From Acidobacteriota bacterium (GTDB taxonomy: Bacteria; Acidobacteriota; Terriglobia; Versatilivoradales; Versatilivoraceae): 64,000 nt of DNA. Numbering within the stretch: the stretch's first letter is position 1; every line of letters starts with the position of its first letter. Both the position numbers and the translations under genes were made by a program. Where the stretch lies: NCBI GenBank assembly GCA_022826755.1, contig JAJDUG010000022.1, forward strand, positions 1 through 64,000. The letters are read 5' to 3'. This document shows, one piece after another, positions 1-64,000 of this stretch. The notes under the pieces were generated by a model. The model ran no database searches. It was given only the letters and a program-made list of their open reading frames with translations, and was not told the origin of the DNA.

Positions 1-33
1 GGCGGCAAGGTCATCGCCAAGCTGCTGGGTTAG
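1..33 (+). CDS. C-terminal end of a gene cut by the window edge
   Basis: The first ten codons read GGKVIAKLLG followed by TAG. This looks like the tail of a plus-strand protein that begins left of the window. Ten residues are too few to name a family. The stop codon touches the left arm of an inverted-repeat element at 34, so the natural C-terminus may have been changed by that insertion. Confidence 0.35.
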   Translation, partial: GGKVIAKLLG

Positions 34-273
34 CCCGCATTTCTCACCAGGGGGCATGATCATGGCGCAGGATTTTTTTCTCCAGCGCGTGCTCGCGACC
101 GAAGAGCGTAGCGGTTTCTACGGTCGAGGGAGCATGTGCGCCCTGGAGAAAAAAAGACCAGCCATGGCATGCCCAGCACAGTCTGCTTTTTTGCAATCCC
201 CCCAATGGACCCATAACGGTTTGAAAATACACAGTCTCTAACAATGCAGGTGCGTCCTGGTGAGAAATGCGGG
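34..273. mobile_element. 240-bp inverted-repeat element (MITE-like)
   Basis: A perfect 18-bp inverted repeat bounds the segment: CCCGCATTTCTCACCAGG at 34-51 and its exact complement at 256-273. Flanks are TTAG on the left and TTAA on the right, a possible degenerate 4-bp target duplication. Inside lies a second hairpin: seven T plus CTCCAG at 73-85 pairs perfectly with 143-155, and CATGGC (61-66) pairs with GCCATG (161-166). No convincing gene is inside. It lies between two convergent gene ends (stops at 33 and 279), so it could also act as a bidirectional terminator. A non-autonomous transposable element is the better explanation for the precise terminal repeats. Confidence 0.6.
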
Positions 274-278
274 TTAAG

Positions 279-986
279 TCAGCCTTGCTTTCTTCCGGGA
301 TCGGCGGAAGCCTCCAGCACCAGGATGGCCGGCGTCTTCCATCCGGCTGGTCCCGACGAGAGCTGAACGGTAGTGGACCGCGCATGGATCAAGGGGTCGG
401 CGGGGCGGGTCTTCAGGAAGTCACCCAGGGGGCGCATCCTGCTGGGCCACCAAAGCAAGTAGTGCATGGGGATGATCCACCGCGGCCGCAATTGGTCGAT
501 CAGACTCGACAGCTCTTCCAGATTGAGCGTGTTGGCCTGGCCGGCGATGGCCAGCAGGACATCGCACTTGCCCTCGAAGACCGCCAGTTCCGCCGGGCTG
601 GGGCCGTAACCCAGATCCCCCAGGTGCAGAATCCAGAGGTCCTCCACCTTGAAGGCGTAGAGCGCGTTGTCCTTGGGGCTGCCGCTTTCGTGGAGGGGCG
701 ATTCGGCCGCGCCCAGCGGAATCAGCGGGTTGCCGTCCACCTCGACTTGGCGGTTTTCCCGCACCAGGTCCAGGGCGTTGATGACTTCGGGGGACCCGTG
801 AATCAGCCCGGGGTCTCCGTGCGCCAGGTCATCCAGGGAGCTGACAATGGCCAGGTCCCCTTGGATGGCCGACCCGGCCGGCAAGCCCAGGCGCGTCGGA
901 GAAAAGGGATCGGTGACGATGACCGGGCCACCGTCCCGCCAGATGCGAAAACAGGCATGGCCCACCCACTCGATGTTCACGGCCAC
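279..986 (-). CDS. Metallo-beta-lactamase-fold hydrolase (UlaG-like), copy 1
   Basis: A 235-residue protein of the UlaG-like metallo-beta-lactamase superfamily, with no signal peptide, so probably cytoplasmic. Visible landmarks are GHACFRIW (His10), the HLGDLGYG motif (His121, Asp124) and IIPMHY (His175), which match the later metal ligands. The usual HxHxDH motif is replaced by SSLDDLAHGD (about 49-58), so the metal site is unusual and the substrate unknown. It is about 240 residues like its paralogue at 2053-2772. Its ATG overlaps the stop of the upstream isomerase-like gene by 10 nt, indicating co-translation in a minus-strand operon. Confidence 0.85.
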   Translation of the reverse strand: MAVNIEWVGHACFRIWRDGGPVIVTDPFSPTRLGLPAGSAIQGDLAIVSSLDDLAHGDPGLIHGSPEVINALDLVRENRQVEVDGNPLIPLGAAESPLHESGSPKDNALYAFKVEDLWILHLGDLGYGPSPAELAVFEGKCDVLLAIAGQANTLNLEELSSLIDQLRPRWIIPMHYLLWWPSRMRPLGDFLKTRPADPLIHARSTTVQLSSGPAGWKTPAILVLEASADPGRKQG

Positions 987-1993
987 TCGATGTCATCCTC
1001 CGTGATCTGATGGAAGCCAGCCAGCTCCCACCAGCCGGTCCCTTTCGCGGGAGGCGGTCCCATCACCAGGGGCTTGAGGAACTCGATGGACTTTTCCAAA
1101 CCCTCCCTCACCTCCATGTAGTCGCACTCCATCTCGACCGAGAGGGCTCCTTCATACCCGATGAAGCGCAGGGTGTTGATGAAATCGCGCCAGAACTTCT
1201 GATCGTGGCCCCAGCCGATCAGGTTGAAGGTCCAGGACCGCTTTTCGGGGTTGGCCGGAGTCTGGGTGGTGTCCAGCAGTCCCTGAAGCCTGAGGTTGCG
1301 GGGCTCCATGCGGGTATCCTTGACGTGGACGTGAAGGAGCCGGTCCCCCAGGTAGGCGATCGTTTCCAGCACGTCGATGTGCTGGACGAAGAGATGCGAC
1401 GGATCCAGGTTGCATCCCACAATCGGTCCGATGGCTTCCCGCAGCTTCATGACGGTCACCGGTGTGTGCACGATGTCGCCGATCCAGGGCTCGAAAGCCA
1501 GGCGGCAGCCATGATCGCGGGCAACCGCGGCGTGTTCCCGCCAGAAAGGAATCACCCGCTCTTCCCACTGCCAGCGCAGAATGGCCCGGTTGCGGGCATT
1601 GGTGGGGTCCACCACCCAACAGGGACAGGAATCTCCGGGCGCACCCGGCGGGCTGCCGGCGTTCAAGGTCAACAGATCCACGCCCGTGGCCTCGGCCAGG
1701 CGGCAGACTCTGCGAAAGTGCTCGGAGTATTGCCTGGCTTCGGCCGGGTCGGGCGAGAGTCCGTTCCCGTGTGCCGAATAGGCGCTGATGGTCAAGCCGC
1801 GGTCGTCCAGGGCGCCCTTCCAGCGCTTTAACGCTTCCCGGTCGGAGAGCAGCTCCGGAAGATCGCAGTATTTCCGGCTGGCCTCCCCCAAACAGGCTAT
1901 CTCGATCATCTCGACGCCCTGCTCTTGGGCGAAGTCCAAGCCCTCTTCGAAATCGAAGGGCAGCAGGAAAAGCGTGTTGACACCGATTTTCAC
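977..1993 (-). CDS. Sugar phosphate isomerase/epimerase family protein (TIM barrel)
   Basis: A 338-residue protein of the xylose-isomerase-like TIM-barrel family (AP endonuclease 2 fold). Acidic and histidine residues expected for the divalent metal are visible in EPWIGD, NLDPSHLF, HVHVKD and VEMECD. Family members isomerise or epimerise keto-sugars and related polyols; the substrate here is unknown. The start is GTG at 1993-1991, preceded by a strong AGGAGG at good spacing. Its 3' end overlaps the downstream hydrolase gene by 10 nt. It lies between two paralogous metallo-beta-lactamase-fold genes, suggesting a shared pathway. Confidence 0.88.
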   Translation of the reverse strand: MKIGVNTLFLLPFDFEEGLDFAQEQGVEMIEIACLGEASRKYCDLPELLSDREALKRWKGALDDRGLTISAYSAHGNGLSPDPAEARQYSEHFRRVCRLAEATGVDLLTLNAGSPPGAPGDSCPCWVVDPTNARNRAILRWQWEERVIPFWREHAAVARDHGCRLAFEPWIGDIVHTPVTVMKLREAIGPIVGCNLDPSHLFVQHIDVLETIAYLGDRLLHVHVKDTRMEPRNLRLQGLLDTTQTPANPEKRSWTFNLIGWGHDQKFWRDFINTLRFIGYEGALSVEMECDYMEVREGLEKSIEFLKPLVMGPPPAKGTGWWELAGFHQITEDDIEWP

Positions 1994-2052
1994 TTCCTAC
2001 CTCCTCGGGAGACCCGGCAGGGGGACTGGGCGCATTCCGGGCTTCCGTTCAA

Positions 2053-2772
2053 TCAGTCTTCCAGACCGACAGTGGGTTGGTATCCGCTGGGCTCGAGGGC
2101 GACGATGGTCGGGCGATCCAGCACCGGCAGGTCGATGGGAAATTCGACCACCGAAGACCTGGGAAAGATCAGGGGATCCCTTCGGCGGCGGTCCAGGAAC
2201 TCCCGCAGGGGCCTCATGGGTCCCGACACCGGAGGCAGGGCGAAGTGCATGGGAACGATCCACTTGGGCTGGAGGTGATCGATCATCGCATCCAGATCCG
2301 GAAGAGACAGGGTGTTGTATTGACCCACGATGGCGAGCATCACCTCGCATCGTCCTTCGAAGGGTGCCACTTCCTCCCGCGGCAGTCCATAGCCGAGATC
2401 GCCCATGTGCATCACCCACACGCCTCCCACCTGCAGGGCATAGAGGGCGTTGTCCTTGGGGCTTCCACTGTCGTGGATGGGCGACTCGGCAGCCCCAACC
2501 GTTACCAGCGGGCTGCCGTCGACTTCAACGTCCAGCCCCTTCTCGACCACGTCCAGAGCATCGATGACTCTGCGACGTCCCCGCACCAGCTCGGGGTATC
2601 CGTGGGCGTCGTCGGTCAGTGAGCTGGCGATGACGGTATCGCCCTCGACCCTGGCCGCATCCTCCGGCAGGTAGACCGTCTCGGGCGTGTAGGGGTCCAT
2701 GACGATGACCGGTCCCCCCTCCCGCCAGACCCGGAAGCAGGCATGTCCTACCCATTCCACCTTTACCGACAT
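2053..2772 (-). CDS. Metallo-beta-lactamase-fold hydrolase (UlaG-like), copy 2
   Basis: A 239-residue paralogue of the protein at 279-986, sharing GHACFR, AAESP-H-SGSPKDNALYA, GDLGYG and the final PMH motif. It has the same altered first motif, here SSLTDDAHGY, so the departure from HxHxDH is a property of the subfamily and not damage to one copy. The ATG at 2772-2770 follows GGAGG with a 4-nt gap. A longer frame continues upstream but runs into the cyclase gene and has no better ribosome site. Probably cytoplasmic and co-transcribed with the isomerase-like gene 59 nt downstream. Confidence 0.87.
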   Translation of the reverse strand: MSVKVEWVGHACFRVWREGGPVIVMDPYTPETVYLPEDAARVEGDTVIASSLTDDAHGYPELVRGRRRVIDALDVVEKGLDVEVDGSPLVTVGAAESPIHDSGSPKDNALYALQVGGVWVMHMGDLGYGLPREEVAPFEGRCEVMLAIVGQYNTLSLPDLDAMIDHLQPKWIVPMHFALPPVSGPMRPLREFLDRRRRDPLIFPRSSVVEFPIDLPVLDRPTIVALEPSGYQPTVGLED

Positions 2773-2840
2773 AAATCCTCCACCTTGGCTCTGACCCGGG
2801 GACGGAACGCCGCCCCCGGAAGTCTCAGTTTCCCGAAGAC

Positions 2841-4583
2841 TCAGTACAGGGCCAGGGCTCTGCCCGGGCCTCCGTGACTGTCGCGGATCTTGATGGGTGC
2901 GAAAATGAAATAGGCTCGTTGCGGCACCTCGCCGAGCCCGATCAAGGATTCGACCCCCACCAGCCCGCGGCTCCCCAGCGCCCAGTAGGTCATCAGGGCC
3001 CGGCGGGGCTCCGCCCCTCCCAGCGTAGGACCGTCGGTACCGACGCAACGGATCCCTCGCTCTGCCAGGTAGACGACGGCCTCGGGTCCCGGGGCCGGCC
3101 ATCCCTCGCTCCTCCCGTTCAGCGGATCGGCCATGAACCGGTCGCCTTCGGGAAAGGGCTTGAAATAGCGGTCGCTGTAACCGCTGCGGAAAATGACGAT
3201 CTCCCCACTCTTGAGAGTGCCGTGCTTGGCCTCATACTCCTGAATGACCGCGGGAGTGATTTCCGGGGACGCCGGCCACTGCTCCTCGGTGGTGGTCCCG
3301 ACCAGGTGCCGCACGTCGATGACCCGGGCCCAGCCGCAAGTCTGGGAAAGCGGAACCTGCTCGGTGGTCACCCGGCTGGTCCCCCGCTTTCCGAACCGCC
3401 GCTCGTAGGCCGCCAGCCACTGCCGCACCTCCGGGGCGTAGCTCTGGTTGTCGAATCCGGGTGGGGGCAGGGCGTAGGCCGGCGGGACCAGGTGGGTGCC
3501 GGTATGGCTGTCCAGGTGGTGGAGCTTCATCCCGTAGGGGGGGATGATATTCCGCAGATAGGGATGGCGGTTGTTGCCGACCCCGTTTCCCGGCCACCAT
3601 ACCGGGTGATCGTCGGCCAGCAGCACCGACAGGTCGACGACCCGCTTGTTCCTGGCCGACTCGATCAACTGGCCGGCCAGGGGTTGGCCCACGATGGCGA
3701 AGGCCCTGGATTCGGCGCCGATCCCCTGGGAATGCTTGAGGCCGACGGTGCAGTAAAAAGCCCCGGTTGCCGGCAGCTTCCCCAGGCGGGTCGCCCCCTC
3801 GGTCCAGATCATTCCGTACTTGAGACCGGCATAGTGGGTTTCCTCGGCGATGGGGCCCGGGATCGGTCCCATACTGGGGCTGTCGGTTCCGAGCGTCATC
3901 ACTTTCCTGGTCGCCAGGTACTCCATGGCCTGGGGGGAGGGATCGGGCCAACCCGGTGTCCTGCCTTCCAGGGGATCGGCAACGAACCTGCGTCCCTCTG
4001 GGAAGGAACGGTAGTAGCGGTCGCTGAAACCGCTGTAGAAGAGCACGGCATCGCCAAGTCTCAAGGGCCGGTGCCTCTGTTCCCAGTCCTGGACATGGCT
4101 GGCTTCCACCAGGGAGCTGTGCCCCTTGGGTGCGGTGTCGAGCAGTTCCCGAAGGTCGAGGACGCAGGCTTCTCCCACAAACTGCCAGGCCGGCACCTTG
4201 TCGCCGGATACCAGGCCATAGGGGCCGGCGTTGGGTTTCCCGGAATCGGGGGGCGCCACCGAATGGGTCGGCCCGTCGAACTGGGTCCCCACGTTCTCAT
4301 CCAACGTCAGAATATCCGAGTTGTAGGCGCTGAGAGGACCGATACGCCGGTAGTGGTTGATTTGAAATCCAGGCCCGGCGCCGGGCCAACTGCAGGGAAA
4401 ATCGGGAGCGACCATCAGGGAAAGGTCGACAAACTCCGGCCGCGCCTGCTCCTCGGCTTCAATCCGCTCCGGCTGCAAACTCCAAGCCAGGCATCCCAGG
4501 ATCAACAGACCGAAGCAGAGGGCCTTCCCCTGTAGAGAAGGTCCGGACGGGGGGCAGGGACTCAAAAACCGTTTGGAGCGCAT
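2841..4583 (-). CDS. Exported double-domain cyclase family protein
   Basis: About 580 residues containing two consecutive cyclase (PF04199, kynurenine-formamidase-like) domains after an N-terminal hydrophobic signal segment (LCFGLLILGCLAWSL). Single-domain members are about 220-280 residues and hydrolyse cyclic amides or formamides with a metal bound by HxGTHxDxPxH. Domain 1 has ENVGTQFDGPTH and domain 2 has HTGTHLVPPAY, so each lacks part of the motif. Both domains keep the later RSGYSDRY / YSGFSDRY and GTD(S/G)P(S/T) segments. The chosen ATG (4583) follows AGAGG; an upstream ATG at 4622 lacks a good site. It heads a minus-strand operon with the two metallo-beta-lactamase-fold genes. Confidence 0.85.
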   Translation of the reverse strand: MRSKRFLSPCPPSGPSLQGKALCFGLLILGCLAWSLQPERIEAEEQARPEFVDLSLMVAPDFPCSWPGAGPGFQINHYRRIGPLSAYNSDILTLDENVGTQFDGPTHSVAPPDSGKPNAGPYGLVSGDKVPAWQFVGEACVLDLRELLDTAPKGHSSLVEASHVQDWEQRHRPLRLGDAVLFYSGFSDRYYRSFPEGRRFVADPLEGRTPGWPDPSPQAMEYLATRKVMTLGTDSPSMGPIPGPIAEETHYAGLKYGMIWTEGATRLGKLPATGAFYCTVGLKHSQGIGAESRAFAIVGQPLAGQLIESARNKRVVDLSVLLADDHPVWWPGNGVGNNRHPYLRNIIPPYGMKLHHLDSHTGTHLVPPAYALPPPGFDNQSYAPEVRQWLAAYERRFGKRGTSRVTTEQVPLSQTCGWARVIDVRHLVGTTTEEQWPASPEITPAVIQEYEAKHGTLKSGEIVIFRSGYSDRYFKPFPEGDRFMADPLNGRSEGWPAPGPEAVVYLAERGIRCVGTDGPTLGGAEPRRALMTYWALGSRGLVGVESLIGLGEVPQRAYFIFAPIKIRDSHGGPGRALALY

Positions 4584-4697
4584 CGATTCAAACCTCTCGG
4601 TGCTTGGCCGGCAGACGGACAACAGATTCGCTTTAGCTTGCGTTCAGGGCTGCTAACCTTATCAATATCGGAAACCTCATTGCAACCGACCGGCCGA

Positions 4698-4912
4698 AGT
4701 GTGAAGTTTGAAGTTGGAAGTTTGAAGTTTGAGGTGTGAAGGGGGGGGCGGCCGAGGGTTTGGGGAGCAGACGTGCGCCTTGTAACGTGGTTGCACTTTA
4801 AGCAGTAGCGCCGAGATCAGCAAGGCGACTAATGCTCCGATCAAATTACCCTCCACACTTCAAACTTCTCACTTCACCCTTCAAACTTCTCACTTCAAAC
4901 TTCAAACTTCGG
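4698..4912. repeat. Heptamer repeat blocks (TTGAAGT / ACTTCAA) in inverted orientation
   Basis: Two clusters of AAGTTTGAAGT-type 7-bp repeats face each other: GAAGT-type units at 4698-4741 and ACTTCAA units at 4853-4912. Together they could form a long imperfect stem. The right cluster runs into the 3' end of the M81 gene and supplies its last codons and stop. The spacer holds no gene. Nothing else is recognisable between 4584 and 4894. Confidence 0.7.
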
Positions 4913-6391
4913 ATACTGCGCTTCCAGCTCCAGCGGATAGAGGGGGCGCCGGCGGTGGTGGTAGGTGAAACTGGCCGGATTCACGCAAGTGGCTCCCGGC
5001 GTGTCCACCAGGACGGTCCGGGCCGCCACCGGATTGTAGGCGGCTCTGGGGGCAATCACGCCCTTGGCCACCAGGATCTTCTTGGATTCGGGCTTGATCC
5101 CCAGGCTCTTGACCTGCTCCAGGCTCACCGGAGCCATCTTGACACTGGTCAGCACCACGGTGTGCTGCTCGGGGGTCTCCACGACCGCCGTCACCCCCTG
5201 GTCAAAGGAACCCCAGCCTCCATGCCTCACTTCCGGCTCCTGAAAGATTCCATCCGAGATCATCCGCACCCGGCCTTGAATGGGAACCGGGGAGCCGTGC
5301 CGGCCATCGGTCTTGGCTCCAACCTCCAGCTTCACCCGGTTGCGAACCCCGGCCTCCACACAGCGAGCCACCGACTCCGCATCGAACAGGACCACCATGG
5401 CATTGGAGGCTTTCTGCGCCACGATTTCGGCCAGTACGATGGTGGAGTCTCCCGGACTTCCGCCACCGACATTGTCGCCGATATCCATCAGCACCACCGG
5501 GGCTTCGGGAGCCCGCATGGCCATGGCCACCGCCTCGGCGGCATCGGGCAGGTCGGCCTGGAATTCCTCCCGCCGGTCCCAGGCCCGTCGGGCCATCCAG
5601 CGCGCCGCCTTGCGGGCCAGGTCGCGATCGCGGTCGGCCACCGCCAGGAAGCTGGCGCCGAATTCCTCCACGTCCGAGTAGGAGAACCCCATGGCCACGC
5701 TGGCAGACAAAATGCCGGGCCACTGCAAGACCGATTCCACGTCCTCATACAACCCCTTGGACGGAGCCTCGTCGGTGTACTGCTTGGCGATGCTGATGAT
5801 CAGAGGGGGGCATTCCAGGGCTTGCACCGGTCGGACCTCTCCCCGCAGCGTCCGACCGAGCAGCGAAGCGGCCTCCAGGCCTCGGGCTTTCTGGTCCAGG
5901 TGGGGATTGGAACGATAGATGGTAGTGGCGTCGGTACTGGCCGCCATTGCCGGAGAAACGTTGGCATGCAGGTCCAGCGTCATGACGACGGGCACATCCG
6001 GCCCCACCACTTCCCGCAATCTCCGAGCCATCTCGCCATCGGCGTCGGGGAATTCCTCGGACACGGTGGCCCCGTGCAATGCCAGGTAGAGGGCGTCAAC
6101 GGGCAGGGCCGCCTTCAAGGCCTCGACCGTCTCTTCGGCTATGGCCTCGAAGGTCTCCCGGACAATGGTGCCGCTCGGCATGGCGAAGGCAGCCACAAGG
6201 GGAACGGGCTCCAGCCCGTTGGACTCGGCCCCCTCCAGAAAACCGCTCAACTCGTGGTTGCCACCCGTCCAGCGCTCGATCAGCCCCCTGCCCCGGGTCA
6301 GGCTGACCTGTTCAAAGTGCTCGTAGGTGGTGGGGGTGACGGCAAAGGTATTGGATTCATGGATAAATCCCATCACACCAACGCGTTTCAT
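4895..6391 (-). CDS. M81 family metallopeptidase (MlrC-like)
   Basis: A 498-residue protein that matches the M81/MlrC (microcystinase C) family over its full length of about 480-500. Key segments are FIHESNTF near the N-terminus, LHGAT, the zinc-region motif TLDLHANV, and DIGDNVGGGSPGDST. MlrC cleaves small linear peptides; most bacterial homologues have unknown amide or peptide substrates. There is no signal peptide, so it is cytoplasmic. The ATG at 6391 follows GGGAGG. Its last residues (KFEV) and stop are encoded by the heptamer repeat described at 4853-4912. A second M81 gene lies at 22473-23936. Confidence 0.92.
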   Translation of the reverse strand: MKRVGVMGFIHESNTFAVTPTTYEHFEQVSLTRGRGLIERWTGGNHELSGFLEGAESNGLEPVPLVAAFAMPSGTIVRETFEAIAEETVEALKAALPVDALYLALHGATVSEEFPDADGEMARRLREVVGPDVPVVMTLDLHANVSPAMAASTDATTIYRSNPHLDQKARGLEAASLLGRTLRGEVRPVQALECPPLIISIAKQYTDEAPSKGLYEDVESVLQWPGILSASVAMGFSYSDVEEFGASFLAVADRDRDLARKAARWMARRAWDRREEFQADLPDAAEAVAMAMRAPEAPVVLMDIGDNVGGGSPGDSTIVLAEIVAQKASNAMVVLFDAESVARCVEAGVRNRVKLEVGAKTDGRHGSPVPIQGRVRMISDGIFQEPEVRHGGWGSFDQGVTAVVETPEQHTVVLTSVKMAPVSLEQVKSLGIKPESKKILVAKGVIAPRAAYNPVAARTVLVDTPGATCVNPASFTYHHRRRPLYPLELEAQYPKFEV

Positions 6392-6484
6392 AAGAGGTAA
6401 GCCTCCCTTTCATCCTTGACTGTCTCGATCCGTCCGGGAGATGCCTCCGGCCCTCCCCGGAGACACCAGCTTAGGCGCAAACAG

Positions 6485-7468
6485 TCAACTCCAAGCGTTC
6501 ATTTCCGCCATCCATTCCGAGGGGAAGTCCATCTCCATGGCCTGAAAGGCGTTGTCCAGATGACCGGTCTTGCGAGCTCCGATCAGCACGGAATCGACTC
6601 CCTCCCGGTTGAGCACCCATCCCATGGCCAGTTGAACCATGGAAAGGCCCTTCCGGGACGCCATCCGCCGGAGTTGCTCGACGATCCGAAAGCTGCTCGG
6701 GTGAAAGTAGACGTCCACGTGGCCGGGAATCACGTCAAAGCGGGTACCCTTTGGAATGGTGGCTTGATCGGCCGTGTACTTTCCGGCCAGGAATCCCGCC
6801 CCCAGGGGGCTGTAGGTCACCACTCCAACCCCCTGCCGTTGACACAGGGGCAGCAGTTCCGTCTCGATCTCGCGATGGACCAGATTATAGTTGGGCTGGA
6901 TGACTCCGAGACGGGACAGGCCATTCCCCCCACTCAGTCCAAGAGCTTCCGACAGTTGCCCGGCGGAGAAATTGCTGCACCCGCTGCAGCGGATCCTGCC
7001 GGCCTTTTCCCCTCGATCCAGCGCCGCCAACCCTTCTTCCAGCGGGACTTCGGGATCATAATTGTGGAACAGGTAAAGATCAATGGTATCGGTCTGGAGA
7101 CGACGCAGGCTGGCCTCCAGGGCCTTCCACGTTTCCTGCTCGTTCCTGTTGGCCGACACCTTGGTCTGTATGGTGACCTGGGAGCGCACGCCGCGGGACT
7201 TGATCCAACGCCCCAGAATTTTCTCAGAGGAGTGCATCTCACCGCTCACCTCGCGCACATCTTCAACGCCCATTCGATCGCGCCGATGCTGGCGGGCCTG
7301 CCCGCCGCCGTAAGCCTCGGCGGTATCGAAAAGGGTGATGCCTCTTTCCAGGGCAGCGTCCATGATCCCGAACGAGGTGGCCTCGTCGATTTCCCTGCCG
7401 AAGGTGGCGCAGCCCAAGCCGAGTCGGCTGACCGTAATGCCGCTGCTGCCCAATGGCTTCATTTCCAT
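6485..7468 (-). CDS. Aldo/keto reductase
   Basis: A 327-residue NAD(P)H-dependent oxidoreductase of the AKR superfamily, close to the usual 310-340 length. The start GSSGITVSRLGLGCATFG is the classic first strand. The catalytic tetrad is visible as FDTAEAYGGG (Asp and Tyr), QTKVSANR (Lys) and YLFHNYD (His). NPNYNLVH-like and SVLIGAR-type cofactor segments follow. The chosen ATG (7468) has GGAG upstream; a second ATG lies two codons in. It reduces carbonyls of sugars or small aldehydes; the exact substrate cannot be read. It follows the GNAT gene on the same strand with a 72-nt gap. Confidence 0.92.
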   Translation of the reverse strand: MEMKPLGSSGITVSRLGLGCATFGREIDEATSFGIMDAALERGITLFDTAEAYGGGQARQHRRDRMGVEDVREVSGEMHSSEKILGRWIKSRGVRSQVTIQTKVSANRNEQETWKALEASLRRLQTDTIDLYLFHNYDPEVPLEEGLAALDRGEKAGRIRCSGCSNFSAGQLSEALGLSGGNGLSRLGVIQPNYNLVHREIETELLPLCQRQGVGVVTYSPLGAGFLAGKYTADQATIPKGTRFDVIPGHVDVYFHPSSFRIVEQLRRMASRKGLSMVQLAMGWVLNREGVDSVLIGARKTGHLDNAFQAMEMDFPSEWMAEMNAWS

Positions 7469-7540
7469 TGCTTTCTCTCCTCGCTTCAAAAAAAACGGAT
7501 CCGGTCTGGTGTCGACCAACGACCCTGGACGCAACTTCGG

Positions 7541-8092
7541 TCAAGCCTTGGCATCGGCCATGTATTCATCCCTGAGAATCCCCATGAGGATCAGGTCGTG
7601 CCACTGGCCCCGGGAATAGTGCCAGTCCCGTAGAGCTCCCTCCTCCTTGAACCCGCACTTGCTGTAGCAGCGGTAACCGCGCTTGTTGGGTCGTATCACT
7701 CTCAAACCGACCCGGTGCAAATTCAACTCCTCGAAGCAGACTTTCAGGAACAGCCGCAGCGATTCCTCCCCCAGGCCCTTGGATAGCGAAGTGACATCTC
7801 CAATCACTATCCCCACCTCGGTATTCTGGCGCCGCAGATCCAGATATTCGTAGCCGATATGCCCCAGGTACTTGTCGTCCTCCCGGCGACAGATGGCGAA
7901 TTTGCGATTGGCGGGATCCACGTTGTTGACCTGGGCCTCGACGAAGGCCCGGGCCTGCTCCAGAGACTCGGGCCAGACGTAGGAACCCGTCCACCATACG
8001 ATCTCATCCAGCGTTCGCCACTGGTAGAGGGTCTCGACATCGCTCAACAGGTATTCCCTCAGATACACTTTGTCTCCTAGAATGTGGGGCAT
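7541..8092 (-). CDS. GNAT family N-acetyltransferase (RimJ/RimL type)
   Basis: A 183-residue protein of the Acetyltransf_3 class. It opens with LGDKVYLREYLLSDVETLYQW, has the strand EVGIVIGD followed by the acetyl-CoA loop region (SKGLGEESLRLFL), and ends with VIRPNKRGYRCYSKCGFKEEG, a typical RimJ-like C-terminal pattern. These enzymes transfer acetyl groups to protein N-termini, amino acids or antibiotics; the target here is unknown. The ATG at 8092 is preceded by GGGAGGAGGA. Same-strand neighbours suggest co-transcription with the aldo/keto reductase. Confidence 0.9.
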   Translation of the reverse strand: MPHILGDKVYLREYLLSDVETLYQWRTLDEIVWWTGSYVWPESLEQARAFVEAQVNNVDPANRKFAICRREDDKYLGHIGYEYLDLRRQNTEVGIVIGDVTSLSKGLGEESLRLFLKVCFEELNLHRVGLRVIRPNKRGYRCYSKCGFKEEGALRDWHYSRGQWHDLILMGILRDEYMADAKA

Positions 8093-8142
8093 GATCCTCC
8101 TCCCTTTTCGGTTGAATTTCCTGCCTGAAACACAGTCAAACC

Positions 8143-8985
8143 CTACAGGAGCCGCGAGAACAGCTCGCGGGCCTGGTCGGCGTTGGCAAGAGACCGTCCC
8201 CGATGGCGCGCACGGGTCGCCGCCAGACCCACCAGCTCCGCATTGCTGGTGGCCCGGGTGCCGTCGGGTCTGTAGAAATTGTTCTCGAATCCGATCCGGG
8301 CGTGACCTCCTCGAGCCAGGGCGCGGTCCACGCAGGCCAATTCATGCTTTCCGAAGGCGCACAGGAACCATGCCTCTCCAAAGGGACTTGCTTCCAGCAG
8401 CGGATCCAGGTCGGAGGGCGCCGATTGCTGATTCGGAGTATAGCGCCCCAGCACGAAGAGGACGCAAGGATCGGAATAGGGAACGATTCCGCGATGAATG
8501 AGTTGAACCAGGAACCTGACCTGATTGGCATCGAAGACGATAAACTGGGCAAAGATCCCTTCCGCCCGCAGCCAGTCCAGGAATTCCGCCACCCGAGTTT
8601 CGAAGGTCGGGTCGGGGAGAATTTCCCCAATGGAAAGACTCACCGCCTCCGGCCTGAGTTCCCGGACCAGCCGCATCTGCTCTTCCGGTCGGTAAAGGCC
8701 GCAGGATTCGGTGGTGACCTGAATCACCAGCTTGCCCCCCACCTGGGAGCGAATGGCCCGAATGGCGGGCCGGTAGGCTCCCGCCTCCAGAGTATGGGCC
8801 ATGTTCCGGTCCCGGACGTGCAGGTGGATCATGGCCGCTCCCGCCTCCAGGCTCTCAGCGGCGGCTCGCCCCAATTCAGAGGGTGTCGTGGCCAGGTTGG
8901 GATGGTCCCGGCGGGTCCTGCGGGCCCCGTTGGGAGCCACGCAAAGGATGGCGGGACGTAGGTTCTTTTGGGCGTCTACGGTCAT
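8143..8985 (-). CDS. Beta-keto acid cleavage enzyme (BKACE, DUF849 family)
   Basis: A 280-residue zinc-dependent enzyme of the 3-keto-5-aminohexanoate cleavage family. These condense a beta-keto acid with acetyl-CoA to give acetoacetate and a new CoA ester. Visible are APNGARRTRRDHP at the N-terminus, the zinc-binding MIHLHVRD (His-x-His), SLSIGEILP, and the late ARIGFENN strand that normally carries the glutamate ligand. The start is set at ATG 8985; an upstream in-frame ATG at 9024 lies within a 9-bp micro-repeat (9000-9031) and would add repeat-encoded residues. Context suggests lysine- or amino-acid-type degradation, but which of the many BKACE substrates applies is unknown. Confidence 0.88.
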   Translation of the reverse strand: MTVDAQKNLRPAILCVAPNGARRTRRDHPNLATTPSELGRAAAESLEAGAAMIHLHVRDRNMAHTLEAGAYRPAIRAIRSQVGGKLVIQVTTESCGLYRPEEQMRLVRELRPEAVSLSIGEILPDPTFETRVAEFLDWLRAEGIFAQFIVFDANQVRFLVQLIHRGIVPYSDPCVLFVLGRYTPNQQSAPSDLDPLLEASPFGEAWFLCAFGKHELACVDRALARGGHARIGFENNFYRPDGTRATSNAELVGLAATRARHRGRSLANADQARELFSRLL

Positions 8986-8999
8986 TGTCCCATTCTTTT

Positions 9000-9150
9000 T
9001 ATCCTGTTCATCCTGTCTATCCATGTTCAATCGGTAGACAACCGGATCAACGGGACAGGGTCCTTGTTGCCGATAGGCCACGAAGAAAAGTCGAAACAGA
9101 TCCATTCGTATTCGTGCCTATTCGTGTTCATTGGTGGTTCGTCTTTATTA
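9000..9150. repeat. Micro-repeat block: 9-bp ATCCTGTNN units plus 10-bp CACGAATNNN units
   Basis: At 9001-9030 three 9-bp units of the form ATCCTGTTC / ATCCTGTCT / ATCCATGTT stand in tandem. At 9077-9150 there are ATTCGTG units (complement CACGAAT). Related ATCCTGT blocks occur at 37600, 57326 and 58470, and a related CACGAAT block at 30815. The space between the BKACE and deacylase genes holds only these repeats and the ~50-bp repeat at 9154. Confidence 0.7.
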
Positions 9151-9153
9151 ACG

Positions 9154-9209
9154 CCCCCTGTTTCGCTCTCGAATGATCCACCACGTTGTAGGGAGTGGGG
9201 GCGGGGGCG
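9154..9209. repeat. Dispersed ~50-bp repeat, copy 1
   Basis: This copy shares CTCTCGAATGATCC followed by a G-rich tract (GTGGGGGCGGGGGCG) with copies at 45473-45520 and 57423-57470. It lies 35 nt past the stop of the minus-strand deacylase gene, so in gene orientation it is in the 3' flank. The function is unknown; a termination or processing role is possible. Confidence 0.6.
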
Positions 9210-9243
9210 CGGCTTGCCTGTGGCATTTTTCGAAAGGCCCCCT

Positions 9244-10839
9244 TTATTGCCGGCGCAGCACCTGCCCGCCGCGATCTCCCGTCAGGCGCCCGTCCCTGAC
9301 GGTCTGAACACCGTTCACAAATACGTGAGTCATGCCGACGGCGGTCCGGTTGGGTTCGTAGGTGGTGCCCCGCTCGCTGAAGGTGTGCGGGTCGAAGATC
9401 GCCAAGTCGGCGCAAGCCCCTTTCTCGATGACGCCCCGGTCCTTCAAGCCCAGGCGTCCGGCCGGAAGGGAGGTCAAGCGGCGAACCGCCTCTTCGGGAC
9501 GGAGCTTGCCCGTATCGCGCACAAAGTGCCGGTAGAACCAGGAGGCCCAGGTGTAGGCCCCGTGGAAGGATCGGTCCTGCAGGGGGCCGTCGGTGGCCAG
9601 GGCGGTGGCATCCGAACCCACCATGCAATGGGGATGCTCGAACGCCAGTTCGTTCTCTTCCAGCCGGTAGGTCAGGGCCATCACCATCAATCGGTGAATA
9701 TCTTCGACTTCCGCCAGCAACAGATCGTAGACGGCATCGAGGGGTTCGACACCCATCCGCCGGCCGATCTCGCCGATGCTCTTTCCGGAATACTCCGGAT
9801 AGGCCAGAGAATCGAAAATGACGATCCGCTCCCAGTCGTCCCGGACCAGTGAGCGAAGATGGCTCCGGTAGGTCTTGAGGTGGCTTCGAACCCTGGAATC
9901 CCGCAAGCGTGCGAAGACCGCTTTCGGGCCTCCGTCCAACGACCAGGGCGGCAGCGCCGTTCTCAGATTGGTGGTTCCAAACAAGCGGGTATGCATGTCG
10001 AATCCCACGTCCTGACCCTGTTGACGGGCTTTATCCACCATCCCCAGGGCCTGCCGGTAGGCCTGGCGCCCATCATCGGTCAGTCTGGCCACCACCTGAA
10101 TGTGGGAGATCTGCACCGGCGCCCCCGAAGCCCGGCCTGTTCGAATGGCTTCCGCGATGGTCTCTTCCACCTCGCCGGCCCGATTCCGGGTGTGGGTTGA
10201 ATAGAATCCCCCGGCGTCGGCCACCAAGCGGCACAGCTCGACGATTTCCTGCTCGGGACAGGCCTTCTCGGGTCCGTACTCCAATCCTGTGGAAAGCCCG
10301 AAGGCGCCTTCTTCCAGGCACTGGGACAGCAACCGCTTCATTCGGCTCAGCTCCTCCGCAGTGGAAGGCCTGCCGACATCCTCGACCGCCGCCAGGCGAA
10401 GTAGGCCGTTCGGTACCAGCGTCAGCACGTTGACCGCCGGCCTGCCTGCTTCCAGGCGTTCCAGATACCCGGCCATGGTGCGCCAACCGATGTCGTCCGC
10501 GGCCTGACAGCCATAGATGTTGGACCGGGCCCGCTCGGGATCCACGATTGGGGCGCAGCCGTGACCGCAGTTGCCGATCACTTCCAGGGTCACTCCCTGC
10601 ATGACCGAGCTCATGGCCCTGGGATCGACGATCAGGGTGAAGTCGGAATGGCTGTGTATATCGATGATTCCCGGACATACCCACTGCCCGGCAACGTTCA
10701 ACTCCGTAGCACCCTGCGCCTCGCCGATCGAACCGACTTCAGAAATGCGCCCATCCTTGACCGCCAGATCGGCCCGGAACGAAGGACTCCCTGTCCCGTC
10801 CAGGACCTCCCCGCCTCTCAGGATCAAGTCTTGCTTCAT
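9244..10839 (-). CDS. N-acyl-D-amino-acid deacylase family amidohydrolase
   Basis: A 531-residue metal-dependent amidohydrolase of the D-aminoacylase family (usual length about 480-560). The HxHxD metal motif is IIDIHSHSDFTL (His62, His64, Asp66). The bridging Cys region GNCGHGC, the histidines in YSTHTRN and QISHIQ, and the catalytic Asp in VGSDATALATDG are all present. Members remove N-acyl groups from D-amino acids or act on related dihydropyrimidinase-like substrates. The ATG (10839) forms an ATGA overlap with the stop of the hydantoinase B gene, so it is translationally coupled. The product is probably cytoplasmic. Confidence 0.92.
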   Translation of the reverse strand: MKQDLILRGGEVLDGTGSPSFRADLAVKDGRISEVGSIGEAQGATELNVAGQWVCPGIIDIHSHSDFTLIVDPRAMSSVMQGVTLEVIGNCGHGCAPIVDPERARSNIYGCQAADDIGWRTMAGYLERLEAGRPAVNVLTLVPNGLLRLAAVEDVGRPSTAEELSRMKRLLSQCLEEGAFGLSTGLEYGPEKACPEQEIVELCRLVADAGGFYSTHTRNRAGEVEETIAEAIRTGRASGAPVQISHIQVVARLTDDGRQAYRQALGMVDKARQQGQDVGFDMHTRLFGTTNLRTALPPWSLDGGPKAVFARLRDSRVRSHLKTYRSHLRSLVRDDWERIVIFDSLAYPEYSGKSIGEIGRRMGVEPLDAVYDLLLAEVEDIHRLMVMALTYRLEENELAFEHPHCMVGSDATALATDGPLQDRSFHGAYTWASWFYRHFVRDTGKLRPEEAVRRLTSLPAGRLGLKDRGVIEKGACADLAIFDPHTFSERGTTYEPNRTAVGMTHVFVNGVQTVRDGRLTGDRGGQVLRRQ

Positions 10840-12596
10840 GCCGAAGAACCCCTCCCGAACCGACTGATCATCTCCTGCCGCAGCTTTGCCGTAGCTACGG
10901 GGTCGACCTGGCCGGCGCCATCCAGGACCACCCCATAGTCCTGTCGGGCCCTTCCTGCCGAAACCTTGTCGTTCTTGACATCCCGAGCTACTGCCGTCGG
11001 ATCTCTGGTCAGGGGGTCTCCCCATCCTCCACCGCCGGCCAATCGATGATAGACCGAGTCTCCGGCCTCGATCGAGGTCGAAATCATGGTGGGCAGGATT
11101 TCAACCCCGTCGACCCCTCCCCGTTCACTCAGCGAGGGTGCTCCCGGACTCCCGCCGTTCAGTCCGTATGGCCGATGGTCTCGCCGATCGGAGCGGATGG
11201 ACAGTGTGGAATCGCCAGCCAGCAGGCGCCACTTCCGTTCGATGGCCAAGCCACCTCGAAACCGGCCTGCCCCCCCGCTGTCCCGGACCAGCCCGTAACG
11301 CTCAATGCACAGCGGGTACTCGCTTTCGGCCTGCTCGACCGGTATGTTGCCGGCGACGTTGGAGGGATTGCACAATCCGTCGTTCCCATCCCTGTCGGGC
11401 CGTCCACCCCAGGTCCCCGTAACCAGCTCGTAAAACACGTAGGGCCTCCCTTCCGGTCGCTTGCCCCCAAAAATCAGCAGAGAATTCCCCCCTTCTCCGG
11501 CCGCGAACACGCGGTCGGGCAACAACCCCGCCAGGGCGCCCCGCACCGTGTCCGAAAGGCGGAATCCGGTGATCCCTCGCATCGAGGATGCGGCAGGCAT
11601 GCTGGCGTTGGCCACGGTGCCTTCCGGAGCAATGACCCTCAGTGGCTTGAACATGCCGGCCGTGTTGGGGATATCCGCTTGGATCACGGCCCGCAGGCAG
11701 ACGGCGACAACCGAGGTGGTAAACGAGAGCGTACAGTTGATGCCGCCGGGGACTTGAGGATCGGTCCCGGAAAAATCCGCGGTCAAGGTGTCGCCGCTGA
11801 CGGTGAGGGTCACCTGCAACCGCACTGGAGGACCGCCGACTCCGTCGCTGTCCATAAAGTCGGTGAAACTGGAGGCGCCGTCCGGCCAGGAAGCAATCTC
11901 CGAGCGAACCAGGCGCTCGGTGTAGTCCAGAAGGTCTTGACAGCACCCCTGGAACGTCTCCGGACCGTATCGCTCGATGAGCTTCACGACGGAGTTCGCT
12001 CCAATGTGGGTGGCGGCCAGTTGGGCTCTCAGATCTCCCAGAGTCATTTCCGGAATCCGAACGTTGGCGGCGAGCAGCGCAAAGATGGTTTCGTCCGGCC
12101 GGCCCCGCCGGTACAGCTTGAGCCAGGGAATCCGCAGCCCTTCCTGGAAGATTTCGGTGTTATCGCAAGCCGCGCTTCCGGGCAGACGTCCTCCCAGGTC
12201 CGCATGATGAGCCGTGCTGACGGCAAACCCGACCCGGCAGTCCTTCCAGAAAATGGGGCGGACCACGAAGATATCGGGGATGTGCATGCCTCCGTCGAAG
12301 GGGTCGTTGAGAATGAACACGTCTCCCGGATCGATATCCTGGCCGTATTTTTTCAGGAGGGTGCGCATGGCGAAGGGGACCGAGGCGATGTGATGAGGGA
12401 GAGTGATGCCCTGGGCGACCATCTTCCCCTGCGCATCGCACAAGGAAGTGGAAAAGTCCAGGCAGTCCCGAACAATAGTGGAATAGGCCGTGCGGTAGAG
12501 GCTGAGCGCCATCTGGTCAGCCGCCGACGCCAGGGCGTGCTGCATGATGGCCAGGGTTACCGGATCGGTCTTGTTCACCGGGTCGCGCGTGCTCAT
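10836..12596 (-). CDS. Hydantoinase B / oxoprolinase B family subunit
   Basis: A 586-residue HyuB subunit, usual length about 520-600. Characteristic segments are SLYRTAYSTIVRDCLDFS, VAQGITLPHHIASV, GDVFILNDPFDGGMHIPD, FAVSTAHHADLGGRLPGS and, near the end, HRLAGGGGWGDPLTRDP. With HyuA it forms an ATP-dependent complex that opens hydantoins, N-methylhydantoins, 5-oxoproline or carboxylates acetone-type ketones. The ATG (12596) overlaps the stop of hyuA as ATGA, and its own stop overlaps the next gene in the same way, giving a three-gene coupled set. Confidence 0.94.
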   Translation of the reverse strand: MSTRDPVNKTDPVTLAIMQHALASAADQMALSLYRTAYSTIVRDCLDFSTSLCDAQGKMVAQGITLPHHIASVPFAMRTLLKKYGQDIDPGDVFILNDPFDGGMHIPDIFVVRPIFWKDCRVGFAVSTAHHADLGGRLPGSAACDNTEIFQEGLRIPWLKLYRRGRPDETIFALLAANVRIPEMTLGDLRAQLAATHIGANSVVKLIERYGPETFQGCCQDLLDYTERLVRSEIASWPDGASSFTDFMDSDGVGGPPVRLQVTLTVSGDTLTADFSGTDPQVPGGINCTLSFTTSVVAVCLRAVIQADIPNTAGMFKPLRVIAPEGTVANASMPAASSMRGITGFRLSDTVRGALAGLLPDRVFAAGEGGNSLLIFGGKRPEGRPYVFYELVTGTWGGRPDRDGNDGLCNPSNVAGNIPVEQAESEYPLCIERYGLVRDSGGAGRFRGGLAIERKWRLLAGDSTLSIRSDRRDHRPYGLNGGSPGAPSLSERGGVDGVEILPTMISTSIEAGDSVYHRLAGGGGWGDPLTRDPTAVARDVKNDKVSAGRARQDYGVVLDGAGQVDPVATAKLRQEMISRFGRGSSA

Positions 12597-14677
12597 TGGT
12601 GGGAGCCGGCTCCTTCCATGACGACATTCTGAAGGTCGTCGAGCCATACCCGAGTCGCGGGTGGCACCACGATGGTCGAGTCATATTCGTCGATCAACAG
12701 CGGGCCTTGGGTGACCTCCCGAAGAGAGGCTCGGGTAACCACGGGGGTGTCGATGGCTCCCCATCGGGAGCCGAAATAGGCGGTACGGCTCGGGGCCGTC
12801 TCACCCTGCAGCTCCAATGGTTGAAGAACCCCTTCCGTCCGGTCCCGGACTGCTTTCCCCACCAGGCGCACCGCAAGTACTTCGACCGTGTGCCCGGCGG
12901 CGGACCGATGCCCGTAGAGCCGCTCGTGCTCATCCTCAAAGGATTGGCAAAGGGCGTCGACATCCTGAGGCGTGAGTGGCCCGCCCGGAAGGGGGACGTT
13001 GATTTCCGAGGTCTGCCCCCGAATCCGCATATCCACACTGAAGGCGAGCTGAACTGGTTCCACCGAATAGCGCCCTCGCCGGAACCAGGCCAGCATTTCC
13101 TTTTCCAGCGCCTCTCGCAGTTGCTCGATTTCCCGGGGACGGAGATTTTCAATGGCGAGCAGGCAGCTCCGGACTCCGTGTCGCTCGACGTCCGAGTAAA
13201 GCAGACCGAGCGCGCTGAACAAGCCCGGCAACGCCGGAACCATGACCCTTTGAACCGAAAGATCCTCAGCCAGCCCGGCGGCGTGGATCGGCCCCGAACC
13301 CCCGAAGGCCATCAGCACAAACTCCCGGGGATCCCTTCCCCGTTCGGTCGAGACTTCACGCAAGGCTTTCATGACGCGGGTGTTGGCAATGCGGTGAATC
13401 CCCTCGGCAGCCTCCAACAGGCCTATTCCCAAGGGGCCGGCAATCCGGTCTTGAATGGCTCGCCGCGCAGCCGCCGGGTCGACATGGACCTGTCCGTCAG
13501 CCAGCGGTCCGGGGCGGACATAACCCAGGACCACGTTGGCATCGGTAACCGTCGGTTCCCTTCCGCCCCGCCGGTAGCAGGCAGGTCCCGGAACAGCTCC
13601 GGCGCTTCGGGGACCGACATGGAGCCCGCCGGCCCGATCCAGGTAGGCGAGACTCCCTCCTCCGGCCCCCACTTCGGCGATGTCAAGGCTGGGTGCGCGA
13701 ATGAGCTCTCCACTGCCGCCCATGAGCCGACTGCCGGTGGATAAGGAGGCCCCGACTTCGTATTCGGAATGGTAGCCAAGCCGCCCCTGCTCGATCATGG
13801 AGGCCTTGGCTGTGGTTCCTCCCATGTCGAAGGTAATCAGGTTGGGCAGGCCTGCCTTGCTTGCAGTGGTTGCGGCTGCCAGGACTCCGGCCGCGGGACC
13901 TGACTCCAGAATGAAAACGGGACGGGAGGCAGCGTCTTCTTCGGGCGTCAAGCCCCCGGCCGATTGCATGATGAGCAGGGGCGCCTCGATCTCCATCCGG
14001 CGGAGATTCCTCCGCAACGCACTCAGATAGCCACGCATCACCGGCCGCACGTAGGCATTGACCACAACCGTGGCGGTACGCTCGTATTCGTTGCGCTCGG
14101 GCAGTATTTCGGAAGAAAGAGAAACCGTCAGGTGGGGAAGGTGCTTCCTCAGGAACCGACCCACCATCATCTCATGCTCAGGGTAAGCGTAGGCATGCAG
14201 AAAGCAAACGGCCACCGATTGCACAGCCTCTTGTTCCAGCTTTTTCTTGAGATCCCACAGTTCCGACTCGCGAAGGGCTGCTTGCACGTCCCCGTCGGCC
14301 AGGATACGTTCATCCACCTCGAAGCGCAGATAGCGCTCCACCAGTTCCCTTGGTTTTTGGAAGAACCAATCATAGAGCACCGGCACCCGAATCCGCCGCA
14401 ACTCCAGCACGTCCCGGAACCCCTTGGTGGTGACCAGAGCTGTTCTCGCCCCCCGACGCTCCAGCACTGCATTGGTCGCTACCGTCGTACCATGGGCGAC
14501 TTCCCTCACGCGCGCCCCGGAAATCGCTGTCGAGCCGAGCCAAGCCCCGATGGCTTGGATGACGGCCTCTTCGAAGTGTGGAGGAGTCGACGGCACTTTC
14601 TGCGTGGATAGATTTCCCCGCCCGTCCAAGACCACCACATCGGTAAAGGTGCCACCAACGTCGGCGCCGATGCGCAC
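12593..14677 (-). CDS. Hydantoinase A / oxoprolinase A family subunit
   Basis: About 694 residues, the ATP-binding HyuA partner. RIGADVGGTFTDVVVLD opens the actin-like fold, followed by GTTVATNAVLERRGARTALVT, LESGPAAGV, ITFDMGGTTAKASMI, and GAGGGSLAYLDRAGGLHVGP...PGPACYRRGG. The start is placed at GTG (14677), just before the conserved first strand, with a weak upstream AGG. A longer in-frame reading begins at ATG 14869 but runs over the end of the lyase gene and its extra residues look non-family. It is coupled to hyuB by ATGA. Confidence 0.9.
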   Translation of the reverse strand: MRIGADVGGTFTDVVVLDGRGNLSTQKVPSTPPHFEEAVIQAIGAWLGSTAISGARVREVAHGTTVATNAVLERRGARTALVTTKGFRDVLELRRIRVPVLYDWFFQKPRELVERYLRFEVDERILADGDVQAALRESELWDLKKKLEQEAVQSVAVCFLHAYAYPEHEMMVGRFLRKHLPHLTVSLSSEILPERNEYERTATVVVNAYVRPVMRGYLSALRRNLRRMEIEAPLLIMQSAGGLTPEEDAASRPVFILESGPAAGVLAAATTASKAGLPNLITFDMGGTTAKASMIEQGRLGYHSEYEVGASLSTGSRLMGGSGELIRAPSLDIAEVGAGGGSLAYLDRAGGLHVGPRSAGAVPGPACYRRGGREPTVTDANVVLGYVRPGPLADGQVHVDPAAARRAIQDRIAGPLGIGLLEAAEGIHRIANTRVMKALREVSTERGRDPREFVLMAFGGSGPIHAAGLAEDLSVQRVMVPALPGLFSALGLLYSDVERHGVRSCLLAIENLRPREIEQLREALEKEMLAWFRRGRYSVEPVQLAFSVDMRIRGQTSEINVPLPGGPLTPQDVDALCQSFEDEHERLYGHRSAAGHTVEVLAVRLVGKAVRDRTEGVLQPLELQGETAPSRTAYFGSRWGAIDTPVVTRASLREVTQGPLLIDEYDSTIVVPPATRVWLDDLQNVVMEGAGSHQ

Positions 14678-14804
14678 AGCGCCCTGAAGGCTGTTGGACG
14701 ACGGCAACAATCCATGTGGGGAGGAAACGGGTTCCGAAGGCTGGACTTGAGGTCGCGCTATTGGCGGGATGGAACCGGACAATCGTCCCCTGGCTTCGTC
14801 GGAT

Positions 14805-15734
14805 TCAGGAAGGTAGCAGAACGTCCCGGTTCTCGGCGACGATCCGCTTGATGTTGCGGATACAGGCACGGTCCAGAGGATAGCCCAGGTAGTTGGACCA
14901 GTGGCGGAACACGCCCAACTCCATCAGAAGGCGCTTCAGACCCGATAGCCAGCAGGCCAGCCGGTCACCGCCGTAGACTGCGTAAAGCATGCGCGTCGTG
15001 CGGGTCTGTATTCTCTCGGCACGGGCATAGTCGTGGGCCGCAACCGCCTGGATCATCCGCGACACCAGGTAACCCGTGAAGATCCCACCGCCAAGCAACA
15101 GGCCGTCATATCCGGCTCTCAGGTAATCCAGACACTGAAATTCATTGCCGCTCAGCAGGCGCAACCGGGGGCGTTTCCGGCGTGCCGCCAAGGCAATCTC
15201 TCGCCGCTGATTGTCGGACGAGCTGTCCTTGACCATGATCACGCGCCGGTCGGCATAAATGGTAGCGAGAACCGACTCCGGGATGACCACCGAACTGTGG
15301 CGCCCGCGATCGTAGATTCCAACGGGCAACTCACTCTCTCGAAGAATCTGACGGTAGTGGTTGGTCAGTGTCTGGGGATTGGCATTGAGAAAAAAGAGCG
15401 GCGGGGCGACCACGGCAATCTGAGCCCCATCCGCCTTGGCCGCCCGGATATTGGCAACCACGCGACTGGCCGAGTTGTCGGTGACCTGCACCGCAATCAT
15501 CAGCCGATCTTGAGAGAACTTGGTGACCGCCCTCACCAATCGCCGCCGCTCCGCATCCGGCATCCAGGGACCCTCTCCGCAAGTGCCGGCCAGGAAGAGT
15601 CCGCGGACTCCCAGACGCAGATGGTGCTCCACCATTCTCTTGACCGCTACCGTGTCGACCTTCAAGTCTTTGGTAAACGGTGTCGGCGTGGCCGACCACA
15701 CCCCTCCGAGTCTTTGCAGTTGGAGCTTGGTCAT
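14805..15734 (-). CDS. Dihydrodipicolinate synthase family protein
   Basis: A 309-residue class I aldolase-type TIM barrel. The substrate loop AGTCGEGPWM corresponds to the family GTTGE region, the tyrosine is in PVGIYDRG, and the Schiff-base lysine is in VIMVKDSSSD. The family includes DapA and also N-acetylneuraminate, keto-deoxy-sugar and hydroxyproline lyases. The setting beside hydantoinase genes argues for a catabolic lyase, not lysine synthesis. The ATG at 15734 follows GAGGAG with 8 nt spacing. It ends about 130 nt before the chosen hyuA start and is probably in the same operon. Confidence 0.9.
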   Translation of the reverse strand: MTKLQLQRLGGVWSATPTPFTKDLKVDTVAVKRMVEHHLRLGVRGLFLAGTCGEGPWMPDAERRRLVRAVTKFSQDRLMIAVQVTDNSASRVVANIRAAKADGAQIAVVAPPLFFLNANPQTLTNHYRQILRESELPVGIYDRGRHSSVVIPESVLATIYADRRVIMVKDSSSDNQRREIALAARRKRPRLRLLSGNEFQCLDYLRAGYDGLLLGGGIFTGYLVSRMIQAVAAHDYARAERIQTRTTRMLYAVYGGDRLACWLSGLKRLLMELGVFRHWSNYLGYPLDRACIRNIKRIVAENRDVLLPS

Positions 15735-15800
15735 TGGTGGACTCCTCAGCCCGTACTTCACATCGGGCCGCTTCGCGTTTGCCAAAAGTTACAAGACCAA

Positions 15801-17027
15801 CTAACTGCTCGACCGTTCGATCCGATAGAGGTGGCTGTCGGTTCTCAAGTATATGGCGCGGCCGTGCACGGCGAACGAGGCCAGGGTGCGACCCGGCAAC
15901 CGGTTGGTGGCCAGCTTCTTGAACTCCTTCCCGACCTCCAGGACGGTCGCCTCTCCCGTCTCGTTCAGCAAGTAGATTTTCCCTTCGGCATACACCGGCG
16001 AAGCCGAGTACTCTCCCGGCAGCCTTTCCTGCCAGTGGTGCCTGCCGGTCCGGGCGTCCAGGCAAGATGCAATGCCTCGATCGCTGACCATGTAGAGCTC
16101 CTCTCCCACCAACAGTGGAGAAGGATTCAGCGGCACCCCGCGTTTCAAGGTCCAGGCTACGTGACTCTCGGTTACGTCTCCTTGGCCATCGGGGCGGATC
16201 GCGTAGAGTGAGGGATGCGGGTAACCCGTGCAAACATAGACTAATCCCAGGCCAAAAACAGGGCGAGGAACCAACGAAAATCCATCGTAGCGCACCCGCC
16301 AGATTTCCTCTCCGGAGTGTGGATCGTAGGTCACGACCTGATCGCCTCCCGTGCTGACCAACTGGGGCTTACCCTCCACCTGGATGGTCAACGGCGTTGT
16401 GTAAGCCATCCGCCCCTTGCGGGGCTTTTTCCAACGCAGCTTTCCCGTATGCTTGTCCAGGGCCGCCACGAACTGCACGTCGGTGCCGTCGCAGTTGTAG
16501 ATGAGAAGGTCCTGGAACAGGACCGGAGAACTGGCCGGACCGTGACGATGATTGTACTCGAAGCGGTGTTTCCAAAGGATCCTGCCGTCGCTGCGAAGGC
16601 TGGCCGAGCCGAATGCTCCAAAGTGGACATAGACTCGGTCCCCTTCCAGAACGGGAGTGGGAGAGGCATGGCTGTTCTTGGAATGGATGCGGCCCACCTG
16701 CTCCTGGCGGAAGACCTCCAGGTCATGGAGCAGTTTTCCGTCGCTCCGGTTCAGGCACAAGGCTCGCAGTGAACGCCCATCGTCCACCGAGGTGGTCAAC
16801 CAGATCTTCCCACCCTGAATGACCGGTGACGACCAGCCGTTTCCCGGGAGGGGAACCTTCCAGGTGATGTTCTTTTCTTCGCTCCATTCCTTTGGGAGGC
16901 CACGGGCGGAAGCGTGACCTTGGCCGCCAGGCCCCCTGAACTGTGGCCAGTCTTCGTCCTGCCCCGGCAGTCCGGACAGGGAAAGAACCAGGGAAAGCAG
17001 TACAAGAAAGAGGGCGGGATACTTCAT
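15801..17027 (-). CDS. Exported PQQ-like beta-propeller repeat protein
   Basis: 408 residues with a clear signal peptide (YPALFLVLLSLVLSLSGLPGQ) and then WPQFRGPGGQGHA, the opening common to exported PQQ-like propellers of Planctomycetota and Acidobacteriota. Repeated blades carry motifs such as GGKIWLTTS, SPTPVLEGDRVYVHFG, KHTGKLRWKK and LDARTGRHHWQE. There is no cytochrome motif or catalytic Asp pattern of an alcohol dehydrogenase, so a binding or scaffold role is more likely. The ATG at 17027 follows AAGGAG. It is the first gene of the long minus-strand block. Confidence 0.88.
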   Translation of the reverse strand: MKYPALFLVLLSLVLSLSGLPGQDEDWPQFRGPGGQGHASARGLPKEWSEEKNITWKVPLPGNGWSSPVIQGGKIWLTTSVDDGRSLRALCLNRSDGKLLHDLEVFRQEQVGRIHSKNSHASPTPVLEGDRVYVHFGAFGSASLRSDGRILWKHRFEYNHRHGPASSPVLFQDLLIYNCDGTDVQFVAALDKHTGKLRWKKPRKGRMAYTTPLTIQVEGKPQLVSTGGDQVVTYDPHSGEEIWRVRYDGFSLVPRPVFGLGLVYVCTGYPHPSLYAIRPDGQGDVTESHVAWTLKRGVPLNPSPLLVGEELYMVSDRGIASCLDARTGRHHWQERLPGEYSASPVYAEGKIYLLNETGEATVLEVGKEFKKLATNRLPGRTLASFAVHGRAIYLRTDSHLYRIERSSS

Positions 17028-17546
17028 TATGAGCTCCTTTTCGAATTCCCGACTCGATGGGTAGCCTCAACCTGAATTTCCTGCCAAAATCCGGAATCCC
17101 CGGAGACGAACGCAGGCCAACCACCCTGAAGGCAAGACGCAACGTTATGCCAACTTACCTAATGATTCAACTTATTTGAACACACAGGGTTGCGCCTGCT
17201 GCCCGCAAATCGCCCCATCGGGCGCAATCGAGCCACAGCCATCTTCCCGGCGGAGATTCCGGCCAACTGTCCAGCGAATCTTAAAATACTGATTACAAGG
17301 GCTATTGCCGGCAGTATTTCCTTTTGCCCCCAGGCAACACCTCTTCCGGCCACATGCATCCTATCCACAACATTCGACCAGGTTTTTGTCCACCAGCCAT
17401 CTGACCCGGAAATCTCTCAAGCAGGAAGGGCCTGACATGGAAATCCCATCTCTCTCCACGTATACTGGTCGAGTGCAGGCTCTTCCGCCGAGTCCGCCCA
17501 CTTCAGGCAGGTAGATTCCATTGCTACGACCGGGAGGTCATCAGCC
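17028..17546. other. Divergent intergenic region
   Basis: 519 nt between two divergently transcribed exported-protein genes. It must hold promoters for both. A TATACT (17461-17466) resembles a -10 box for the rightward gene, but no well-spaced -35 is evident. No gene or repeat is seen. Confidence 0.4.
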
Positions 17547-19847
17547 ATGACAAGTCGACGCGGAATATTGGTTCTGTTTTCCCTCGCTGCCATGTCTTTC
17601 AATCACTCGGCACTGGCACAGTCGCAGGAGACCGGTCCGGCACTGGGCGTCGCCAGGCTCAGCCTGGCCAAGGGCGACGTGACCGCGCAGCGAGGTGAAT
17701 CGGGAGATTCGATTCAGGCCGCGGCCAATATGCCGCTGGTGGAAGCCGACATTCTGACTACCGGCCTCGCATCCCGTGCCGAAGTCCAACTGGACTACTC
17801 CAATTTTGTGCGGCTCAACGAATACTCCTCGGTCCGACTGGCCAACCTGGCCCACCGGACCTTCCGGATTCAACTCGAGCGAGGAATCATCACCTACAGC
17901 GAATTGAGGGGCGGCGATGCCGACGTCGACATCGAAACCCCGCTGGCGGCGGTACGCCCGGAGAAAAACGGGCGCTATCGGATCGAAGTCGTCGGTATCG
18001 ACATGGTGACGGTCACCGTGCGCAAAGGACGGGCCGAGGTCGCCTCGGCCAACGGCAGGAAAACGCTCAGATCCGGTAAACGCATGATCGTCCGCCAGGG
18101 GGATCAGGGTGTCGAATTCCAGGTTACCAAGGCCGATCCCAAGGACGACTGGGACCTCTGGAACTCACAGCGGGACCGGCAACTCATGAAGTCCAAGGCC
18201 TACAGCTACGTGCACCCCAGCGTATACGGCGTCGAGGACCTGGACGATTACGGCCGTTGGACCTACGTTCCCAGCTACGGCCGCTGCTGGTTTCCCTCGG
18301 TAACCGTGGGTTGGGCCCCCTATCGGTACGGTCGATGGGTCTGGGTAGACTTCTATGGCTGGACTTGGGTCAGTCAGGACCCCTGGGGCTGGGCTCCCTA
18401 CCACTACGGGCGCTGGTTCCGCCATGCCCGTTTCGGTTGGGGCTGGTACCCCGGATCCTACTACTCCCGTCACTATTGGCAACCGGCGCTGGTGGCCTTT
18501 TTCGGCTATGACGGTCACGGAGGGGTTCGGATCGGTCTGGGTTCCAGGTTCGGATACTACGGTTGGACCCCCCTGGCGCCGGGCGAACCCTACTACCCCT
18601 GGTATGGTCGACGTTTTCACCGACGCCAGCGGCAGGGCAGGGGCGGCTCCACTGTCCTGGTCAACAACCGCATCAATATCTACAACAACTATCGCAATGC
18701 CCGCCATCGCAACGGCACCACCCTGGTCACCGCCCGGAATTTCTCGCGGGGCAAGATCCTGAATGCGCGCTCCCTGCAGGCCTCCGAAGTGCGCCGGGCA
18801 AGCTTGATGCGAGGACGGATTCCGGTCGTCCCCGATCGCGCCAGCCAGGGCCAACTGATTCAAGGGACACGCCGACTGACCCGGAATCCCGGCTCCGCCG
18901 CTCGAACCCGCTTCTTTTCGACCGGCCGCTCTCGCCGCAACATCACCCGCAATTCATTCGCCCAGCAACGCCAGGAGATGGTCCGATACGTCGATTCCAT
19001 GGGTCGTCGCGATGTTCAGGCAATTCGTGCAGCCGATTCGCCCTCTTCCACCCGGCCTCAGGCGATCCGCTCGGCGCCCGGTTCCATTTCAGGATCCCGG
19101 AATACAACGGGTAACAGGTCCACGGCAGGGTCGTCCAACCCGCGCAACCTGACTTCTCCATCGCGACCGGCGGCGATCCGCGGGCGCAGTAACGCCGGTC
19201 GAAGCATCAGAGGGCCGGTGGGTTCTCCGAGTCCAACGGCTGCCCGTCCGGATAGCGGGAGCAGGTCCCAATCGCTGGAGCGCCGGGGACGCTTCAACCG
19301 CCGCACAGCGACCGGAGGCAGGGTCCCGTCCGCAACACGCTCCAGAAGCGCCGCTCCGCGTCCCGTCGAATCCGTTTCCGATTCTTCCCCATCGGCCCCT
19401 TCGGTTCGTCAGGCGCGGCCATCTCCGCGGTTTGTGCCCAGAAGCTCCTCTCGGGTCAACAGTAGCCGCGGGCAAAGCACCTCCAGATCCATCCGGCCGT
19501 CCCCTTCGGTCTCCAGGCCTTCCAGCCCCAGTTCCTCTCGTTCAGTCTCCAGGCCTTCCAGTCGGAGTTCCTCCCGGTCGGTCTCCAGGCCCTCCAGTCG
19601 GAGTTCGTCCCGGTCAGTCTCCAGACCCCCCAGCCCCAGTTCCTCTCGTTCAGTCTCCAGGCCTTCCAGCCGGAGTTCGTCCCGTTCAGTCTCCAGGCCC
19701 TCCAGCCGGAGTTCCTCCCGTTCAGTCTCCAGGCCCTCCAGTCGGAGTTCGTCCAGGTCCTCATCCTCCAGCAGCTCGAGGTCCAGCTCCTCCAGCCGGC
19801 GCAATGAGTCGCGGAGTTCCAGCAGAAGCCGGTCTCAAAGTCGTTAG
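17547..19847 (+). CDS. FecR-domain / DUF6600-like exported protein with Arg-Ser repeat tail
   Basis: 766 residues. A signal peptide (RRGILVLFSLAAMSF...ALA) is followed by a FecR-like domain at about 35-190 (SLAKGDVTAQRG, ADILTTGLASRAEVQLD). Next is a Trp/Tyr/Gly-rich DUF6600-like segment at about 225-360 (VGWAPYRYGRWVWVDFYGW and similar), then a long basic low-complexity tail. The last third is Arg, Ser and Pro, with seven 12-residue units encoded by 36-bp DNA repeats. FecR domains are periplasmic; the tail could bind polyanions or be disordered. The ATG follows GGGAGGT. No FecI-type sigma factor lies nearby. Confidence 0.85.
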   Translation: MTSRRGILVLFSLAAMSFNHSALAQSQETGPALGVARLSLAKGDVTAQRGESGDSIQAAANMPLVEADILTTGLASRAEVQLDYSNFVRLNEYSSVRLANLAHRTFRIQLERGIITYSELRGGDADVDIETPLAAVRPEKNGRYRIEVVGIDMVTVTVRKGRAEVASANGRKTLRSGKRMIVRQGDQGVEFQVTKADPKDDWDLWNSQRDRQLMKSKAYSYVHPSVYGVEDLDDYGRWTYVPSYGRCWFPSVTVGWAPYRYGRWVWVDFYGWTWVSQDPWGWAPYHYGRWFRHARFGWGWYPGSYYSRHYWQPALVAFFGYDGHGGVRIGLGSRFGYYGWTPLAPGEPYYPWYGRRFHRRQRQGRGGSTVLVNNRINIYNNYRNARHRNGTTLVTARNFSRGKILNARSLQASEVRRASLMRGRIPVVPDRASQGQLIQGTRRLTRNPGSAARTRFFSTGRSRRNITRNSFAQQRQEMVRYVDSMGRRDVQAIRAADSPSSTRPQAIRSAPGSISGSRNTTGNRSTAGSSNPRNLTSPSRPAAIRGRSNAGRSIRGPVGSPSPTAARPDSGSRSQSLERRGRFNRRTATGGRVPSATRSRSAAPRPVESVSDSSPSAPSVRQARPSPRFVPRSSSRVNSSRGQSTSRSIRPSPSVSRPSSPSSSRSVSRPSSRSSSRSVSRPSSRSSSRSVSRPPSPSSSRSVSRPSSRSSSRSVSRPSSRSSSRSVSRPSSRSSSRSSSSSSSRSSSSSRRNESRSSSRSRSQSR
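19509..19760 (+). repeat. Seven 36-bp in-frame tandem repeats
   Basis: Units begin with GTCTCCAG at 19509, 19545, 19581, 19617, 19653, 19689 and 19725. Each encodes VSRPSSxSSSRS-type 12-residue repeats. Units differ at scattered positions, mostly P/R alternation. Confidence 0.9.
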
Positions 19848-19996
19848 CCGGGATTCCCGGCCGCAGCCGGGACGCAAAGATTCCAGGACCGCGTTAACAT
19901 ATGCTTGTCTCGATGCGCCGTTCCGTTTAATCTTCAAGCCTGTCCGCATTGGAAGAGTCAGTCCATCACGGTTCCAATCGTGAGAGGGATCGGCTG

Positions 19997-21697
19997 GTGC
20001 CCTTCAAGCTTTCAACTCAACATCTGGCGGCCGTCAACCGTCGTCGCAGGGTGGCGGTCAATCGGGACGCCATACATGGGGACCCCACCTTTACGGATCC
20101 GGACATCCGGGACCTGGTCGACTACAAGTTTGACTTCATTGACCACTTCCCGACTCATATCGACAGCCTGTGGTGGAACTGGGGAGAGGGCCACCAGGCG
20201 CCCTACCCCAGCAAGATCCTGCCCCACTACGCCGAGACCTATGACCATCCCGGCTACCAACGATGGTTGGACGAGGGCATCGATCCCGTCCAGATCTTCT
20301 TGGAAGAAACGCGCAAGCGAAAGCTGGAAGCCTTTTTTGCCTATCGCATCAACGGCGGCGACAACGACCTTCACTTGCTGCCCACCCGCCAGATCTCGCT
20401 GAAGAATTCCCACCCGGACTGGCTTATCCATTTGCCCTGGAGAGATTCGGGGATGTGGAATTTTGCGATTCAGGGCGTCAGGGACTACAAGTTGAGCATC
20501 TTGAGGGAGGTGGCTGAGAACTACGACTTCGACGGCATCGATATCGACTTCGCCCGCGCCCCTCCGGTGCTGCCTCCCGGCAGGCAGTGGCAACTGCGCC
20601 ACCACATGACGGAGTTCATGCGCGAGCTCCGTTCCATGCTCCTGGAGTTCGAGCGCAAGCGCAACCGTCCGTTCCTCTTGTCGGCCAGGGTTCCGGAAAC
20701 GGTTGAGGGCGCCCACTTCGACGGCCTGGACGTGGAAACCTGGGCGCGGGAGCAAATCGTGGATCTGTTCGCCCTGGGGGTGCGTTCATTCGAGGTCGAC
20801 ATTCAGGGCTACCGGTCCTTCACCCGGAGCCGCAACATCAAGCTCTATCCCAGCCTGGACGACTGGCACAGCAGCGACGGCTATCAGTGGCCGCCCATTG
20901 AAGTCTTTCGCGGGATCTTCGCCAACTGGTGGAGGCAGGGAGCGGACGGCATCCACACCTTCAACTTCTCTTACGGACGCCCCGAGCCTGCAGCCCGAAT
21001 CGGCGTTCCCTTTCCCGACCCCGTGGTCCACGTCTGGAGATCAGCTCAGTGGAGCGAGACGCCGGTCTGGGAAACCCACCTGCAGGCCTACCGGGAAATG
21101 GGTATTCCGGCAACCCTGCGAGGCCGGGACAAGACCTTCGTGATTCAGCGCCGGGGTGGAGGCGGACACCCCTCGCTGGAGCCGGACAAATGGCATACTC
21201 CCCGATATTTTTATGCCAACTCCAACATGATGGCCCAACTCCCGGCCGGATTGGCCAATGACGGCAAGGCCGATACCCTGCTTCGACTGGAGGTGGCGGA
21301 TGACCCGGGTCGGAATCCCGACCGGCTCAAAGACCTCAATCTGCGTATTTTGCTATCGGATCCGGCGGCCCGGTCCCTGCCGGACACCCAAAAACTGGAG
21401 CGAACCTTCGTCAAGCGTTTCATGCAGGCCAGGATCCGTGCGCGCAAGGCCCAGCCTCCCGACAGCTACTACAACCTGCCTCCCCAAAAGGGGATCGAAC
21501 GGGAGATCGAGGTGAGACTGAACGGAGCGCTACTGTCTCAATCCGTGATCGAAAAGGGATGGCTGACCTTCCGGCCGCGGGGCACGCAACTGGTTGCCGG
21601 CACCAATCTGCTGGGGATTCGTCGAACTCGCCCGGTAGCCGATAGCCAGCCCCGGATGAAGGTGGAAAAGGTCGAACTGACGGTACGCTACCGTTAA
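19997..21697 (+). CDS. TIM-barrel hydrolase-like protein (glycosyl hydrolase-like 10 type)
   Basis: 566 residues with no signal peptide visible. The barrel-like N-terminal two-thirds contains HIDSLWWNWGEG, KLEAFFAYRING and NYDFDGIDIDFARAP, where acidic residues after a strand resemble glycoside-hydrolase-like barrels, and later RGIFANWWRQGADGIHTFNFSYG. The C-terminal part (from about residue 400) looks beta-rich. This resembles family-10-like glycosyl hydrolases, but no catalytic pair can be assigned. The start is GTG 19997 with AGAGGG upstream; a TTG at 19949 would add 16 residues. Confidence 0.65.
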   Translation: MPFKLSTQHLAAVNRRRRVAVNRDAIHGDPTFTDPDIRDLVDYKFDFIDHFPTHIDSLWWNWGEGHQAPYPSKILPHYAETYDHPGYQRWLDEGIDPVQIFLEETRKRKLEAFFAYRINGGDNDLHLLPTRQISLKNSHPDWLIHLPWRDSGMWNFAIQGVRDYKLSILREVAENYDFDGIDIDFARAPPVLPPGRQWQLRHHMTEFMRELRSMLLEFERKRNRPFLLSARVPETVEGAHFDGLDVETWAREQIVDLFALGVRSFEVDIQGYRSFTRSRNIKLYPSLDDWHSSDGYQWPPIEVFRGIFANWWRQGADGIHTFNFSYGRPEPAARIGVPFPDPVVHVWRSAQWSETPVWETHLQAYREMGIPATLRGRDKTFVIQRRGGGGHPSLEPDKWHTPRYFYANSNMMAQLPAGLANDGKADTLLRLEVADDPGRNPDRLKDLNLRILLSDPAARSLPDTQKLERTFVKRFMQARIRARKAQPPDSYYNLPPQKGIEREIEVRLNGALLSQSVIEKGWLTFRPRGTQLVAGTNLLGIRRTRPVADSQPRMKVEKVELTVRYR

Positions 21698-21705
21698 CCG
21701 GACAC

Positions 21706-22164
21706 TCAGGGTGTCGTGTCCCGCACCACTCGCCCGAACATCTGCCCGCCCACATCGCCGCCGCTCCAGGTCCCGGCGTACTGATCTCGATAGATCAGCA
21801 CTCTGGCCGTGTAGGTTCCAAGGTTGGGGATGCTCAAGTCGGTCAGAGTGATGACGGGGGTGTCCCCTGCCCACTGGACATTGAGCGGCAGGGGCAGGGT
21901 GACGTCCCGTTTACCGTATTGAATTCGGACTTGAAAGAGCCAGAGCCCGCCAGGAATTTTCGAAACCTTGGCGATGGTGTACTTTTCCTCCCGCAGGTCT
22001 TTGCGATCCCCTACCGTGAAGTAGCCGACAAGAGTCGCTCCGGACAGCGACTGCCGGAAGTGCTCTTCCAAGGCAGCCGCATCACCGGGACCGTCATTGC
22101 GGTTACAGCCCGCGGCGGTTGCGATCAGCAAGGCAATGGACAGTGCAAGCGTCTTGGGATTCAC
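21706..22164 (-). CDS. Small lipoprotein of unknown function
   Basis: 152 residues beginning at GTG 22164 (ribosome site AAAGGAAG), with a lipoprotein signal ending in ATAAGC, so Cys is expected to be lipidated. The mature part has alternating strands (YFTVGDRKDLREEKYTIAKV, LWLFQVRIQYG, TYTARVLIYRDQYAGTWSGG) and is probably a small beta fold. A longer frame upstream of the GTG has no signal features. It converges with the hydrolase-like gene, stops only 8 nt apart. Confidence 0.75.
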   Translation of the reverse strand: MNPKTLALSIALLIATAAGCNRNDGPGDAAALEEHFRQSLSGATLVGYFTVGDRKDLREEKYTIAKVSKIPGGLWLFQVRIQYGKRDVTLPLPLNVQWAGDTPVITLTDLSIPNLGTYTARVLIYRDQYAGTWSGGDVGGQMFGRVVRDTTP

Positions 22165-22472
22165 GATTCTTCCTTTCGGTGAGGTGACGGCCGTCCGATA
22201 CCGCTTCGGGAAGAGCAATCGGAAGACCGGACCCATCATGGCGCAGGCCGGGAAAATCATACCATCTCGCCCGGGCTTGCGTCCGCCCTCCTCCGGAGCC
22301 CGGATTCGGGCGGTTGGAACCGAAAACGTTTCCGAACCGGACCTGGATTGGGAAATAATCCCCAACAGCGGCGAGTCCTGCCGGGGGGACACCGGGGAGT
22401 TGTGCTCAAGAATACAACGGGAACGGCGCCCCCGACTCGAGCCCGGTGGAATAATCCGGCGGATGGGAACCC
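22165..22472. other. Divergent intergenic region
   Basis: About 308 nt between the lipoprotein gene and the second M81 gene. It contains no recognisable gene or repeat; promoters for both directions are expected but not identified. Confidence 0.4.
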
Positions 22473-23936
22473 ATGAAACTCTTTCTCGCCTGTCTCGGCA
22501 CCGAAACCAACACCTTCTCCCCCTTCCCCACCGGCTACCGCACCTTTGAGGAAACCTGCCTGGTCAGAGGGGGCAACCACGGCCCCGACCCGTTTCTCTT
22601 TGCGGTGCCATTGATCCTCTGGCGCCGACTGGCTTCCCAGCGCGGCTGGTCGGTGGTGGAGAGTCTGTGCGCCTTTGCCCAACCTTCCGGAGTGACCCTG
22701 CGCCGCGTCTACGAATCTTTCCGGGAAGAAATCCTGGCGGACCTGCGGCGGGCCATGCCGGTGGACATGGTTCTGCTCAGTCTGCACGGCGCCATGGTCG
22801 CCGAGGGATATGACGACTGCGAGGGGGATCTGCTGGCTCGTATTCGCGCCCTGGTCGGCCCAAGGGTGCCGGTCGGGGTGGAATTGGATCTCCACTGTCA
22901 TCTGACCGGTCGCATGGTCGAGCAGGCCACCGCCATCGTCAGCTTCAAGGAATACCCCCACACGGACGCCGCCGACCGGGCCGGAGAACTCTTTCGCATC
23001 CTGTCCGCGACCGCCTCGGGGGCCATCCAACCCCACATGGCTCTATACGATTGCCGCATGATGGGCATCTACCACACCACCTCGGAACCCATGAAGAGCT
23101 ACCTGGCTGGAGTCAAGCAATTGGAGCAGCAGAAAGGGATTCTCTCAATCTCGATCGCCCATGGGTTTCTCTGGGGAGACGTTGCCGACATGGGAACCCG
23201 GGTCCTGGTCGTGACCGATGGAATACCCGGCGAAGGATACCGCTTGGCTGAATCCCTGGGCCGGCAGCTTTTTCAACTGCGTCATCGGCTCCGGCCCGAC
23301 TACAGGACCATCGACCAGGCCCTGCGAGAAGCCTTGAGTCAGGCCCGAGGACCGGTGGTGCTGGCGGACGTGGCCGACAACCCGGGCGGTGGAGCCTCTG
23401 GAGATTCGACCTTTGTTCTCGAGGCTCTGATCGATCACCGGATCGACGATGCCGCGGTGGCCTGTATCTGGGATCCGACGGCAGTAGCCCTGGCGACCGA
23501 AGCGGGAGAAGGGGCCCGGTTCGATGTGCGTCTCGGAGGCAAGATGGGGCCGAGTTCGGGACGCCCGCTGGATCTTCCGGTGACGGTCGCCAAGGTGGTC
23601 CCCAACGCCTGTCAAACCTTCGGCAGCGGCGCCGGCCGGTCGGTCTCGCCTCTTGGGGACGCCGTCGTTCTGCGCACCGGCGGCATCGACATCGTGGTCA
23701 ACTCCATTCGAACTCAAACCCTGGGCGCCGATGCCTTCACCAATATGGGCATCGATCCTGGGACCAAGCGGATCCTGGTGGTGAAATCCATGCAGCATTT
23801 CCACGCGGCGTTCGCCCCCCTCGCCCGGCAGGTTCTGTATGTGGACTCACCGGGAGCGCTGGTCAGCGATGTGACTCGAATCTCCTTCCGAAACGCGGAT
23901 CGGGGAAAGTGGCCAATCTGCGAGACGGTGTCCTGA
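22473..23936 (+). CDS. M81 family metallopeptidase (MlrC-like), second copy
   Basis: 487 residues, clearly homologous to the protein at 4895-6391. It has LGTETNTFSPFPTG (compare FIHESNTF), LSLHGAMVAEGYDDCEGD, ELDLHCHLTG in the zinc region, DVADNPGGGASGDSTF, and the DPGTKRILVVKSMQHF end module. It is cytoplasmic. The two copies differ enough to suggest different peptide or amide substrates. The 3' end lies ahead of an exported PPC-domain protein, with a frame overlap only if that gene used an unlikely early start. Confidence 0.92.
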   Translation: MKLFLACLGTETNTFSPFPTGYRTFEETCLVRGGNHGPDPFLFAVPLILWRRLASQRGWSVVESLCAFAQPSGVTLRRVYESFREEILADLRRAMPVDMVLLSLHGAMVAEGYDDCEGDLLARIRALVGPRVPVGVELDLHCHLTGRMVEQATAIVSFKEYPHTDAADRAGELFRILSATASGAIQPHMALYDCRMMGIYHTTSEPMKSYLAGVKQLEQQKGILSISIAHGFLWGDVADMGTRVLVVTDGIPGEGYRLAESLGRQLFQLRHRLRPDYRTIDQALREALSQARGPVVLADVADNPGGGASGDSTFVLEALIDHRIDDAAVACIWDPTAVALATEAGEGARFDVRLGGKMGPSSGRPLDLPVTVAKVVPNACQTFGSGAGRSVSPLGDAVVLRTGGIDIVVNSIRTQTLGADAFTNMGIDPGTKRILVVKSMQHFHAAFAPLARQVLYVDSPGALVSDVTRISFRNADRGKWPICETVS

Positions 23937-24103
23937 CCGTTTCGACCGGTCCGTCCCGAGGCTCCAACCTCACTCTTCAATCCCTCGAAAGAGATCTGCA
24001 GATGCGCGCCCGGCGCAGTGGGATAGGGTCCCTGATCCCGTTCTCCTATGGTATCCTTGGGCGATGTGTCGGTCAGGAAGTTGGTGTACAGGATGGCGTC
24101 CCC

Positions 24104-26092
24104 GTGCTTTTGAAAATGATTGCCGCAGCCTTGTGCCTGGTGGCTCCCCTGAGCGCTCAGGGTGCTGAAACGGTCACTGAGCCCAAGCTGCTTTCCCATT
24201 TCCCCATCGGCGGTCAACAGGGAACGACATTCAAGGTCGAGATCTCGGGCGCAGCCCTGCAAGGCGCCCACGCCGTCTGGTTTGAAGGAGGGGAACTCTC
24301 CGCCTCCATCCTGAAGCTGGAGAAACTTCAGGACGCATACAAGGAAGATGAAAAGAAGCCGGAAGACTACCTGGGCAAAGCGGTCAAGGCCGATCACCAA
24401 GCCGTCTTCGAAGTACGGGTACCCAAGTCCGCTTCTCTCGGATTGCACCTTTTCCGCCTGGTCACGCCGCGCGGCCTCTCCAATGCCCTGGGCCTGCAGG
24501 TAGTCTCCGAACCGATCATTTCGGAAACCGCCCGCCCGCACCAGACCGCCGCGGCATCGCAATACCTGTCGGTCCCCGCCGTCGTCAACGGCAGACTTTC
24601 GGAGAAGGGTCAACGCGACTTCTACGCGTTCCGCGTTCCCCAGGGGGAGGAGCTGCTCTTTTCCGTCCGTTCCGATCTGGGCCCCAGCCGCACCTACCAG
24701 GCCCAAGCCGGAATCACCCTCTACCGGAGTTCAGCCAGTTGGTTCGATCCAAACCGCGTAGTCCGGATGGTCGTTGACGACCCCGCGCTGTCCTGGGAAC
24801 CTTTTCACAGGTACGAGCGAACCCGGTCGACCGGCAGATTCGCCCTCTTCCGGCATGTCTCTCACCGGTTTGAATCCCCGGGCCGCTATTTCCTTTCGGT
24901 CGGCACCTTTACCGGAGCCGGCGACCCCAATCATGGCTACCAGCTACGGATAGTCCGACGCCAGTCCACTGCACCCCAACCGGTGCTGGGCAAACTGGCC
25001 CACCCCGACCAGGGGGATTGGTTGGAAAGGGATTCGGCCACGCTGAGACAACTGGGGAGCTTCCAACGGCCGCTTGAACGCAACCGCCTGGCCCTTTTGC
25101 ACCAGCGTTCCGGCAAGGCTCCGGCCATCGGGGAACTCTCTGCATCAACCGAATCGGCATCGACCGAGGGCAGTTCTTCCAGTCTCTCGGCTACCCATGC
25201 TTCCAGGCTCGATCCGACCTCCGAAGTGGAACCCAACAACTCCCTCGACCGACCGGGAACGGTGAAGATACCCGGCCTGATCGAGGGCCGAATCCAGACG
25301 CCCGGCGATATCGACCTCTTCCGCTTTCGAGCAGCAGCCGGACAGAAACTGGCCTTCGAGATTGAGACTCCCGGGGTCTCGCCGCCACATTTCAATCCTT
25401 GGCTCAAGCTTCTGGACGAGGGCGGCAACGAACTGGTGTCCAACATATACATGGAATATGGCGGGGACGGTGACGACGTCAATAAGACGGTTGAACGGAA
25501 GACGATTGTCACCATCGAGAAAGCGGGAAGCTACACCCTGCAGATCCGAGACCTGACCTCGGTGCAAGGGGGGCCCCGGTTCAGGTATCGGCTCCTGGCC
25601 CGCCCTCAGGTCCCACATCTGGGCCGGGTTGAAATCAGCCTGGGAGTCACCCCCTCCCTGTCCACACTCATCGACAAGACCGACCGAATCAACCTGGAGG
25701 CGGGCCAGGCCAAGGAAATGGTCGTGGTGTGCGAGAAGGAGGAAGGATTCGAGGGAAACGTGGTTCTGACGGTCGACAACCTTCCTCCCGGTGTGCAAGC
25801 CTGGGTCAGTACCGCGGCCGGCTGGACGGAAACCCTGATGAGGGGCATCCAGTATCGACCGCTCGGCGTCGAGGTCGTGTCCCCCCGCCACCACCGGCCG
25901 CAACGCAGCGCCACCACGCTGGTGTTCTGGGCAAGTCCCGGCGTGCCCATCACCGGCGCCCCGCGCTTTCTTCAACTCATGGCTCGCCCGGTTGTGGACG
26001 GCCGCGCAGGCCCCGCGGTACCGGCAGGCAGGATTCCCTTCCTGGCTGTCGGGCCGCCCGAAGGGACTCAGGTGATGACTTCCCGCCGCTGA
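24104..26092 (+). CDS. Exported protein with PPC-type (pre-peptidase C-terminal) domains
   Basis: About 662 residues. Starting from GTG 24104 gives VLLKMIAAALCLVAPLSAQGA, a good signal peptide with a positive n-region; ATG 24116 is the alternative. An Ig-like segment (LSHFPIGGQQGTTFKVEISG) is followed by two PPC-like domains, the second marked by EVEPNNSLDRPGTVKIPG...GDIDLFRFRAAAGQKLAFEIE. Such proteins commonly precede DUF1549/DUF1553 and DUF1501 genes, exactly as here, and probably work at the cell surface with them. No catalytic domain is visible. Confidence 0.82.
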   Translation: MLLKMIAAALCLVAPLSAQGAETVTEPKLLSHFPIGGQQGTTFKVEISGAALQGAHAVWFEGGELSASILKLEKLQDAYKEDEKKPEDYLGKAVKADHQAVFEVRVPKSASLGLHLFRLVTPRGLSNALGLQVVSEPIISETARPHQTAAASQYLSVPAVVNGRLSEKGQRDFYAFRVPQGEELLFSVRSDLGPSRTYQAQAGITLYRSSASWFDPNRVVRMVVDDPALSWEPFHRYERTRSTGRFALFRHVSHRFESPGRYFLSVGTFTGAGDPNHGYQLRIVRRQSTAPQPVLGKLAHPDQGDWLERDSATLRQLGSFQRPLERNRLALLHQRSGKAPAIGELSASTESASTEGSSSSLSATHASRLDPTSEVEPNNSLDRPGTVKIPGLIEGRIQTPGDIDLFRFRAAAGQKLAFEIETPGVSPPHFNPWLKLLDEGGNELVSNIYMEYGGDGDDVNKTVERKTIVTIEKAGSYTLQIRDLTSVQGGPRFRYRLLARPQVPHLGRVEISLGVTPSLSTLIDKTDRINLEAGQAKEMVVVCEKEEGFEGNVVLTVDNLPPGVQAWVSTAAGWTETLMRGIQYRPLGVEVVSPRHHRPQRSATTLVFWASPGVPITGAPRFLQLMARPVVDGRAGPAVPAGRIPFLAVGPPEGTQVMTSRR

Positions 26093-26120
26093 TTTCGGGA
26101 GGTGTCGATAGTCAGGAGGA

Positions 26121-28673
26121 ATGTTGGTTCCTCGATTGCCTAACCATTCAATTGCGAAAATCCTGGCGATCTTCCTGATTTTCCTCGGATGGGATTCCCG
26201 TTTGGCCCACGGCCAGGAAGACGCAGTTTCCCCAGCCCTGCTTTCGCTGCGGATTGTTCCGGAAGACATTCATCTCTCCGGTCTCAACCCCTCCCAGCAG
26301 GTGCTGCTGCTGGGCAGGTATTCCGACGGCCTGGAACGCGACCTGACAGGCTCTTCCCTCCTCCTGTTGGACTCCGCCGAGGTAGCGGCCATCGAGGAAA
26401 AAGGTAGATTGACGGCCCTTGCGGAGGGAAACGCTACCCTGCATGCCCAAATGGCCAATCAATCGGCCACGGCAAGCCTGACGGTGCAGTCTCCGACTGC
26501 GCCTCCACCCTTCAGTTTTCAGCACGATATCGGCGGAATCCTGACCAAGCGGGGATGCAACGACAGTAGCTGCCATGCGGGAGTCAAGGGACGAGGGGGA
26601 TTCAAACTCTCCCTCAACGCCCTGGATCCGAGGGAAGACTACCGCTGGATCGTCAAGGGCGGCACCTACCAGGTCATGAGCATGGAGTCCGCGGGTCCGG
26701 AGACTCCGCGCGTCGACCTGAGCCAGCCCGAAAACAGCCTGTTGCTGCGTAAACCCACCCTCCTTTTGCCTCATGGAGGTGGAGAACGCCTGACCGCCGA
26801 GTCCTCCGACTACCACACCCTGTTGGGCTGGATTCAGGCCGGCGCCCCCTACGAACGCAAGGAGCCGGAGGTCGTAGTCGAACGGCTGACCCTTTTCCCC
26901 GAGGAACGGGTGCTCGATGCACGGGGCATCCACCAGGTGCTGGTCACCGCCCATCTTGCCGATGGTCGAACCCGGGACCTGACCCATCGGGCCTCCTACC
27001 AGTCCGGCAACGAAGAGGTGGTGACGGTGACCGACTCCGGTCGAGTCCAGGCCCGGTCTCCGGGAGAGACGACCATAATCGTCCGCACGGCCGGTCATAC
27101 CGTCAGCGCACGTTTCGGAGTCGTCTCCGAACCACTGCAGGCCAACCCCTCGCCACCGCCTCACAACTTCATCGATGACTACGTCTTTGGCAAGTTGAGC
27201 CGCTTTCAGATCCCCCCTTCACCGCTCTCCGGCGACGCCGAGTTCCTGCGCCGGGTCTGCCTGGATTTGACGGGGACGCTGCCGCCGCCCGGTCGGGTGC
27301 GGGAGTTCATCGCCAGCCGAGACCCTCAAAAACGAAGGAAACTGATCGACGCCCTGCTGGATTCTCCCGAATACGTGGACTACTGGACCTTTCGCTTCGG
27401 CCAGCTCTTCCGGGTAGCCGCAGGCGCCGTCGGGGGGGCTGAGCACGCCTACACCTATTGGCGCTGGGTCTGGGAGAACATCGCCCAAAACAAGTCCTAT
27501 CGGGAAATTGCCCTGGAGCGGTTGGCCGCGCAAGGCTACGGCGGAGCCTCGAGGCACTTCCTTTCCTACGGGGAAGAAGCCAAGGCCGCGGATATCATGC
27601 CGGAAGAGGTGCGCGTCTTCCTGGGAAGGCGGCTGGACTGCGCCCAGTGCCACGACCACCCCTATGAGCAGTGGAGCCAGGATCAGTTCTGGGGGCTGGC
27701 ATCCTTCTTCGGGCAAATCAGCCGAACCGAATGGACCGGTTTCGGAGCAGCGGTTCTCTTTGACGATCCCGCCGGCCGCCAGCCGGATTTCGGAGAGTCG
27801 GCGGAAACCGTGAAGGTGATTCATCCCCGTCGCAAGCAGCTGGTCAAACCCGCCTTCCTGGATGGACAAGCCATCGCCTCAGGGGGCAACGGGCATCCGC
27901 GCCGGGAGTTTGCCCGCTGGGTCACGGCCCACCCCTATTTCGCGGAAACCCTGGTCAACCGCATGTGGGGCTACCTCTTTGGACGCGGCCTGGTGGATCC
28001 GGTGGATGATTTCCGTTCGACCAATCCGCCGACCCATCCCGGTTTGTTGAAGGCCCTGGCCGAGGACTGCCGGCGCCACGGATACGACCTGAAGCAGATC
28101 CTGCGTCGGATCACCCGTTCGCGGACCTACCAGCTTGCCTCGACTCCCCGCGAGTCGAACCGCGAAGACACCTTGAACTACTCGCACTTCATCCCGAAGC
28201 CGCTGGAAGCCGAGGTGCTGCTGGATGCCATCAGCCAGGTGACGGGCGTCCCGGAAACCTTCGAAAACGGTCAAGGGGGCCAGGCTCCTCCGGGAACCCG
28301 CGCCATTCAACTGGAGGTGCCCGACATCTATCCCTCCGATTTTCTGCAGATGTACGGTCGGCCCAATCTTCTGCAGATTCCGGAAGTCGAGGCCTCGCCC
28401 AGCCTCGGCCAGGCGCTCCACATGCTGGTGGGAACGACCTACACGGAGAAGATTTCCAAGAAAGGCGGACGCCTCGACCGGTTGATCCAAAGGAATGCTT
28501 CCCACCGCGAGGTGATTGAGGAGCTCTATCTGGCTGCCTTGTCTCGCCTTCCCTCACCGCGGGAAGTGGCCGAGCTGGAATCGGTCTTGAGCACGAGTTC
28601 CGACAAAAAGCGGGCCTGGGAAGACCTGATCTGGAGCCTGATCACCTCCAGAGAGTTTGCTTTCAACCACTGA
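26121..28673 (+). CDS. DUF1549/DUF1553 protein with c-type haem-like motifs and Ig-like domains
   Basis: About 850 residues, exported (signal IAKILAIFLIFLGWDSRLAHG). Two bacterial Ig-like (BIG_2) segments flank a PSCyt1-like region (GCNDSSCHAGVKGRG). DUF1549 spans about 345-540 and includes RRLDCAQCHDHPYEQW, a CxxCH haem motif. DUF1553 follows (REFARWVTAHPYFAETLVNRMWGYLFGRG). The family is typical of Planctomycetota and Acidobacteriota; a role in surface redox or polymer use is suspected but unproven. AGGAGG lies only 1 nt before ATG 26121, so the adjacent TTG (26124) may be the real start. Confidence 0.88.
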   Translation: MLVPRLPNHSIAKILAIFLIFLGWDSRLAHGQEDAVSPALLSLRIVPEDIHLSGLNPSQQVLLLGRYSDGLERDLTGSSLLLLDSAEVAAIEEKGRLTALAEGNATLHAQMANQSATASLTVQSPTAPPPFSFQHDIGGILTKRGCNDSSCHAGVKGRGGFKLSLNALDPREDYRWIVKGGTYQVMSMESAGPETPRVDLSQPENSLLLRKPTLLLPHGGGERLTAESSDYHTLLGWIQAGAPYERKEPEVVVERLTLFPEERVLDARGIHQVLVTAHLADGRTRDLTHRASYQSGNEEVVTVTDSGRVQARSPGETTIIVRTAGHTVSARFGVVSEPLQANPSPPPHNFIDDYVFGKLSRFQIPPSPLSGDAEFLRRVCLDLTGTLPPPGRVREFIASRDPQKRRKLIDALLDSPEYVDYWTFRFGQLFRVAAGAVGGAEHAYTYWRWVWENIAQNKSYREIALERLAAQGYGGASRHFLSYGEEAKAADIMPEEVRVFLGRRLDCAQCHDHPYEQWSQDQFWGLASFFGQISRTEWTGFGAAVLFDDPAGRQPDFGESAETVKVIHPRRKQLVKPAFLDGQAIASGGNGHPRREFARWVTAHPYFAETLVNRMWGYLFGRGLVDPVDDFRSTNPPTHPGLLKALAEDCRRHGYDLKQILRRITRSRTYQLASTPRESNREDTLNYSHFIPKPLEAEVLLDAISQVTGVPETFENGQGGQAPPGTRAIQLEVPDIYPSDFLQMYGRPNLLQIPEVEASPSLGQALHMLVGTTYTEKISKKGGRLDRLIQRNASHREVIEELYLAALSRLPSPREVAELESVLSTSSDKKRAWEDLIWSLITSREFAFNH

Positions 28674-28716
28674 CGCCGCCTTGGTGGAACCGGATGCGGG
28701 CGCCAGGAGATTCACA

Positions 28717-30063
28717 ATGATGCGAAAAGCCGGGTGTTTGACCGTAACCCAGGAGCTTCTGAAGCGACGCCACTTCATTCGAGTCGGATCTCTAAGCCTT
28801 CTCGGAATCAGCCTGCCCCGGTATCTGAATTACCGGAGCCTGCAGGCTGCCGGCGGCAAGGACACCCGCGGGCAGGGGAAGGCTCAGGCCTGCATCCTGG
28901 TCTGGCTGGAAGGAGGTCCCAGCCACGTGGATACCTGGGATCCCAAGCCCAACAGCAGCTTCAAGCCCATCCCGACCAACGTGGCGGGAATTCAGGTTTC
29001 CGAGCTGCTTCCACGCGTGGCCGGGCAGATGGACAAGCTGGCTCTCCTCCGATCGGTCCACACCGAAGAAAACAACCACGGCCAGGGGACCTACTACGCT
29101 CTGACCGGACACCGTCCCACGGCCGCCATGCAGTTTCCCAGCCTGGGAACCATCGTCACCAGGGAACTGGGGGCCCGCAACAACGTTCCCGCCAACGTAC
29201 TGGTTCCCGACACCTGGAAGACACTCTCCTATGGCCAATATACCAAGGGCGCCTTCCTGGATCCGGCTTACGACCCCATGGTGGTTCCCGATCCCAGCAA
29301 GGAAGATTTCCAGATCTCGGACCTGGCGCTTCCAAAATCCCTGACGGTTGAACGCTTGCGGGACCGTCGCTCGATGTTGAAATTGGTCGACAGAATGTAT
29401 CGCAGCAAGATCGAAAGGGCTGAGCACCAGGCTATGGATCGATTCACCCAACAGGCCCTACAGATGATCCTGACACCTGAAACCCGCCAAGCCTTCGACT
29501 TGGGCCGGGAATCCGACAAGACCCGAGACGCTTATGGGCGGGGCAGCTTCGGCCAAAGCCTGCTGCTGGCTCGCAGGCTGGTTGAGGCGGGCGCCCGCTT
29601 CGTCACGGCTGCCGGCCATGAACTGAACGGCTGGGATACCCACTCCGACAACGATTCACGCCACAAGGACAAGATGGTCCCGGGCCTGGACCGAGCGCTC
29701 CCCACCCTGCTGGAGGACCTCAAGCAGCGAGGCCTGCTGGATTCGACCGTGGTCATCGTGATGGGTGAATTCGGCAGATCGCCCCACCACAATTCAAAGG
29801 CCGGACGAGATCATTGGCCCCACTGCTGGTCGCTGGCCATCGGAGGCGGCGGCATTCGTGGAGGCCAGGTGGTGGGCGCCAGCGACGAACGCGGAGCCTA
29901 CGTGGCCGACCGCATGATTTCCATGGGCGACCTCTATGCCACCATCTACAAGGCTCTGGGAATCGATTGGACCAAGGAATACATGAGCCCCATCGGCCGG
30001 CCGGTAAAGATAGCAAACGCCCTGGACGATGAAACCGGCCAGCCCATCAAGGAATTGATCTGA
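28717..30063 (+). CDS. DUF1501 family protein with twin-arginine signal
   Basis: 448 residues. The N-terminus has a Tat-type signal, KRRHFIRVGSLSLLGISL, so it is exported folded. The body is DUF1501, a relative of the alkaline phosphatase/sulfatase fold: ILVWLEGGPSHVDTWDPK, LLRSVHTEENNHGQGTYY, VIVMGEFGRSPHHNSKAGRDHWP. Conserved Asp, His and Glu residues suggest metal binding, but no DUF1501 reaction is firmly known. The ATG at 28717 follows AGGAG. It directly follows the DUF1549/DUF1553 gene, the standard pairing. Confidence 0.9.
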   Translation: MMRKAGCLTVTQELLKRRHFIRVGSLSLLGISLPRYLNYRSLQAAGGKDTRGQGKAQACILVWLEGGPSHVDTWDPKPNSSFKPIPTNVAGIQVSELLPRVAGQMDKLALLRSVHTEENNHGQGTYYALTGHRPTAAMQFPSLGTIVTRELGARNNVPANVLVPDTWKTLSYGQYTKGAFLDPAYDPMVVPDPSKEDFQISDLALPKSLTVERLRDRRSMLKLVDRMYRSKIERAEHQAMDRFTQQALQMILTPETRQAFDLGRESDKTRDAYGRGSFGQSLLLARRLVEAGARFVTAAGHELNGWDTHSDNDSRHKDKMVPGLDRALPTLLEDLKQRGLLDSTVVIVMGEFGRSPHHNSKAGRDHWPHCWSLAIGGGGIRGGQVVGASDERGAYVADRMISMGDLYATIYKALGIDWTKEYMSPIGRPVKIANALDDETGQPIKELI

Positions 30064-30065
30064 GG

Positions 30066-30098
30066 ATCATTGCTGATTGTTGATTTCTGATTGTCGAT
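30066..30098. repeat. TGATT-type tandem micro-repeat
   Basis: Units TTGCTGATTGTTGATTTCTG and GATTGTCGA lie a few bases after the DUF1501 stop. They are degenerate 7-8-bp tandem units, another of the intergenic micro-repeat families. Confidence 0.55.
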
Positions 30099-30141
30099 CG
30101 CGAGACTGCCACGACTGATCTTGCCGTAAATCCACAAAACG

Positions 30142-30726
30142 TCAGAGAGCCTCCCCTACCCTGACGGTGATGGGTGAGGCGTGGTGGTGGACCAGGTACC
30201 ACTTCCCCTTCACCCGGAAAAAGAGGTTGGTGCCTTGGGCCTGAGAACGGCTGAAGTTGGCGTTCCGGTAACTCTCGATGTTCTCCAGGCAGGACACCCA
30301 GGCGAAGTCTCCGCTGACCCGGATCGAAACCTCGGTCGCCCGTATCTTCATGTGCTCCGTATTGCGGAAGATGGTGGACCAGCTCTTGCGGATCCTCTTC
30401 CAACCGGTCAGCAGTTCCCAACTCGGATGCACGCACTTGACCCAGGGTTCCTGAAGCCAGACTTTTCCCATGGCTCGGAGGCTTTGGTCGGAAACCGCCT
30501 GGTAGAAGCGTCGGTTCACTCGAAACACCTCCAGCGGCTCACCGCTGAATTTTGATTCTTCGCTCTCACCGGCCCCATCCTCTTCAACCACTTCCGGACG
30601 AGCCTCAGGTGAGCCGCCGGAGGCCCTCGCCAGTCGATCCGGCATTACTGCGCCCGGAACCAGGATCAATGACAGACAAAGGGTTGTTGCCCAAAGTATT
30701 CGTCTGACCGGGTAAATGGCACCCAT
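30142..30726 (-). CDS. Exported SnoaL/NTF2-like protein
   Basis: 194 residues from ATG 30726, which has GGAGGA at good spacing; the ATG five codons upstream contains that site. A signal segment (RILWATTLCLSLILVPGAVM) precedes an acidic linker (EEDGAGESEESK), then an NTF2-like domain: VNRRFYQAVSDQSLRAMGKVW, HPSWELLTGWKRIRKSW, FAWVSCLENIES, FFRVKGKWYLVHHHAS. This matches the SnoaL_3/DUF4440 group, small cone-shaped folds used as enzymes or ligand binders; a function cannot be assigned. Confidence 0.8.
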   Translation of the reverse strand: MGAIYPVRRILWATTLCLSLILVPGAVMPDRLARASGGSPEARPEVVEEDGAGESEESKFSGEPLEVFRVNRRFYQAVSDQSLRAMGKVWLQEPWVKCVHPSWELLTGWKRIRKSWSTIFRNTEHMKIRATEVSIRVSGDFAWVSCLENIESYRNANFSRSQAQGTNLFFRVKGKWYLVHHHASPITVRVGEAL

Positions 30727-30814
30727 CTCATTTCCTCCCATATCTGCACTTCAGCCGGGTCCGCTCCCACCCTGCCGGACGGGTCATGCCGAGGAAGACT
30801 CCCCTTCGCAAACG

Positions 30815-30860
30815 ATTGACGAACCACGAATGAACACGAATATACACGAATAGAGAGCAT
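30815..30860. repeat. 10-bp CACGAATNNN tandem micro-repeat
   Basis: ACGAACCACGAATGAACACG and AATATACACGAATAG form three 10-bp units. They match, in inverted orientation, the block at 9077-9150. The rest of the 30727-31065 gap shows no gene. Confidence 0.65.
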
Positions 30861-31065
30861 GAACGCTCCCGTCCCGGAGCACCGGGAACAAAGCGTCGAC
30901 CGCCTCCATGGGCATCCGTTGGCCACCCCCGGCCCACTGTTCTTGACACCCGCGCAGCCCGTTGATTTAATTGCCCCATTGGTTCATGGTTCCTTCAACC
31001 CCGGGAGCGTTGCGGCCGGGTCATGCTCGACCAGTTGTCGCTCCCCTTCAAGCGAGGAAGAGTGG

Positions 31066-31854
31066 ATGAGTTCCGTCAACAACGTCGATCGGTTCCGCAA
31101 GCGCCTGCAGGAGGGCAAGATTTGCGTGGGGACCTCTGTTTCACTTACCGATCCCATTGTCAGTGAGCTGGCAGCCGAGGCGGGAAACGACCTGGTGTGG
31201 ATCGAAATGGAGCATTCCTACCTCGATCTCCGGGCACTGCTGGGACACCTGGCGGCGTTGCGGGGCACCCAGGCGGCACCCATCGTTCGCGTCGCCTGGA
31301 ACGATCCCGTCCTGATCAAGCCCATCCTGGACCTGGCGCCCGCCGGCATCGTGGTGCCCATGGTCTGTACGGGTGAAGAGGCCGCCAAGGCGGTTGCCGC
31401 CTGTCGCTATCCTCCCGAGGGCGTTCGCGGATTCGGTCCCATCCGCAACATGTACGGCATCGAGAGCATGGAAGAGTACCTGGCCATTGCCAGACGGCAA
31501 ATCATGGTCTTCGTCCAGATCGAGCACATTCAAGCCGTGCACAATCTGGACGAGATACTGGCGACCCCCGGCCTGGATGGTATCGTCATCGGGCGCAACG
31601 ATTTGACCGGCTCCATGAGCAAGCTCGGCCAGCACGGCGACCCGGAAGTGCTTCGCACCATCGACAGCATCTTCGCCAGGGTACGGGAGACCGATCTCTA
31701 TCTGGGGGCATCGATCGGCTGCAACCTGGAAACGGTCAGGGACTGGTATGGGAAGGGAGTTCAATGGTTTGCCCTCGGGGACGACGTCGTCCACTTTTTC
31801 GAGGGGGCCAAGGCCGTAGCCGATGAGGTCCACGCGTTGGGAGAAACCCAATAA
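31066..31854 (+). CDS. HpcH/HpaI family aldolase
   Basis: 262 residues, the normal length for class II pyruvate aldolases (HpaI/GarL). Segments include SLTDPIVSELAAEAGNDLVW, IEMEHSYLDL, PAGIVVPMVCTGEEAAKAV (the substrate Arg region continues as CRYPPEGVRGFGP), VQIEHIQAVHNLDEIL (metal Glu) and GIVIGRNDLTGSMSKLGQ (metal Asp). It splits 2-keto-3-deoxy acids into pyruvate or a related keto-acid and an aldehyde. The ATG at 31066 follows GAGGAAG. It is cytoplasmic. Confidence 0.92.
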   Translation: MSSVNNVDRFRKRLQEGKICVGTSVSLTDPIVSELAAEAGNDLVWIEMEHSYLDLRALLGHLAALRGTQAAPIVRVAWNDPVLIKPILDLAPAGIVVPMVCTGEEAAKAVAACRYPPEGVRGFGPIRNMYGIESMEEYLAIARRQIMVFVQIEHIQAVHNLDEILATPGLDGIVIGRNDLTGSMSKLGQHGDPEVLRTIDSIFARVRETDLYLGASIGCNLETVRDWYGKGVQWFALGDDVVHFFEGAKAVADEVHALGETQ

Positions 31855-32035
31855 CCCGCGTTTTCCGGTTGCCGGGTGCTTCATGAAAAGGGCTGTTTTT
31901 TCAGTATCCTCTCGACCATTCGTCAAGAATCTGCGCTCAGCAACCACGCCCGGCGCGGTCCCCGGCAAGCAACGCCGACCAGCCTCCGATGAGATCCCAC
32001 ACAACTTTCGGGCCAGGCGCCCCGGGAGTTTCGAG

Positions 32036-32812
32036 GTGCGATTACTCCTGGTCACAGCCCTCTTCCTGGCCTGGAACAGTGTCGGTGGCGCCGAGGAGCG
32101 AGAAAACACCAATCCCCACACCACTCCGGAAGACGTTGCCGCCGGAGGCCGTATCTATCGCTCCCATTGCATCGAATGCCACGGCCGCGACGGAACGGGA
32201 GGCCGCGGACCGGACATTACGCGGGGAGACCTGCGCTACGGGAACAGCGACTCGGCATTGGCCGATACCATTTCAACCGGGATCCCGGGCACCGCGATGC
32301 CGCTGTTCTTCTTCAACGGCAAGCAGCTCTGGCAGATTGTGGCTTTCGTCCAGTCCCTCCGGCGAGAGGAACCCCCGCCCCCTGGAGACCCCATTGCAGG
32401 CGCCGCAATCTTCCGCGGCAAGGGCGGATGCATGAACTGCCACATGGTGGATGGTCAGGGTGGACGCCAGGGTCCGGACCTGACAACCGTTGGCGCCAGG
32501 CGCTCGCTTCGCCACCTGAGGAGCTCCATCCTGGAACCCGACCAATGGGTGTCTCCCGGCGATTGGAAGATACGGGCCAAGACAAAGAGCGGTATGCCGG
32601 TGGAGGGATTTCGGCTCAACGAAGACACCCACTCTCTGCAACTGCTGGACTCCAGCGACAAACTCATATCGCTGGTCAAGAGAGATCTGGAAAACTATCG
32701 GATCATCAAGACCTCGACGATGCCTCCCTACGCCGGACAATTGAGTCAAAGCGAACTGGATGACCTCGTCGCTTACCTCTACACGCTTCGTGGAAAGGGG
32801 GCCTCACCGTGA
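32036..32812 (+). CDS. Dihaem c-type cytochrome
   Basis: 258 residues from GTG 32036 (GGGAG upstream) with signal peptide VRLLLVTALFLAWNSVGGA. Two cytochrome c domains carry CIECHGRDGTGG and CMNCHMVDGQGG haem motifs; the second is followed by a DUF-like segment and the axial-Met region TSTMPPYAGQLSQSELDD, near a normal class I end. It is periplasmic. Its TGA overlaps the GTG of the PQQ dehydrogenase gene by 4 nt (GTGA), so it is very likely the electron acceptor of that enzyme. Confidence 0.9.
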   Translation: MRLLLVTALFLAWNSVGGAEERENTNPHTTPEDVAAGGRIYRSHCIECHGRDGTGGRGPDITRGDLRYGNSDSALADTISTGIPGTAMPLFFFNGKQLWQIVAFVQSLRREEPPPPGDPIAGAAIFRGKGGCMNCHMVDGQGGRQGPDLTTVGARRSLRHLRSSILEPDQWVSPGDWKIRAKTKSGMPVEGFRLNEDTHSLQLLDSSDKLISLVKRDLENYRIIKTSTMPPYAGQLSQSELDDLVAYLYTLRGKGASP

Positions 32813-34416
32813 AGATCCTACTGAGCCTCGCGCTCGTTATCCTGTGGACCGGGGACCTCTTGGGTCAGGTCAGCTACCAGCGGATTTTGAACGCTGACCA
32901 CGAACCCGGCAATTGGCTGACCTATTCCAGAACCTACGATAGCCAGCGGTATAGCCACCTGGATCAGGTCCGGAAATCCAACGTAGAGAACCTGGAGCTG
33001 AAGTGGGTTTATCAGGCAAAGTCGCTCGAGAATTTCGAGGCCACTCCCCTGGTGGTGGACGGGGTCATGTACCTGACCCGGCCACCCAACGTGGTGGTCG
33101 CCCTGGATGCCAGGACCGGCCGGGTCTTCTGGACCTATCACCACAAGGTTCCCAAGGAAGTGAGCGTGTGCTGCGGCCTGGTCAACCGTGGTTTGGCGAT
33201 CCTGGACGACCTTCTCTTCCTGGGCACGCTGGATGCCCGCCTGCAAGCGATCGACGCCAAGACCGGTTCCCTGGTGTGGGACGTGAAGCTGGCGGACTTC
33301 CGCGACGGCTACGCCGTCACCATGGCCCCCCTTGCAATCAAGGACAAGGTGATTGTCGGGATGGCTGGCGGCGAGTACGGCATTCGCGGTTTCCTGGAGG
33401 CCTATGAAGCCAAGACCGGCAAGAGAGCCTGGCGATTTCACACCATTCCGGGCCCCGGCGAACCGGGGAACGAAACCTGGGAGGGAGACTCCTGGAAAAC
33501 CGGCGGAGGCTCGGCCTGGTTGACGGGCTCCTTCGACCCGGAACTGAACCTGCTCTACTGGGGAATCGGGAACCCCGGCCCCGATTGGAACGGTGACGTG
33601 CGCAAGGGCGACAATCTCTATTCCGATTCAGTGGTGGCCCTGAATCCCGACAACGGCCGGCTCCAATGGTATTTCCAGTTCACTCCCCACGACCTCTGGG
33701 ACTACGATGCCGTGCAGATTCCTGTCCTGGTCGACATGGAATTCGGTGGCCGGGAGCGCAAGCTGATGCTCTGGGGGAACCGGAACGGCTTCTTCTACGT
33801 CCTGGACCGAACGGATGGCCGCTTCCTGCTGGGAAAAGCCTTTGCCCACCAGACCTGGGCCGAAGGCCTGGACGAAAACGGAAGGCCCATCAAGAGGGCC
33901 GGGGCCGAACCCAGCGTGGAGGGCACCCTGACCTACCCCAGCGTCCAGGGGGCAACCAACTGGTACTCTCCCTCCTACAGCCCCAGAACCGGGCTCTTCT
34001 ACCTGTCTGCCTGGGAATACGCCAGCGTCTATTTCAAGGGCGATCCCACTTACGTTCGAGGGGAACGCTACATCGGAAGTTTCCCCAGGGGCGTGTACCC
34101 GGATGTCATGGTGGACACCGACCCGGGTTACGGCGCCGTTCGGGCCCTGGACCCCGAGACCGGTGAACGCAAGTGGGAATACAAGATGACCAGCGTGACC
34201 GAGGGCGGGATCCTGACCACGGCCGGCGACGTGCTGTTTTCCGGAAACATGGAGGGACACGTCTTCGCCCTGGATGTCCATGACGGCAGTCTCTTGTGGA
34301 GCCGCAACCTGGGTGGGCGGGTCATCAGTTCACCCATCACTTACCTGGTCGACGACAAACAGCACTTCTCCATAATTTCCGGGCATTCCCTCTACACCTT
34401 TGTTCTGAAGGACTAA
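32809..34416 (+). CDS. PQQ-dependent alcohol dehydrogenase, lanthanide-type signature
   Basis: 535 residues, periplasmic (signal KILLSLALVILWTGDLLGQ). It has the eight-bladed quinoprotein features: vicinal Cys121-Cys122 (SVCCGLVNRG), Glu189 (GGEYG), GGGSAW, Asn255 (GIGNPGPDWNG), catalytic Asp298 and Arg325 (GNRNG). Asp298 is followed by Tyr and a second Asp300 (HDLWDYD), the pattern seen in lanthanide-dependent XoxF/PedH enzymes and absent from calcium types. It oxidises an alcohol to an aldehyde; the substrate is unknown. The gene overlaps the dihaem cytochrome gene by GTGA. No pqq biosynthesis genes are in view. Confidence 0.92.
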   Translation: MKILLSLALVILWTGDLLGQVSYQRILNADHEPGNWLTYSRTYDSQRYSHLDQVRKSNVENLELKWVYQAKSLENFEATPLVVDGVMYLTRPPNVVVALDARTGRVFWTYHHKVPKEVSVCCGLVNRGLAILDDLLFLGTLDARLQAIDAKTGSLVWDVKLADFRDGYAVTMAPLAIKDKVIVGMAGGEYGIRGFLEAYEAKTGKRAWRFHTIPGPGEPGNETWEGDSWKTGGGSAWLTGSFDPELNLLYWGIGNPGPDWNGDVRKGDNLYSDSVVALNPDNGRLQWYFQFTPHDLWDYDAVQIPVLVDMEFGGRERKLMLWGNRNGFFYVLDRTDGRFLLGKAFAHQTWAEGLDENGRPIKRAGAEPSVEGTLTYPSVQGATNWYSPSYSPRTGLFYLSAWEYASVYFKGDPTYVRGERYIGSFPRGVYPDVMVDTDPGYGAVRALDPETGERKWEYKMTSVTEGGILTTAGDVLFSGNMEGHVFALDVHDGSLLWSRNLGGRVISSPITYLVDDKQHFSIISGHSLYTFVLKD

Positions 34417-34488
34417 TCGCTCTTCCCGTAAACAGACACTTTCGACCGAGGTAATCGTTCCGGTTCTCCACATCTCCCGAGGCACCTC

Positions 34489-35820
34489 ATGCTGAATGTC
34501 ATCTTCGTCGTAATCGTCCTGTTTTCCATCCTGATGGCGGCCTTTACGGGGCGCATGGAGATGTTGAGCAATGCCGTGCTGGAGTCAGCCCGGTCGGCTG
34601 TCACCCTGGCTCTGGGTCTCATCGGAGTCATGGCATTTTTCCTGGGTCTCATGCGAGTGGCCTCCGATGGGGGGCTGTTGCGCATCATGGCCCGCGCCGT
34701 ACATCCCGTAATGCGATTCCTCTTCCCGGCCATCCCCAAGGATCATCCCGCCATGAGCGCCATGATCCTGAACATCACCTCAAACCTCCTGGGACTGGGG
34801 AACGCTGCAACTCCTTTCGGACTCAAGGCCATGATGGAACTGGACCGGCTCAACAACGAAAAGGGCACCGCTACCGACGCCATGGTGCTTTTCCTGGCTC
34901 TCAACACCTCCGGCCTGGCGTTGCTGCCGCTGGGTGTCATCAGCTTGAGAGCGGCGGCCGGGTCTCAGGATGCCGCGGGAATCATGGCAACCACCTGGTT
35001 TGCCAGCGGATGCGCCACCGTGGCCGCCATCGTGGCGGCGACCCTGCTGGCCCGAACGCCACGCTATCGCTTGACAAAAGCAACCTCCAGCCAGACTGAC
35101 CAGGATAGGCGGGTCGAAGCACCCTCCTCCGATCAGGCCCCGGCGGAGGACGCGTCCATGTCGCCCCGGTCCCAACCGGATCTGGTTCGACCCCGCTGGG
35201 GCAAACCGGTAGTGCTAGCCTTTTACCTGGCTCTGTTGGCTGCTCTGGCGATGCATATCGTCCAACAGATGAACGCCACCCCGACTATGGACCTGGTACG
35301 GAGCGTCATGTCCTTCTGGATGCTTCCGGCTCTGATCGCGGGACTGGTGCTGTTCGGATGGACCCGCGGCGTCAAGGTCTATGAATCTCTGGTGGAAGGA
35401 GCCAAGGAGGGTTTTCAGGTTGCCGTGAAAATCATTCCCTACCTGGTTGCCATATTGGTGGCCATCGGAATTTTCCGGGCATCGGGGGGACTGGAACTGC
35501 TGGCCAAGGCGATCGGCCCGCTCACCAACCTGATCGGCATGCCCGCCGAAGCCTTGCCGGTGGCCCTGGTGCGGCCACTCTCCGGGAGCGGCGCTCTGGG
35601 AGTGATGACCGAGATCATGAACGCCCAGGGACCGGACTCCTTCACCGGCTACATGGTCTGCACCTTTAACGGCAGCACCGATACCACCTTCTACATCCTG
35701 GCGGTGTACTTTGGCTCGGTCGGCATCAAGAAGACCCGCCACGCGCTGCCGGCCTGCCTGACCGCGGACGTCACCGGCATCCTGGCAGCAGTCCTCATTG
35801 TGAACCTGCTGTTCGGATGA
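34489..35820 (+). CDS. Nucleoside-recognition (Gate) membrane protein, SpmA-SpmB fusion type
   Basis: 443 residues of mostly membrane segments. The N-terminal half resembles SpmA (MLNVIFVVIVLFSILMAAFTG, NITSNLLGLGNAATPFGLKA) and the C-terminal half SpmB (VAVKIIPYLVAILVAIGIFR, VALVRPLSGSGALGVMTEIM, TFNGSTDTTFYILAVYFG). A soluble linker (about residues 190-240) joins them. In spore formers SpmA and SpmB act in core dehydration; fused homologues in non-sporulating bacteria are of unknown transport function. The ATG 34489 is preceded by a weak GAGGC. Confidence 0.9.
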   Translation: MLNVIFVVIVLFSILMAAFTGRMEMLSNAVLESARSAVTLALGLIGVMAFFLGLMRVASDGGLLRIMARAVHPVMRFLFPAIPKDHPAMSAMILNITSNLLGLGNAATPFGLKAMMELDRLNNEKGTATDAMVLFLALNTSGLALLPLGVISLRAAAGSQDAAGIMATTWFASGCATVAAIVAATLLARTPRYRLTKATSSQTDQDRRVEAPSSDQAPAEDASMSPRSQPDLVRPRWGKPVVLAFYLALLAALAMHIVQQMNATPTMDLVRSVMSFWMLPALIAGLVLFGWTRGVKVYESLVEGAKEGFQVAVKIIPYLVAILVAIGIFRASGGLELLAKAIGPLTNLIGMPAEALPVALVRPLSGSGALGVMTEIMNAQGPDSFTGYMVCTFNGSTDTTFYILAVYFGSVGIKKTRHALPACLTADVTGILAAVLIVNLLFG

Positions 35821-35964
35821 CTACATCAACCGCGTAGCCGACGGGCTGGGAGTGGATCTGGAGCCCGAAATGAAGCGTGGCGTCGACGAATGACTTCGGC
35901 TGCCTCCCCCGGGGCCAAAGAGGGTGGCCTGCCCGATGTCACAGCGCTCAGGAGTGACCTGCCG

Positions 35965-37551
35965 ATGAATCGCCGTCTTTTTCTCGTCCTGATTTGGGGA
36001 TTGGGCGTGATGGCTGCCGCCCGATGCGGCCTGTTACAGGAAGACCTCCACCGGGTCCGTCTCTCGCTGGTCGACGGCGAGACCGGCAAGCCCGTCCCTG
36101 GGGTGATTCGCTGTTTCGTCCAGGGTCAGGCGCAGGCGGTTCCCATCCATGGCTTGCTGGAACGGGGACAAGGTGTGGGGTCGGTCGCCCTGCAGCAGCA
36201 AGGCAAACGGCCGCCACGCCGCCCCATCCATGACTGGTACGTTCTGTCGGAGCCCGGCGAAGTAACCCTGCCCAGGAAACCCTTGCGGCTGGAAGCCTTT
36301 TCGGGGCTCGAGACGGAGATGGCCACCCTGCAGGTCGACCTCGGTAAAAGCGACAGAACCTCTATCACCCTTTCGCTGAATTCCTTTAGCCAGATGAAGG
36401 AAAAGAAGTGGTTCGGCGGCAACACCCACCTGCATCTCTTCAGGCTGGAGCCGGAAGAAGCCGATCGCTATCTGAGCGAAATCCCGCCTGCCGACCGATT
36501 GGACGTTCTGTTCACTTCCTACCTGATCCGCCCGTCGGAAGATGCCGAATACATCACCAACCGCTATCCGATAGGCGACCTGACCCAATTCCATTCCACC
36601 GGGGTGCTGGTCAACCAGGGCGAGGAACATCGTCACAACCTGACTCCCTGGAGTGGAGGCTACGGCCACGTCATGCTGCTGAACATCAAGAGGCTCATCC
36701 AGCCGGTCAGCATCGGTCCGGGCATCACCGGATCGGGCACTGACGGAATTTCCCTGCAGCAGGGGATCGATGAAGCTCATCGCCAGGGAGGCACGACCCT
36801 ATGGTGTCACAACGACTTCGGACTGGAGCGGGTGGTCAACTTTGTCCTGGGCAAGGTCGATGCCCAGAATATCTTTGACGGGCTGTCGCTGGAGGACTAT
36901 CCCCAATTCGAGGACACCTTCTATCACTACCTGAACGCCGGGCTCAGAGTTCCCTTCTCGACCGGAACCGATTGGTTCCTGTTCGACCTCGCCAGGGTCT
37001 ACACCCGGGTTGCTGTGCCACTGGGGATTTCCTCCTGGCTGGAGGCGCTCAAGCAGGGCCGATCCTTCATCACCAATGGCCCCCTGTTTCACTTCCAGGT
37101 TGAGGACCAAGCGATCGGAGATACCGTCTCACTGAAGTCCCCCGGAGAGGTCGGAATCGAGGGTAGGGCGTCGGGACGAGTCGACTTCGGTCACCTGGAA
37201 CTGGTCCACAACGGACGGGTGGTCGACCGCATCCGGTCCCAGGCGGACGGGGAACATTTTTCGGCCGAACTGAAGAAAGAGTTGCGGGCAGATGAACCCG
37301 GGTGGCTGGCGCTGAGAGTCTCCGGGGAGGCCAAAAGCGAGTACGGGTTGCCCATCTTTGGACACACCTCGGCGATCTATCTCGAGGTGGAGGGAAGATC
37401 GATCCGACAGCCCGCCGCGGTGGACCATCTGAGGAGAGAGATTCAGGAGGCGAGAGCTACGGTGGCCGACGAGGCGCTCTTTGCCACGCCCGAGGAACGA
37501 AAGCGCGTGCTGGACATCTATGACCAGGGCCTTGCCGCCCTCGAAAAATAA
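35965..37551 (+). CDS. CehA/McbA family metallohydrolase
   Basis: 528 residues. An N-terminal membrane or signal helix (RRLFLVLIWGLGVMAAARCG, possible lipobox Cys) is followed by a beta domain and then a PHP-like hydrolase domain: WFGGNTHLHLFR (metal His-x-His), GEEHRHN, LWCHNDFGLERVVNF and STGTDWFLFDLARVYTRV. The family includes carbaryl hydrolase CehA and McbA, esterases or phosphoesterases with metal sites. The substrate is unknown. The start is ATG 35965, with AGGAG about 11 nt upstream. Confidence 0.85.
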   Translation: MNRRLFLVLIWGLGVMAAARCGLLQEDLHRVRLSLVDGETGKPVPGVIRCFVQGQAQAVPIHGLLERGQGVGSVALQQQGKRPPRRPIHDWYVLSEPGEVTLPRKPLRLEAFSGLETEMATLQVDLGKSDRTSITLSLNSFSQMKEKKWFGGNTHLHLFRLEPEEADRYLSEIPPADRLDVLFTSYLIRPSEDAEYITNRYPIGDLTQFHSTGVLVNQGEEHRHNLTPWSGGYGHVMLLNIKRLIQPVSIGPGITGSGTDGISLQQGIDEAHRQGGTTLWCHNDFGLERVVNFVLGKVDAQNIFDGLSLEDYPQFEDTFYHYLNAGLRVPFSTGTDWFLFDLARVYTRVAVPLGISSWLEALKQGRSFITNGPLFHFQVEDQAIGDTVSLKSPGEVGIEGRASGRVDFGHLELVHNGRVVDRIRSQADGEHFSAELKKELRADEPGWLALRVSGEAKSEYGLPIFGHTSAIYLEVEGRSIRQPAAVDHLRREIQEARATVADEALFATPEERKRVLDIYDQGLAALEK

Positions 37552-37599
37552 CATCCCGGCATTTGATCCCGGCTTCGAGCACAAGTAGCGGCCTGATTA

Positions 37600-37741
37600 A
37601 CATGGATGGACAGGATATACAGGATTTCCGGTTGATGATCCGCCCCTTGGAGGAGCGCGAGAGGCCGGCTTGTCGCCGAAAAGGCTCACGTCTCCAGTCT
37701 TTCTTCGCGGTCCTTGGTGGCCCTTGGTGGATAACTCTTCT
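37600..37741. repeat. Micro-repeats: ATCCTGT-type and CTTGGTGG/CTTCG-type
   Basis: At 37600-37628 the inverse 9-bp unit appears (ATGGATGGACAGGATATACA). At 37697-37741 there are 9-10-bp units TCTTTCTTCGCGGTCCTTGG and TGGCCCTTGG. The same pairing of the two families recurs at 58470-58690. No gene is in this gap. Confidence 0.6.
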
Positions 37742-37746
37742 TGTCC

Positions 37747-38163
37747 CTACGTGTTCGTCCCGGACAATCCCTCCTCGGCCCAGCGTCCCCAGGCCTCCAC
37801 GCGCAGCGCCAGTTCCCCAAAGAATTCCGCTCCGAAGTCACGGCGGATCTCGGCCGCGAGCCGCTCCGCTTCCACGCTCAGGGTGGATAGCGACAAGTCC
37901 GCCAGAAGAGTGGCGTCTTTCCTGGGACCGCGGGCGGCGGCCAGAATCTTGCCGGTCAGGACATCGGCTTCGCAAACACCCACCAGTTGCCTGAACAACA
38001 GCTCCAGGTCTTCGTAGTCCTCGGGAGACAAGACCGCCCGGCCCTCCACCGACACTTCCTCCGAACAGAGCCGCGCCAGTCGGAGTCCTTCCTCTTTGCG
38101 GGAAACCAACTGACACCAGCCTATGGTCTCGATGGCCGTGCCTGGAGGCATCCAGCCCACCAC
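37747..38163 (-). CDS. Hypothetical protein, alpha-helical
   Basis: 138 residues with no recognised family. It is mostly predicted helix, with acidic and leucine-rich stretches (YEDLELLFRQLVGVCEADVL, LSTLSVEAERLAAEIRRDFG). Codon-position composition fits the neighbours and it sits alone between two repeat-bearing gaps on the same strand as the phosphotransferase gene. The open frame begins at a GTG-type start near 38163; the exact start is uncertain. Confidence 0.5.
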   Translation of the reverse strand: MVGWMPPGTAIETIGWCQLVSRKEEGLRLARLCSEEVSVEGRAVLSPEDYEDLELLFRQLVGVCEADVLTGKILAAARGPRKDATLLADLSLSTLSVEAERLAAEIRRDFGAEFFGELALRVEAWGRWAEEGLSGTNT

Positions 38164-38306
38164 TCTCGAGAAATCAGGGGAGATAGCCCCGGTCGTGGTT
38201 CACGAGAAACTGCCAACCTCGCAGGCCAAAAGGTCGATGGCTCTCTCTCGAGCCAGTCTCTCCAGGATTCACTCGTCTTTCTCCATCTCTTGATTGCAGA
38301 AGCCGA

Positions 38307-39833
38307 TTACACGCCGAGACGCCGCTCCAGGGTGCTTACCAGCGTGGACAGCGTCTTGACGCGAGCCCAGAGCTTGTCCTCCGCCTCCACAACCGTCCAG
38401 GGCGCGTAAGGCGTGCTGGTGCGCTCGATCATCTCCGTGACAGCCCTCCGATAGGCGTTCCACCGGACCCGATTCCTCCAATCCTCCGAGGTCAACTTGA
38501 AACGCTTGTGCGGCGTGCGTTCCCGAGCCTGGAAGCGGCGCAACTGTTCCTCCGGGCTCAGATGGAGCCAGAACTTGACGCAAACCACACCCTCGACGGT
38601 GAGGTGTCTTTCGAACTCGTTGATCTCCTGGTAGGCGCGGCGCCATTCCTCCTCGGACGCAAATCCTTCCACCCGTTCAACCAGGACTCGTCCATACCAG
38701 CTTCTATCGAAAATCGTCATGTGGCCGGCCTTGGGCAACTGTCGCCAGAAACGCCACAGATAATGGTGGTTCTTTTCCTCGGCGGTAGGCGCATTTATCG
38801 GAACCACCTCGTAACCTCGCGGGTCCAGTTCCTGAGTCAATCGCTTGATGTTTCCACCCTTTCCCGCAGCATCCCAACCCTCGTAAACCACCACACTGGC
38901 AACACGCCTTCCATAGCACTCGAACTCCAGATCTCGCAGCCGTTGCTGCAGTCCGGACAGCCGCTTCTCGTAATCTCCCCGATCCAGGCGCTTGCTCAAG
39001 TCGGATTGATCCAGAACCGAGGGTTGGGGATCCACTTCGATGTGGAGCCCTCGACTCCGAACTTCCTCATCGATGTCCTTTGCCGTCTGCGCCGGCGGTC
39101 CAATGACATTCAGGCCCTTTCCTTGCCTGGACAAATGGCTTTCGAGGGCGCCCGTCAGGTGTTCAAGGATCTTCACTCGCCGGTACCGGCGGCTATGAGC
39201 TTCCACCATCTTCCAGGGCGCATTCACCGTACTGGTCAAGGCAAGCATCTCTTCGGCGGCTTCCAGGTATTTCTTGTAGCTGCGCTCCTTCTTCCAATCC
39301 GGCTGATTCCATAGCCAACGCTCGAAAAGATCGCTCTGCATGCTCGCAAGACGCCTCTCCTGTTCTTTTCTGCTGATGTGAAGCCAGAACTTGATCAGCA
39401 CAACGCCATCGTCCGAGAGCTGGCGTTCGAACTCGCGAATTTCACCTCCGGCTGCCAGGGCGCCACTACGGTCCAGGCGCCCGTCAACGCGTTCCTCCAA
39501 CATCTGGCGATACCAGGAGCGATCCCAGAACACCAGTTCACCCTTCGCGGGCAGCCGGGTCGAGAAGCGCCAGAGAAAAGGGTGGAACTGCTCTTCAAGG
39601 GTGGGCGCCTGGGTGGTATGGACCTTGAACCCCCTGGGATCGAGCGGGCGGACCAGGGCATTGATCGCATCTCCCTTGCCTGCCGCCTTCCAACCCTCGA
39701 ACAGGACCACCACCGGAACTCCGGCAGCCCTCATTGCATGCTGCAAGTCGCGCAACTGCGCCCTCAGCCGTGGAATTGCTTGCTGGTATTCCTCCTTGCC
39801 CATCTTCAGGTCGAGATCCAGAACTTCAAGCAT
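38307..39833 (-). CDS. pap: Polyphosphate:AMP phosphotransferase (two-domain PPK2)
   Basis: 508 residues, the length of class II tandem-domain PPK2 enzymes. Each domain has a Walker A and a Walker B: EGWKAAGKGD with FWDRSWY in domain 1, and EGWDAAGKGGN with IFDRSWYGRVL in domain 2. The domains also share IKFWLHIS / VKFWLHLS and the APWxxVEA motif. The enzyme makes ADP from AMP and polyphosphate, linking polyphosphate stores to adenylate charge. ATG 39833 gives the family-typical start (MLEVLDLDLKMGKEEYQ); an ATG 11 codons upstream directly follows the VOC gene stop. Confidence 0.93.
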   Translation of the reverse strand: MLEVLDLDLKMGKEEYQQAIPRLRAQLRDLQHAMRAAGVPVVVLFEGWKAAGKGDAINALVRPLDPRGFKVHTTQAPTLEEQFHPFLWRFSTRLPAKGELVFWDRSWYRQMLEERVDGRLDRSGALAAGGEIREFERQLSDDGVVLIKFWLHISRKEQERRLASMQSDLFERWLWNQPDWKKERSYKKYLEAAEEMLALTSTVNAPWKMVEAHSRRYRRVKILEHLTGALESHLSRQGKGLNVIGPPAQTAKDIDEEVRSRGLHIEVDPQPSVLDQSDLSKRLDRGDYEKRLSGLQQRLRDLEFECYGRRVASVVVYEGWDAAGKGGNIKRLTQELDPRGYEVVPINAPTAEEKNHHYLWRFWRQLPKAGHMTIFDRSWYGRVLVERVEGFASEEEWRRAYQEINEFERHLTVEGVVCVKFWLHLSPEEQLRRFQARERTPHKRFKLTSEDWRNRVRWNAYRRAVTEMIERTSTPYAPWTVVEAEDKLWARVKTLSTLVSTLERRLGV

Positions 39834-39866
39834 CGGTTGAACAATCCTCACGTGCCGCGCCGGCAT

Positions 39867-40304
39867 TCAGTGCAGCCCTTGAACAAATTCCAGCCAGTTC
39901 CCCTCCGGATCCTGGGCGTAAACGATCCCGAGTTCTCCATTTCGGTACGATCGGAACTTCGGCTCGGTGACGAATCGAACTCCCCGGCTTCGCAATTCGG
40001 TATAGGTCTTCCTGAGATCCTTCACATCGAAACAGACATGGCCGACGCCGAGCTGATGCTTGTCCAGATGACCCTGACGGGCCGGTGGATCGACGAAATG
40101 AACCAGTTCGATCTGATGGTCTCCCGGGAAGCCCACGAAAACCAGTTGCCGACGCGCCCCGGGAATGCCGGTGTGGTCCCCCTCCGGAGGGGCCACGGAG
40201 TCGATTCGACGCAGAATTCGCAGTCCGAGAACCCGGGTGTAAAAGCGAACCATTTCTTCCAGGTCCTTGACCACGATGCCGGTATGGTGGAATCCCTCTA
40301 TCAA
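39867..40304 (-). CDS. VOC family (glyoxalase-like) protein
   Basis: 145 residues, one vicinal-oxygen-chelate module pair. The first half has FHHTGIVVKDLEEMVRFYTR and IELVHF (metal Glu region); the second half has LGVGHVCFDVKDLRKTY and FVQDPEGNWLEF-like ending (YAQDPEGNWLEFVQG). VOC proteins isomerise, epimerise or cleave small substrates, or confer resistance. The start is TTG 40304 with a strong AGGAGG five bases upstream. The stop adjoins the phosphotransferase gene region. Confidence 0.87.
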   Translation of the reverse strand: MIEGFHHTGIVVKDLEEMVRFYTRVLGLRILRRIDSVAPPEGDHTGIPGARRQLVFVGFPGDHQIELVHFVDPPARQGHLDKHQLGVGHVCFDVKDLRKTYTELRSRGVRFVTEPKFRSYRNGELGIVYAQDPEGNWLEFVQGLH

Positions 40305-40342
40305 CCAGGCCTCCTGCGCGGAGCCGTCAACCCTTGACTACC

Positions 40343-42304
40343 CTACCTCTCGTCCTCAGGCGACAGGCCCCGTTGCGGGGAACTCGACTTGTAAAAATAA
40401 CGTTCTACCAGATGAGTCGGAGCAGGGCCGGTGCCCTTGCTGACCAGGAACCCCAAGCCGAAGGAAACGATCAGTCCCCACAGGTTGGGGTGCAAACCCA
40501 GCAAGTCGATGCGACTTCCGCCAAACAGGGTCGGCAGGAAAAACCCCACCATCACCGTGAATCCGCCCACCATGGCGCTCAGCGCCCCTTGGCGAGTCAT
40601 GCCTTTCCAATAGAGTCCGAGCATCACGGGACAAAGAAAGGTGGCGGCAAACCCGCTGCCGGTAAACACGATGATTCGTTGCAGAAAGTCGGGTGGCCGC
40701 GTGGCCAGCAGCGTCACCACGATGCCCACGATCACGGTCGTGGCATAGCTGGCCCGCTTGACCGTCCTTTCGCTGACCTGAGGGTTGATCGTACGCTGGT
40801 AGATGTCTCGCACCAGACCCGAGCTGATCATCAGGAGAAAGCTGTCGACTGTCGACATGACTGCGGCAAAGGGCGCCGCCACCAGAAAAGCGCCCAGGAT
40901 CTGGTAGACGAGTCCCATGTCCCCCACCACCCGGGTGGTTACCAGGACCATGGCCTTGTCGGAGTTCTCGGCATTCAACTCGGGAATGAGCACCCGGGCG
41001 GCCACGAAGATGAAGACCAGCGGCAGGTAGACCATCGAGTAGAACCCGGTGACGGTCAGGATGGCCCGTTTCAGAGTGCGGCTGTCCTTGAAGGCCATCA
41101 AGCGAAGCATGGTCCCCGGCTGCCCCATGCCGGTGATGGCCCACATGAAAAAAAACGAAATGGCCATCCCCAAGGGATGAAAGGGGGCCCCCCGGTTGGA
41201 ACGCCCCGGCCCGAACAGCACCTCGTCCCCCCGCAGGAATACAAAGCGTTCCGTGCTCCGATCGCTGTCCAGCCCGATCACTCCCGTGGCTCCCATTTCG
41301 GTCCGGTGTCCGAATCGATCGGTGACGACCTCGCTGTTGTCGTATGGAAAGCTGACCCGGAAGCGTGGGCCCAGACTCGGGTGCTGCTCGATGGCTCGCT
41401 TGACGTCATTGCCGCTACTGGTGGTCCGTCCTTCGCCGTCGGTTGCCAGAAAGACCTCGATATAACGGTTCTCCGCCCCGATCCCCGGATCCCAGCGGAC
41501 CTGCAGGGGAGCATCGGCCCGCCCAGGGTGACGATAGAGCAGGCCGGCGGTATCCAGCGGTCCCCGGGCTTGGATGACCAGGTCGTTGTAGGTCCCCGCC
41601 ACCGAGGTAATCAGCGTGGGGGGACGTTCCCTCAGCTTGCGGTTGATCGACTCCATTCCCCCGCCCTGCCTCAGGATCACCGGAAGCAGGAGCGTTATGC
41701 CCAGAACCATCACAACGCCTTGCAGGACGTCAGTCCACACGACCGCTCGAAATCCTCCATAGGCCGTGTAGAAGATTACGGTCACTGCAAAGATGATCAG
41801 CCCGGCACTGTAACCCCAGTCGGCCGGAAGGTTGAACGTCTCCTCGATGATCAGGGCTCCGGCCTTGAATTGGGCGATCAGGTTGCAAACGGTAAAGAAA
41901 ATAATGGTCGAGGTTGCGAAGAGCGCCAGGGCCGTCGATTCGTATCGGTCACGAAGCACGTCGGGGATGGTGATGGCTCCCGTCTTGCGGGCCACCTGGT
42001 TCAACCGTTTGCCCAGGACCCCCATGCTGCAGACTCCGGCAACCATGTAGCTTGCAATCCAGAAGGCCAGCACCCACCCGTAGCTGTAAATGAGAGAGGG
42101 GAATCCGGTGAAGCTCCCGCCGGAAGCCGCCGTGGCCGCAAAGGTAAAGGCCAGGGCCCAACTTCCCAGGCCGCGGCTCCCCAGAAAGTACTCACCCAGG
42201 AACGACTTGGTCGCCAGAAGTCGATGTGAGAGAGCCGCCAGAACAAAGACACAGGCGATATAGGCGATAAAGGTGATAATGGTGGCCGGACTGGTCTCAG
42301 TCAT
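40343..42304 (-). CDS. Sodium:solute symporter family protein with soluble insertion
   Basis: 653 residues, about 150 more than typical SSS members. Transmembrane segments frame the family motifs AFTFAATAASGGSFTGFPSL, FYTAYGGFRAVVWTDVLQG (the classic SSS Gly-rich motif) and AAPFAAVMSTVDSFLLMISS. Between about residues 235 and 345 a soluble insertion interrupts the membrane core. The protein resembles PanF-like sodium/pantothenate permeases with a YhdT-like neighbour. The start ATG overlaps the end of the small upstream gene by 8 nt. Confidence 0.9.
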   Translation of the reverse strand: MTETSPATIITFIAYIACVFVLAALSHRLLATKSFLGEYFLGSRGLGSWALAFTFAATAASGGSFTGFPSLIYSYGWVLAFWIASYMVAGVCSMGVLGKRLNQVARKTGAITIPDVLRDRYESTALALFATSTIIFFTVCNLIAQFKAGALIIEETFNLPADWGYSAGLIIFAVTVIFYTAYGGFRAVVWTDVLQGVVMVLGITLLLPVILRQGGGMESINRKLRERPPTLITSVAGTYNDLVIQARGPLDTAGLLYRHPGRADAPLQVRWDPGIGAENRYIEVFLATDGEGRTTSSGNDVKRAIEQHPSLGPRFRVSFPYDNSEVVTDRFGHRTEMGATGVIGLDSDRSTERFVFLRGDEVLFGPGRSNRGAPFHPLGMAISFFFMWAITGMGQPGTMLRLMAFKDSRTLKRAILTVTGFYSMVYLPLVFIFVAARVLIPELNAENSDKAMVLVTTRVVGDMGLVYQILGAFLVAAPFAAVMSTVDSFLLMISSGLVRDIYQRTINPQVSERTVKRASYATTVIVGIVVTLLATRPPDFLQRIIVFTGSGFAATFLCPVMLGLYWKGMTRQGALSAMVGGFTVMVGFFLPTLFGGSRIDLLGLHPNLWGLIVSFGLGFLVSKGTGPAPTHLVERYFYKSSSPQRGLSPEDER

Positions 42305-42665
42305 GAATGGTTCCAGACTCGTCCCGCTCCACGCTTGGGGGACTCAAATCATCCTCCGCAAAAAAATAGAGGCAGAACAGGATGGTGATAACGACCGCCG
42401 CCACCCAGGGCGTTATCACTCCATAAAACACCCAGTCCGGAACCCCCAATCCGAGCGGGGTGGTCAGGGACTGCGGATGCCGGTCGAACGCCGCCAGTGG
42501 TCCGACGAGCTTGCCGATGGAGGGCCCGGTGGCATTGGGATGCGGCTCATGCACCAGGTAGCCGGCCAGGTAACAGTAGGTCACCGTGTAGAGGCAACAG
42601 GCGAGCCACAGGAGGAGGAGGAAGATGCATTCTCGAAGGGAGTTGCGGAAGACCGGATCAATCAT
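42297..42665 (-). CDS. Small membrane partner of the symporter (YhdT-like)
   Basis: 122 residues with two transmembrane helices (CIFLLLLWLACCLYTVTYCY, VFYGVITPWVAAVVITILFC), a Pro/Gly-rich loop and an acidic tail. The layout and the 8-nt overlap with the symporter gene match YhdT/DUF997-type proteins that accompany PanF-like symporters. Its role is presumably to stabilise or regulate the transporter. Confidence 0.75.
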   Translation of the reverse strand: MIDPVFRNSLRECIFLLLLWLACCLYTVTYCYLAGYLVHEPHPNATGPSIGKLVGPLAAFDRHPQSLTTPLGLGVPDWVFYGVITPWVAAVVITILFCLYFFAEDDLSPPSVERDESGTIHD

Positions 42666-42898
42666 CTTGCGAGGCTGTATGGAATGGGCGGTCAGCGCGA
42701 AATCACCTCGTCCGGAAGACCGGCTGGCCCGGACACTCTACCACGAAATTCATGGCCGTTGAAGATCCGGTCCGGGCGGGCACTCCGCCCCATGCGAGCC
42801 TTCCGTTCGCTTGGGGATTTCCGTGCCGGGGGCGATTCACCAGCGGCATCCACTCCCAACCTGCCGAACAGTCCCGGGCTGAATCCGCTCCCGTCACC

Positions 42899-42927
42899 TT
42901 GACATCTGCGCCGTTTTTGTCAATGAT
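42899..42927 (+). promoter_or_regulatory. Possible sigma-70-type promoter for the pyrophosphatase gene
   Basis: TTGACA (42899-42904) is followed 17 nt later by AATGAT (42922-42927, four of six matches to TATAAT). TTGACA...TGTCAA also forms an inverted repeat that could be an operator. It would give a leader of about 240 nt. The remaining parts of 42666-43170 show no gene or repeat. Confidence 0.3.
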
Positions 42928-43170
42928 CCTTGCCGGTCGAGGTGACCGAGGACGCGACGGAACAACCGCCATCCACAGAGAGCCCGGAACTCCTGCCCGC
43001 GCGATCGAGCCTGGCCGAAGCAAACCGCAAACCCGCTGCGCCCCACCCTGACACGCACGATTTCCCGGGGCGCCTGCATCCCCGTGAATAAGCCCCCGGC
43101 CCGCAAACTTACCCGAGGCGGTTGCCTCCGGAATTGATCCTTGGGCCCACTTGATTGAGGAGTTGATTGG

Positions 43171-45303
43171 ATGATTCAAACTTGGATGACCTACTTTCCG
43201 ATTGCAGGACTCATTGGGTTGGCCGTTGCCATGGTCATTTTTCTTACCCTGAAACGCCTGCCGGCCGGCACCGAGGTGATGCGCGGCATCTCAGACCAGA
43301 TCCAACTTGGCGCCATGACCTACCTGAAGCGTCAATATCTGACTCTTTTCTTCTTTGTCACCATCGTGGCGGTCCTTCTGGGCTTTTTCTTGACCTGGAA
43401 TACCTCGTTTGCCTTTGTTTCAGGGGCACTCTGCTCGGCCTTGGCGGGCTTCCTGGGGATGAAAGCGGCCACCAGCGCCAACGTCAGAACGACACAGGCC
43501 GCCAAGGAGGAGGGACAGGGCAAGGCCTTGCTCACCGCCTTCAACGGTGGCGCCGTCATGGGAGTGAGTGTCGCCAGCCTGGGATTGATCGGCCTGGGCG
43601 TTTTGTTCCTGATCTACGGCAAGCCGGAGACCGCCAGCGTCATCAACGGATTCGCCATGGGCGCCAGTTCCATCGCGCTTTTTGCCCGAGTGGGAGGCGG
43701 AATCTATACCAAGGCCGCCGACGTCGGCGCCGACCTGGTGGGGAAGGTGGAGGCCAATATTCCCGAGGACGACCCCCGCAACCCCGGGGTGATTGCCGAC
43801 AACGTCGGCGACAACGTGGGGGACGTGGCCGGCATGGGGGCCGACATTTTCGAGTCCTATGTCGGTTCGATCGTAGCCACCATCGCCATTGGGGCCACCT
43901 TGGCCACCCAACAACTGGCAGCCTTGAAGTCGACGCCTCAGGTCAGCGACCCGGAAGCCCGGACTATCCTGATGGCTCTTCCGTTGATGCTGGCGGTCAC
44001 CGGCCTGATCGCCTCCTTTGTGGGCATCTTCTCCATGAAGGCCCTCAAGCGGATCTCTCCCGCCTCGGCCCTTCGCTACGCGACCTACATCGCCGCGGCC
44101 CTGTTCCTGGTGAGCGCCTACGGGCTGGTTTCGACCTACGCGGTGAGCGACCAGGTGTTCTGGGCGATCCTTTGGGGCACCCTGGCAGGCGTCTTCATTG
44201 GTTTGATCACCGAGTACTACACCTCCGGCAAACCCATTCGCAGAATCTGCGACTCCAGCAAGCAAGGAGCGGCAACCAACATCATCAGCGGAATGGCGGT
44301 GGGTCTGGAGTCCGCCGCCTTGCCGGTTCTGGCCATTTGCCTGGCCATCTTCGTCGCCAACGACACGGCCGGCCTCTACGGGGTAGGGATTGCCGCGGTC
44401 GGGATGCTGGCAACGGTAGGCATTACCATGTCCGTGGACGCCTATGGCCCCATCGCGGACAACGCCGGGGGCATATCGGAAATGTCGCGGCTAGGGCCCG
44501 AGGTGCGCAAGATCACCGACAGCCTGGACGCCCTGGGCAATACGACAGCGGCCATGGGCAAGGGGTTCGCCGTGGGTTCAGCCGCGCTTACCGCTCTGGC
44601 GCTGTTCGCCGCCTACTCACAGGCCGTGGTCGGCGCGATCCAGAGCAAGCTGGAGGCGCTTGCTAGCGCACAAGCGGAACTCACCGGCCAGTGGAAGCAG
44701 TACGCGGCCCTGCTGGCCGACGGCGAGACACCGCTCCAGATCGTGATCACCGAGCCCACGGTGGTCATCGGACTCTTCATCGGCGGAATTCTGCCCTTCC
44801 TTATCGGCGCCCTGACCATGACCTCGGTGGGCAAGGCGGCAGGCAACATGGTCGAGGAGATTCGCCGCCAGTTCCGGGAAATCCCGGGCCTGCTGGAGGG
44901 CAAGGAAGGCGTGGTCCCCGACGCCGCCCGCTGCGTGGACATCTCCGCCAGCGCCGCCCTGCGCGAGATGATCCTCCCCGGGGTCACCGCCGTGATAGCT
45001 CCGGTGATCGTGGGCTTTCTGCTGGGACCGGCAGCCCTGGGAGGCATGTTGGCCGGAGCCACCGTCTCAGGAGTGTTGCTGGCATTGGTGATGGCCAACG
45101 CCGGGGGAGCCTGGGACAATGCCAAGAAGGCCATTGAAAAGGGCGAAATGCCCGGAGAACAAAAGGGCAGCGACGCTCACAAGGCCACGGTGGTGGGAGA
45201 TACGGTGGGAGATCCCTTCAAGGACACTTCCGGCCCTTCCATGAATATCCTGATCAAGCTGATGTCGGTGGTGTCTCTGGTGATCGCCCCACTGCTGGTT
45301 TGA
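43171..45303 (+). CDS. hppA: Membrane-bound pyrophosphatase, potassium-dependent type
   Basis: 710 residues, about 16 membrane helices, full length. The pyrophosphate site shows [31 protein letters not shown] and the C-terminal [19 protein letters not shown]. It couples PPi hydrolysis to H+ or Na+ pumping. The diagnostic segment reads [18 protein letters not shown], with Ala where potassium-independent enzymes have Lys, so it should need K+. Whether it moves H+ or Na+ cannot be settled by eye. ATG 43171 follows GAGGAG. Confidence 0.95.
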
Positions 45304-45308
45304 GACAA

Positions 45309-45346
45309 CAGTGAATAGTGGATAGTGATTAGTGGCTAGTGATTAG
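45309..45346. repeat. Heptamer repeat GTGATTA / GTGGATA
   Basis: Five or so 7-bp units (GTGAATA, GTGGATA, GTGATTA, GTGGCTA, GTGATTA) follow the pyrophosphatase stop. A related CCACTCTTCACTCTCCACTC block lies at 45440-45466. Both probably belong to one degenerate family. Confidence 0.65.
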
Positions 45347-45472
45347 ACCCAAATGTTAAGCAACTTGTCGGTCTCGGCGCAGTCGTTCAAAAAACGCAAC
45401 CAAGTCGTCAGGAACGTACCGGTTCCTGAAATCCTCCGTTGACCACTCTTCACTCTCCACTCTTCCGAAGCA

Positions 45473-45520
45473 CCTCTGTTTCACTCTGAATGATCCGTCC
45501 CGTCGTGGGGGGCGGGGGCG
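45473..45520. repeat. Dispersed ~50-bp repeat, copy 2
   Basis: CTCTGAATGATCC followed by CGTCGTGGGGGGCGGGGGCG matches copies at 9154 and 57423. Apart from micro-repeats, the gap 45304-45810 contains nothing else recognisable before the tRNA gene. Confidence 0.6.
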
Positions 45521-45810
45521 GGACTGGTCTGAAGCGTGGCCCGCTTGCGGGATACGATCGGGCCAGCCTCGTTGGCACGGCCCCCCTTACCTTCAGGCGG
45601 AGACCTGCGGACCTGGTTGGAGCCCGAGTGGAAGCGGGTCGATGCTGCGGGTAAAGGGGCGCGAATCACCACCACCCGATGCCTCATCCGTGATTTCCCG
45701 TCCGCCGCGCCGGAACAGGCAAGTCGGCATCCGCACGGCGACTTGACGCTCACCGGTGTCGAGTGTATAAACTGGGGCAACGGCGGTCCTCCCGCTCCGG
45801 TTCCCGATCA

Positions 45811-45886
45811 GGCGAGGTACCCAAGTGGCTAAGGGAGAGGTCTGCAAAACCTTTATTCAGGGGTTCGAATCCCCTCCTCGCCTCCA
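45811..45886 (+). tRNA. tRNA-Cys (GCA)
   Basis: The acceptor stem GGCGAGG (45811-45817) pairs with CCTCGCC (45876-45882); discriminator is T and CCA is encoded (45884-45886). The anticodon loop is CTGCAAA, giving GCA for Cys codons. The T arm contains GGGGTTCGAATCCCC. U at position 73 is the bacterial tRNA-Cys identity base. No duplicate of its 3' end was found near the integrases, so it is not shown to be the island attachment site. Confidence 0.93.
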
Positions 45887-45998
45887 GATTTCCCGGATTC
45901 TCATTCCCATACAAAATCAAGAACATCGGTCCTTGTAGACGGGATCTTGGTTGGATTGGGATTCGGCCCGACTCCCACGCTTGAATTCAAGGAGAGCA

Positions 45999-47069
45999 GT
46001 GAGAGTGAAGCGCACCGGTATCCTCTTTCTGATTGTTGTTGCGTTCATCTCTGCGGGTTGCCGCACTCACACCCACCTCGCGGGATTCCTGAAGCCGGTC
46101 GCCCCGGCTGCCTTCGAGGACCATTCCCGTCAGGACAGCGTGAAGTTCCTGGTGTTCGGTGATTCCGGGACAGGAGGCCGCCTCCAGCAGAAGGTTGCAA
46201 GCGGGATGTGGCAGGTGTGCGCTCCCGACGGACGGACCAACGGTTGTGATTTTGCTCTCGTGTTGGGAGACAATATCTATCAGCGTGGTATTTCCGGTCC
46301 CAACGACGCGAAGTTGCACAGGAATTTCGAGTCCCCCTACTCCCGGTTCGGGCGCTTCGACTTCTGGCTCGTGCCGGGGAATCATGACTGGATGCGCACA
46401 GGCTCGGTTCAGCAGGAAATCAACCACACCCTCAAGAGCGACCGTTGGCGGATGCCGTTCAATCACTACCCCGTTCCAGGCCTACCCGAGTGGCTGCATG
46501 TGTACGGATTGGACACTACCGTCATATTCGATGCCAGGTACGACGACAAGAGGCCGCCTTCGGTCGGCTCGAAGAGAGCCGCGCGCCTCAAGAACGCGAA
46601 GGCTCAGTTGGACGCCGTGAAGACTGCGCTTCGGAGCAAAACAGGATGGACCTTCCTGTTCGGCCATCATCCCGTGTATTCCGCCGGCATGCACGGCACG
46701 GGAAAAGGGAACCAGGGTGTCATCCCGGCTATCGAATCGGCAATCGTCGACGAACTCGTTTGCAGTGAAGGAATTGATATTCACGTGTACTTTGCCGGTC
46801 ACGAACATCACCAGGAGCACCTTGAAGCAACTTGCTGTTCGGAACAGGCCGGCGCGGTGAAGTTTCACCAGGTTGTTCAGGGAGCGGGCGGCAAACTGCG
46901 AAACTCCAAAAGGAAGGTCAACGGGGTGGCAACGCAGAAGACACTGATCGTCGAATACGGCTTCGCCCTCGCAGTCGTGTCGCCGAAAAGACTGGCTGTT
47001 GACTTCTACGGCTACGATGAACAGCGTAAGTCCTGGAGGAAACGCTACACCTTCAAGGAACACCGCTGA
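45999..47069 (+). CDS. Lipoprotein metallophosphoesterase (purple acid phosphatase-like)
   Basis: 356 residues. A lipoprotein signal ends in FISAGC. All calcineurin-like motifs are present in order: VFGDSGTGG, LVLGDNIYQRG, VPGNHDW, FGHHPVYSAG and FAGHEHHQE. Layout resembles tartrate-resistant acid phosphatase. It is expected to face the periplasm and release phosphate from organic esters. GTG 45999 has AAGGAG just upstream and is preferred; GTG 46005 and an upstream ATG are alternatives. Confidence 0.88.
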   Translation: MRVKRTGILFLIVVAFISAGCRTHTHLAGFLKPVAPAAFEDHSRQDSVKFLVFGDSGTGGRLQQKVASGMWQVCAPDGRTNGCDFALVLGDNIYQRGISGPNDAKLHRNFESPYSRFGRFDFWLVPGNHDWMRTGSVQQEINHTLKSDRWRMPFNHYPVPGLPEWLHVYGLDTTVIFDARYDDKRPPSVGSKRAARLKNAKAQLDAVKTALRSKTGWTFLFGHHPVYSAGMHGTGKGNQGVIPAIESAIVDELVCSEGIDIHVYFAGHEHHQEHLEATCCSEQAGAVKFHQVVQGAGGKLRNSKRKVNGVATQKTLIVEYGFALAVVSPKRLAVDFYGYDEQRKSWRKRYTFKEHR

Positions 47070-47209
47070 CCCGATTGCCGCCCCGGAACTCCAGGGTGGT
47101 GACGGGCGAGCAATCAAGTCGTATTCCCCAAGCGCATTCGCCCCGAGTGAAGCCCGTTCGCCGGGGTTCACAGCCGTATGAACGACGCCTTGTCGGCTAA
47201 AGTACAACG

Positions 47210-48244
47210 ATGAGAAGCGTGAAAGAAGACCTGGTTTCCTCCAGCAGAAGAGTCATCCTGGCGGCCCGCCCCCGGGGAATGCCAAAGTTGTCCGACTTCG
47301 AGGCGGTCAACTCCCGGCTTTCGGTCCCCGGTCCGGGAGAATGCCTGGTCCGCGGGATCTATCTTTCCCTCGATCCCTACATGCGCGGGCGCATGGACGA
47401 CCGCAAATCCTATGCGGAATCGGTGCAGGTGGGCCAGGTGATGGTCGGTCAGACAGTGGGACGGGTGCTGGTCTCCCGCCATCCGGCTCTCCAGCCCGGT
47501 GATCCGGTGGTGGGAAATCTGGGTTGGCAGGAGCAGGCGGTCGTCCCGGCCAAATCGCTGACCCGAGTGGAGCCGGGGCAGGAATCGCTCTCCACGGCAC
47601 TGGGCATCCTGGGGATGACCGGACTGACGGCCTACTTCGGACTGCTGCGCGTCTGCCAACCGCAAGCGGGAGAAACGGTGGTGATCTCGGGGGCCGCCGG
47701 AGCCGTGGGATCCATGGTCGGACAGATTGCCAAGATCAAGGGATGCCGCGTGGTTGGCGTGACCGGCTCTCAGACCAAGGCACGCTACCTCAGGGAGCAG
47801 ATGGGATTCGATGCGGCGCTGGTTTGGAGTTCGGAACGGCATGGCTCCGACCGGCTGGCGGACGCCTGTCCCGGCGGCGTCGACGTCTACTTCGACAACC
47901 TGGGCGGCGCGGTCACCGATGCGGTGGTCACACTGCTCAACCTCAAGGCCCGAGTGGCCGTCTGCGGCCAGAGCTCCCAATACAACCTGGATCGTCCCGA
48001 GCAAGGGCCGCGCTGGTTGCGAAACCTGATCATCAAGCGGGCCAAGGTCCAAGGCTTTCTGGTGTGGGACTTCGAGGAAGAGCACCCTCAAGCCTTGAGA
48101 CAGATGAGGGATTGGCTGCGGGCCGGCAAGCTTCGCAACCGGGAGCACGTAGTGGAGGGCATCGAGAACGCCCCCAAGGCGTTCATCGAGATGCTGGAGG
48201 GCCGACACCTGGGGAAAACCCTGGTCAGGCTCTCCCCCGAGTGA
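47210..48244 (+). CDS. NADP-dependent MDR oxidoreductase (CurA/leukotriene B4 dehydrogenase type)
   Basis: 344 residues, full length for zinc-independent medium-chain reductases that act on alpha,beta-unsaturated ketones. Family marks: YLSLDPYMRGRM, GVLGMTGLTAYFGL-type segment (GILGMTGLTAYFGLL), the Rossmann motif VISGAAGAVGSMVGQIAK, VDVYFDNLGGAVTDAVV and the late EGIENAPKAFIEMLEG. It has no structural zinc cysteines. It is cytoplasmic and sits just left of the island. Confidence 0.92.
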   Translation: MRSVKEDLVSSSRRVILAARPRGMPKLSDFEAVNSRLSVPGPGECLVRGIYLSLDPYMRGRMDDRKSYAESVQVGQVMVGQTVGRVLVSRHPALQPGDPVVGNLGWQEQAVVPAKSLTRVEPGQESLSTALGILGMTGLTAYFGLLRVCQPQAGETVVISGAAGAVGSMVGQIAKIKGCRVVGVTGSQTKARYLREQMGFDAALVWSSERHGSDRLADACPGGVDVYFDNLGGAVTDAVVTLLNLKARVAVCGQSSQYNLDRPEQGPRWLRNLIIKRAKVQGFLVWDFEEEHPQALRQMRDWLRAGKLRNREHVVEGIENAPKAFIEMLEGRHLGKTLVRLSPE

Positions 48245-48313
48245 ATTCAGTAGAGATGTCCCACCTCATGAAGACCGACCCCGACATGCCGGACGCAGAA
48301 CTGACGGGGTAAA

Positions 48314-48366
48314 AAGAGTTATCCACGAAGGCACACGAAGGACGACGAAGGGCCACCAAGAAAGAC
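48314..48366. repeat. CACGAAGG-type tandem micro-repeat
   Basis: Units ATCCACGAAGGCACACGAAG, GACGACGAAG and GGCCACCAAG make a degenerate 9-10-bp tandem array. Complementary copies lie at 37697 and 58636. It marks the left edge of the island, 70 nt before the integrase pseudogene. Confidence 0.6.
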
Positions 48367-48433
48367 AACGTTCTTGACCCACTCAAAGGCAACGCCCCTT
48401 GGGTCCGGATGAGGGACAACACAGCGAATCAGC

Positions 48434-49237
48434 TTCCCGTGCATCGGCAAGGTGCCGGTCTCAGAGGTCACCAGCGCCGACGTGCTTGAGATCCTCACCC
48501 CCCTCTGGCACCGGAAGGTAGCCACGGCCAAGCGGGTGCGCCAGCGCGTGCGGGCGGTGCTGGAATGGGCCGTGGCCATGGAATACAGGATCGACAACCC
48601 CTGTGACCGGATCGGCCCGGTGCTGGGTCCCCAACAAGACGTTACTGAGCACATGCAGGCCGTGCCCCATCGGGAGGCGGCTGCGGTGATCGGGAAGGTG
48701 CGAGGATCGACGGCATTGCCGGCCGCCAGGTGGTTGGCCCTTGAGGTCCTGGTGCTGACCGCCGCCAGATGTAGTGAGGTGCGGTGGGCCGAGTGGTCGG
48801 AGATCGATCGAGCCGGAAGAGTGTGAACCGTTCCGGCCAGGCGGATGAAGACGAACCGCCGGCACCGGGTGCCGCTGTGTGGACGCGCCCTGGAGATTCT
48901 CGAAGCGGCGCAGGCACTGGTGGGGGAAGCCGGTCCGCTGGTGTTCACCCATGGGGGCGGGAAGCCTTTCCATGACGGCATGCTGCGCCGCCTGTTGCGC
49001 GAGCTTGGGGTTGGTGCAGTGCCGCACGGTTTTCGTTCGACCTTCCGGGACTGGGCGGGTGAGGAGACCGACCATCCCCGGGAGGTGATCGAGGCAGCCC
49101 TGGCGTGTGTGGTCTGCAACCGGGTCGAGGCGGCCTATGCCCGCTCGGACCTGTTCGAGCGCCGGCGTCGCCTGATGGAGGAATGGGCATGCTATTGCCA
49201 GAGAAGTCCATCACCGTCCATTGAAGTCTATAAGTAA
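48434..49237 (+). pseudogene. Tyrosine integrase pseudogene, 5'-truncated with in-frame stop
   Basis: Homology to the intact integrase at 49331-50539 begins abruptly at FPCIGKVPVSEV, so about the first 140 codons are missing. The frame then runs to TGA at 48824-48826, where the intact gene has Trp in GVWTLPAKR; reading through, the same frame continues (TVPARRMKTNRRHRVPL) to 49237. The catalytic Arg (TAARCSEV), HGFR box and Tyr (AAYARSDLF) remain, but the late catalytic His is Cys (ALACVVCN instead of ALAHVVRN). The gene is therefore dead twice over. Confidence 0.85.
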
Positions 49238-49330
49238 CTTTATAGTCAGTTATTTACAATACCACACCGTGAATCGCCTCAGCGCATTACTTCCCTTGCA
49301 ATCCATAGCAATCCCTCATATATTGAGGGA

Positions 49331-50539
49331 ATGCATACTGTAAACGATCCCGCCCACTCTCCGCGAAGAACCAAGCCCAAAGGCTGCCATCCTGACAAGG
49401 CCCTGTCGGCTCCCTTCGTGCGTTCTGCACCACAGGGAAGACACGCCGACGGCAACGGGTTGTACCTGTTCGTGCAGCCCAGCGGAACCCGGAGCTGGAT
49501 TCAGCGGCTGGTCGTTCGCGGCCGACGCCGCGAGTTGGGACTTGGCAGCGTCCGGTTGGTCTCGCTGGCCGAGGCCCGGGAGAAGGCGCTGGTCAACCGC
49601 AAGCTCGCCCGTGAAGGCGGGGACCCCCTCGCCGAGAAGCGCCGGGCCGAAGCCATGCCGAGCTTCTCGGAAGCCGCCATGCGCGTGCAGGAACAGAAGC
49701 GGGCCGGCTGGCGCAGCCGGAGTCACGCGCAGACCTGGCTGAGCGGGCTGCAACGCTACGCCTTTCCGCGCATCGGGAAGATGCCGGTCTCGGAGGTGTC
49801 GAGCGCCGACGTGCTGGAGATTCTCTCGCCGATCTGGCACGTCAAGCCGGACATGGCCGGGAAGCTGCGCCAGCACATGCGGGCGGTGTTAGAATGGGCC
49901 GTGGCGATGGAGCTTCGCCTCGACAACCCGTGCGACCGCGTCGGACCGGTGCTGGGGCCTCAACACAAGGTCGTCGAGCACATGCGGGCCTTGCCTCACC
50001 GCAAGGTGGGGGCGGCCATCCGGACGGTGCGGGCATCGACGGGGGCGCCGGGGGTCAAGCTGGCCTTCGAGTTCCTGGTGCTCACGGCGGCGCGCTGGGG
50101 CGAGGTGCGGTGGGCCGAGTGGTCGGAGATCGATCGGGACGAGGGTGTGTGGACGCTCCCGGCGAAGCGGACGAAGGCGAACCGCCGGCACCGGGTGCCG
50201 CTGTGTGGCCGCGCCCTGGAGATTCTCGAGGCGGCGCGGGCGCTGGGGGACGGAGCCGGTCCACTGGTGTTCACCGGCCGGCCCGGGAGAGCGATCGAGG
50301 AGAAGCAGCTGCGTCGGCTGCTCGGGAAGCACAAGATCGCGGCCGTGCCGCACGGGTTCCGATCCAGTTTCCGGGACTGGGCGGCCGAGGAAACGGACCA
50401 TCCCCGCGAGGTCATCGAGGCGGCCCTGGCGCATGTGGTCCGGAACAGGGTCGAGGCGGCCTATGCGCGCTCGGACCTGTTCGAGCGCCGGCGCCGGCTC
50501 ATGGACGATTGGGCCGGCTACCTGGCCGGCCCGAGCTGA
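49331..50539 (+). CDS. Tyrosine site-specific integrase (DUF4102 arm domain, P4-like)
   Basis: 402 residues. An N-terminal arm-binding DUF4102 domain (about 25-110: SAPQGRHADGNGLYLFVQPS, RRRELGLGSVRLVSLAEARE) precedes a core-binding domain and the catalytic domain. The active set is Arg (LTAARWGEVRW), Lys (AKRTKANRR), His-x-x-Arg (HGFRSSFRDW), His (LAHVVRN) and nucleophile Tyr (EAAYARSDLF). The enzyme moves the genomic island. The upstream gap holds CCCTCATATATTGAGGG (a hairpin) and two GCAATCC direct repeats, possible regulatory or att-arm sites. The C-terminal codons recur at 52832 and 55133. Confidence 0.92.
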   Translation: MHTVNDPAHSPRRTKPKGCHPDKALSAPFVRSAPQGRHADGNGLYLFVQPSGTRSWIQRLVVRGRRRELGLGSVRLVSLAEAREKALVNRKLAREGGDPLAEKRRAEAMPSFSEAAMRVQEQKRAGWRSRSHAQTWLSGLQRYAFPRIGKMPVSEVSSADVLEILSPIWHVKPDMAGKLRQHMRAVLEWAVAMELRLDNPCDRVGPVLGPQHKVVEHMRALPHRKVGAAIRTVRASTGAPGVKLAFEFLVLTAARWGEVRWAEWSEIDRDEGVWTLPAKRTKANRRHRVPLCGRALEILEAARALGDGAGPLVFTGRPGRAIEEKQLRRLLGKHKIAAVPHGFRSSFRDWAAEETDHPREVIEAALAHVVRNRVEAAYARSDLFERRRRLMDDWAGYLAGPS

Positions 50540-51075
50540 GGGCCGCAGGCCGGAGCAGCGCTCGAAGGCCGTGCGAGGCGGGGGCAGCGGGGCCGGTGCC
50601 GCAACGCGTAGTACCGGGGAGCCAGCCTACCCAGTGTCATACACTGGGGCTGGCGAGGGGCTCCGGCCCCGTCGAACCCCAGACCGGGGAGAGTGCTCCC
50701 CAGGCCCCACCATCACCCCCGCCGCTCCCTTCTCCCTCTCCCTTGACCGAGGCCTCGATGGCGCCGGAAGCGACAGCAACGGGGCTGTTGCGGCGTTTCG
50801 GGGAAGCTTTCGACCACAACGGCGAGGTCTTCGCCTTCTGAGAGAAAACCGTTCGCGTGGTTGCAGTCACGCGCCACCCATGGGTGCCACAGGGGCTTTT
50901 TTGGTGGCGCGTTGGTCCGACTCCACCGCCTTGACCCCCAGAGGCGGATATCGTCGATCATTCCTCGGCCGTTGGAGGCCGGGTTTTCCTGCTCCCATTG
51001 GACGATCTTCTTTATGGCGGCATTGAGACCTCCAAGGTGTTCAACGGTGTCCCAATCGGCATCGGCGATGGCCTA
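50487..51075. repeat. Integrase-tail module, copy 1
   Basis: The end of the integrase gene and the following ~540 bp (GGGCCGCAGGCCGGAGCAGC onwards) recur in altered form at 52813-53505 and in part at 55133-55390. The right part (50800-51070) shows a minus-strand reading that is conserved between copies 1 and 2 (WEQENPASNGR), so it is probably decayed coding sequence. A GCGCCACC...GGTGGCGC hairpin lies near 50871-50910. Confidence 0.75.
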
Positions 51076-51273
51076 GCGAAGAACCGCTGCTTGAGGCCCG
51101 GTCGCGCCGCATCGACTGCAAGGTGTGGTGTCCACGGTCGGATCGATTTCCTCGTCTACACCCGTAGGGAACATAGTTGGGAGGGTCTCATCAGTACGAA
51201 TCCTGATAAACTCAAGGGATGGCTGGGAGAGTACGTCAAGCACTATGCTGAGGGGGTAGTGGCCATGCTCTAA
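51076..51273 (+). pseudogene. Possible C-terminal gene remnant before the nuclease gene
   Basis: An open frame ends at 51273 with the segment DFLVYTRREHSWEGLISTNP and KLKGWLGEYVKHYAEGVVAM, which looks protein-like. Its 5' part lies in the module that is better read on the minus strand, so this is likely a truncated gene tail joined to the repeat. The family is not recognised. Confidence 0.25.
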
Positions 51274-51368
51274 GAGATGTTCCAGCTCGCCGTGGGCTTA
51301 CGGAAGAAAGATGATTTGGGTTGTAAGCCAGGACATTCCGCTTTCGAATAACGTCAGAGGCACAACTT

Positions 51369-52696
51369 ATGCCGGATTTTGAGACAAGCGATTTCGATGA
51401 TCTCCAGGCACTCATGGACTCATATACCGTTCATGCCATCGGTGCCAACGAGCCGCCGACGCTGATGGAGATTGCCAGATTTCCACACCGGGAGAACGTC
51501 TTCAGCAACATTTTGGCGTTCCTACTCAACACAGAGGAGGTCCATGGTTTCAGGCAACTCTTCATCCGGTCGATCATGGCCGTCTATAGCAGTCGTTGCC
51601 CTGACGGCTGGCCGAAGAAAGGTCTGGACCTTGAAAGTATCCAAGTCACCGAGAAGGTCGAACGGGAGGTCATAACGGGTACGAATAAGCGAATCGACCT
51701 CCTGATCAAATGCGAGGACTTCGTGGTCTGCATCGAGAACAAAATTTGGTCTGGATTGCATAACGACCTAGGAGCCTGCGCCACGGAACACTCTTGAGGC
51801 CTTCAAGTGGACTATGGTCCCTATAATGGGTGAATAACTCGCAGAGAAAGGAATAGTTTTCCCTGTTCCATGTAAAATATCAACCGTTTTAGGGGAGGCT
51901 GTCCCTGTAAAATTTTCTGCGGCGCAGACTCCTAGGCGAGTACCGGGAACACTGCGAAAAACTCAATGATGGACATTGCGATTCCGTAGTGGGAATCGCC
52001 CTCAGTCCGAACTACGTCTCCAATCCGAGTCTTAAGACGCATCGCTTTTTCAGCATTACCTATGCTGCCGTCGTTGATGAAGTGCGCGAGCGCATGGGCA
52101 GCTACATCGGCTCTCACAACACTCAATACCAATATCTGCTCTTCGATTTTCTGGAGCAGGCCAGCCGCTTCTCAAGGACCAGTACCATGTCTGATGACCA
52201 ACGGAAGTTTCTCGAATTCTGGCGGAAAAACGAAGAGAAGATCAGCAACATCCAGAACATGTGCGATGCGATGAGGCAGAGCGTGAATACTATGGAAATG
52301 CCACAAGCCCATATCGACCAATGCATGGAGCGATTGACCGAACGGGAAAAAGAAGTCTTCAAGACTTGGATCTACCAACGCAATGTCTCTGTCTTTGATC
52401 TTGCAGGTGATGGTGACATTGACGGATGCAGATTATTCCTTGACGTCGAATTTCATCCTCTTCGCGTCACCCATTCCCTGTCCAGTCGGAGGAACAACCG
52501 CGGGCACGCTGCGCTGGCTTCCCGGATCAGTGACAAGTGCGGCATCAAATTCTCCATAGTTGAGCGTTCGGGCCGTCCCGGTCTCGTCTACGATCAATCC
52601 CCCTTTGAAGAATCGGTCCGTGAAAAGGCGGTGGCAATCTCCGTTGCAATCCTCAAGGAGATTGCCGCCATGCGCCTTAACGAGAGTCAAGGATGA
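51369..52696 (+). pseudogene. PD-(D/E)XK nuclease family gene split by a 160-bp insertion
   Basis: The 5' part encodes ENVFSNILAFLLN, then KRIDLLIKCEDFVVCIENKI with Asp110 and Glu123-x-Lys125, the PD-(D/E)XK nuclease core (PDDEXK_4-like). The frame is broken at codon 134 by an element at 51772-51931. The 3' part (from 51932) encodes GEYREHCEK..., RFFSITYAAVVDEVRERMG and a long helical and beta C-terminal half to 52696. Removing the element plus one CTAG restores a single 387-residue frame. Such nucleases are often defence or restriction genes of islands; the role here is inferred. Base composition is less GC-rich than the backbone. Confidence 0.85.
51772..51931. mobile_element. 160-bp non-autonomous element with CTAG target duplication
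   Basis: Ends are inverted: GAGCCTGCGCC at the left and GGCGCAGACTC at the right (10 of 11 pairs). CTAG stands at both flanks (51768-51771 and 51932-51935), the palindromic target duplication. It encodes no transposase. The GAG start and YTAR-type target resemble IS5-related elements; the parent is not in the window. Confidence 0.8.
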
Positions 52697-52718
52697 CTGA
52701 GAGCAACGTTAGCCGCTA

Positions 52719-52806
52719 CATGGGAAGCTTGGCCTTACTCTGGAATTCTGGTCCATTGTCGACGGTGATCGCTTCAGGACGCCCACGCTTCACAGCCAAC
52801 TGATCC
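52719..52806 (-). pseudogene. IS3-type transposase fragment
   Basis: On the minus strand the reading LAVKRGRPEAITVDNGPEFQ appears, which is the strand carrying the second catalytic Asp of rve-type (IS3 family) transposases. It is only about 29 codons and ends at TAG. The rest of the element is gone. Confidence 0.65.
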
Positions 52807-52812
52807 CTTGGG

Positions 52813-53505
52813 CCATGTAACGCACCCAGATCGAGGCGGCCGACCGGAGCTCGAACCTGTTCGAGCGCCGCCGCCGGCTCATGGATGACTGGGCCGGCTA
52901 CATAGCCGGCCCGAGTCGAGGGCCGCAGGCCGGAGCAGCGCTCGATGGCCTTCCCGCCAGGGATCACTGTGGAGGGAGCGACCCCGAAAAAGGGGAGGGG
53001 AGGTGGTGGATTTTGGCGTGCACCACCTCCCCCTCCCCGGTGGCGCACCAGCGCCAAAAAACCCGGGGTCGCTCCCTCCACTTCCTCCCCCTCCAGTGCG
53101 GCGCCACGACGCGCCGTGCGAGGGGGGGGGACACGCGAGGCCGGCGCTGCACGGGGCTTTACGCCAGAGGACTCGGGCAATCCGTGCCAACCCACGTCCA
53201 ATGCGGATTTCCCGTCACAGCCTGGACCACAACGGCGAGGGCGGCGCCCTCTGAGAGTGGAGCGTTGGGGTTGTTGAAGGGACGCGCCACTTCGTGCGCC
53301 ACCTCCATGCGCCGCCCCCCTTTTGTAAGGTGGTCACCCATATGACGGCACGGGCGTGACCCCCGGAGGTGGAAATCGTCGGTCCTTTCGCGGCCGTTGG
53401 AGGCCGGATTTTCCTGCTCCCGTTGGTCGATCTTCTCCATGATGACACTGAGGCCGCCATGGCCTTCGACGGTGTCTCAATCGGCATGGGCGATGGCCTG
53501 CCGCC
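52813..53505. repeat. Integrase-tail module, copy 2 (damaged)
   Basis: From about 52832 the sequence repeats the 3' end of the integrase gene (CTGTTCGAGCGCCG, then LMDDWAGYIAGPS) and GGGCCGCAGGCCGGAGCAGC. After an interrupting 113-bp element the match to copy 1 resumes (GACCACAACGGCGAG, then the peptide region with EQENPASNGR on the minus strand). The minus-strand reading has an in-frame TGA where copy 1 has Trp. No intact gene lies in 52807-53625. Confidence 0.7.
52969..53081. mobile_element. 113-bp palindromic element
   Basis: GTGGAGGGAGCGACCCCG (52969-52986) is repeated as its perfect 18-bp complement at 53064-53081. Inner arms also pair (TTTTGGCG with CGCCAAAA; GAGGTGGTG with CACCACCTC). 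It could be a small MITE or a very stable hairpin. It lies inside module copy 2. Confidence 0.7.
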
Positions 53506-53625
53506 TCCTACAACCTGGAGTTTCGACTGCGATTGCCCCTCTTAGTTGACATTTAGTTTTCGGAAGTCGGAGGGAGGAGGGATAGGTGGAGTTTGACCTA
53601 AAAGACGGTGCAATGACCACTGACC

Positions 53626-54156
53626 TTATTCACGTAAATACTCGCTAAGGATTACCTCTAACGAGTTTATTTCTCCTCCAAGAACTTGATAGTCAGACGC
53701 ATCCACAGACCAGATGTGTTCCTTTTCATCACCCCATGCCGACACTTTATAGGGGTGATAGTCAACGATTGCGAGACGTTCAGATATTTGTGGTAAAGCT
53801 TCAAGCCAGACCAAAATCTCGTACGCCTTTACTTCTGATCTTCTCTGCAAATCTATTGCAGCTTTAATCGCAGTCTGTGCCCGCTGATCACGTGTTTTCG
53901 CATTTTCGGAATAAATAACGATCCTATACCTTCCCCTGTCTCTAGGGGCAGGATAGGACTCGACCCCCAGAATCCGATATCCCTGGGCCTGTGATATATC
54001 TGGTAACCGGCTCAAATTCACCGCCGAAGGTGTCTCTTCTTGGATTGAGCATCCCAAGAATCCCGCAAGAAACACGATCACACCAAAAATTCGCAGTTTC
54101 CTCTGGTCCCCACTTTTTCGACGCTCGAAATAACTTCGGCTGACCACAATTCCCAT
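53626..54156 (-). CDS. Lipoprotein, DUF4875-like
   Basis: 176 residues. A basic start (RSYFERRKSGDQRKLR) leads to a hydrophobic helix ending in FLAGFLGC, a lipobox. The mature part is RYRIVIYSENAKTRDQRAQT...YEILVWLEALPQIS...LAIVDYHPYK, resembling DUF4875-type proteins; the likeness is from memory and moderate. It is markedly AT-richer than flanking backbone genes and lies alone in the island, so it is likely cargo. ATG 54156 follows GGAGGTG. Confidence 0.75.
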   Translation of the reverse strand: MGIVVSRSYFERRKSGDQRKLRIFGVIVFLAGFLGCSIQEETPSAVNLSRLPDISQAQGYRILGVESYPAPRDRGRYRIVIYSENAKTRDQRAQTAIKAAIDLQRRSEVKAYEILVWLEALPQISERLAIVDYHPYKVSAWGDEKEHIWSVDASDYQVLGGEINSLEVILSEYLRE

Positions 54157-54171
54157 CAGACACCTCCACTT

Positions 54172-54350
54172 CCATGAGCTTTGCGGGGCAGGCTGCGTTT
54201 TCTCGCCCTTCCGTGTACCAGTGTACCCCAGAACCCACTCCTGGACCGATTTACTCTCGGGGACCGCAGGTCCCGCCGCCTGTGGGGAAACCGGAATGGT
54301 CGGCTCGCTCAGCGGTCCCGTGGTTGCAATCCTATCCGGGCGAATGTAAT
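54172..54350. repeat. Duplicated module R2, copy a
   Basis: The segment from GAGCTTTGCGGGGCAGGCTG through GGGGACCGCAGGTCCCGCCG to ATCCGGGCGAA matches 56985-57165 with scattered differences; a partial copy is at 55405-55500. The minus-strand reading RPDRIATTG...SEPT...PVSPQ is shared by copies a and b, hinting at decayed coding sequence. Confidence 0.65.
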
Positions 54351-55012
54351 TGTTCGGTCAAGCCGTGATGGCTTGGACCCGGACGAGGTTGCAGGTGCCT
54401 GCAATCACGGGCGATCCGTCGGTTCTGCTCGCTACGCCTCCCCCGAACGGCGGATGGACTCCACGGCTTGGCCGAACGGTTACGGTCCGCCAAGTAACCG
54501 TTCGGTCGTCCCGGTACGGACATGCGGCCGGGCCAACCGGACGCTGGCGTTGTCGACGGCCGGCACCAGTCGATGTCCCCTGTGCACGGAGGGCGCCCGG
54601 ACCGGATCGGCTCGCTGTTCGACAATGCTTGTTCGGCTGCCGTAACGCCGGATACCGGCTTGACCGAACGCTTACTCCGCCAGTAACTGTTCGGTCAAGC
54701 CGTGGTGAATCGGTCGGAACGGCATCCTCTCCGCAGCGATCAATTCCCGTTGGGTTGCTGTCGGGCTTGGGCCACCCGTTGCCGCAGAAGACCTCCCGCG
54801 GACAGGATAACGGCAAGCAATCGTCAGCCTCGAAGTCCATACGTACCACGCGATCCGACTGTATCGTTCCGACCACCACGAGTCGCTTCTCAGCTCTGTG
54901 CCCCCAGTCCGATGGAGGAAGAAGGGGACGCTTCGTCGGTTGCTCGGTTGGCACAGAGGACAAACCCGCAGGAGGTCGATCCCACACCTTGACCGAACAG
55001 TTACCTCCGCCA
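54345..55012. repeat. Array of segments delimited by a conserved ~47-bp palindrome
   Basis: Two full palindromes and two half sites occur. Half site 1 is GTTCGGTCAAGCCG near 54353. Full site 2 has CCGAACGGTTAC (54472-54483) and GTAACCGTTCGG (54494-54505). Full site 3 has CGGCTTGACCGAAC (54656-54669) and its perfect complement (54689-54702). Half site 4 is CTTGACCGAACAGTTAC near 54988. The short centre TCCGCCA is also conserved. The segments between are about 110, 150 and 290 bp. No known protein was recognised in them. Confidence 0.7.
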
Positions 55013-55100
55013 ACGTCCTAAATGGTCCGGTGGATTCCCGTTCAGTAAGAGGGATGCAATGAGGGGATCGTAGCAGGGTGATCAATAGTAAGTCTATTAG
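55001..55100. repeat. Duplicated module R3, copy a
   Basis: CCGCCAACGTCC, GGTGGATTCCCGTTC, AGAGGGAT and AATAGTAAGTCTATT recur in the same order at 57168-57280. In copy b it follows module R2 directly; here the palindrome-delimited array lies between R2 and R3. Confidence 0.6.
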
Positions 55101-55132
55101 TATTAATTACTTACAATTAACCAATTATATCT

Positions 55133-55390
55133 GATGGACGACTGGGCGCGTTACCTGGCCGGCGGGAGCCGAGCGAGGCGGGGACAGCGGGGCCGGCGCC
55201 GCAACGCGAAGTGCCGGAGAGCCAGCCTACCCAATGTAGTACATTGGAGCTGGCGAGGGGCTCCGGCCCCTTCGAACCCCCGACCGGGGAGAGCCCTCCC
55301 CTGGCCCCCCCATCACTCCCGCCGCTCCCGTCTCCCTCTCCCATGACCGGGGCCTCGATGGCGCGAGAAACGACGGGGAAGCGTTCGACG
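55133..55390. repeat. Integrase-tail module, copy 3
   Basis: It starts with the integrase C-terminal codons (MDDWARYLAG) and continues with GGGGACAGCGGGGCCGG, CCAGCCTACCCA, GCTGGCGAGGGGCTCCGGCC as in copy 1 (50540-50760). It is preceded by TTACTTACAATTA, similar to the region before the intact integrase (TTATTTACAATA at 49250), so this may be an integrase locus with an internal deletion. The remaining gap 55391-55581 holds a partial R2 copy. Confidence 0.65.
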
Positions 55391-55581
55391 GTATCCTGCC
55401 CCCCTGAATCCGCCAGCTTTGCCGGTCAGGCTGCGTTTTCCCAGCCCCCGGCGTACCCCACAACGCTCCCAGGGACAATTTCGCTCTCAGAGGGCGAAGT
55501 CCTCGTCGTCTTCGGGAAAATCGGTTAGCGGCAAAAAGGACTCCGGCGATGGCGAGCTTGAAAACTATGCTGCCGGGATCG

Positions 55582-56187
55582 TTATTTCGGAATCGGCAAC
55601 CCTCCCCAGGCCCGCAGCACCTGGCCGGACATGGTTCCCTCAACGGCTTCAACATAAAAGCGTGCGCATTGTTCGGCGGTGACCAGACCCAATCCCTGTC
55701 GTCCAGGTTCAACGACAGGCGCGGGGCTCACGACATTTACGCGAATCCGTCGTGGCATCAAGCGTGCAACATTTTGCACATAGGTATCGACCGCCGCATT
55801 CAGTGGACCGATCGCAATGCTGGCCGGGTTCGGATAGTGGCTGAGGTAGCCGCTCGTCAACGTAAACGAGCCATTATCTCGAATGCTGGCCTGCCCGAGT
55901 CTCACTAGCCGAATCTGACTGAGGAACTTGCGGTCGAATCCGTACCGAAAGTCGGCACCGTCCAGCTGTTCGAATTTCTTGAAAATGCCATCGCCGCCCA
56001 CGACGGCAACGAGGGCATCGAACGGGCCGACCGCTCCAAACATTTCCCTCACCGAATCCGCATTCGTGTAGTCACACTGAATGTCACCACTCGTTGTACC
56101 AATACGAACAACTTCGTGGTTCTTGGAGACTGCGATGTCTATCTTGCGTCCAATGGTGCCGGAGGCGCCAACTATGATTACCTTCAA
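55582..56187 (-). CDS. Short-chain dehydrogenase/reductase without the usual YxxxK
   Basis: 201 residues. VIIVGASGTIGRKI is the Rossmann TGxxxGxG-type loop and ALVAVVGGDGIF replaces NNAG. Where the catalytic Tyr-x-x-x-Lys is expected, the protein has GYLSHYPNPASIAIGPLNAA, with no Lys in place, as in a short SDR group of unclear activity. The C-terminal part (RRIRVNVVSPAPVVE) is typical SDR. Start is TTG 56187 with AGGAGG well placed. Island cargo or relic; catalytic function is uncertain. Confidence 0.82.
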   Translation of the reverse strand: MKVIIVGASGTIGRKIDIAVSKNHEVVRIGTTSGDIQCDYTNADSVREMFGAVGPFDALVAVVGGDGIFKKFEQLDGADFRYGFDRKFLSQIRLVRLGQASIRDNGSFTLTSGYLSHYPNPASIAIGPLNAAVDTYVQNVARLMPRRIRVNVVSPAPVVEPGRQGLGLVTAEQCARFYVEAVEGTMSGQVLRAWGGLPIPK

Positions 56188-56291
56188 TTGCTTTCCTCCT
56201 TAGTGGTCCGTTTCATAAATACGATGTCATATAATTCTGGCGGCCCTAGGCATGGTAGGATAGGATTCTTCCCGAGGAGAGGGAGAATTCT

Positions 56292-56766
56292 ATGCCAAAG
56301 ACAAGCTCATTCAGGATCATTCTTACCGATTCCGAAAGAAGAATTCTGGAGGCAAAAGCCCGTAAATATAAATCATCGTATATTGATGTCATTCGGGCCA
56401 AGATCGTCCTCTACGCCTCCCACGGATTGGACAACAAAGACATCGCAACCCGACTGGATACGTCGGCCCAGATCGTGTGTAAGTGGCGCAAACGTTTCTT
56501 CGAGCATCGTCTGGCCGGGCTGGAGGACGCTCCCCGCAGAGGCCGGCCGCCTCTCTTTTCCCCCCGAGGTGGTCGCTGAAGTGAAGTCGCTGGCCTGTGA
56601 GTTGCCATATACCTACGGTCTGCCACTGTCCCGCTTCAGCATGGCAGAGATACAGGGTGAGGTCATTGGTCGAGGACTGGTCGCTTCGATCGGAGAGACT
56701 ACGATCTGGCGATGGTTGTCGCAGGATGCGATTCGGCCTTGGTTTCACGGAAGAGGGACGCACTAA
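56292..56766 (+). pseudogene. IS630-type transposase remnant, frameshifted and truncated
   Basis: Frame 1 encodes a helix-turn-helix start (RIILTDSERRILEAKARKY, DIATRLDTSAQIVCKWRKRF, RLAGLEDAPRRGRPPLF). A +1 shift in the run TTTTCCCCCC near 56560 moves the reading to FPPEVVAEVKSLACELP, ASIGETTIWRWLSQDAIRPW. The DDE catalytic domain is absent after about 56766. ATG 56292 has GAGAGGGAG upstream. Confidence 0.85.
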
Positions 56767-56984
56767 GACGCTGGTCCAAAGCGGTTCACGAAAGAAATCA
56801 GTTTAGCAACTCCTAGAAAAAACTACCTTCCCAAACTCAGATAGTCCTTGGCGCTGCGCATTTCTCCGGCGCAGACGTAGACCTCGAAGTGTCCATTGCT
56901 GTTGCTTCCACAGCCTTGGAGGAGAGGAGGAGGTTGCGAGGGGACCTCACCGTCCGGGATCGGGACCGGCCATGGGGTCGTGTT

Positions 56985-57280
56985 CCCCTGAATCCGCCAG
57001 CTTTGCCGGGCAGGCTGGACTTTCTCACTCCCTGGCATAGCAGAGCACCCCGAAACGCCTCCTGGACCGATTCCCCTCTCAGGGACCGCAGGTCCCGCCG
57101 TCTGCGGGGAAACCGGAAGGGTCGGCTCGCTCAGCAGTCCCGTGGTCGCAATCCGGTCCGGGCGAACCGTCCCGATCGTAACTGTTCGCCAACGTCCCGA
57201 AAGGTCCAATGGATTCCTTTTCACAAAGAGGGATATAACAAGGGAACTGCAATCGGCTGACCCATAGTAAGTCTATTTTA
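56985..57280. repeat. Duplicated modules R2-R3, copy b (uninterrupted)
   Basis: R2 (CCGCCAGCTTTGCCGGGCAG to ATCCGGTCCGGGCGAAC) passes directly into R3 (GTAACTGTTCGCCAACGTCC to CATAGTAAGTCTATTTT). It serves as the empty-site counterpart of 54172-55100. The rest of 56771-57504 has no gene. Confidence 0.6.
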
Positions 57281-57325
57281 AACAGTAGGTTACCGTCATC
57301 AGGTTGCAGGCCGTGCAACAGTGTC

Positions 57326-57470
57326 TCGTCCTGTTAATCCTGTGTATCCTGTGTATCCATGTTCCACAATGCAACCAAACGGTCTAACGAAACTTGGGCC
57401 TATTCCCGATTGGCCATGAAACTCCCCTGTTGCTCTCTCGAATGATCCGCCTATCGTGGGGGGCGTGGGC
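57326..57470. repeat. ATCCTGTGT micro-repeat and dispersed ~50-bp repeat, copy 3
   Basis: 57326-57365 has four 9-bp units (CTCGTCCTG, TTAATCCTGTG, TATCCTGTG, TATCCATG). 57423-57470 carries CTCTCGAATGATCCGCC and GTGGGGGGCGTGGGC, the third copy of the repeat at 9154 and 45473. It lies 35 nt past the stop of the minus-strand SDR gene. Confidence 0.6.
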
Positions 57471-57504
57471 ATCGCTTGTTTCTGGTACAGGAAACCCGAG
57501 CGTG

Positions 57505-58290
57505 TCAGGCCATGTTCATCCCGCCGCAGATGTTGAAGGCTTGCCCTGTAATGGCGGCCGATTCGTCGGAGGCGAGCAGTATCGCCATCGGAACGATTTC
57601 CCGCGGCTGAAGTCGTCTCCCGATCGGGGTGAGACGTGCTTCCAGTTCGGAAAACTCGATCCCCAACCTCCCGGAGTCGTACTGGATCCGGCGGTCGTTC
57701 ATCTCGGTCTGCACCGGACCCGGACAGATGGCGTTGACGGTGATGCCATCCTTGGCTATTTCCAGGGCCAGAGTGCGGGTGAGCCCGAGCATCCCATGCT
57801 TGGAGGCGGTATAGGCCACTCCATGGAATTGAGGCGTCCTGGAGGCTAACGAGGCAATGTTGATGATCCGCCCCCCTTCTCTCTTGATCATTGACGGAAG
57901 GACCGCCTTGCACAACAGGTAGGGAGCGGTCAGGTTCAGAGCCAGGGAGCGATTCCAGAACTCGTCGTCAAATTCAATGACCGGCTTCGGATTGGAGCTG
58001 CTGCCCAACCCGGCGTTGTTGACCAGGATGTCCAGGCTTCCCAACTCTCTTTCGGCCAAGCCGATCAAGCCCGGGACCGTGGACAATTCCAGCAGGTCGG
58101 CCGGAATGGCTACCGCTTCCCTTCCCAGAGCCCGGATCTGTTGAACCAATGAATCCAGATCTTGCGTGGTTCGGGCCGTGACGGCCACCCGGGCGCCCTC
58201 CGCGGCAAACCCCAGGGCGATGGACCGCCCGATGCCACGGCTGGCCCCGGTGATAAGAGCAGTCTTGTCTTTCAGCTTGAGTGAGTCCAT
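57505..58290 (-). CDS. SDR family oxidoreductase (FabG-like)
   Basis: 261 residues with all classical SDR elements: TGASRGIGRSIAL cofactor loop, DILVNNAGLG, catalytic Ser in INIASLASR, Tyr and Lys in YTASKHGMLG, and NAICPGPVQTEMND. The C-terminal end INICGGMNMA is also typical. It reduces a ketone or oxidises an alcohol with NAD(P)H; the substrate is unknown. ATG 58290 is chosen (AAGGA upstream); ATG 58299 is an alternative. It is the first backbone gene right of the island. Confidence 0.92.
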   Translation of the reverse strand: MDSLKLKDKTALITGASRGIGRSIALGFAAEGARVAVTARTTQDLDSLVQQIRALGREAVAIPADLLELSTVPGLIGLAERELGSLDILVNNAGLGSSSNPKPVIEFDDEFWNRSLALNLTAPYLLCKAVLPSMIKREGGRIINIASLASRTPQFHGVAYTASKHGMLGLTRTLALEIAKDGITVNAICPGPVQTEMNDRRIQYDSGRLGIEFSELEARLTPIGRRLQPREIVPMAILLASDESAAITGQAFNICGGMNMA

Positions 58291-58469
58291 CAGTCGCATC
58301 CTTTCCTGTTTTTCAGCCTGATTGGATTGAGTGGAAAGAATACCCCCAACCAGGCTGCCTATCAATCGTCATCAGGACGAGAGGTTCCTGCACCGGAAGC
58401 CGGCTCGGGCGATGACCCGGTGCGGGCGTGCGGATGCTCCGGACTGCGAGCCAGCCGTTTCCCGACAAA

Positions 58470-58690
58470 ATTCTGTGCATCCTGTGCATCGATGTAAATC
58501 AATCGCTTTGCTCTCGAGGCCGATACCCAACGCCGGGAATCACATGGTGGCATTTCCTGTCCCGGGTGGACCTTTCCTCAACCCGTTTTTTTTTACCCGA
58601 ACCCGGGGGCGTTCCCATTGAGGGGGTCAAGAGCACCGTCTTTCTTCGTGTGTCTTCGTGGCCCTTCATGCGTCTTCGTGGATTCCTCTT
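58470..58690. repeat. Micro-repeats in the divergent gap (ATCCTGTGC and TCTTCGTGG types)
   Basis: 58470-58500 has TTCTGTGCATCCTGTGCATC. 58636-58690 has CTTTCTTCGTGTGTCTTCGT and GGCCCTTCATGCGTCTTCGT. The gap 58291-58826 otherwise contains only an open frame continuing upstream from the ABC transporter gene, which includes these repeats and is not likely translated. Confidence 0.6.
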
Positions 58691-58826
58691 TTTTGTCGTT
58701 GTTTCAGGCAGGTTCTCCACCCGCTATCTCAGGGGTCCGGGCAAGCACAAATCCTTGACATTCATGCCAAAAGCGGCTAGGTTTGCGCGACCCGGCAGGC
58801 AATCGGAGGGCTCGAGACCATCCGGA

Positions 58827-60698
58827 ATGGAAAAGTGGCCGTTCTTCAGCCATATAAAGCCCTTTTTCCCTTTCATCGTGGCCGCCACTCTGTTGATGGG
58901 TCTGGCAACGGGCCTCAAGGGCTTCCTGGCCTTACTGGTGGGGCCTGTCATGGACCACCTGCTCGTTCCCGATCCTCCAAGCAGCGTCCCCCTCGGAAAA
59001 CTGCTCATTTTCCCCGAGGAAATCTACCTGGAACAGATCAATCCCTTCCCCTTTGAGGATCCCTGGCTGGTGGTCGGGTTGCTGGGAGTTCTGGCCACGC
59101 TCGCCAAGGGAGTGTCCGAATACAGCTCGACCTATATCCTGAACTACGTGGGGCAATCCTGCGTCGCCCGCCTGAGGACAAGCGCTTACGAGAATGTGGT
59201 CTATCAGTCGTCCCAATTCTTCTACAAGAACACCACCGGAAATCTCATATCTCGAATCACCAACGACATCGAAAAAATCCAGTTCGCTTTCTCCACCAAT
59301 CTGGCCGATGCGCTGAAGCAAACCCTGACGTTGGTGACTTTCCTTGCCATATTGTTTTTTCTCGACTGGAAGCTTGCGCTCATCATTTTCCTGGCAGCGC
59401 CCCTGATCATTCTTCCTTCCAGGATCCTGGGCCAATTCGTGCGGCAGCTCAGCCGGGCCAGCCAGGAGAAGCTGGGGCAGGTCGCCGAGATTCTTCAGGA
59501 AAGCATCAGCGGCCAGCGCATCGTCAAGGCATTCTCCATGGAGCAGTTCGAACTGGACAGGTTTCGGCGGGCCGTTCGACAAGTGGCCAGGATCAATCTC
59601 AGGCATCTTCGCTTGCAGGCGCTTCCCTCTCCACTCATGGAGCTGTTGGGGGCCTTGCTGCTGGTGCCCCTGCTCTACTACGCCCAGCAGGCGATCGGCC
59701 AGGGCCGGATGAGCCAGGGAGATTTCGGGGTGTTCTTCGTTGCCCTGTTGAGCTTGTACGAACCCATTCGGCGCATGAGCGGCATCTACATGAACTTTCA
59801 ACATGCCAAGGGCGCATCCGGCAAGGTCTTCCAGATCATGTCGGAGCCTCGTCAGGTGGTGGAAGATCCCGATGCCGCCGAGCTGGCCGATTTCCAACAT
59901 CGGATCGAGTTCCAGCAGGTGAGCTTCAACTACCCCGAGAGTGGCCTTCCGGTCTTGCAGCAAATAAACCTGAGGGTCGGCCGCGGCGAAGTGGTGGCCC
60001 TGGTCGGACCCAGCGGTTCGGGCAAAAGCAGCCTGGTCAACCTGATTCCCCGCTTTTTCGATCCCACCGAGGGTCGGGTGCTGATCGACGGGATCGACAT
60101 TCGCCATCTCAAGCTGTCCTCCCTGCGTGGCTTGATGGGAATGGTGACTCAGGAGACCATCCTCTTCAACGACTCGTTGCGCAACAACATTTGCTACGGC
60201 AGGTCCCAGGTGACAGAGGCCGAGATGCGCGAGGCGGCCCGGGCAGCCCTGGCCGAGGAGTTTATCCTGGAGCTTCCGTCCCAATACGACGCCAGCATCG
60301 GCGAGCGGGGACAGCAACTCTCAGGGGGACAGCGGCAGAGGCTGGCGATTGCCCGGGCGCTTCTGAAAAACGCTCCCATTCTGATCCTGGACGAAGCCAC
60401 CTCTTCCCTGGATACCGAGGCAGAGATCCTGGTGCAGCGGGCATTGGCCAATCTCATGCGCGGCCGAACGGCAATTGTCATTGCCCACCGGCTTTCGACC
60501 ATTCGACGGGCCGATCGCATCGTAGTCATTGAGCATGGAAAGATCACCGAGGTCGGAACTCACGCCGACCTGATGGAAAAGCGAGGACTGTATCAACGGC
60601 TCCACGATCTTCAGGTGACAGGCGACGAGTCCGAACTGGAGCCCGTGTCTTCACCTGAGAGACCTGTATCCCGCAGAACCCGGAGCCGGCAGCCATGA
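58827..60698 (+). CDS. ABC exporter, lipid A/lipid flippase type (MsbA-like)
   Basis: About 623 residues: six-helix membrane domain (FFPFIVAATLLMGLATGLKG, TLTLVTFLAILFFLDWKLAL) then a nucleotide-binding domain with Walker A GPSGSGKSSLV, Q-loop VTQETILF, signature LSGGQRQRLAIARAL, Walker B ILILDEATSSLD and H-loop IAHRLSTI. A half transporter that dimerises in the inner membrane; position before yicC-gmk-rpoZ-coaBC suits an MsbA role. ATG 58827 starts at the family-like MEKWPFFSHIKPFF; an ATG at 58764 would add 21 residues. Neither has a strong ribosome site. Confidence 0.9.
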   Translation: MEKWPFFSHIKPFFPFIVAATLLMGLATGLKGFLALLVGPVMDHLLVPDPPSSVPLGKLLIFPEEIYLEQINPFPFEDPWLVVGLLGVLATLAKGVSEYSSTYILNYVGQSCVARLRTSAYENVVYQSSQFFYKNTTGNLISRITNDIEKIQFAFSTNLADALKQTLTLVTFLAILFFLDWKLALIIFLAAPLIILPSRILGQFVRQLSRASQEKLGQVAEILQESISGQRIVKAFSMEQFELDRFRRAVRQVARINLRHLRLQALPSPLMELLGALLLVPLLYYAQQAIGQGRMSQGDFGVFFVALLSLYEPIRRMSGIYMNFQHAKGASGKVFQIMSEPRQVVEDPDAAELADFQHRIEFQQVSFNYPESGLPVLQQINLRVGRGEVVALVGPSGSGKSSLVNLIPRFFDPTEGRVLIDGIDIRHLKLSSLRGLMGMVTQETILFNDSLRNNICYGRSQVTEAEMREAARAALAEEFILELPSQYDASIGERGQQLSGGQRQRLAIARALLKNAPILILDEATSSLDTEAEILVQRALANLMRGRTAIVIAHRLSTIRRADRIVVIEHGKITEVGTHADLMEKRGLYQRLHDLQVTGDESELEPVSSPERPVSRRTRSRQP

Positions 60699-60708
60699 TC
60701 GGGGGCTC

Positions 60709-61605
60709 ATGATCCATAGCATGACCGGATATGGTCGAGGCCAGTGGCAGGAGGAGAGTTGGCTCTGCCGTGTCGAGGTCAAGTCGGTCAACCACCGATA
60801 CCTCGACATCCAAAACCGGCTCCCTTCGGAACTCTCAAGCCTGGATGGAAAGATCAGAAAGTGGATCCAGAAACGAATCAGGCGAGGACGCATTGACCTG
60901 TTCCTCAAGATCGAAAAAGGCGATGATCCGGGATTCAGCCTCAACCGGCCGTTGTTTGAAAGCTGCCTGGACGCCCTGAAGCTCTTGGAGAGGGACTACT
61001 CCATCGAGGGAAGGGTCGACCCAAGCCAGCTTCTGAGAATGCCCGGGATGTTGGCCCGGGAGTCGGCCCCTGTTTCGGATGAACAGTTGGCCGTGCTCGA
61101 GGCCGGGGTCGCGAGCGCCGTCGCCCAGGCCCTGAGCGACCTGGAGACCATGCGGTGTGCGGAAGGCCAGGTTCTGGAGACCGAAATCCGGACGCGCCTG
61201 CACGCTATCGAGACGGAGGTCCAAAGGATCGAGACTCAGTCGGAAGGACTGTTGGAACTGCATCGAGAGCGTTTGAAGACTCGCATGGAAACCATTCTGG
61301 CAGACGTCGACATCGACCCTGCCCGTCTGCTTCAAGAGGCTGCCCACCAAGCCGACCGCGGAGACATCAGAGAAGAAGTATCACGACTGATCAGCCATGG
61401 GACGCAGTGTCGGGCTCTTTTGTCGGGCTCGGGCGAAGTGGGCAAGAAGATGGATTTCATGATGCAGGAAATGAATCGTGAGGCAAACACGATCCTGTCC
61501 AAGAACGCCGGCCTGGCGGACCGGCGACTGGATATCACCAACGCAGCCATTACCATCAAGACCGAAATCGAAAAAATTCGCGAGCAGATCCAGAATGTGG
61601 AGTGA
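60709..61605 (+). CDS. yicC: YicC family endoribonuclease
   Basis: 298 residues, full length. The start MIHSMTGYGRG and VEVKSVNHRYLDI are diagnostic, followed by RRGRIDLFLKIEK, LLQEAAHQADRGDIREEVSR and the C-terminal GKKMDFMMQEMNREANTILSK. YicC proteins cut RNA and affect small-RNA turnover. The gene begins 11 nt after the ABC exporter stop and precedes gmk by about 50 nt, a common cluster. Confidence 0.95.
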   Translation: MIHSMTGYGRGQWQEESWLCRVEVKSVNHRYLDIQNRLPSELSSLDGKIRKWIQKRIRRGRIDLFLKIEKGDDPGFSLNRPLFESCLDALKLLERDYSIEGRVDPSQLLRMPGMLARESAPVSDEQLAVLEAGVASAVAQALSDLETMRCAEGQVLETEIRTRLHAIETEVQRIETQSEGLLELHRERLKTRMETILADVDIDPARLLQEAAHQADRGDIREEVSRLISHGTQCRALLSGSGEVGKKMDFMMQEMNREANTILSKNAGLADRRLDITNAAITIKTEIEKIREQIQNVE

Positions 61606-61656
61606 GCTCGGTGGCGATTGAAGACACTAGCCCCGATTACCCTATCGAGTAGAAAG

Positions 61657-62292
61657 ATGAAGGCAAAGGGACAGATCTTTATCGTGTCGGCTCCATCCGG
61701 ATCGGGCAAGACCACGTTGCTCAGGAGACTCCTGAAGGAAGATGCGCGATTGCGCTTCTCCGTGTCCTACACCACCCGAAAGCCGAGAGGCCGGGAGCGT
61801 AACGGCAAGGAGTATTTCTTCGTGAGCGAGACGGAATTCGAAGCCATGATCGACCGCGGCCAGTTCCTCGAGCATGCCAAGGTCTTCGGCAATTATTACG
61901 GAACCTCTCGGGAGTATGTGGAGGAGTGCATCACCGCCGGCACCGATCTGCTCCTGGACATCGACACCGACGGGGCTGCTCAGGTAAGAAGGCAACGGCC
62001 CGAGGCTGTTGCCATCTTCATCATGCCTCCGTCGTTCCAAGCGCTCGAACAGCGCCTGGAACAACGTCACCTGGACAGCGCCGAAACCATCCGGCAGCGC
62101 CTGGATTGGGCCAGCCGGGAAGAAATCCATCAATTTCGACACTACGATTACGTGGTGGTCAACGACCTGCTCAGCAGGTCCCACGATCAGCTTCGCTCTA
62201 TCGTCCTGGCGGAAAGATGCCGTCGAGACCGATCGCTTGAACAGATCGAAATCATCCTGAAATCCTTTGGAGGAGATTCCATTGACCGATAA
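61657..62292 (+). CDS. gmk: Guanylate kinase
   Basis: 211 residues. P-loop VSAPSGSGKTTLL, GMP-binding SVSYTTRKPRGRERNGKEYFF, GTSREYVEECI, LLLDIDTDGAAQVRR and the lid-side IFIMPPSF region identify it. It phosphorylates GMP to GDP. ATG 61657 gives the normal N-terminus; a TTG 13 codons upstream is possible. The 3' end overlaps rpoZ by 11 nt. Confidence 0.95.
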   Translation: MKAKGQIFIVSAPSGSGKTTLLRRLLKEDARLRFSVSYTTRKPRGRERNGKEYFFVSETEFEAMIDRGQFLEHAKVFGNYYGTSREYVEECITAGTDLLLDIDTDGAAQVRRQRPEAVAIFIMPPSFQALEQRLEQRHLDSAETIRQRLDWASREEIHQFRHYDYVVVNDLLSRSHDQLRSIVLAERCRRDRSLEQIEIILKSFGGDSIDR

Positions 62293-62518
62293 CATCGGAC
62301 AAATCGACAGCAAATTTCGATACATCATCGTGGCGGCCAAGAGAACCCGGCAACTGCAGGGCGGTTCAAACCCTCTGGTTCAGAGCCTCTCGAAAAAATT
62401 CACCCGGATTGCCCAGGAGGAAGTCGCCGCGGGTGTGGTGAACTTTGAGATCCTCGGCGGTGAACCCCAGGACGATGACGAGGCCCTGCCTATCGACGTC
62501 GGCCCGGCTCCCCATTGA
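62282..62518 (+). CDS. rpoZ: RNA polymerase omega subunit
   Basis: 78 residues. DNIGQIDSKFRYIIVAAKRT, RQLQGG and the KKFTRIAQEEVAAGVV segment match omega. Start is set at TTG 62282, with GGAGGAG 8 nt upstream; an earlier TTG (62267) lies before that site. Overlap with gmk implies co-translation. The acidic tail (GGEPQDDDEALP) is lineage-typical in length. Confidence 0.9.
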   Translation: MTDNIGQIDSKFRYIIVAAKRTRQLQGGSNPLVQSLSKKFTRIAQEEVAAGVVNFEILGGEPQDDDEALPIDVGPAPH

Positions 62519-62562
62519 GGATCTCCCTTGGCAGAGAGTTTCTGCGGAGGCCGTTTAGTCAC

Positions 62563-63780
62563 ATGAATCCGAGCCTGATTGTTTTGGGTATCACCGGGTG
62601 TATCGCCGCCTACAAGTCCGCCGAGCTTCTGCGCCTGCTTCAGAAGCAAGGCTACGAAGTACAGGTGGTCCTTACCGAGCACGCTCGGAACTTCGTCACC
62701 CCAATGACTCTGGCCGCCTTGAGCCGGCGTCGGGTCATCACGACCCTGTACCAGCAGGAACAACGGACTGAGGGGGCTCAAGAGGTCGCCATTGAGCATG
62801 TTCAGCTTCCCCAGGCTGCCAGTGCGCTTGTGGTAGCTCCGGCCACGGCCAATTGTCTGGCCAAGTTCGCCGGCGGCATCGCCGATGATTTTCTCTCGAC
62901 CCTTTACCTGGCGACTACCGGTCCGGTGGTTGTGGCTCCGGCCATGAACGTGCATATGTGGAACCATCCGTCGGTGAAGGAAAATGTCGGGCGGCTTCGC
63001 TCTCGGGGAGTGATCCTGGTAGACCCGGAAGAAGGCTACCTGGCGGAGGGAATCGAAGGCAAAGGTCGAATGGCCGACCTGGAAACCATCGTGAGCGCCG
63101 TGGTGAAGGCTGCTCGAGGCACCCAGGACCTGGTTGGAGAGACTGTTCTGGTCACGGCCGGTCCCACCTGTGAGGACATCGACCCGGTCAGATATCTGAG
63201 CAATCGCTCCTCCGGCAAAATGGGTTACGAAATCGCCTCCGCGGCCCGCACCCGCGGGGCCACAACCATTTTGGTCAGCGGCCCGACACAGCTTCCGCCG
63301 CCTGCCGAGGTTCGATGTCTCAGGGTACGTTCCGCGGAGGAAATGAGATCCCAGGTGCTGCGCCACTTTTCCGAGGCCACCATTGTGATCAAAGCAGCCG
63401 CCGTGGCCGACTTCAAACCGGCCAGCCGGTCCGGACAGAAGTTGAAAAAGGGACAGGCCCCCCGACGCCTGTCGCTGGTCCCGACTCCCGACATCCTGGC
63501 CGAGCTGTCCAGCCACAAGCGCGGTCAGATTCTGGTGGGATTCGCCGCCGAAACCGAGCGGGTGCTGGAAAATGCCCGAGGTAAACTGGCAGCCAAGAAT
63601 CTGGACCTCTTGGTGGTGAACGACGTCACGCAGGAGGGAGCCGGTTTTGACGGGGATACCAACGTGGTCACCCTGCTTTCGCACACGGGTTCGGAAATCT
63701 CGCTGGGAAAGCGATCCAAGAGAGAGATTGCTCACGCCATCCTGGACCAGGTGATTGCCGTGATGAAGCGCCATGCCTGA
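62563..63780 (+). CDS. coaBC: Bifunctional phosphopantothenoylcysteine decarboxylase/synthetase
   Basis: 405 residues. The CoaC half has LGITGCIAAYKSAELLR, the active His79 (IEHVQL), VAPATANCLAKFAGGIADD and Asn129 (APAMNVHMW). At the place of the E. coli active Cys (ACGDxGxGRM) it reads AEGIEGKGRM, so Cys is Glu162. The CoaB half is normal: LVTAGPTCEDIDPVRYLSNR, SSGKMGYEIA, IKAAAVADFKP and LLVVNDV. It makes 4'-phosphopantetheine for CoA. ATG 62563 is chosen; a TTG at 62515 overlaps the rpoZ stop. Confidence 0.93.
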   Translation: MNPSLIVLGITGCIAAYKSAELLRLLQKQGYEVQVVLTEHARNFVTPMTLAALSRRRVITTLYQQEQRTEGAQEVAIEHVQLPQAASALVVAPATANCLAKFAGGIADDFLSTLYLATTGPVVVAPAMNVHMWNHPSVKENVGRLRSRGVILVDPEEGYLAEGIEGKGRMADLETIVSAVVKAARGTQDLVGETVLVTAGPTCEDIDPVRYLSNRSSGKMGYEIASAARTRGATTILVSGPTQLPPPAEVRCLRVRSAEEMRSQVLRHFSEATIVIKAAAVADFKPASRSGQKLKKGQAPRRLSLVPTPDILAELSSHKRGQILVGFAAETERVLENARGKLAAKNLDLLVVNDVTQEGAGFDGDTNVVTLLSHTGSEISLGKRSKREIAHAILDQVIAVMKRHA

Positions 63781-64000
63781 CCATCCCGATCCTGCCCTGC
63801 TGGAACAATTGAAAGCTCACCTGGAGTATTACGCGGAATCCGGGATTGACCGTTTCGATCCGAAAGCGGTGCGCGGAGCGCTCAGATTGGCAGCATCCGT
63901 GCGCGGCGAAGGGAAGAGCCCTTCCCGCCGACCGCAGCAATCCGAACCCTCGGCGCAGGCCTCACTGTTCGCCGAGTCCGTCCCGGAAAGCGTGCGAGAC
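63773..64000 (+). CDS. Uracil-DNA glycosylase family protein, N-terminal part
   Basis: 76 residues before the window ends. The start MPDHPDPALLEQLKAHLEYY and a charged, Pro/Gln-rich linker are typical of the N-terminal extension of family 4/5 uracil-DNA glycosylases, which often follow coaBC. The catalytic domain lies outside the window, so the call rests on this extension and gene order. ATG overlaps the coaBC stop by 8 nt. Confidence 0.6.
   Translation, partial: MPDHPDPALLEQLKAHLEYYAESGIDRFDPKAVRGALRLAASVRGEGKSPSRRPQQSEPSAQASLFAESVPESVRD

Follow-up and report, generated by a model that had tools for sequence, protein, structure and literature searches.

The closest described systems come from the IS1182 family of insertion sequences (ISs) and the short nonautonomous elements (MITEs) linked to it. 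Methanosarcina acetivorans harbors, alongside ISMac2 (IS1182 family), MITEs in two lengths, 160 and 169 bp; 4-bp direct repeats flank the 160-bp type (PMC3852290, Table 4). ISPse1 of Paracoccus seriniphilus, an IS1182-family element of ~1.6 kb, has 16-bp inverted repeats and a 4-bp target duplication (PMC3281130), and IS1272 of Staphylococcus aureus, from the same family, is reported to replace stem-loop targets with no target duplication (PMC5678879). A literature search on CTAG as an IS1182 target gave nothing useful. The nuclease family relevant here, PDC-S26, is a candidate defence family in the PADLOC listing, and our literature search turned up no paper that names it. Here we describe a 160-bp element that interrupts a PD-(D/E)XK nuclease gene in the window, by which we mean the whole 64,000-nucleotide stretch of Acidobacteriota DNA that was analysed.

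The interrupted nuclease gene and its empty site

The gene and the element within it are arranged as follows (window coordinates):
51369..51767, + strand: 5′ part of the nuclease gene, codons 1-133, with the PD-(D/E)XK core (IDLLI...IENK), assigned from PF14281, PDC-S26 and the homologue
51768..51771, + strand: left CTAG, copy 1 of the 4-bp target duplication; a single CTAG in the intact homologue
51772..51931, + strand: nonautonomous element (MITE) of 160 bp, with GAGYCTGCGCC inverted ends and a second copy in the host; missing from the homologue
51932..51935, + strand: right CTAG, copy 2 of the target duplication
51932..52696, + strand: 3′ remainder of the nuclease gene, which stays open and is in frame once 164 bp are removed

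The original prediction of a 160-bp element interrupting a nuclease gene, with CTAG at both flanks and GAGYCTGCGCC inverted ends, proved correct in every detail. The left end (GAGCCTGCGCC) and the reverse complement of the right end (GAGTCTGCGCC) correspond over 11 bp with one mismatch, and weaker similarity continues inward. The 15-mer CTAGGAGNCTGCGCC occurs nine times in the host genome versus zero times for a backward-read control pattern, so the ends are not a chance resemblance. The element is short, noncoding, with no long ORF of its own, and bounded by inverted repeats.

The ORF that starts at 51369 is interrupted at codon 134, the target CTAG spanning codons 134-135, and ends at a TGA (51795-51797) inside the element. 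Its product has 142 aa, of which the first 133 are native residues and the last 9 derive from the left CTAG together with element sequence. When codon 133 is joined to the second CTA codon, the result is an open frame of 387 aa that contains no further stop or frameshift, and the predicted restoration of a 387-residue PD-(D/E)XK protein by removal of 164 bp is thereby borne out; this length (160 + 4, not a multiple of three) can be removed in frame, as a target duplication predicts. In profile searches the 5′ part matches PF14281 PDDEXK_4 (E=2.9e-15), and both parts match PADLOC PDC-S26 (E=1.2e-30 for the 5′ part, E=3.4e-16 for the 3′ part). The intact homologue also matches PDC-S26, and the D...ExK core is included in the nuclease profile match. 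The ExK core lies upstream of the insertion, so its residues are retained in the 142-aa product, which lacks the remaining two thirds of the protein; the disrupted gene is most likely inactive. The host genome also contains a second, uninterrupted nuclease homologue, 35% identical (G000:C34:59059-59700).

With the 142-aa ORF as query, a scan of 84,980 species genomes returned one locus, L024 (JAPPFQ010000537.1), from the Acidobacteriota MAG RHO1_bin_34. The gene at this locus and one in a genome of the host's genus (G008:C249) have 100% protein identity at equal coordinates, and we therefore take L024 and G008 as one genome. Its nuclease gene is uninterrupted, encodes 381 aa and has 89% DNA identity to the joined window gene over 1,164 positions. 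At the empty site it reads ...ATAACGACCTAGGCGAATA...: CTAG occurs once and the 160 bp are absent. The proposed search of relatives for an uninterrupted gene thus recovered an exact empty site, and the 160 bp do not appear as coding sequence in this homologue, which excludes the outcome that had been named as refuting the original prediction. Protein identity to the homologue is 92% for the 5′ part and 79% for the 3′ part (against L024 residues 134-380), and Ka/Ks is 0.14 for codons 1-133 versus 0.55 for the remainder. Because the insertion looks recent, the higher downstream value is probably a property of the protein and not of decay after insertion.

Further copies of the element and an IS1182-type partner

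A search of the host genome (G000) for further copies found a second full one at G000:C33:30631-30790, 158/160 identical and with CTAG on both sides, so that two nearly identical copies are present in one genome. This second copy interrupts a small ORF (MSIKAEYRN...VFSVDELRR / LAEDMPWL), and a paralogue with no insert (MSIKAEYRN...VFSEDELRRLAEDLPWL) lies ~0.9 kb downstream. Once the 160 bp and one CTAG are omitted, the ORF aligns without gaps to the paralogue over the site, where the paralogue reads CTCG; the second insertion was therefore also into coding DNA and left its target complete. The target duplication can accordingly be read against a known empty site for both copies, L024 for the first and the paralogue for the second. 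That the window insertion is recent, as had been proposed, agrees with the two differences in 160 positions between the copies and with a gene that has no further lesion of its frame.

Elsewhere, diverged full-length copies with the same architecture are found in G008 and G009 (73%) and a near-full diverged copy in G011 (69%), while G010 and host contig C1 hold a single end only; the diverged copies (about 70-73%) are those of sister species of the host. In a search of the 12 genomes obtained for the family and order of the host, hits to a 168-base query (the element plus CTAG on each side) were confined to the host's genus, and the 15-base end pattern also had one occurrence in a second genus (G003).

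The last of the checks that had been proposed, a search for an IS with the same ends, found a complete one in a sister genome and fragments at contig ends in the host. In G010, a single-contig genome of the host's genus, an IS of 1,579 bp (2377282-2378860) lies between two CTAG sequences and has perfect 15-bp inverted ends (GAGTCTGCGCCGCAG). Its 440-aa transposase belongs to the IS1182 family (379 bits against NF033551, curated cut-off 270 bits) and also matches Pfam DDE_Tnp_1, DUF772 and DDE_Tnp_1_6. The right end of the MITE equals the left end of this IS over 19 bp (E=8e-7), and its left end matches the IS ends at 12/15 positions. In the host assembly, contigs C14, C15, C63 and C79 carry right ends of such an IS close to their termini, C23 has near its start an IS left end together with the beginning of a transposase, and C63 begins with a 64-aa transposase C-terminus that is 95% identical to that of G010. 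The host assembly yielded no complete autonomous IS and no complete transposase, and presence of the IS there is read from these fragments, which are what short-read assembly would be expected to yield for a repeated IS.

An origin of the MITE as a simple internal deletion of the G010 IS was rejected, since only the terminal 15-19 bp match. Because the MITE is unlike this IS beyond those termini, its direct parent may be another, somewhat different member of the IS1182 family. G010 also contains a second IS1182 transposase end (L039, G010:C1:5500-10500, around 2539-2918) in a frame reported open over 2,743 codons, flanked by TTAG instead of CTAG, at a place where the IS left end was not found; this transposase end may be fused to a long gene.

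Probable mobilisation of the element

We hold with little doubt that an IS1182-type MITE inserted into the PD-(D/E)XK nuclease gene, duplicated CTAG and was mobilised in trans, at the likely cost of the gene's activity. A 160-bp MITE with IS1182-type ends entered the CTAG at codons 134-135 and duplicated this 4-bp target, and the TGA that it brought truncates the product just past the catalytic D...ExK core. The MITE codes for nothing and was most likely moved in trans by an IS1182-family transposase supplied by an IS that has the same ends and belongs to the same host group. The insertion with its empty site, the target duplication, the second copy and the IS with matching ends are observed directly; movement in trans by that IS, the loss of nuclease function and the role in defence are inferred from them and from homology. 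All the checks proposed for a recent insertion of a nonautonomous element support that reading.

The transposase that moved this MITE could instead have come from another family that recognises similar ends, for example an IS5-type enzyme. IS5-type enzymes prefer YTAR targets, the left end of the MITE differs from the IS ends at 3/15 positions, and the G010 transposase also has weak IS5-family matches. However, the sole IS found with these ends and CTAG, in a search that was not systematic across families, has an IS1182-family transposase well above the cut-off, and we consider a source in another family improbable. Slightly less probable again is a candidate reading of the MITE as a reversible switch, in which exact excision in some cells, possibly driven by a resident IS1182 transposase, would restore the nuclease and make defence phase-variable.

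There is very little to recommend the idea that the nuclease is still made, with the element either belonging to the gene or leaving its RNA in the manner of an intron. The flanks do join exactly in frame, and the element as RNA folds better than shuffles (z -3.8), but a target duplication gives such a join automatically and inverted ends account for the long hairpin. Moreover, the homologue lacks the element, the region has no Rfam match at E<=1, and an unrelated gene carries this element too, with transposon ends and a target duplication; an intron or structured RNA was rejected on the absence of an Rfam match and of the insert in the homologue. An assembly artefact, in which the 160 bp were wrongly joined into the gene of a draft genome of 81 contigs, is just as implausible given that the insertion lies within an 80-kb contig, that the duplicated target is perfect, as are the two flanks, and that the second copy has the same anatomy elsewhere.

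Neighbourhood and comparison with known systems

Integrase sequences lie on both sides of the nuclease gene (window coordinates):
48422-49198: partial tyrosine integrase copy, 70% identical to the full gene and just upstream of it
49331-50539: full tyrosine integrase gene, 402 aa
52821-52916: integrase C-terminal remnant, just after the nuclease gene

The region seems to have been built by successive integrations. In L024 an ApeA-like HEPN gene stands directly 3′ of the intact nuclease (L024:2630-3950, PF18862 E=1.7e-11) and integrase C-terminus remnants occur at both ends of the contig, a layout consistent with a defence cassette within an island that integrases built. In the window, the integrase remnant follows straight after the nuclease and the ApeA-like neighbour is absent. 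The earlier description of the nuclease as a possible defence gene finds support, by homology, in the PDC-S26 matches and the ApeA-like neighbour of the relative, and we treat it as a candidate phage-defence gene. The short ORF before the nuclease (50998-51273) ends in TAA where L024 has GAA, the DNA being otherwise 90% identical; this upstream gene may be degraded too.

The locus provides a cleanly documented MITE insertion: both copies have their empty sites, an IS with corresponding ends is available, and the family is distributed within a single Acidobacteriota genus. It also exemplifies the probable loss of a candidate defence gene through transposition. A poorly described host group gains a MITE family, and no concept changes. 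The insertion is well supported and of an ordinary kind, IS1182-linked 160-bp MITEs having already been published from Methanosarcina.

Over the nuclease domain, PDC-S26 and PF14281 PDDEXK_4 match the window gene as well as the intact homologue; the window copy departs from these families in being interrupted. IS1272 shares its family with the partner IS (PMC5678879), but the window site lost nothing and its CTAG was duplicated; the stem-loop-replacing mode does not apply, because the empty site retains every base and one CTAG. ISPse1 resembles the partner IS in family, in its length of about 1.6 kb and in its short inverted repeats (16 bp) and shares the 4-bp target duplication, but is an autonomous IS of an alphaproteobacterium that was captured experimentally (PMC3281130). 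The MITEs of ISMac2 resemble the window MITE in having inverted repeats and a link to the IS1182 family and, for the 160-bp type, also in length and in the 4-bp direct repeats; they differ in their archaeal host, their longer inverted repeats (25-26 bp) and their higher copy numbers (14 and 7) (PMC3852290).
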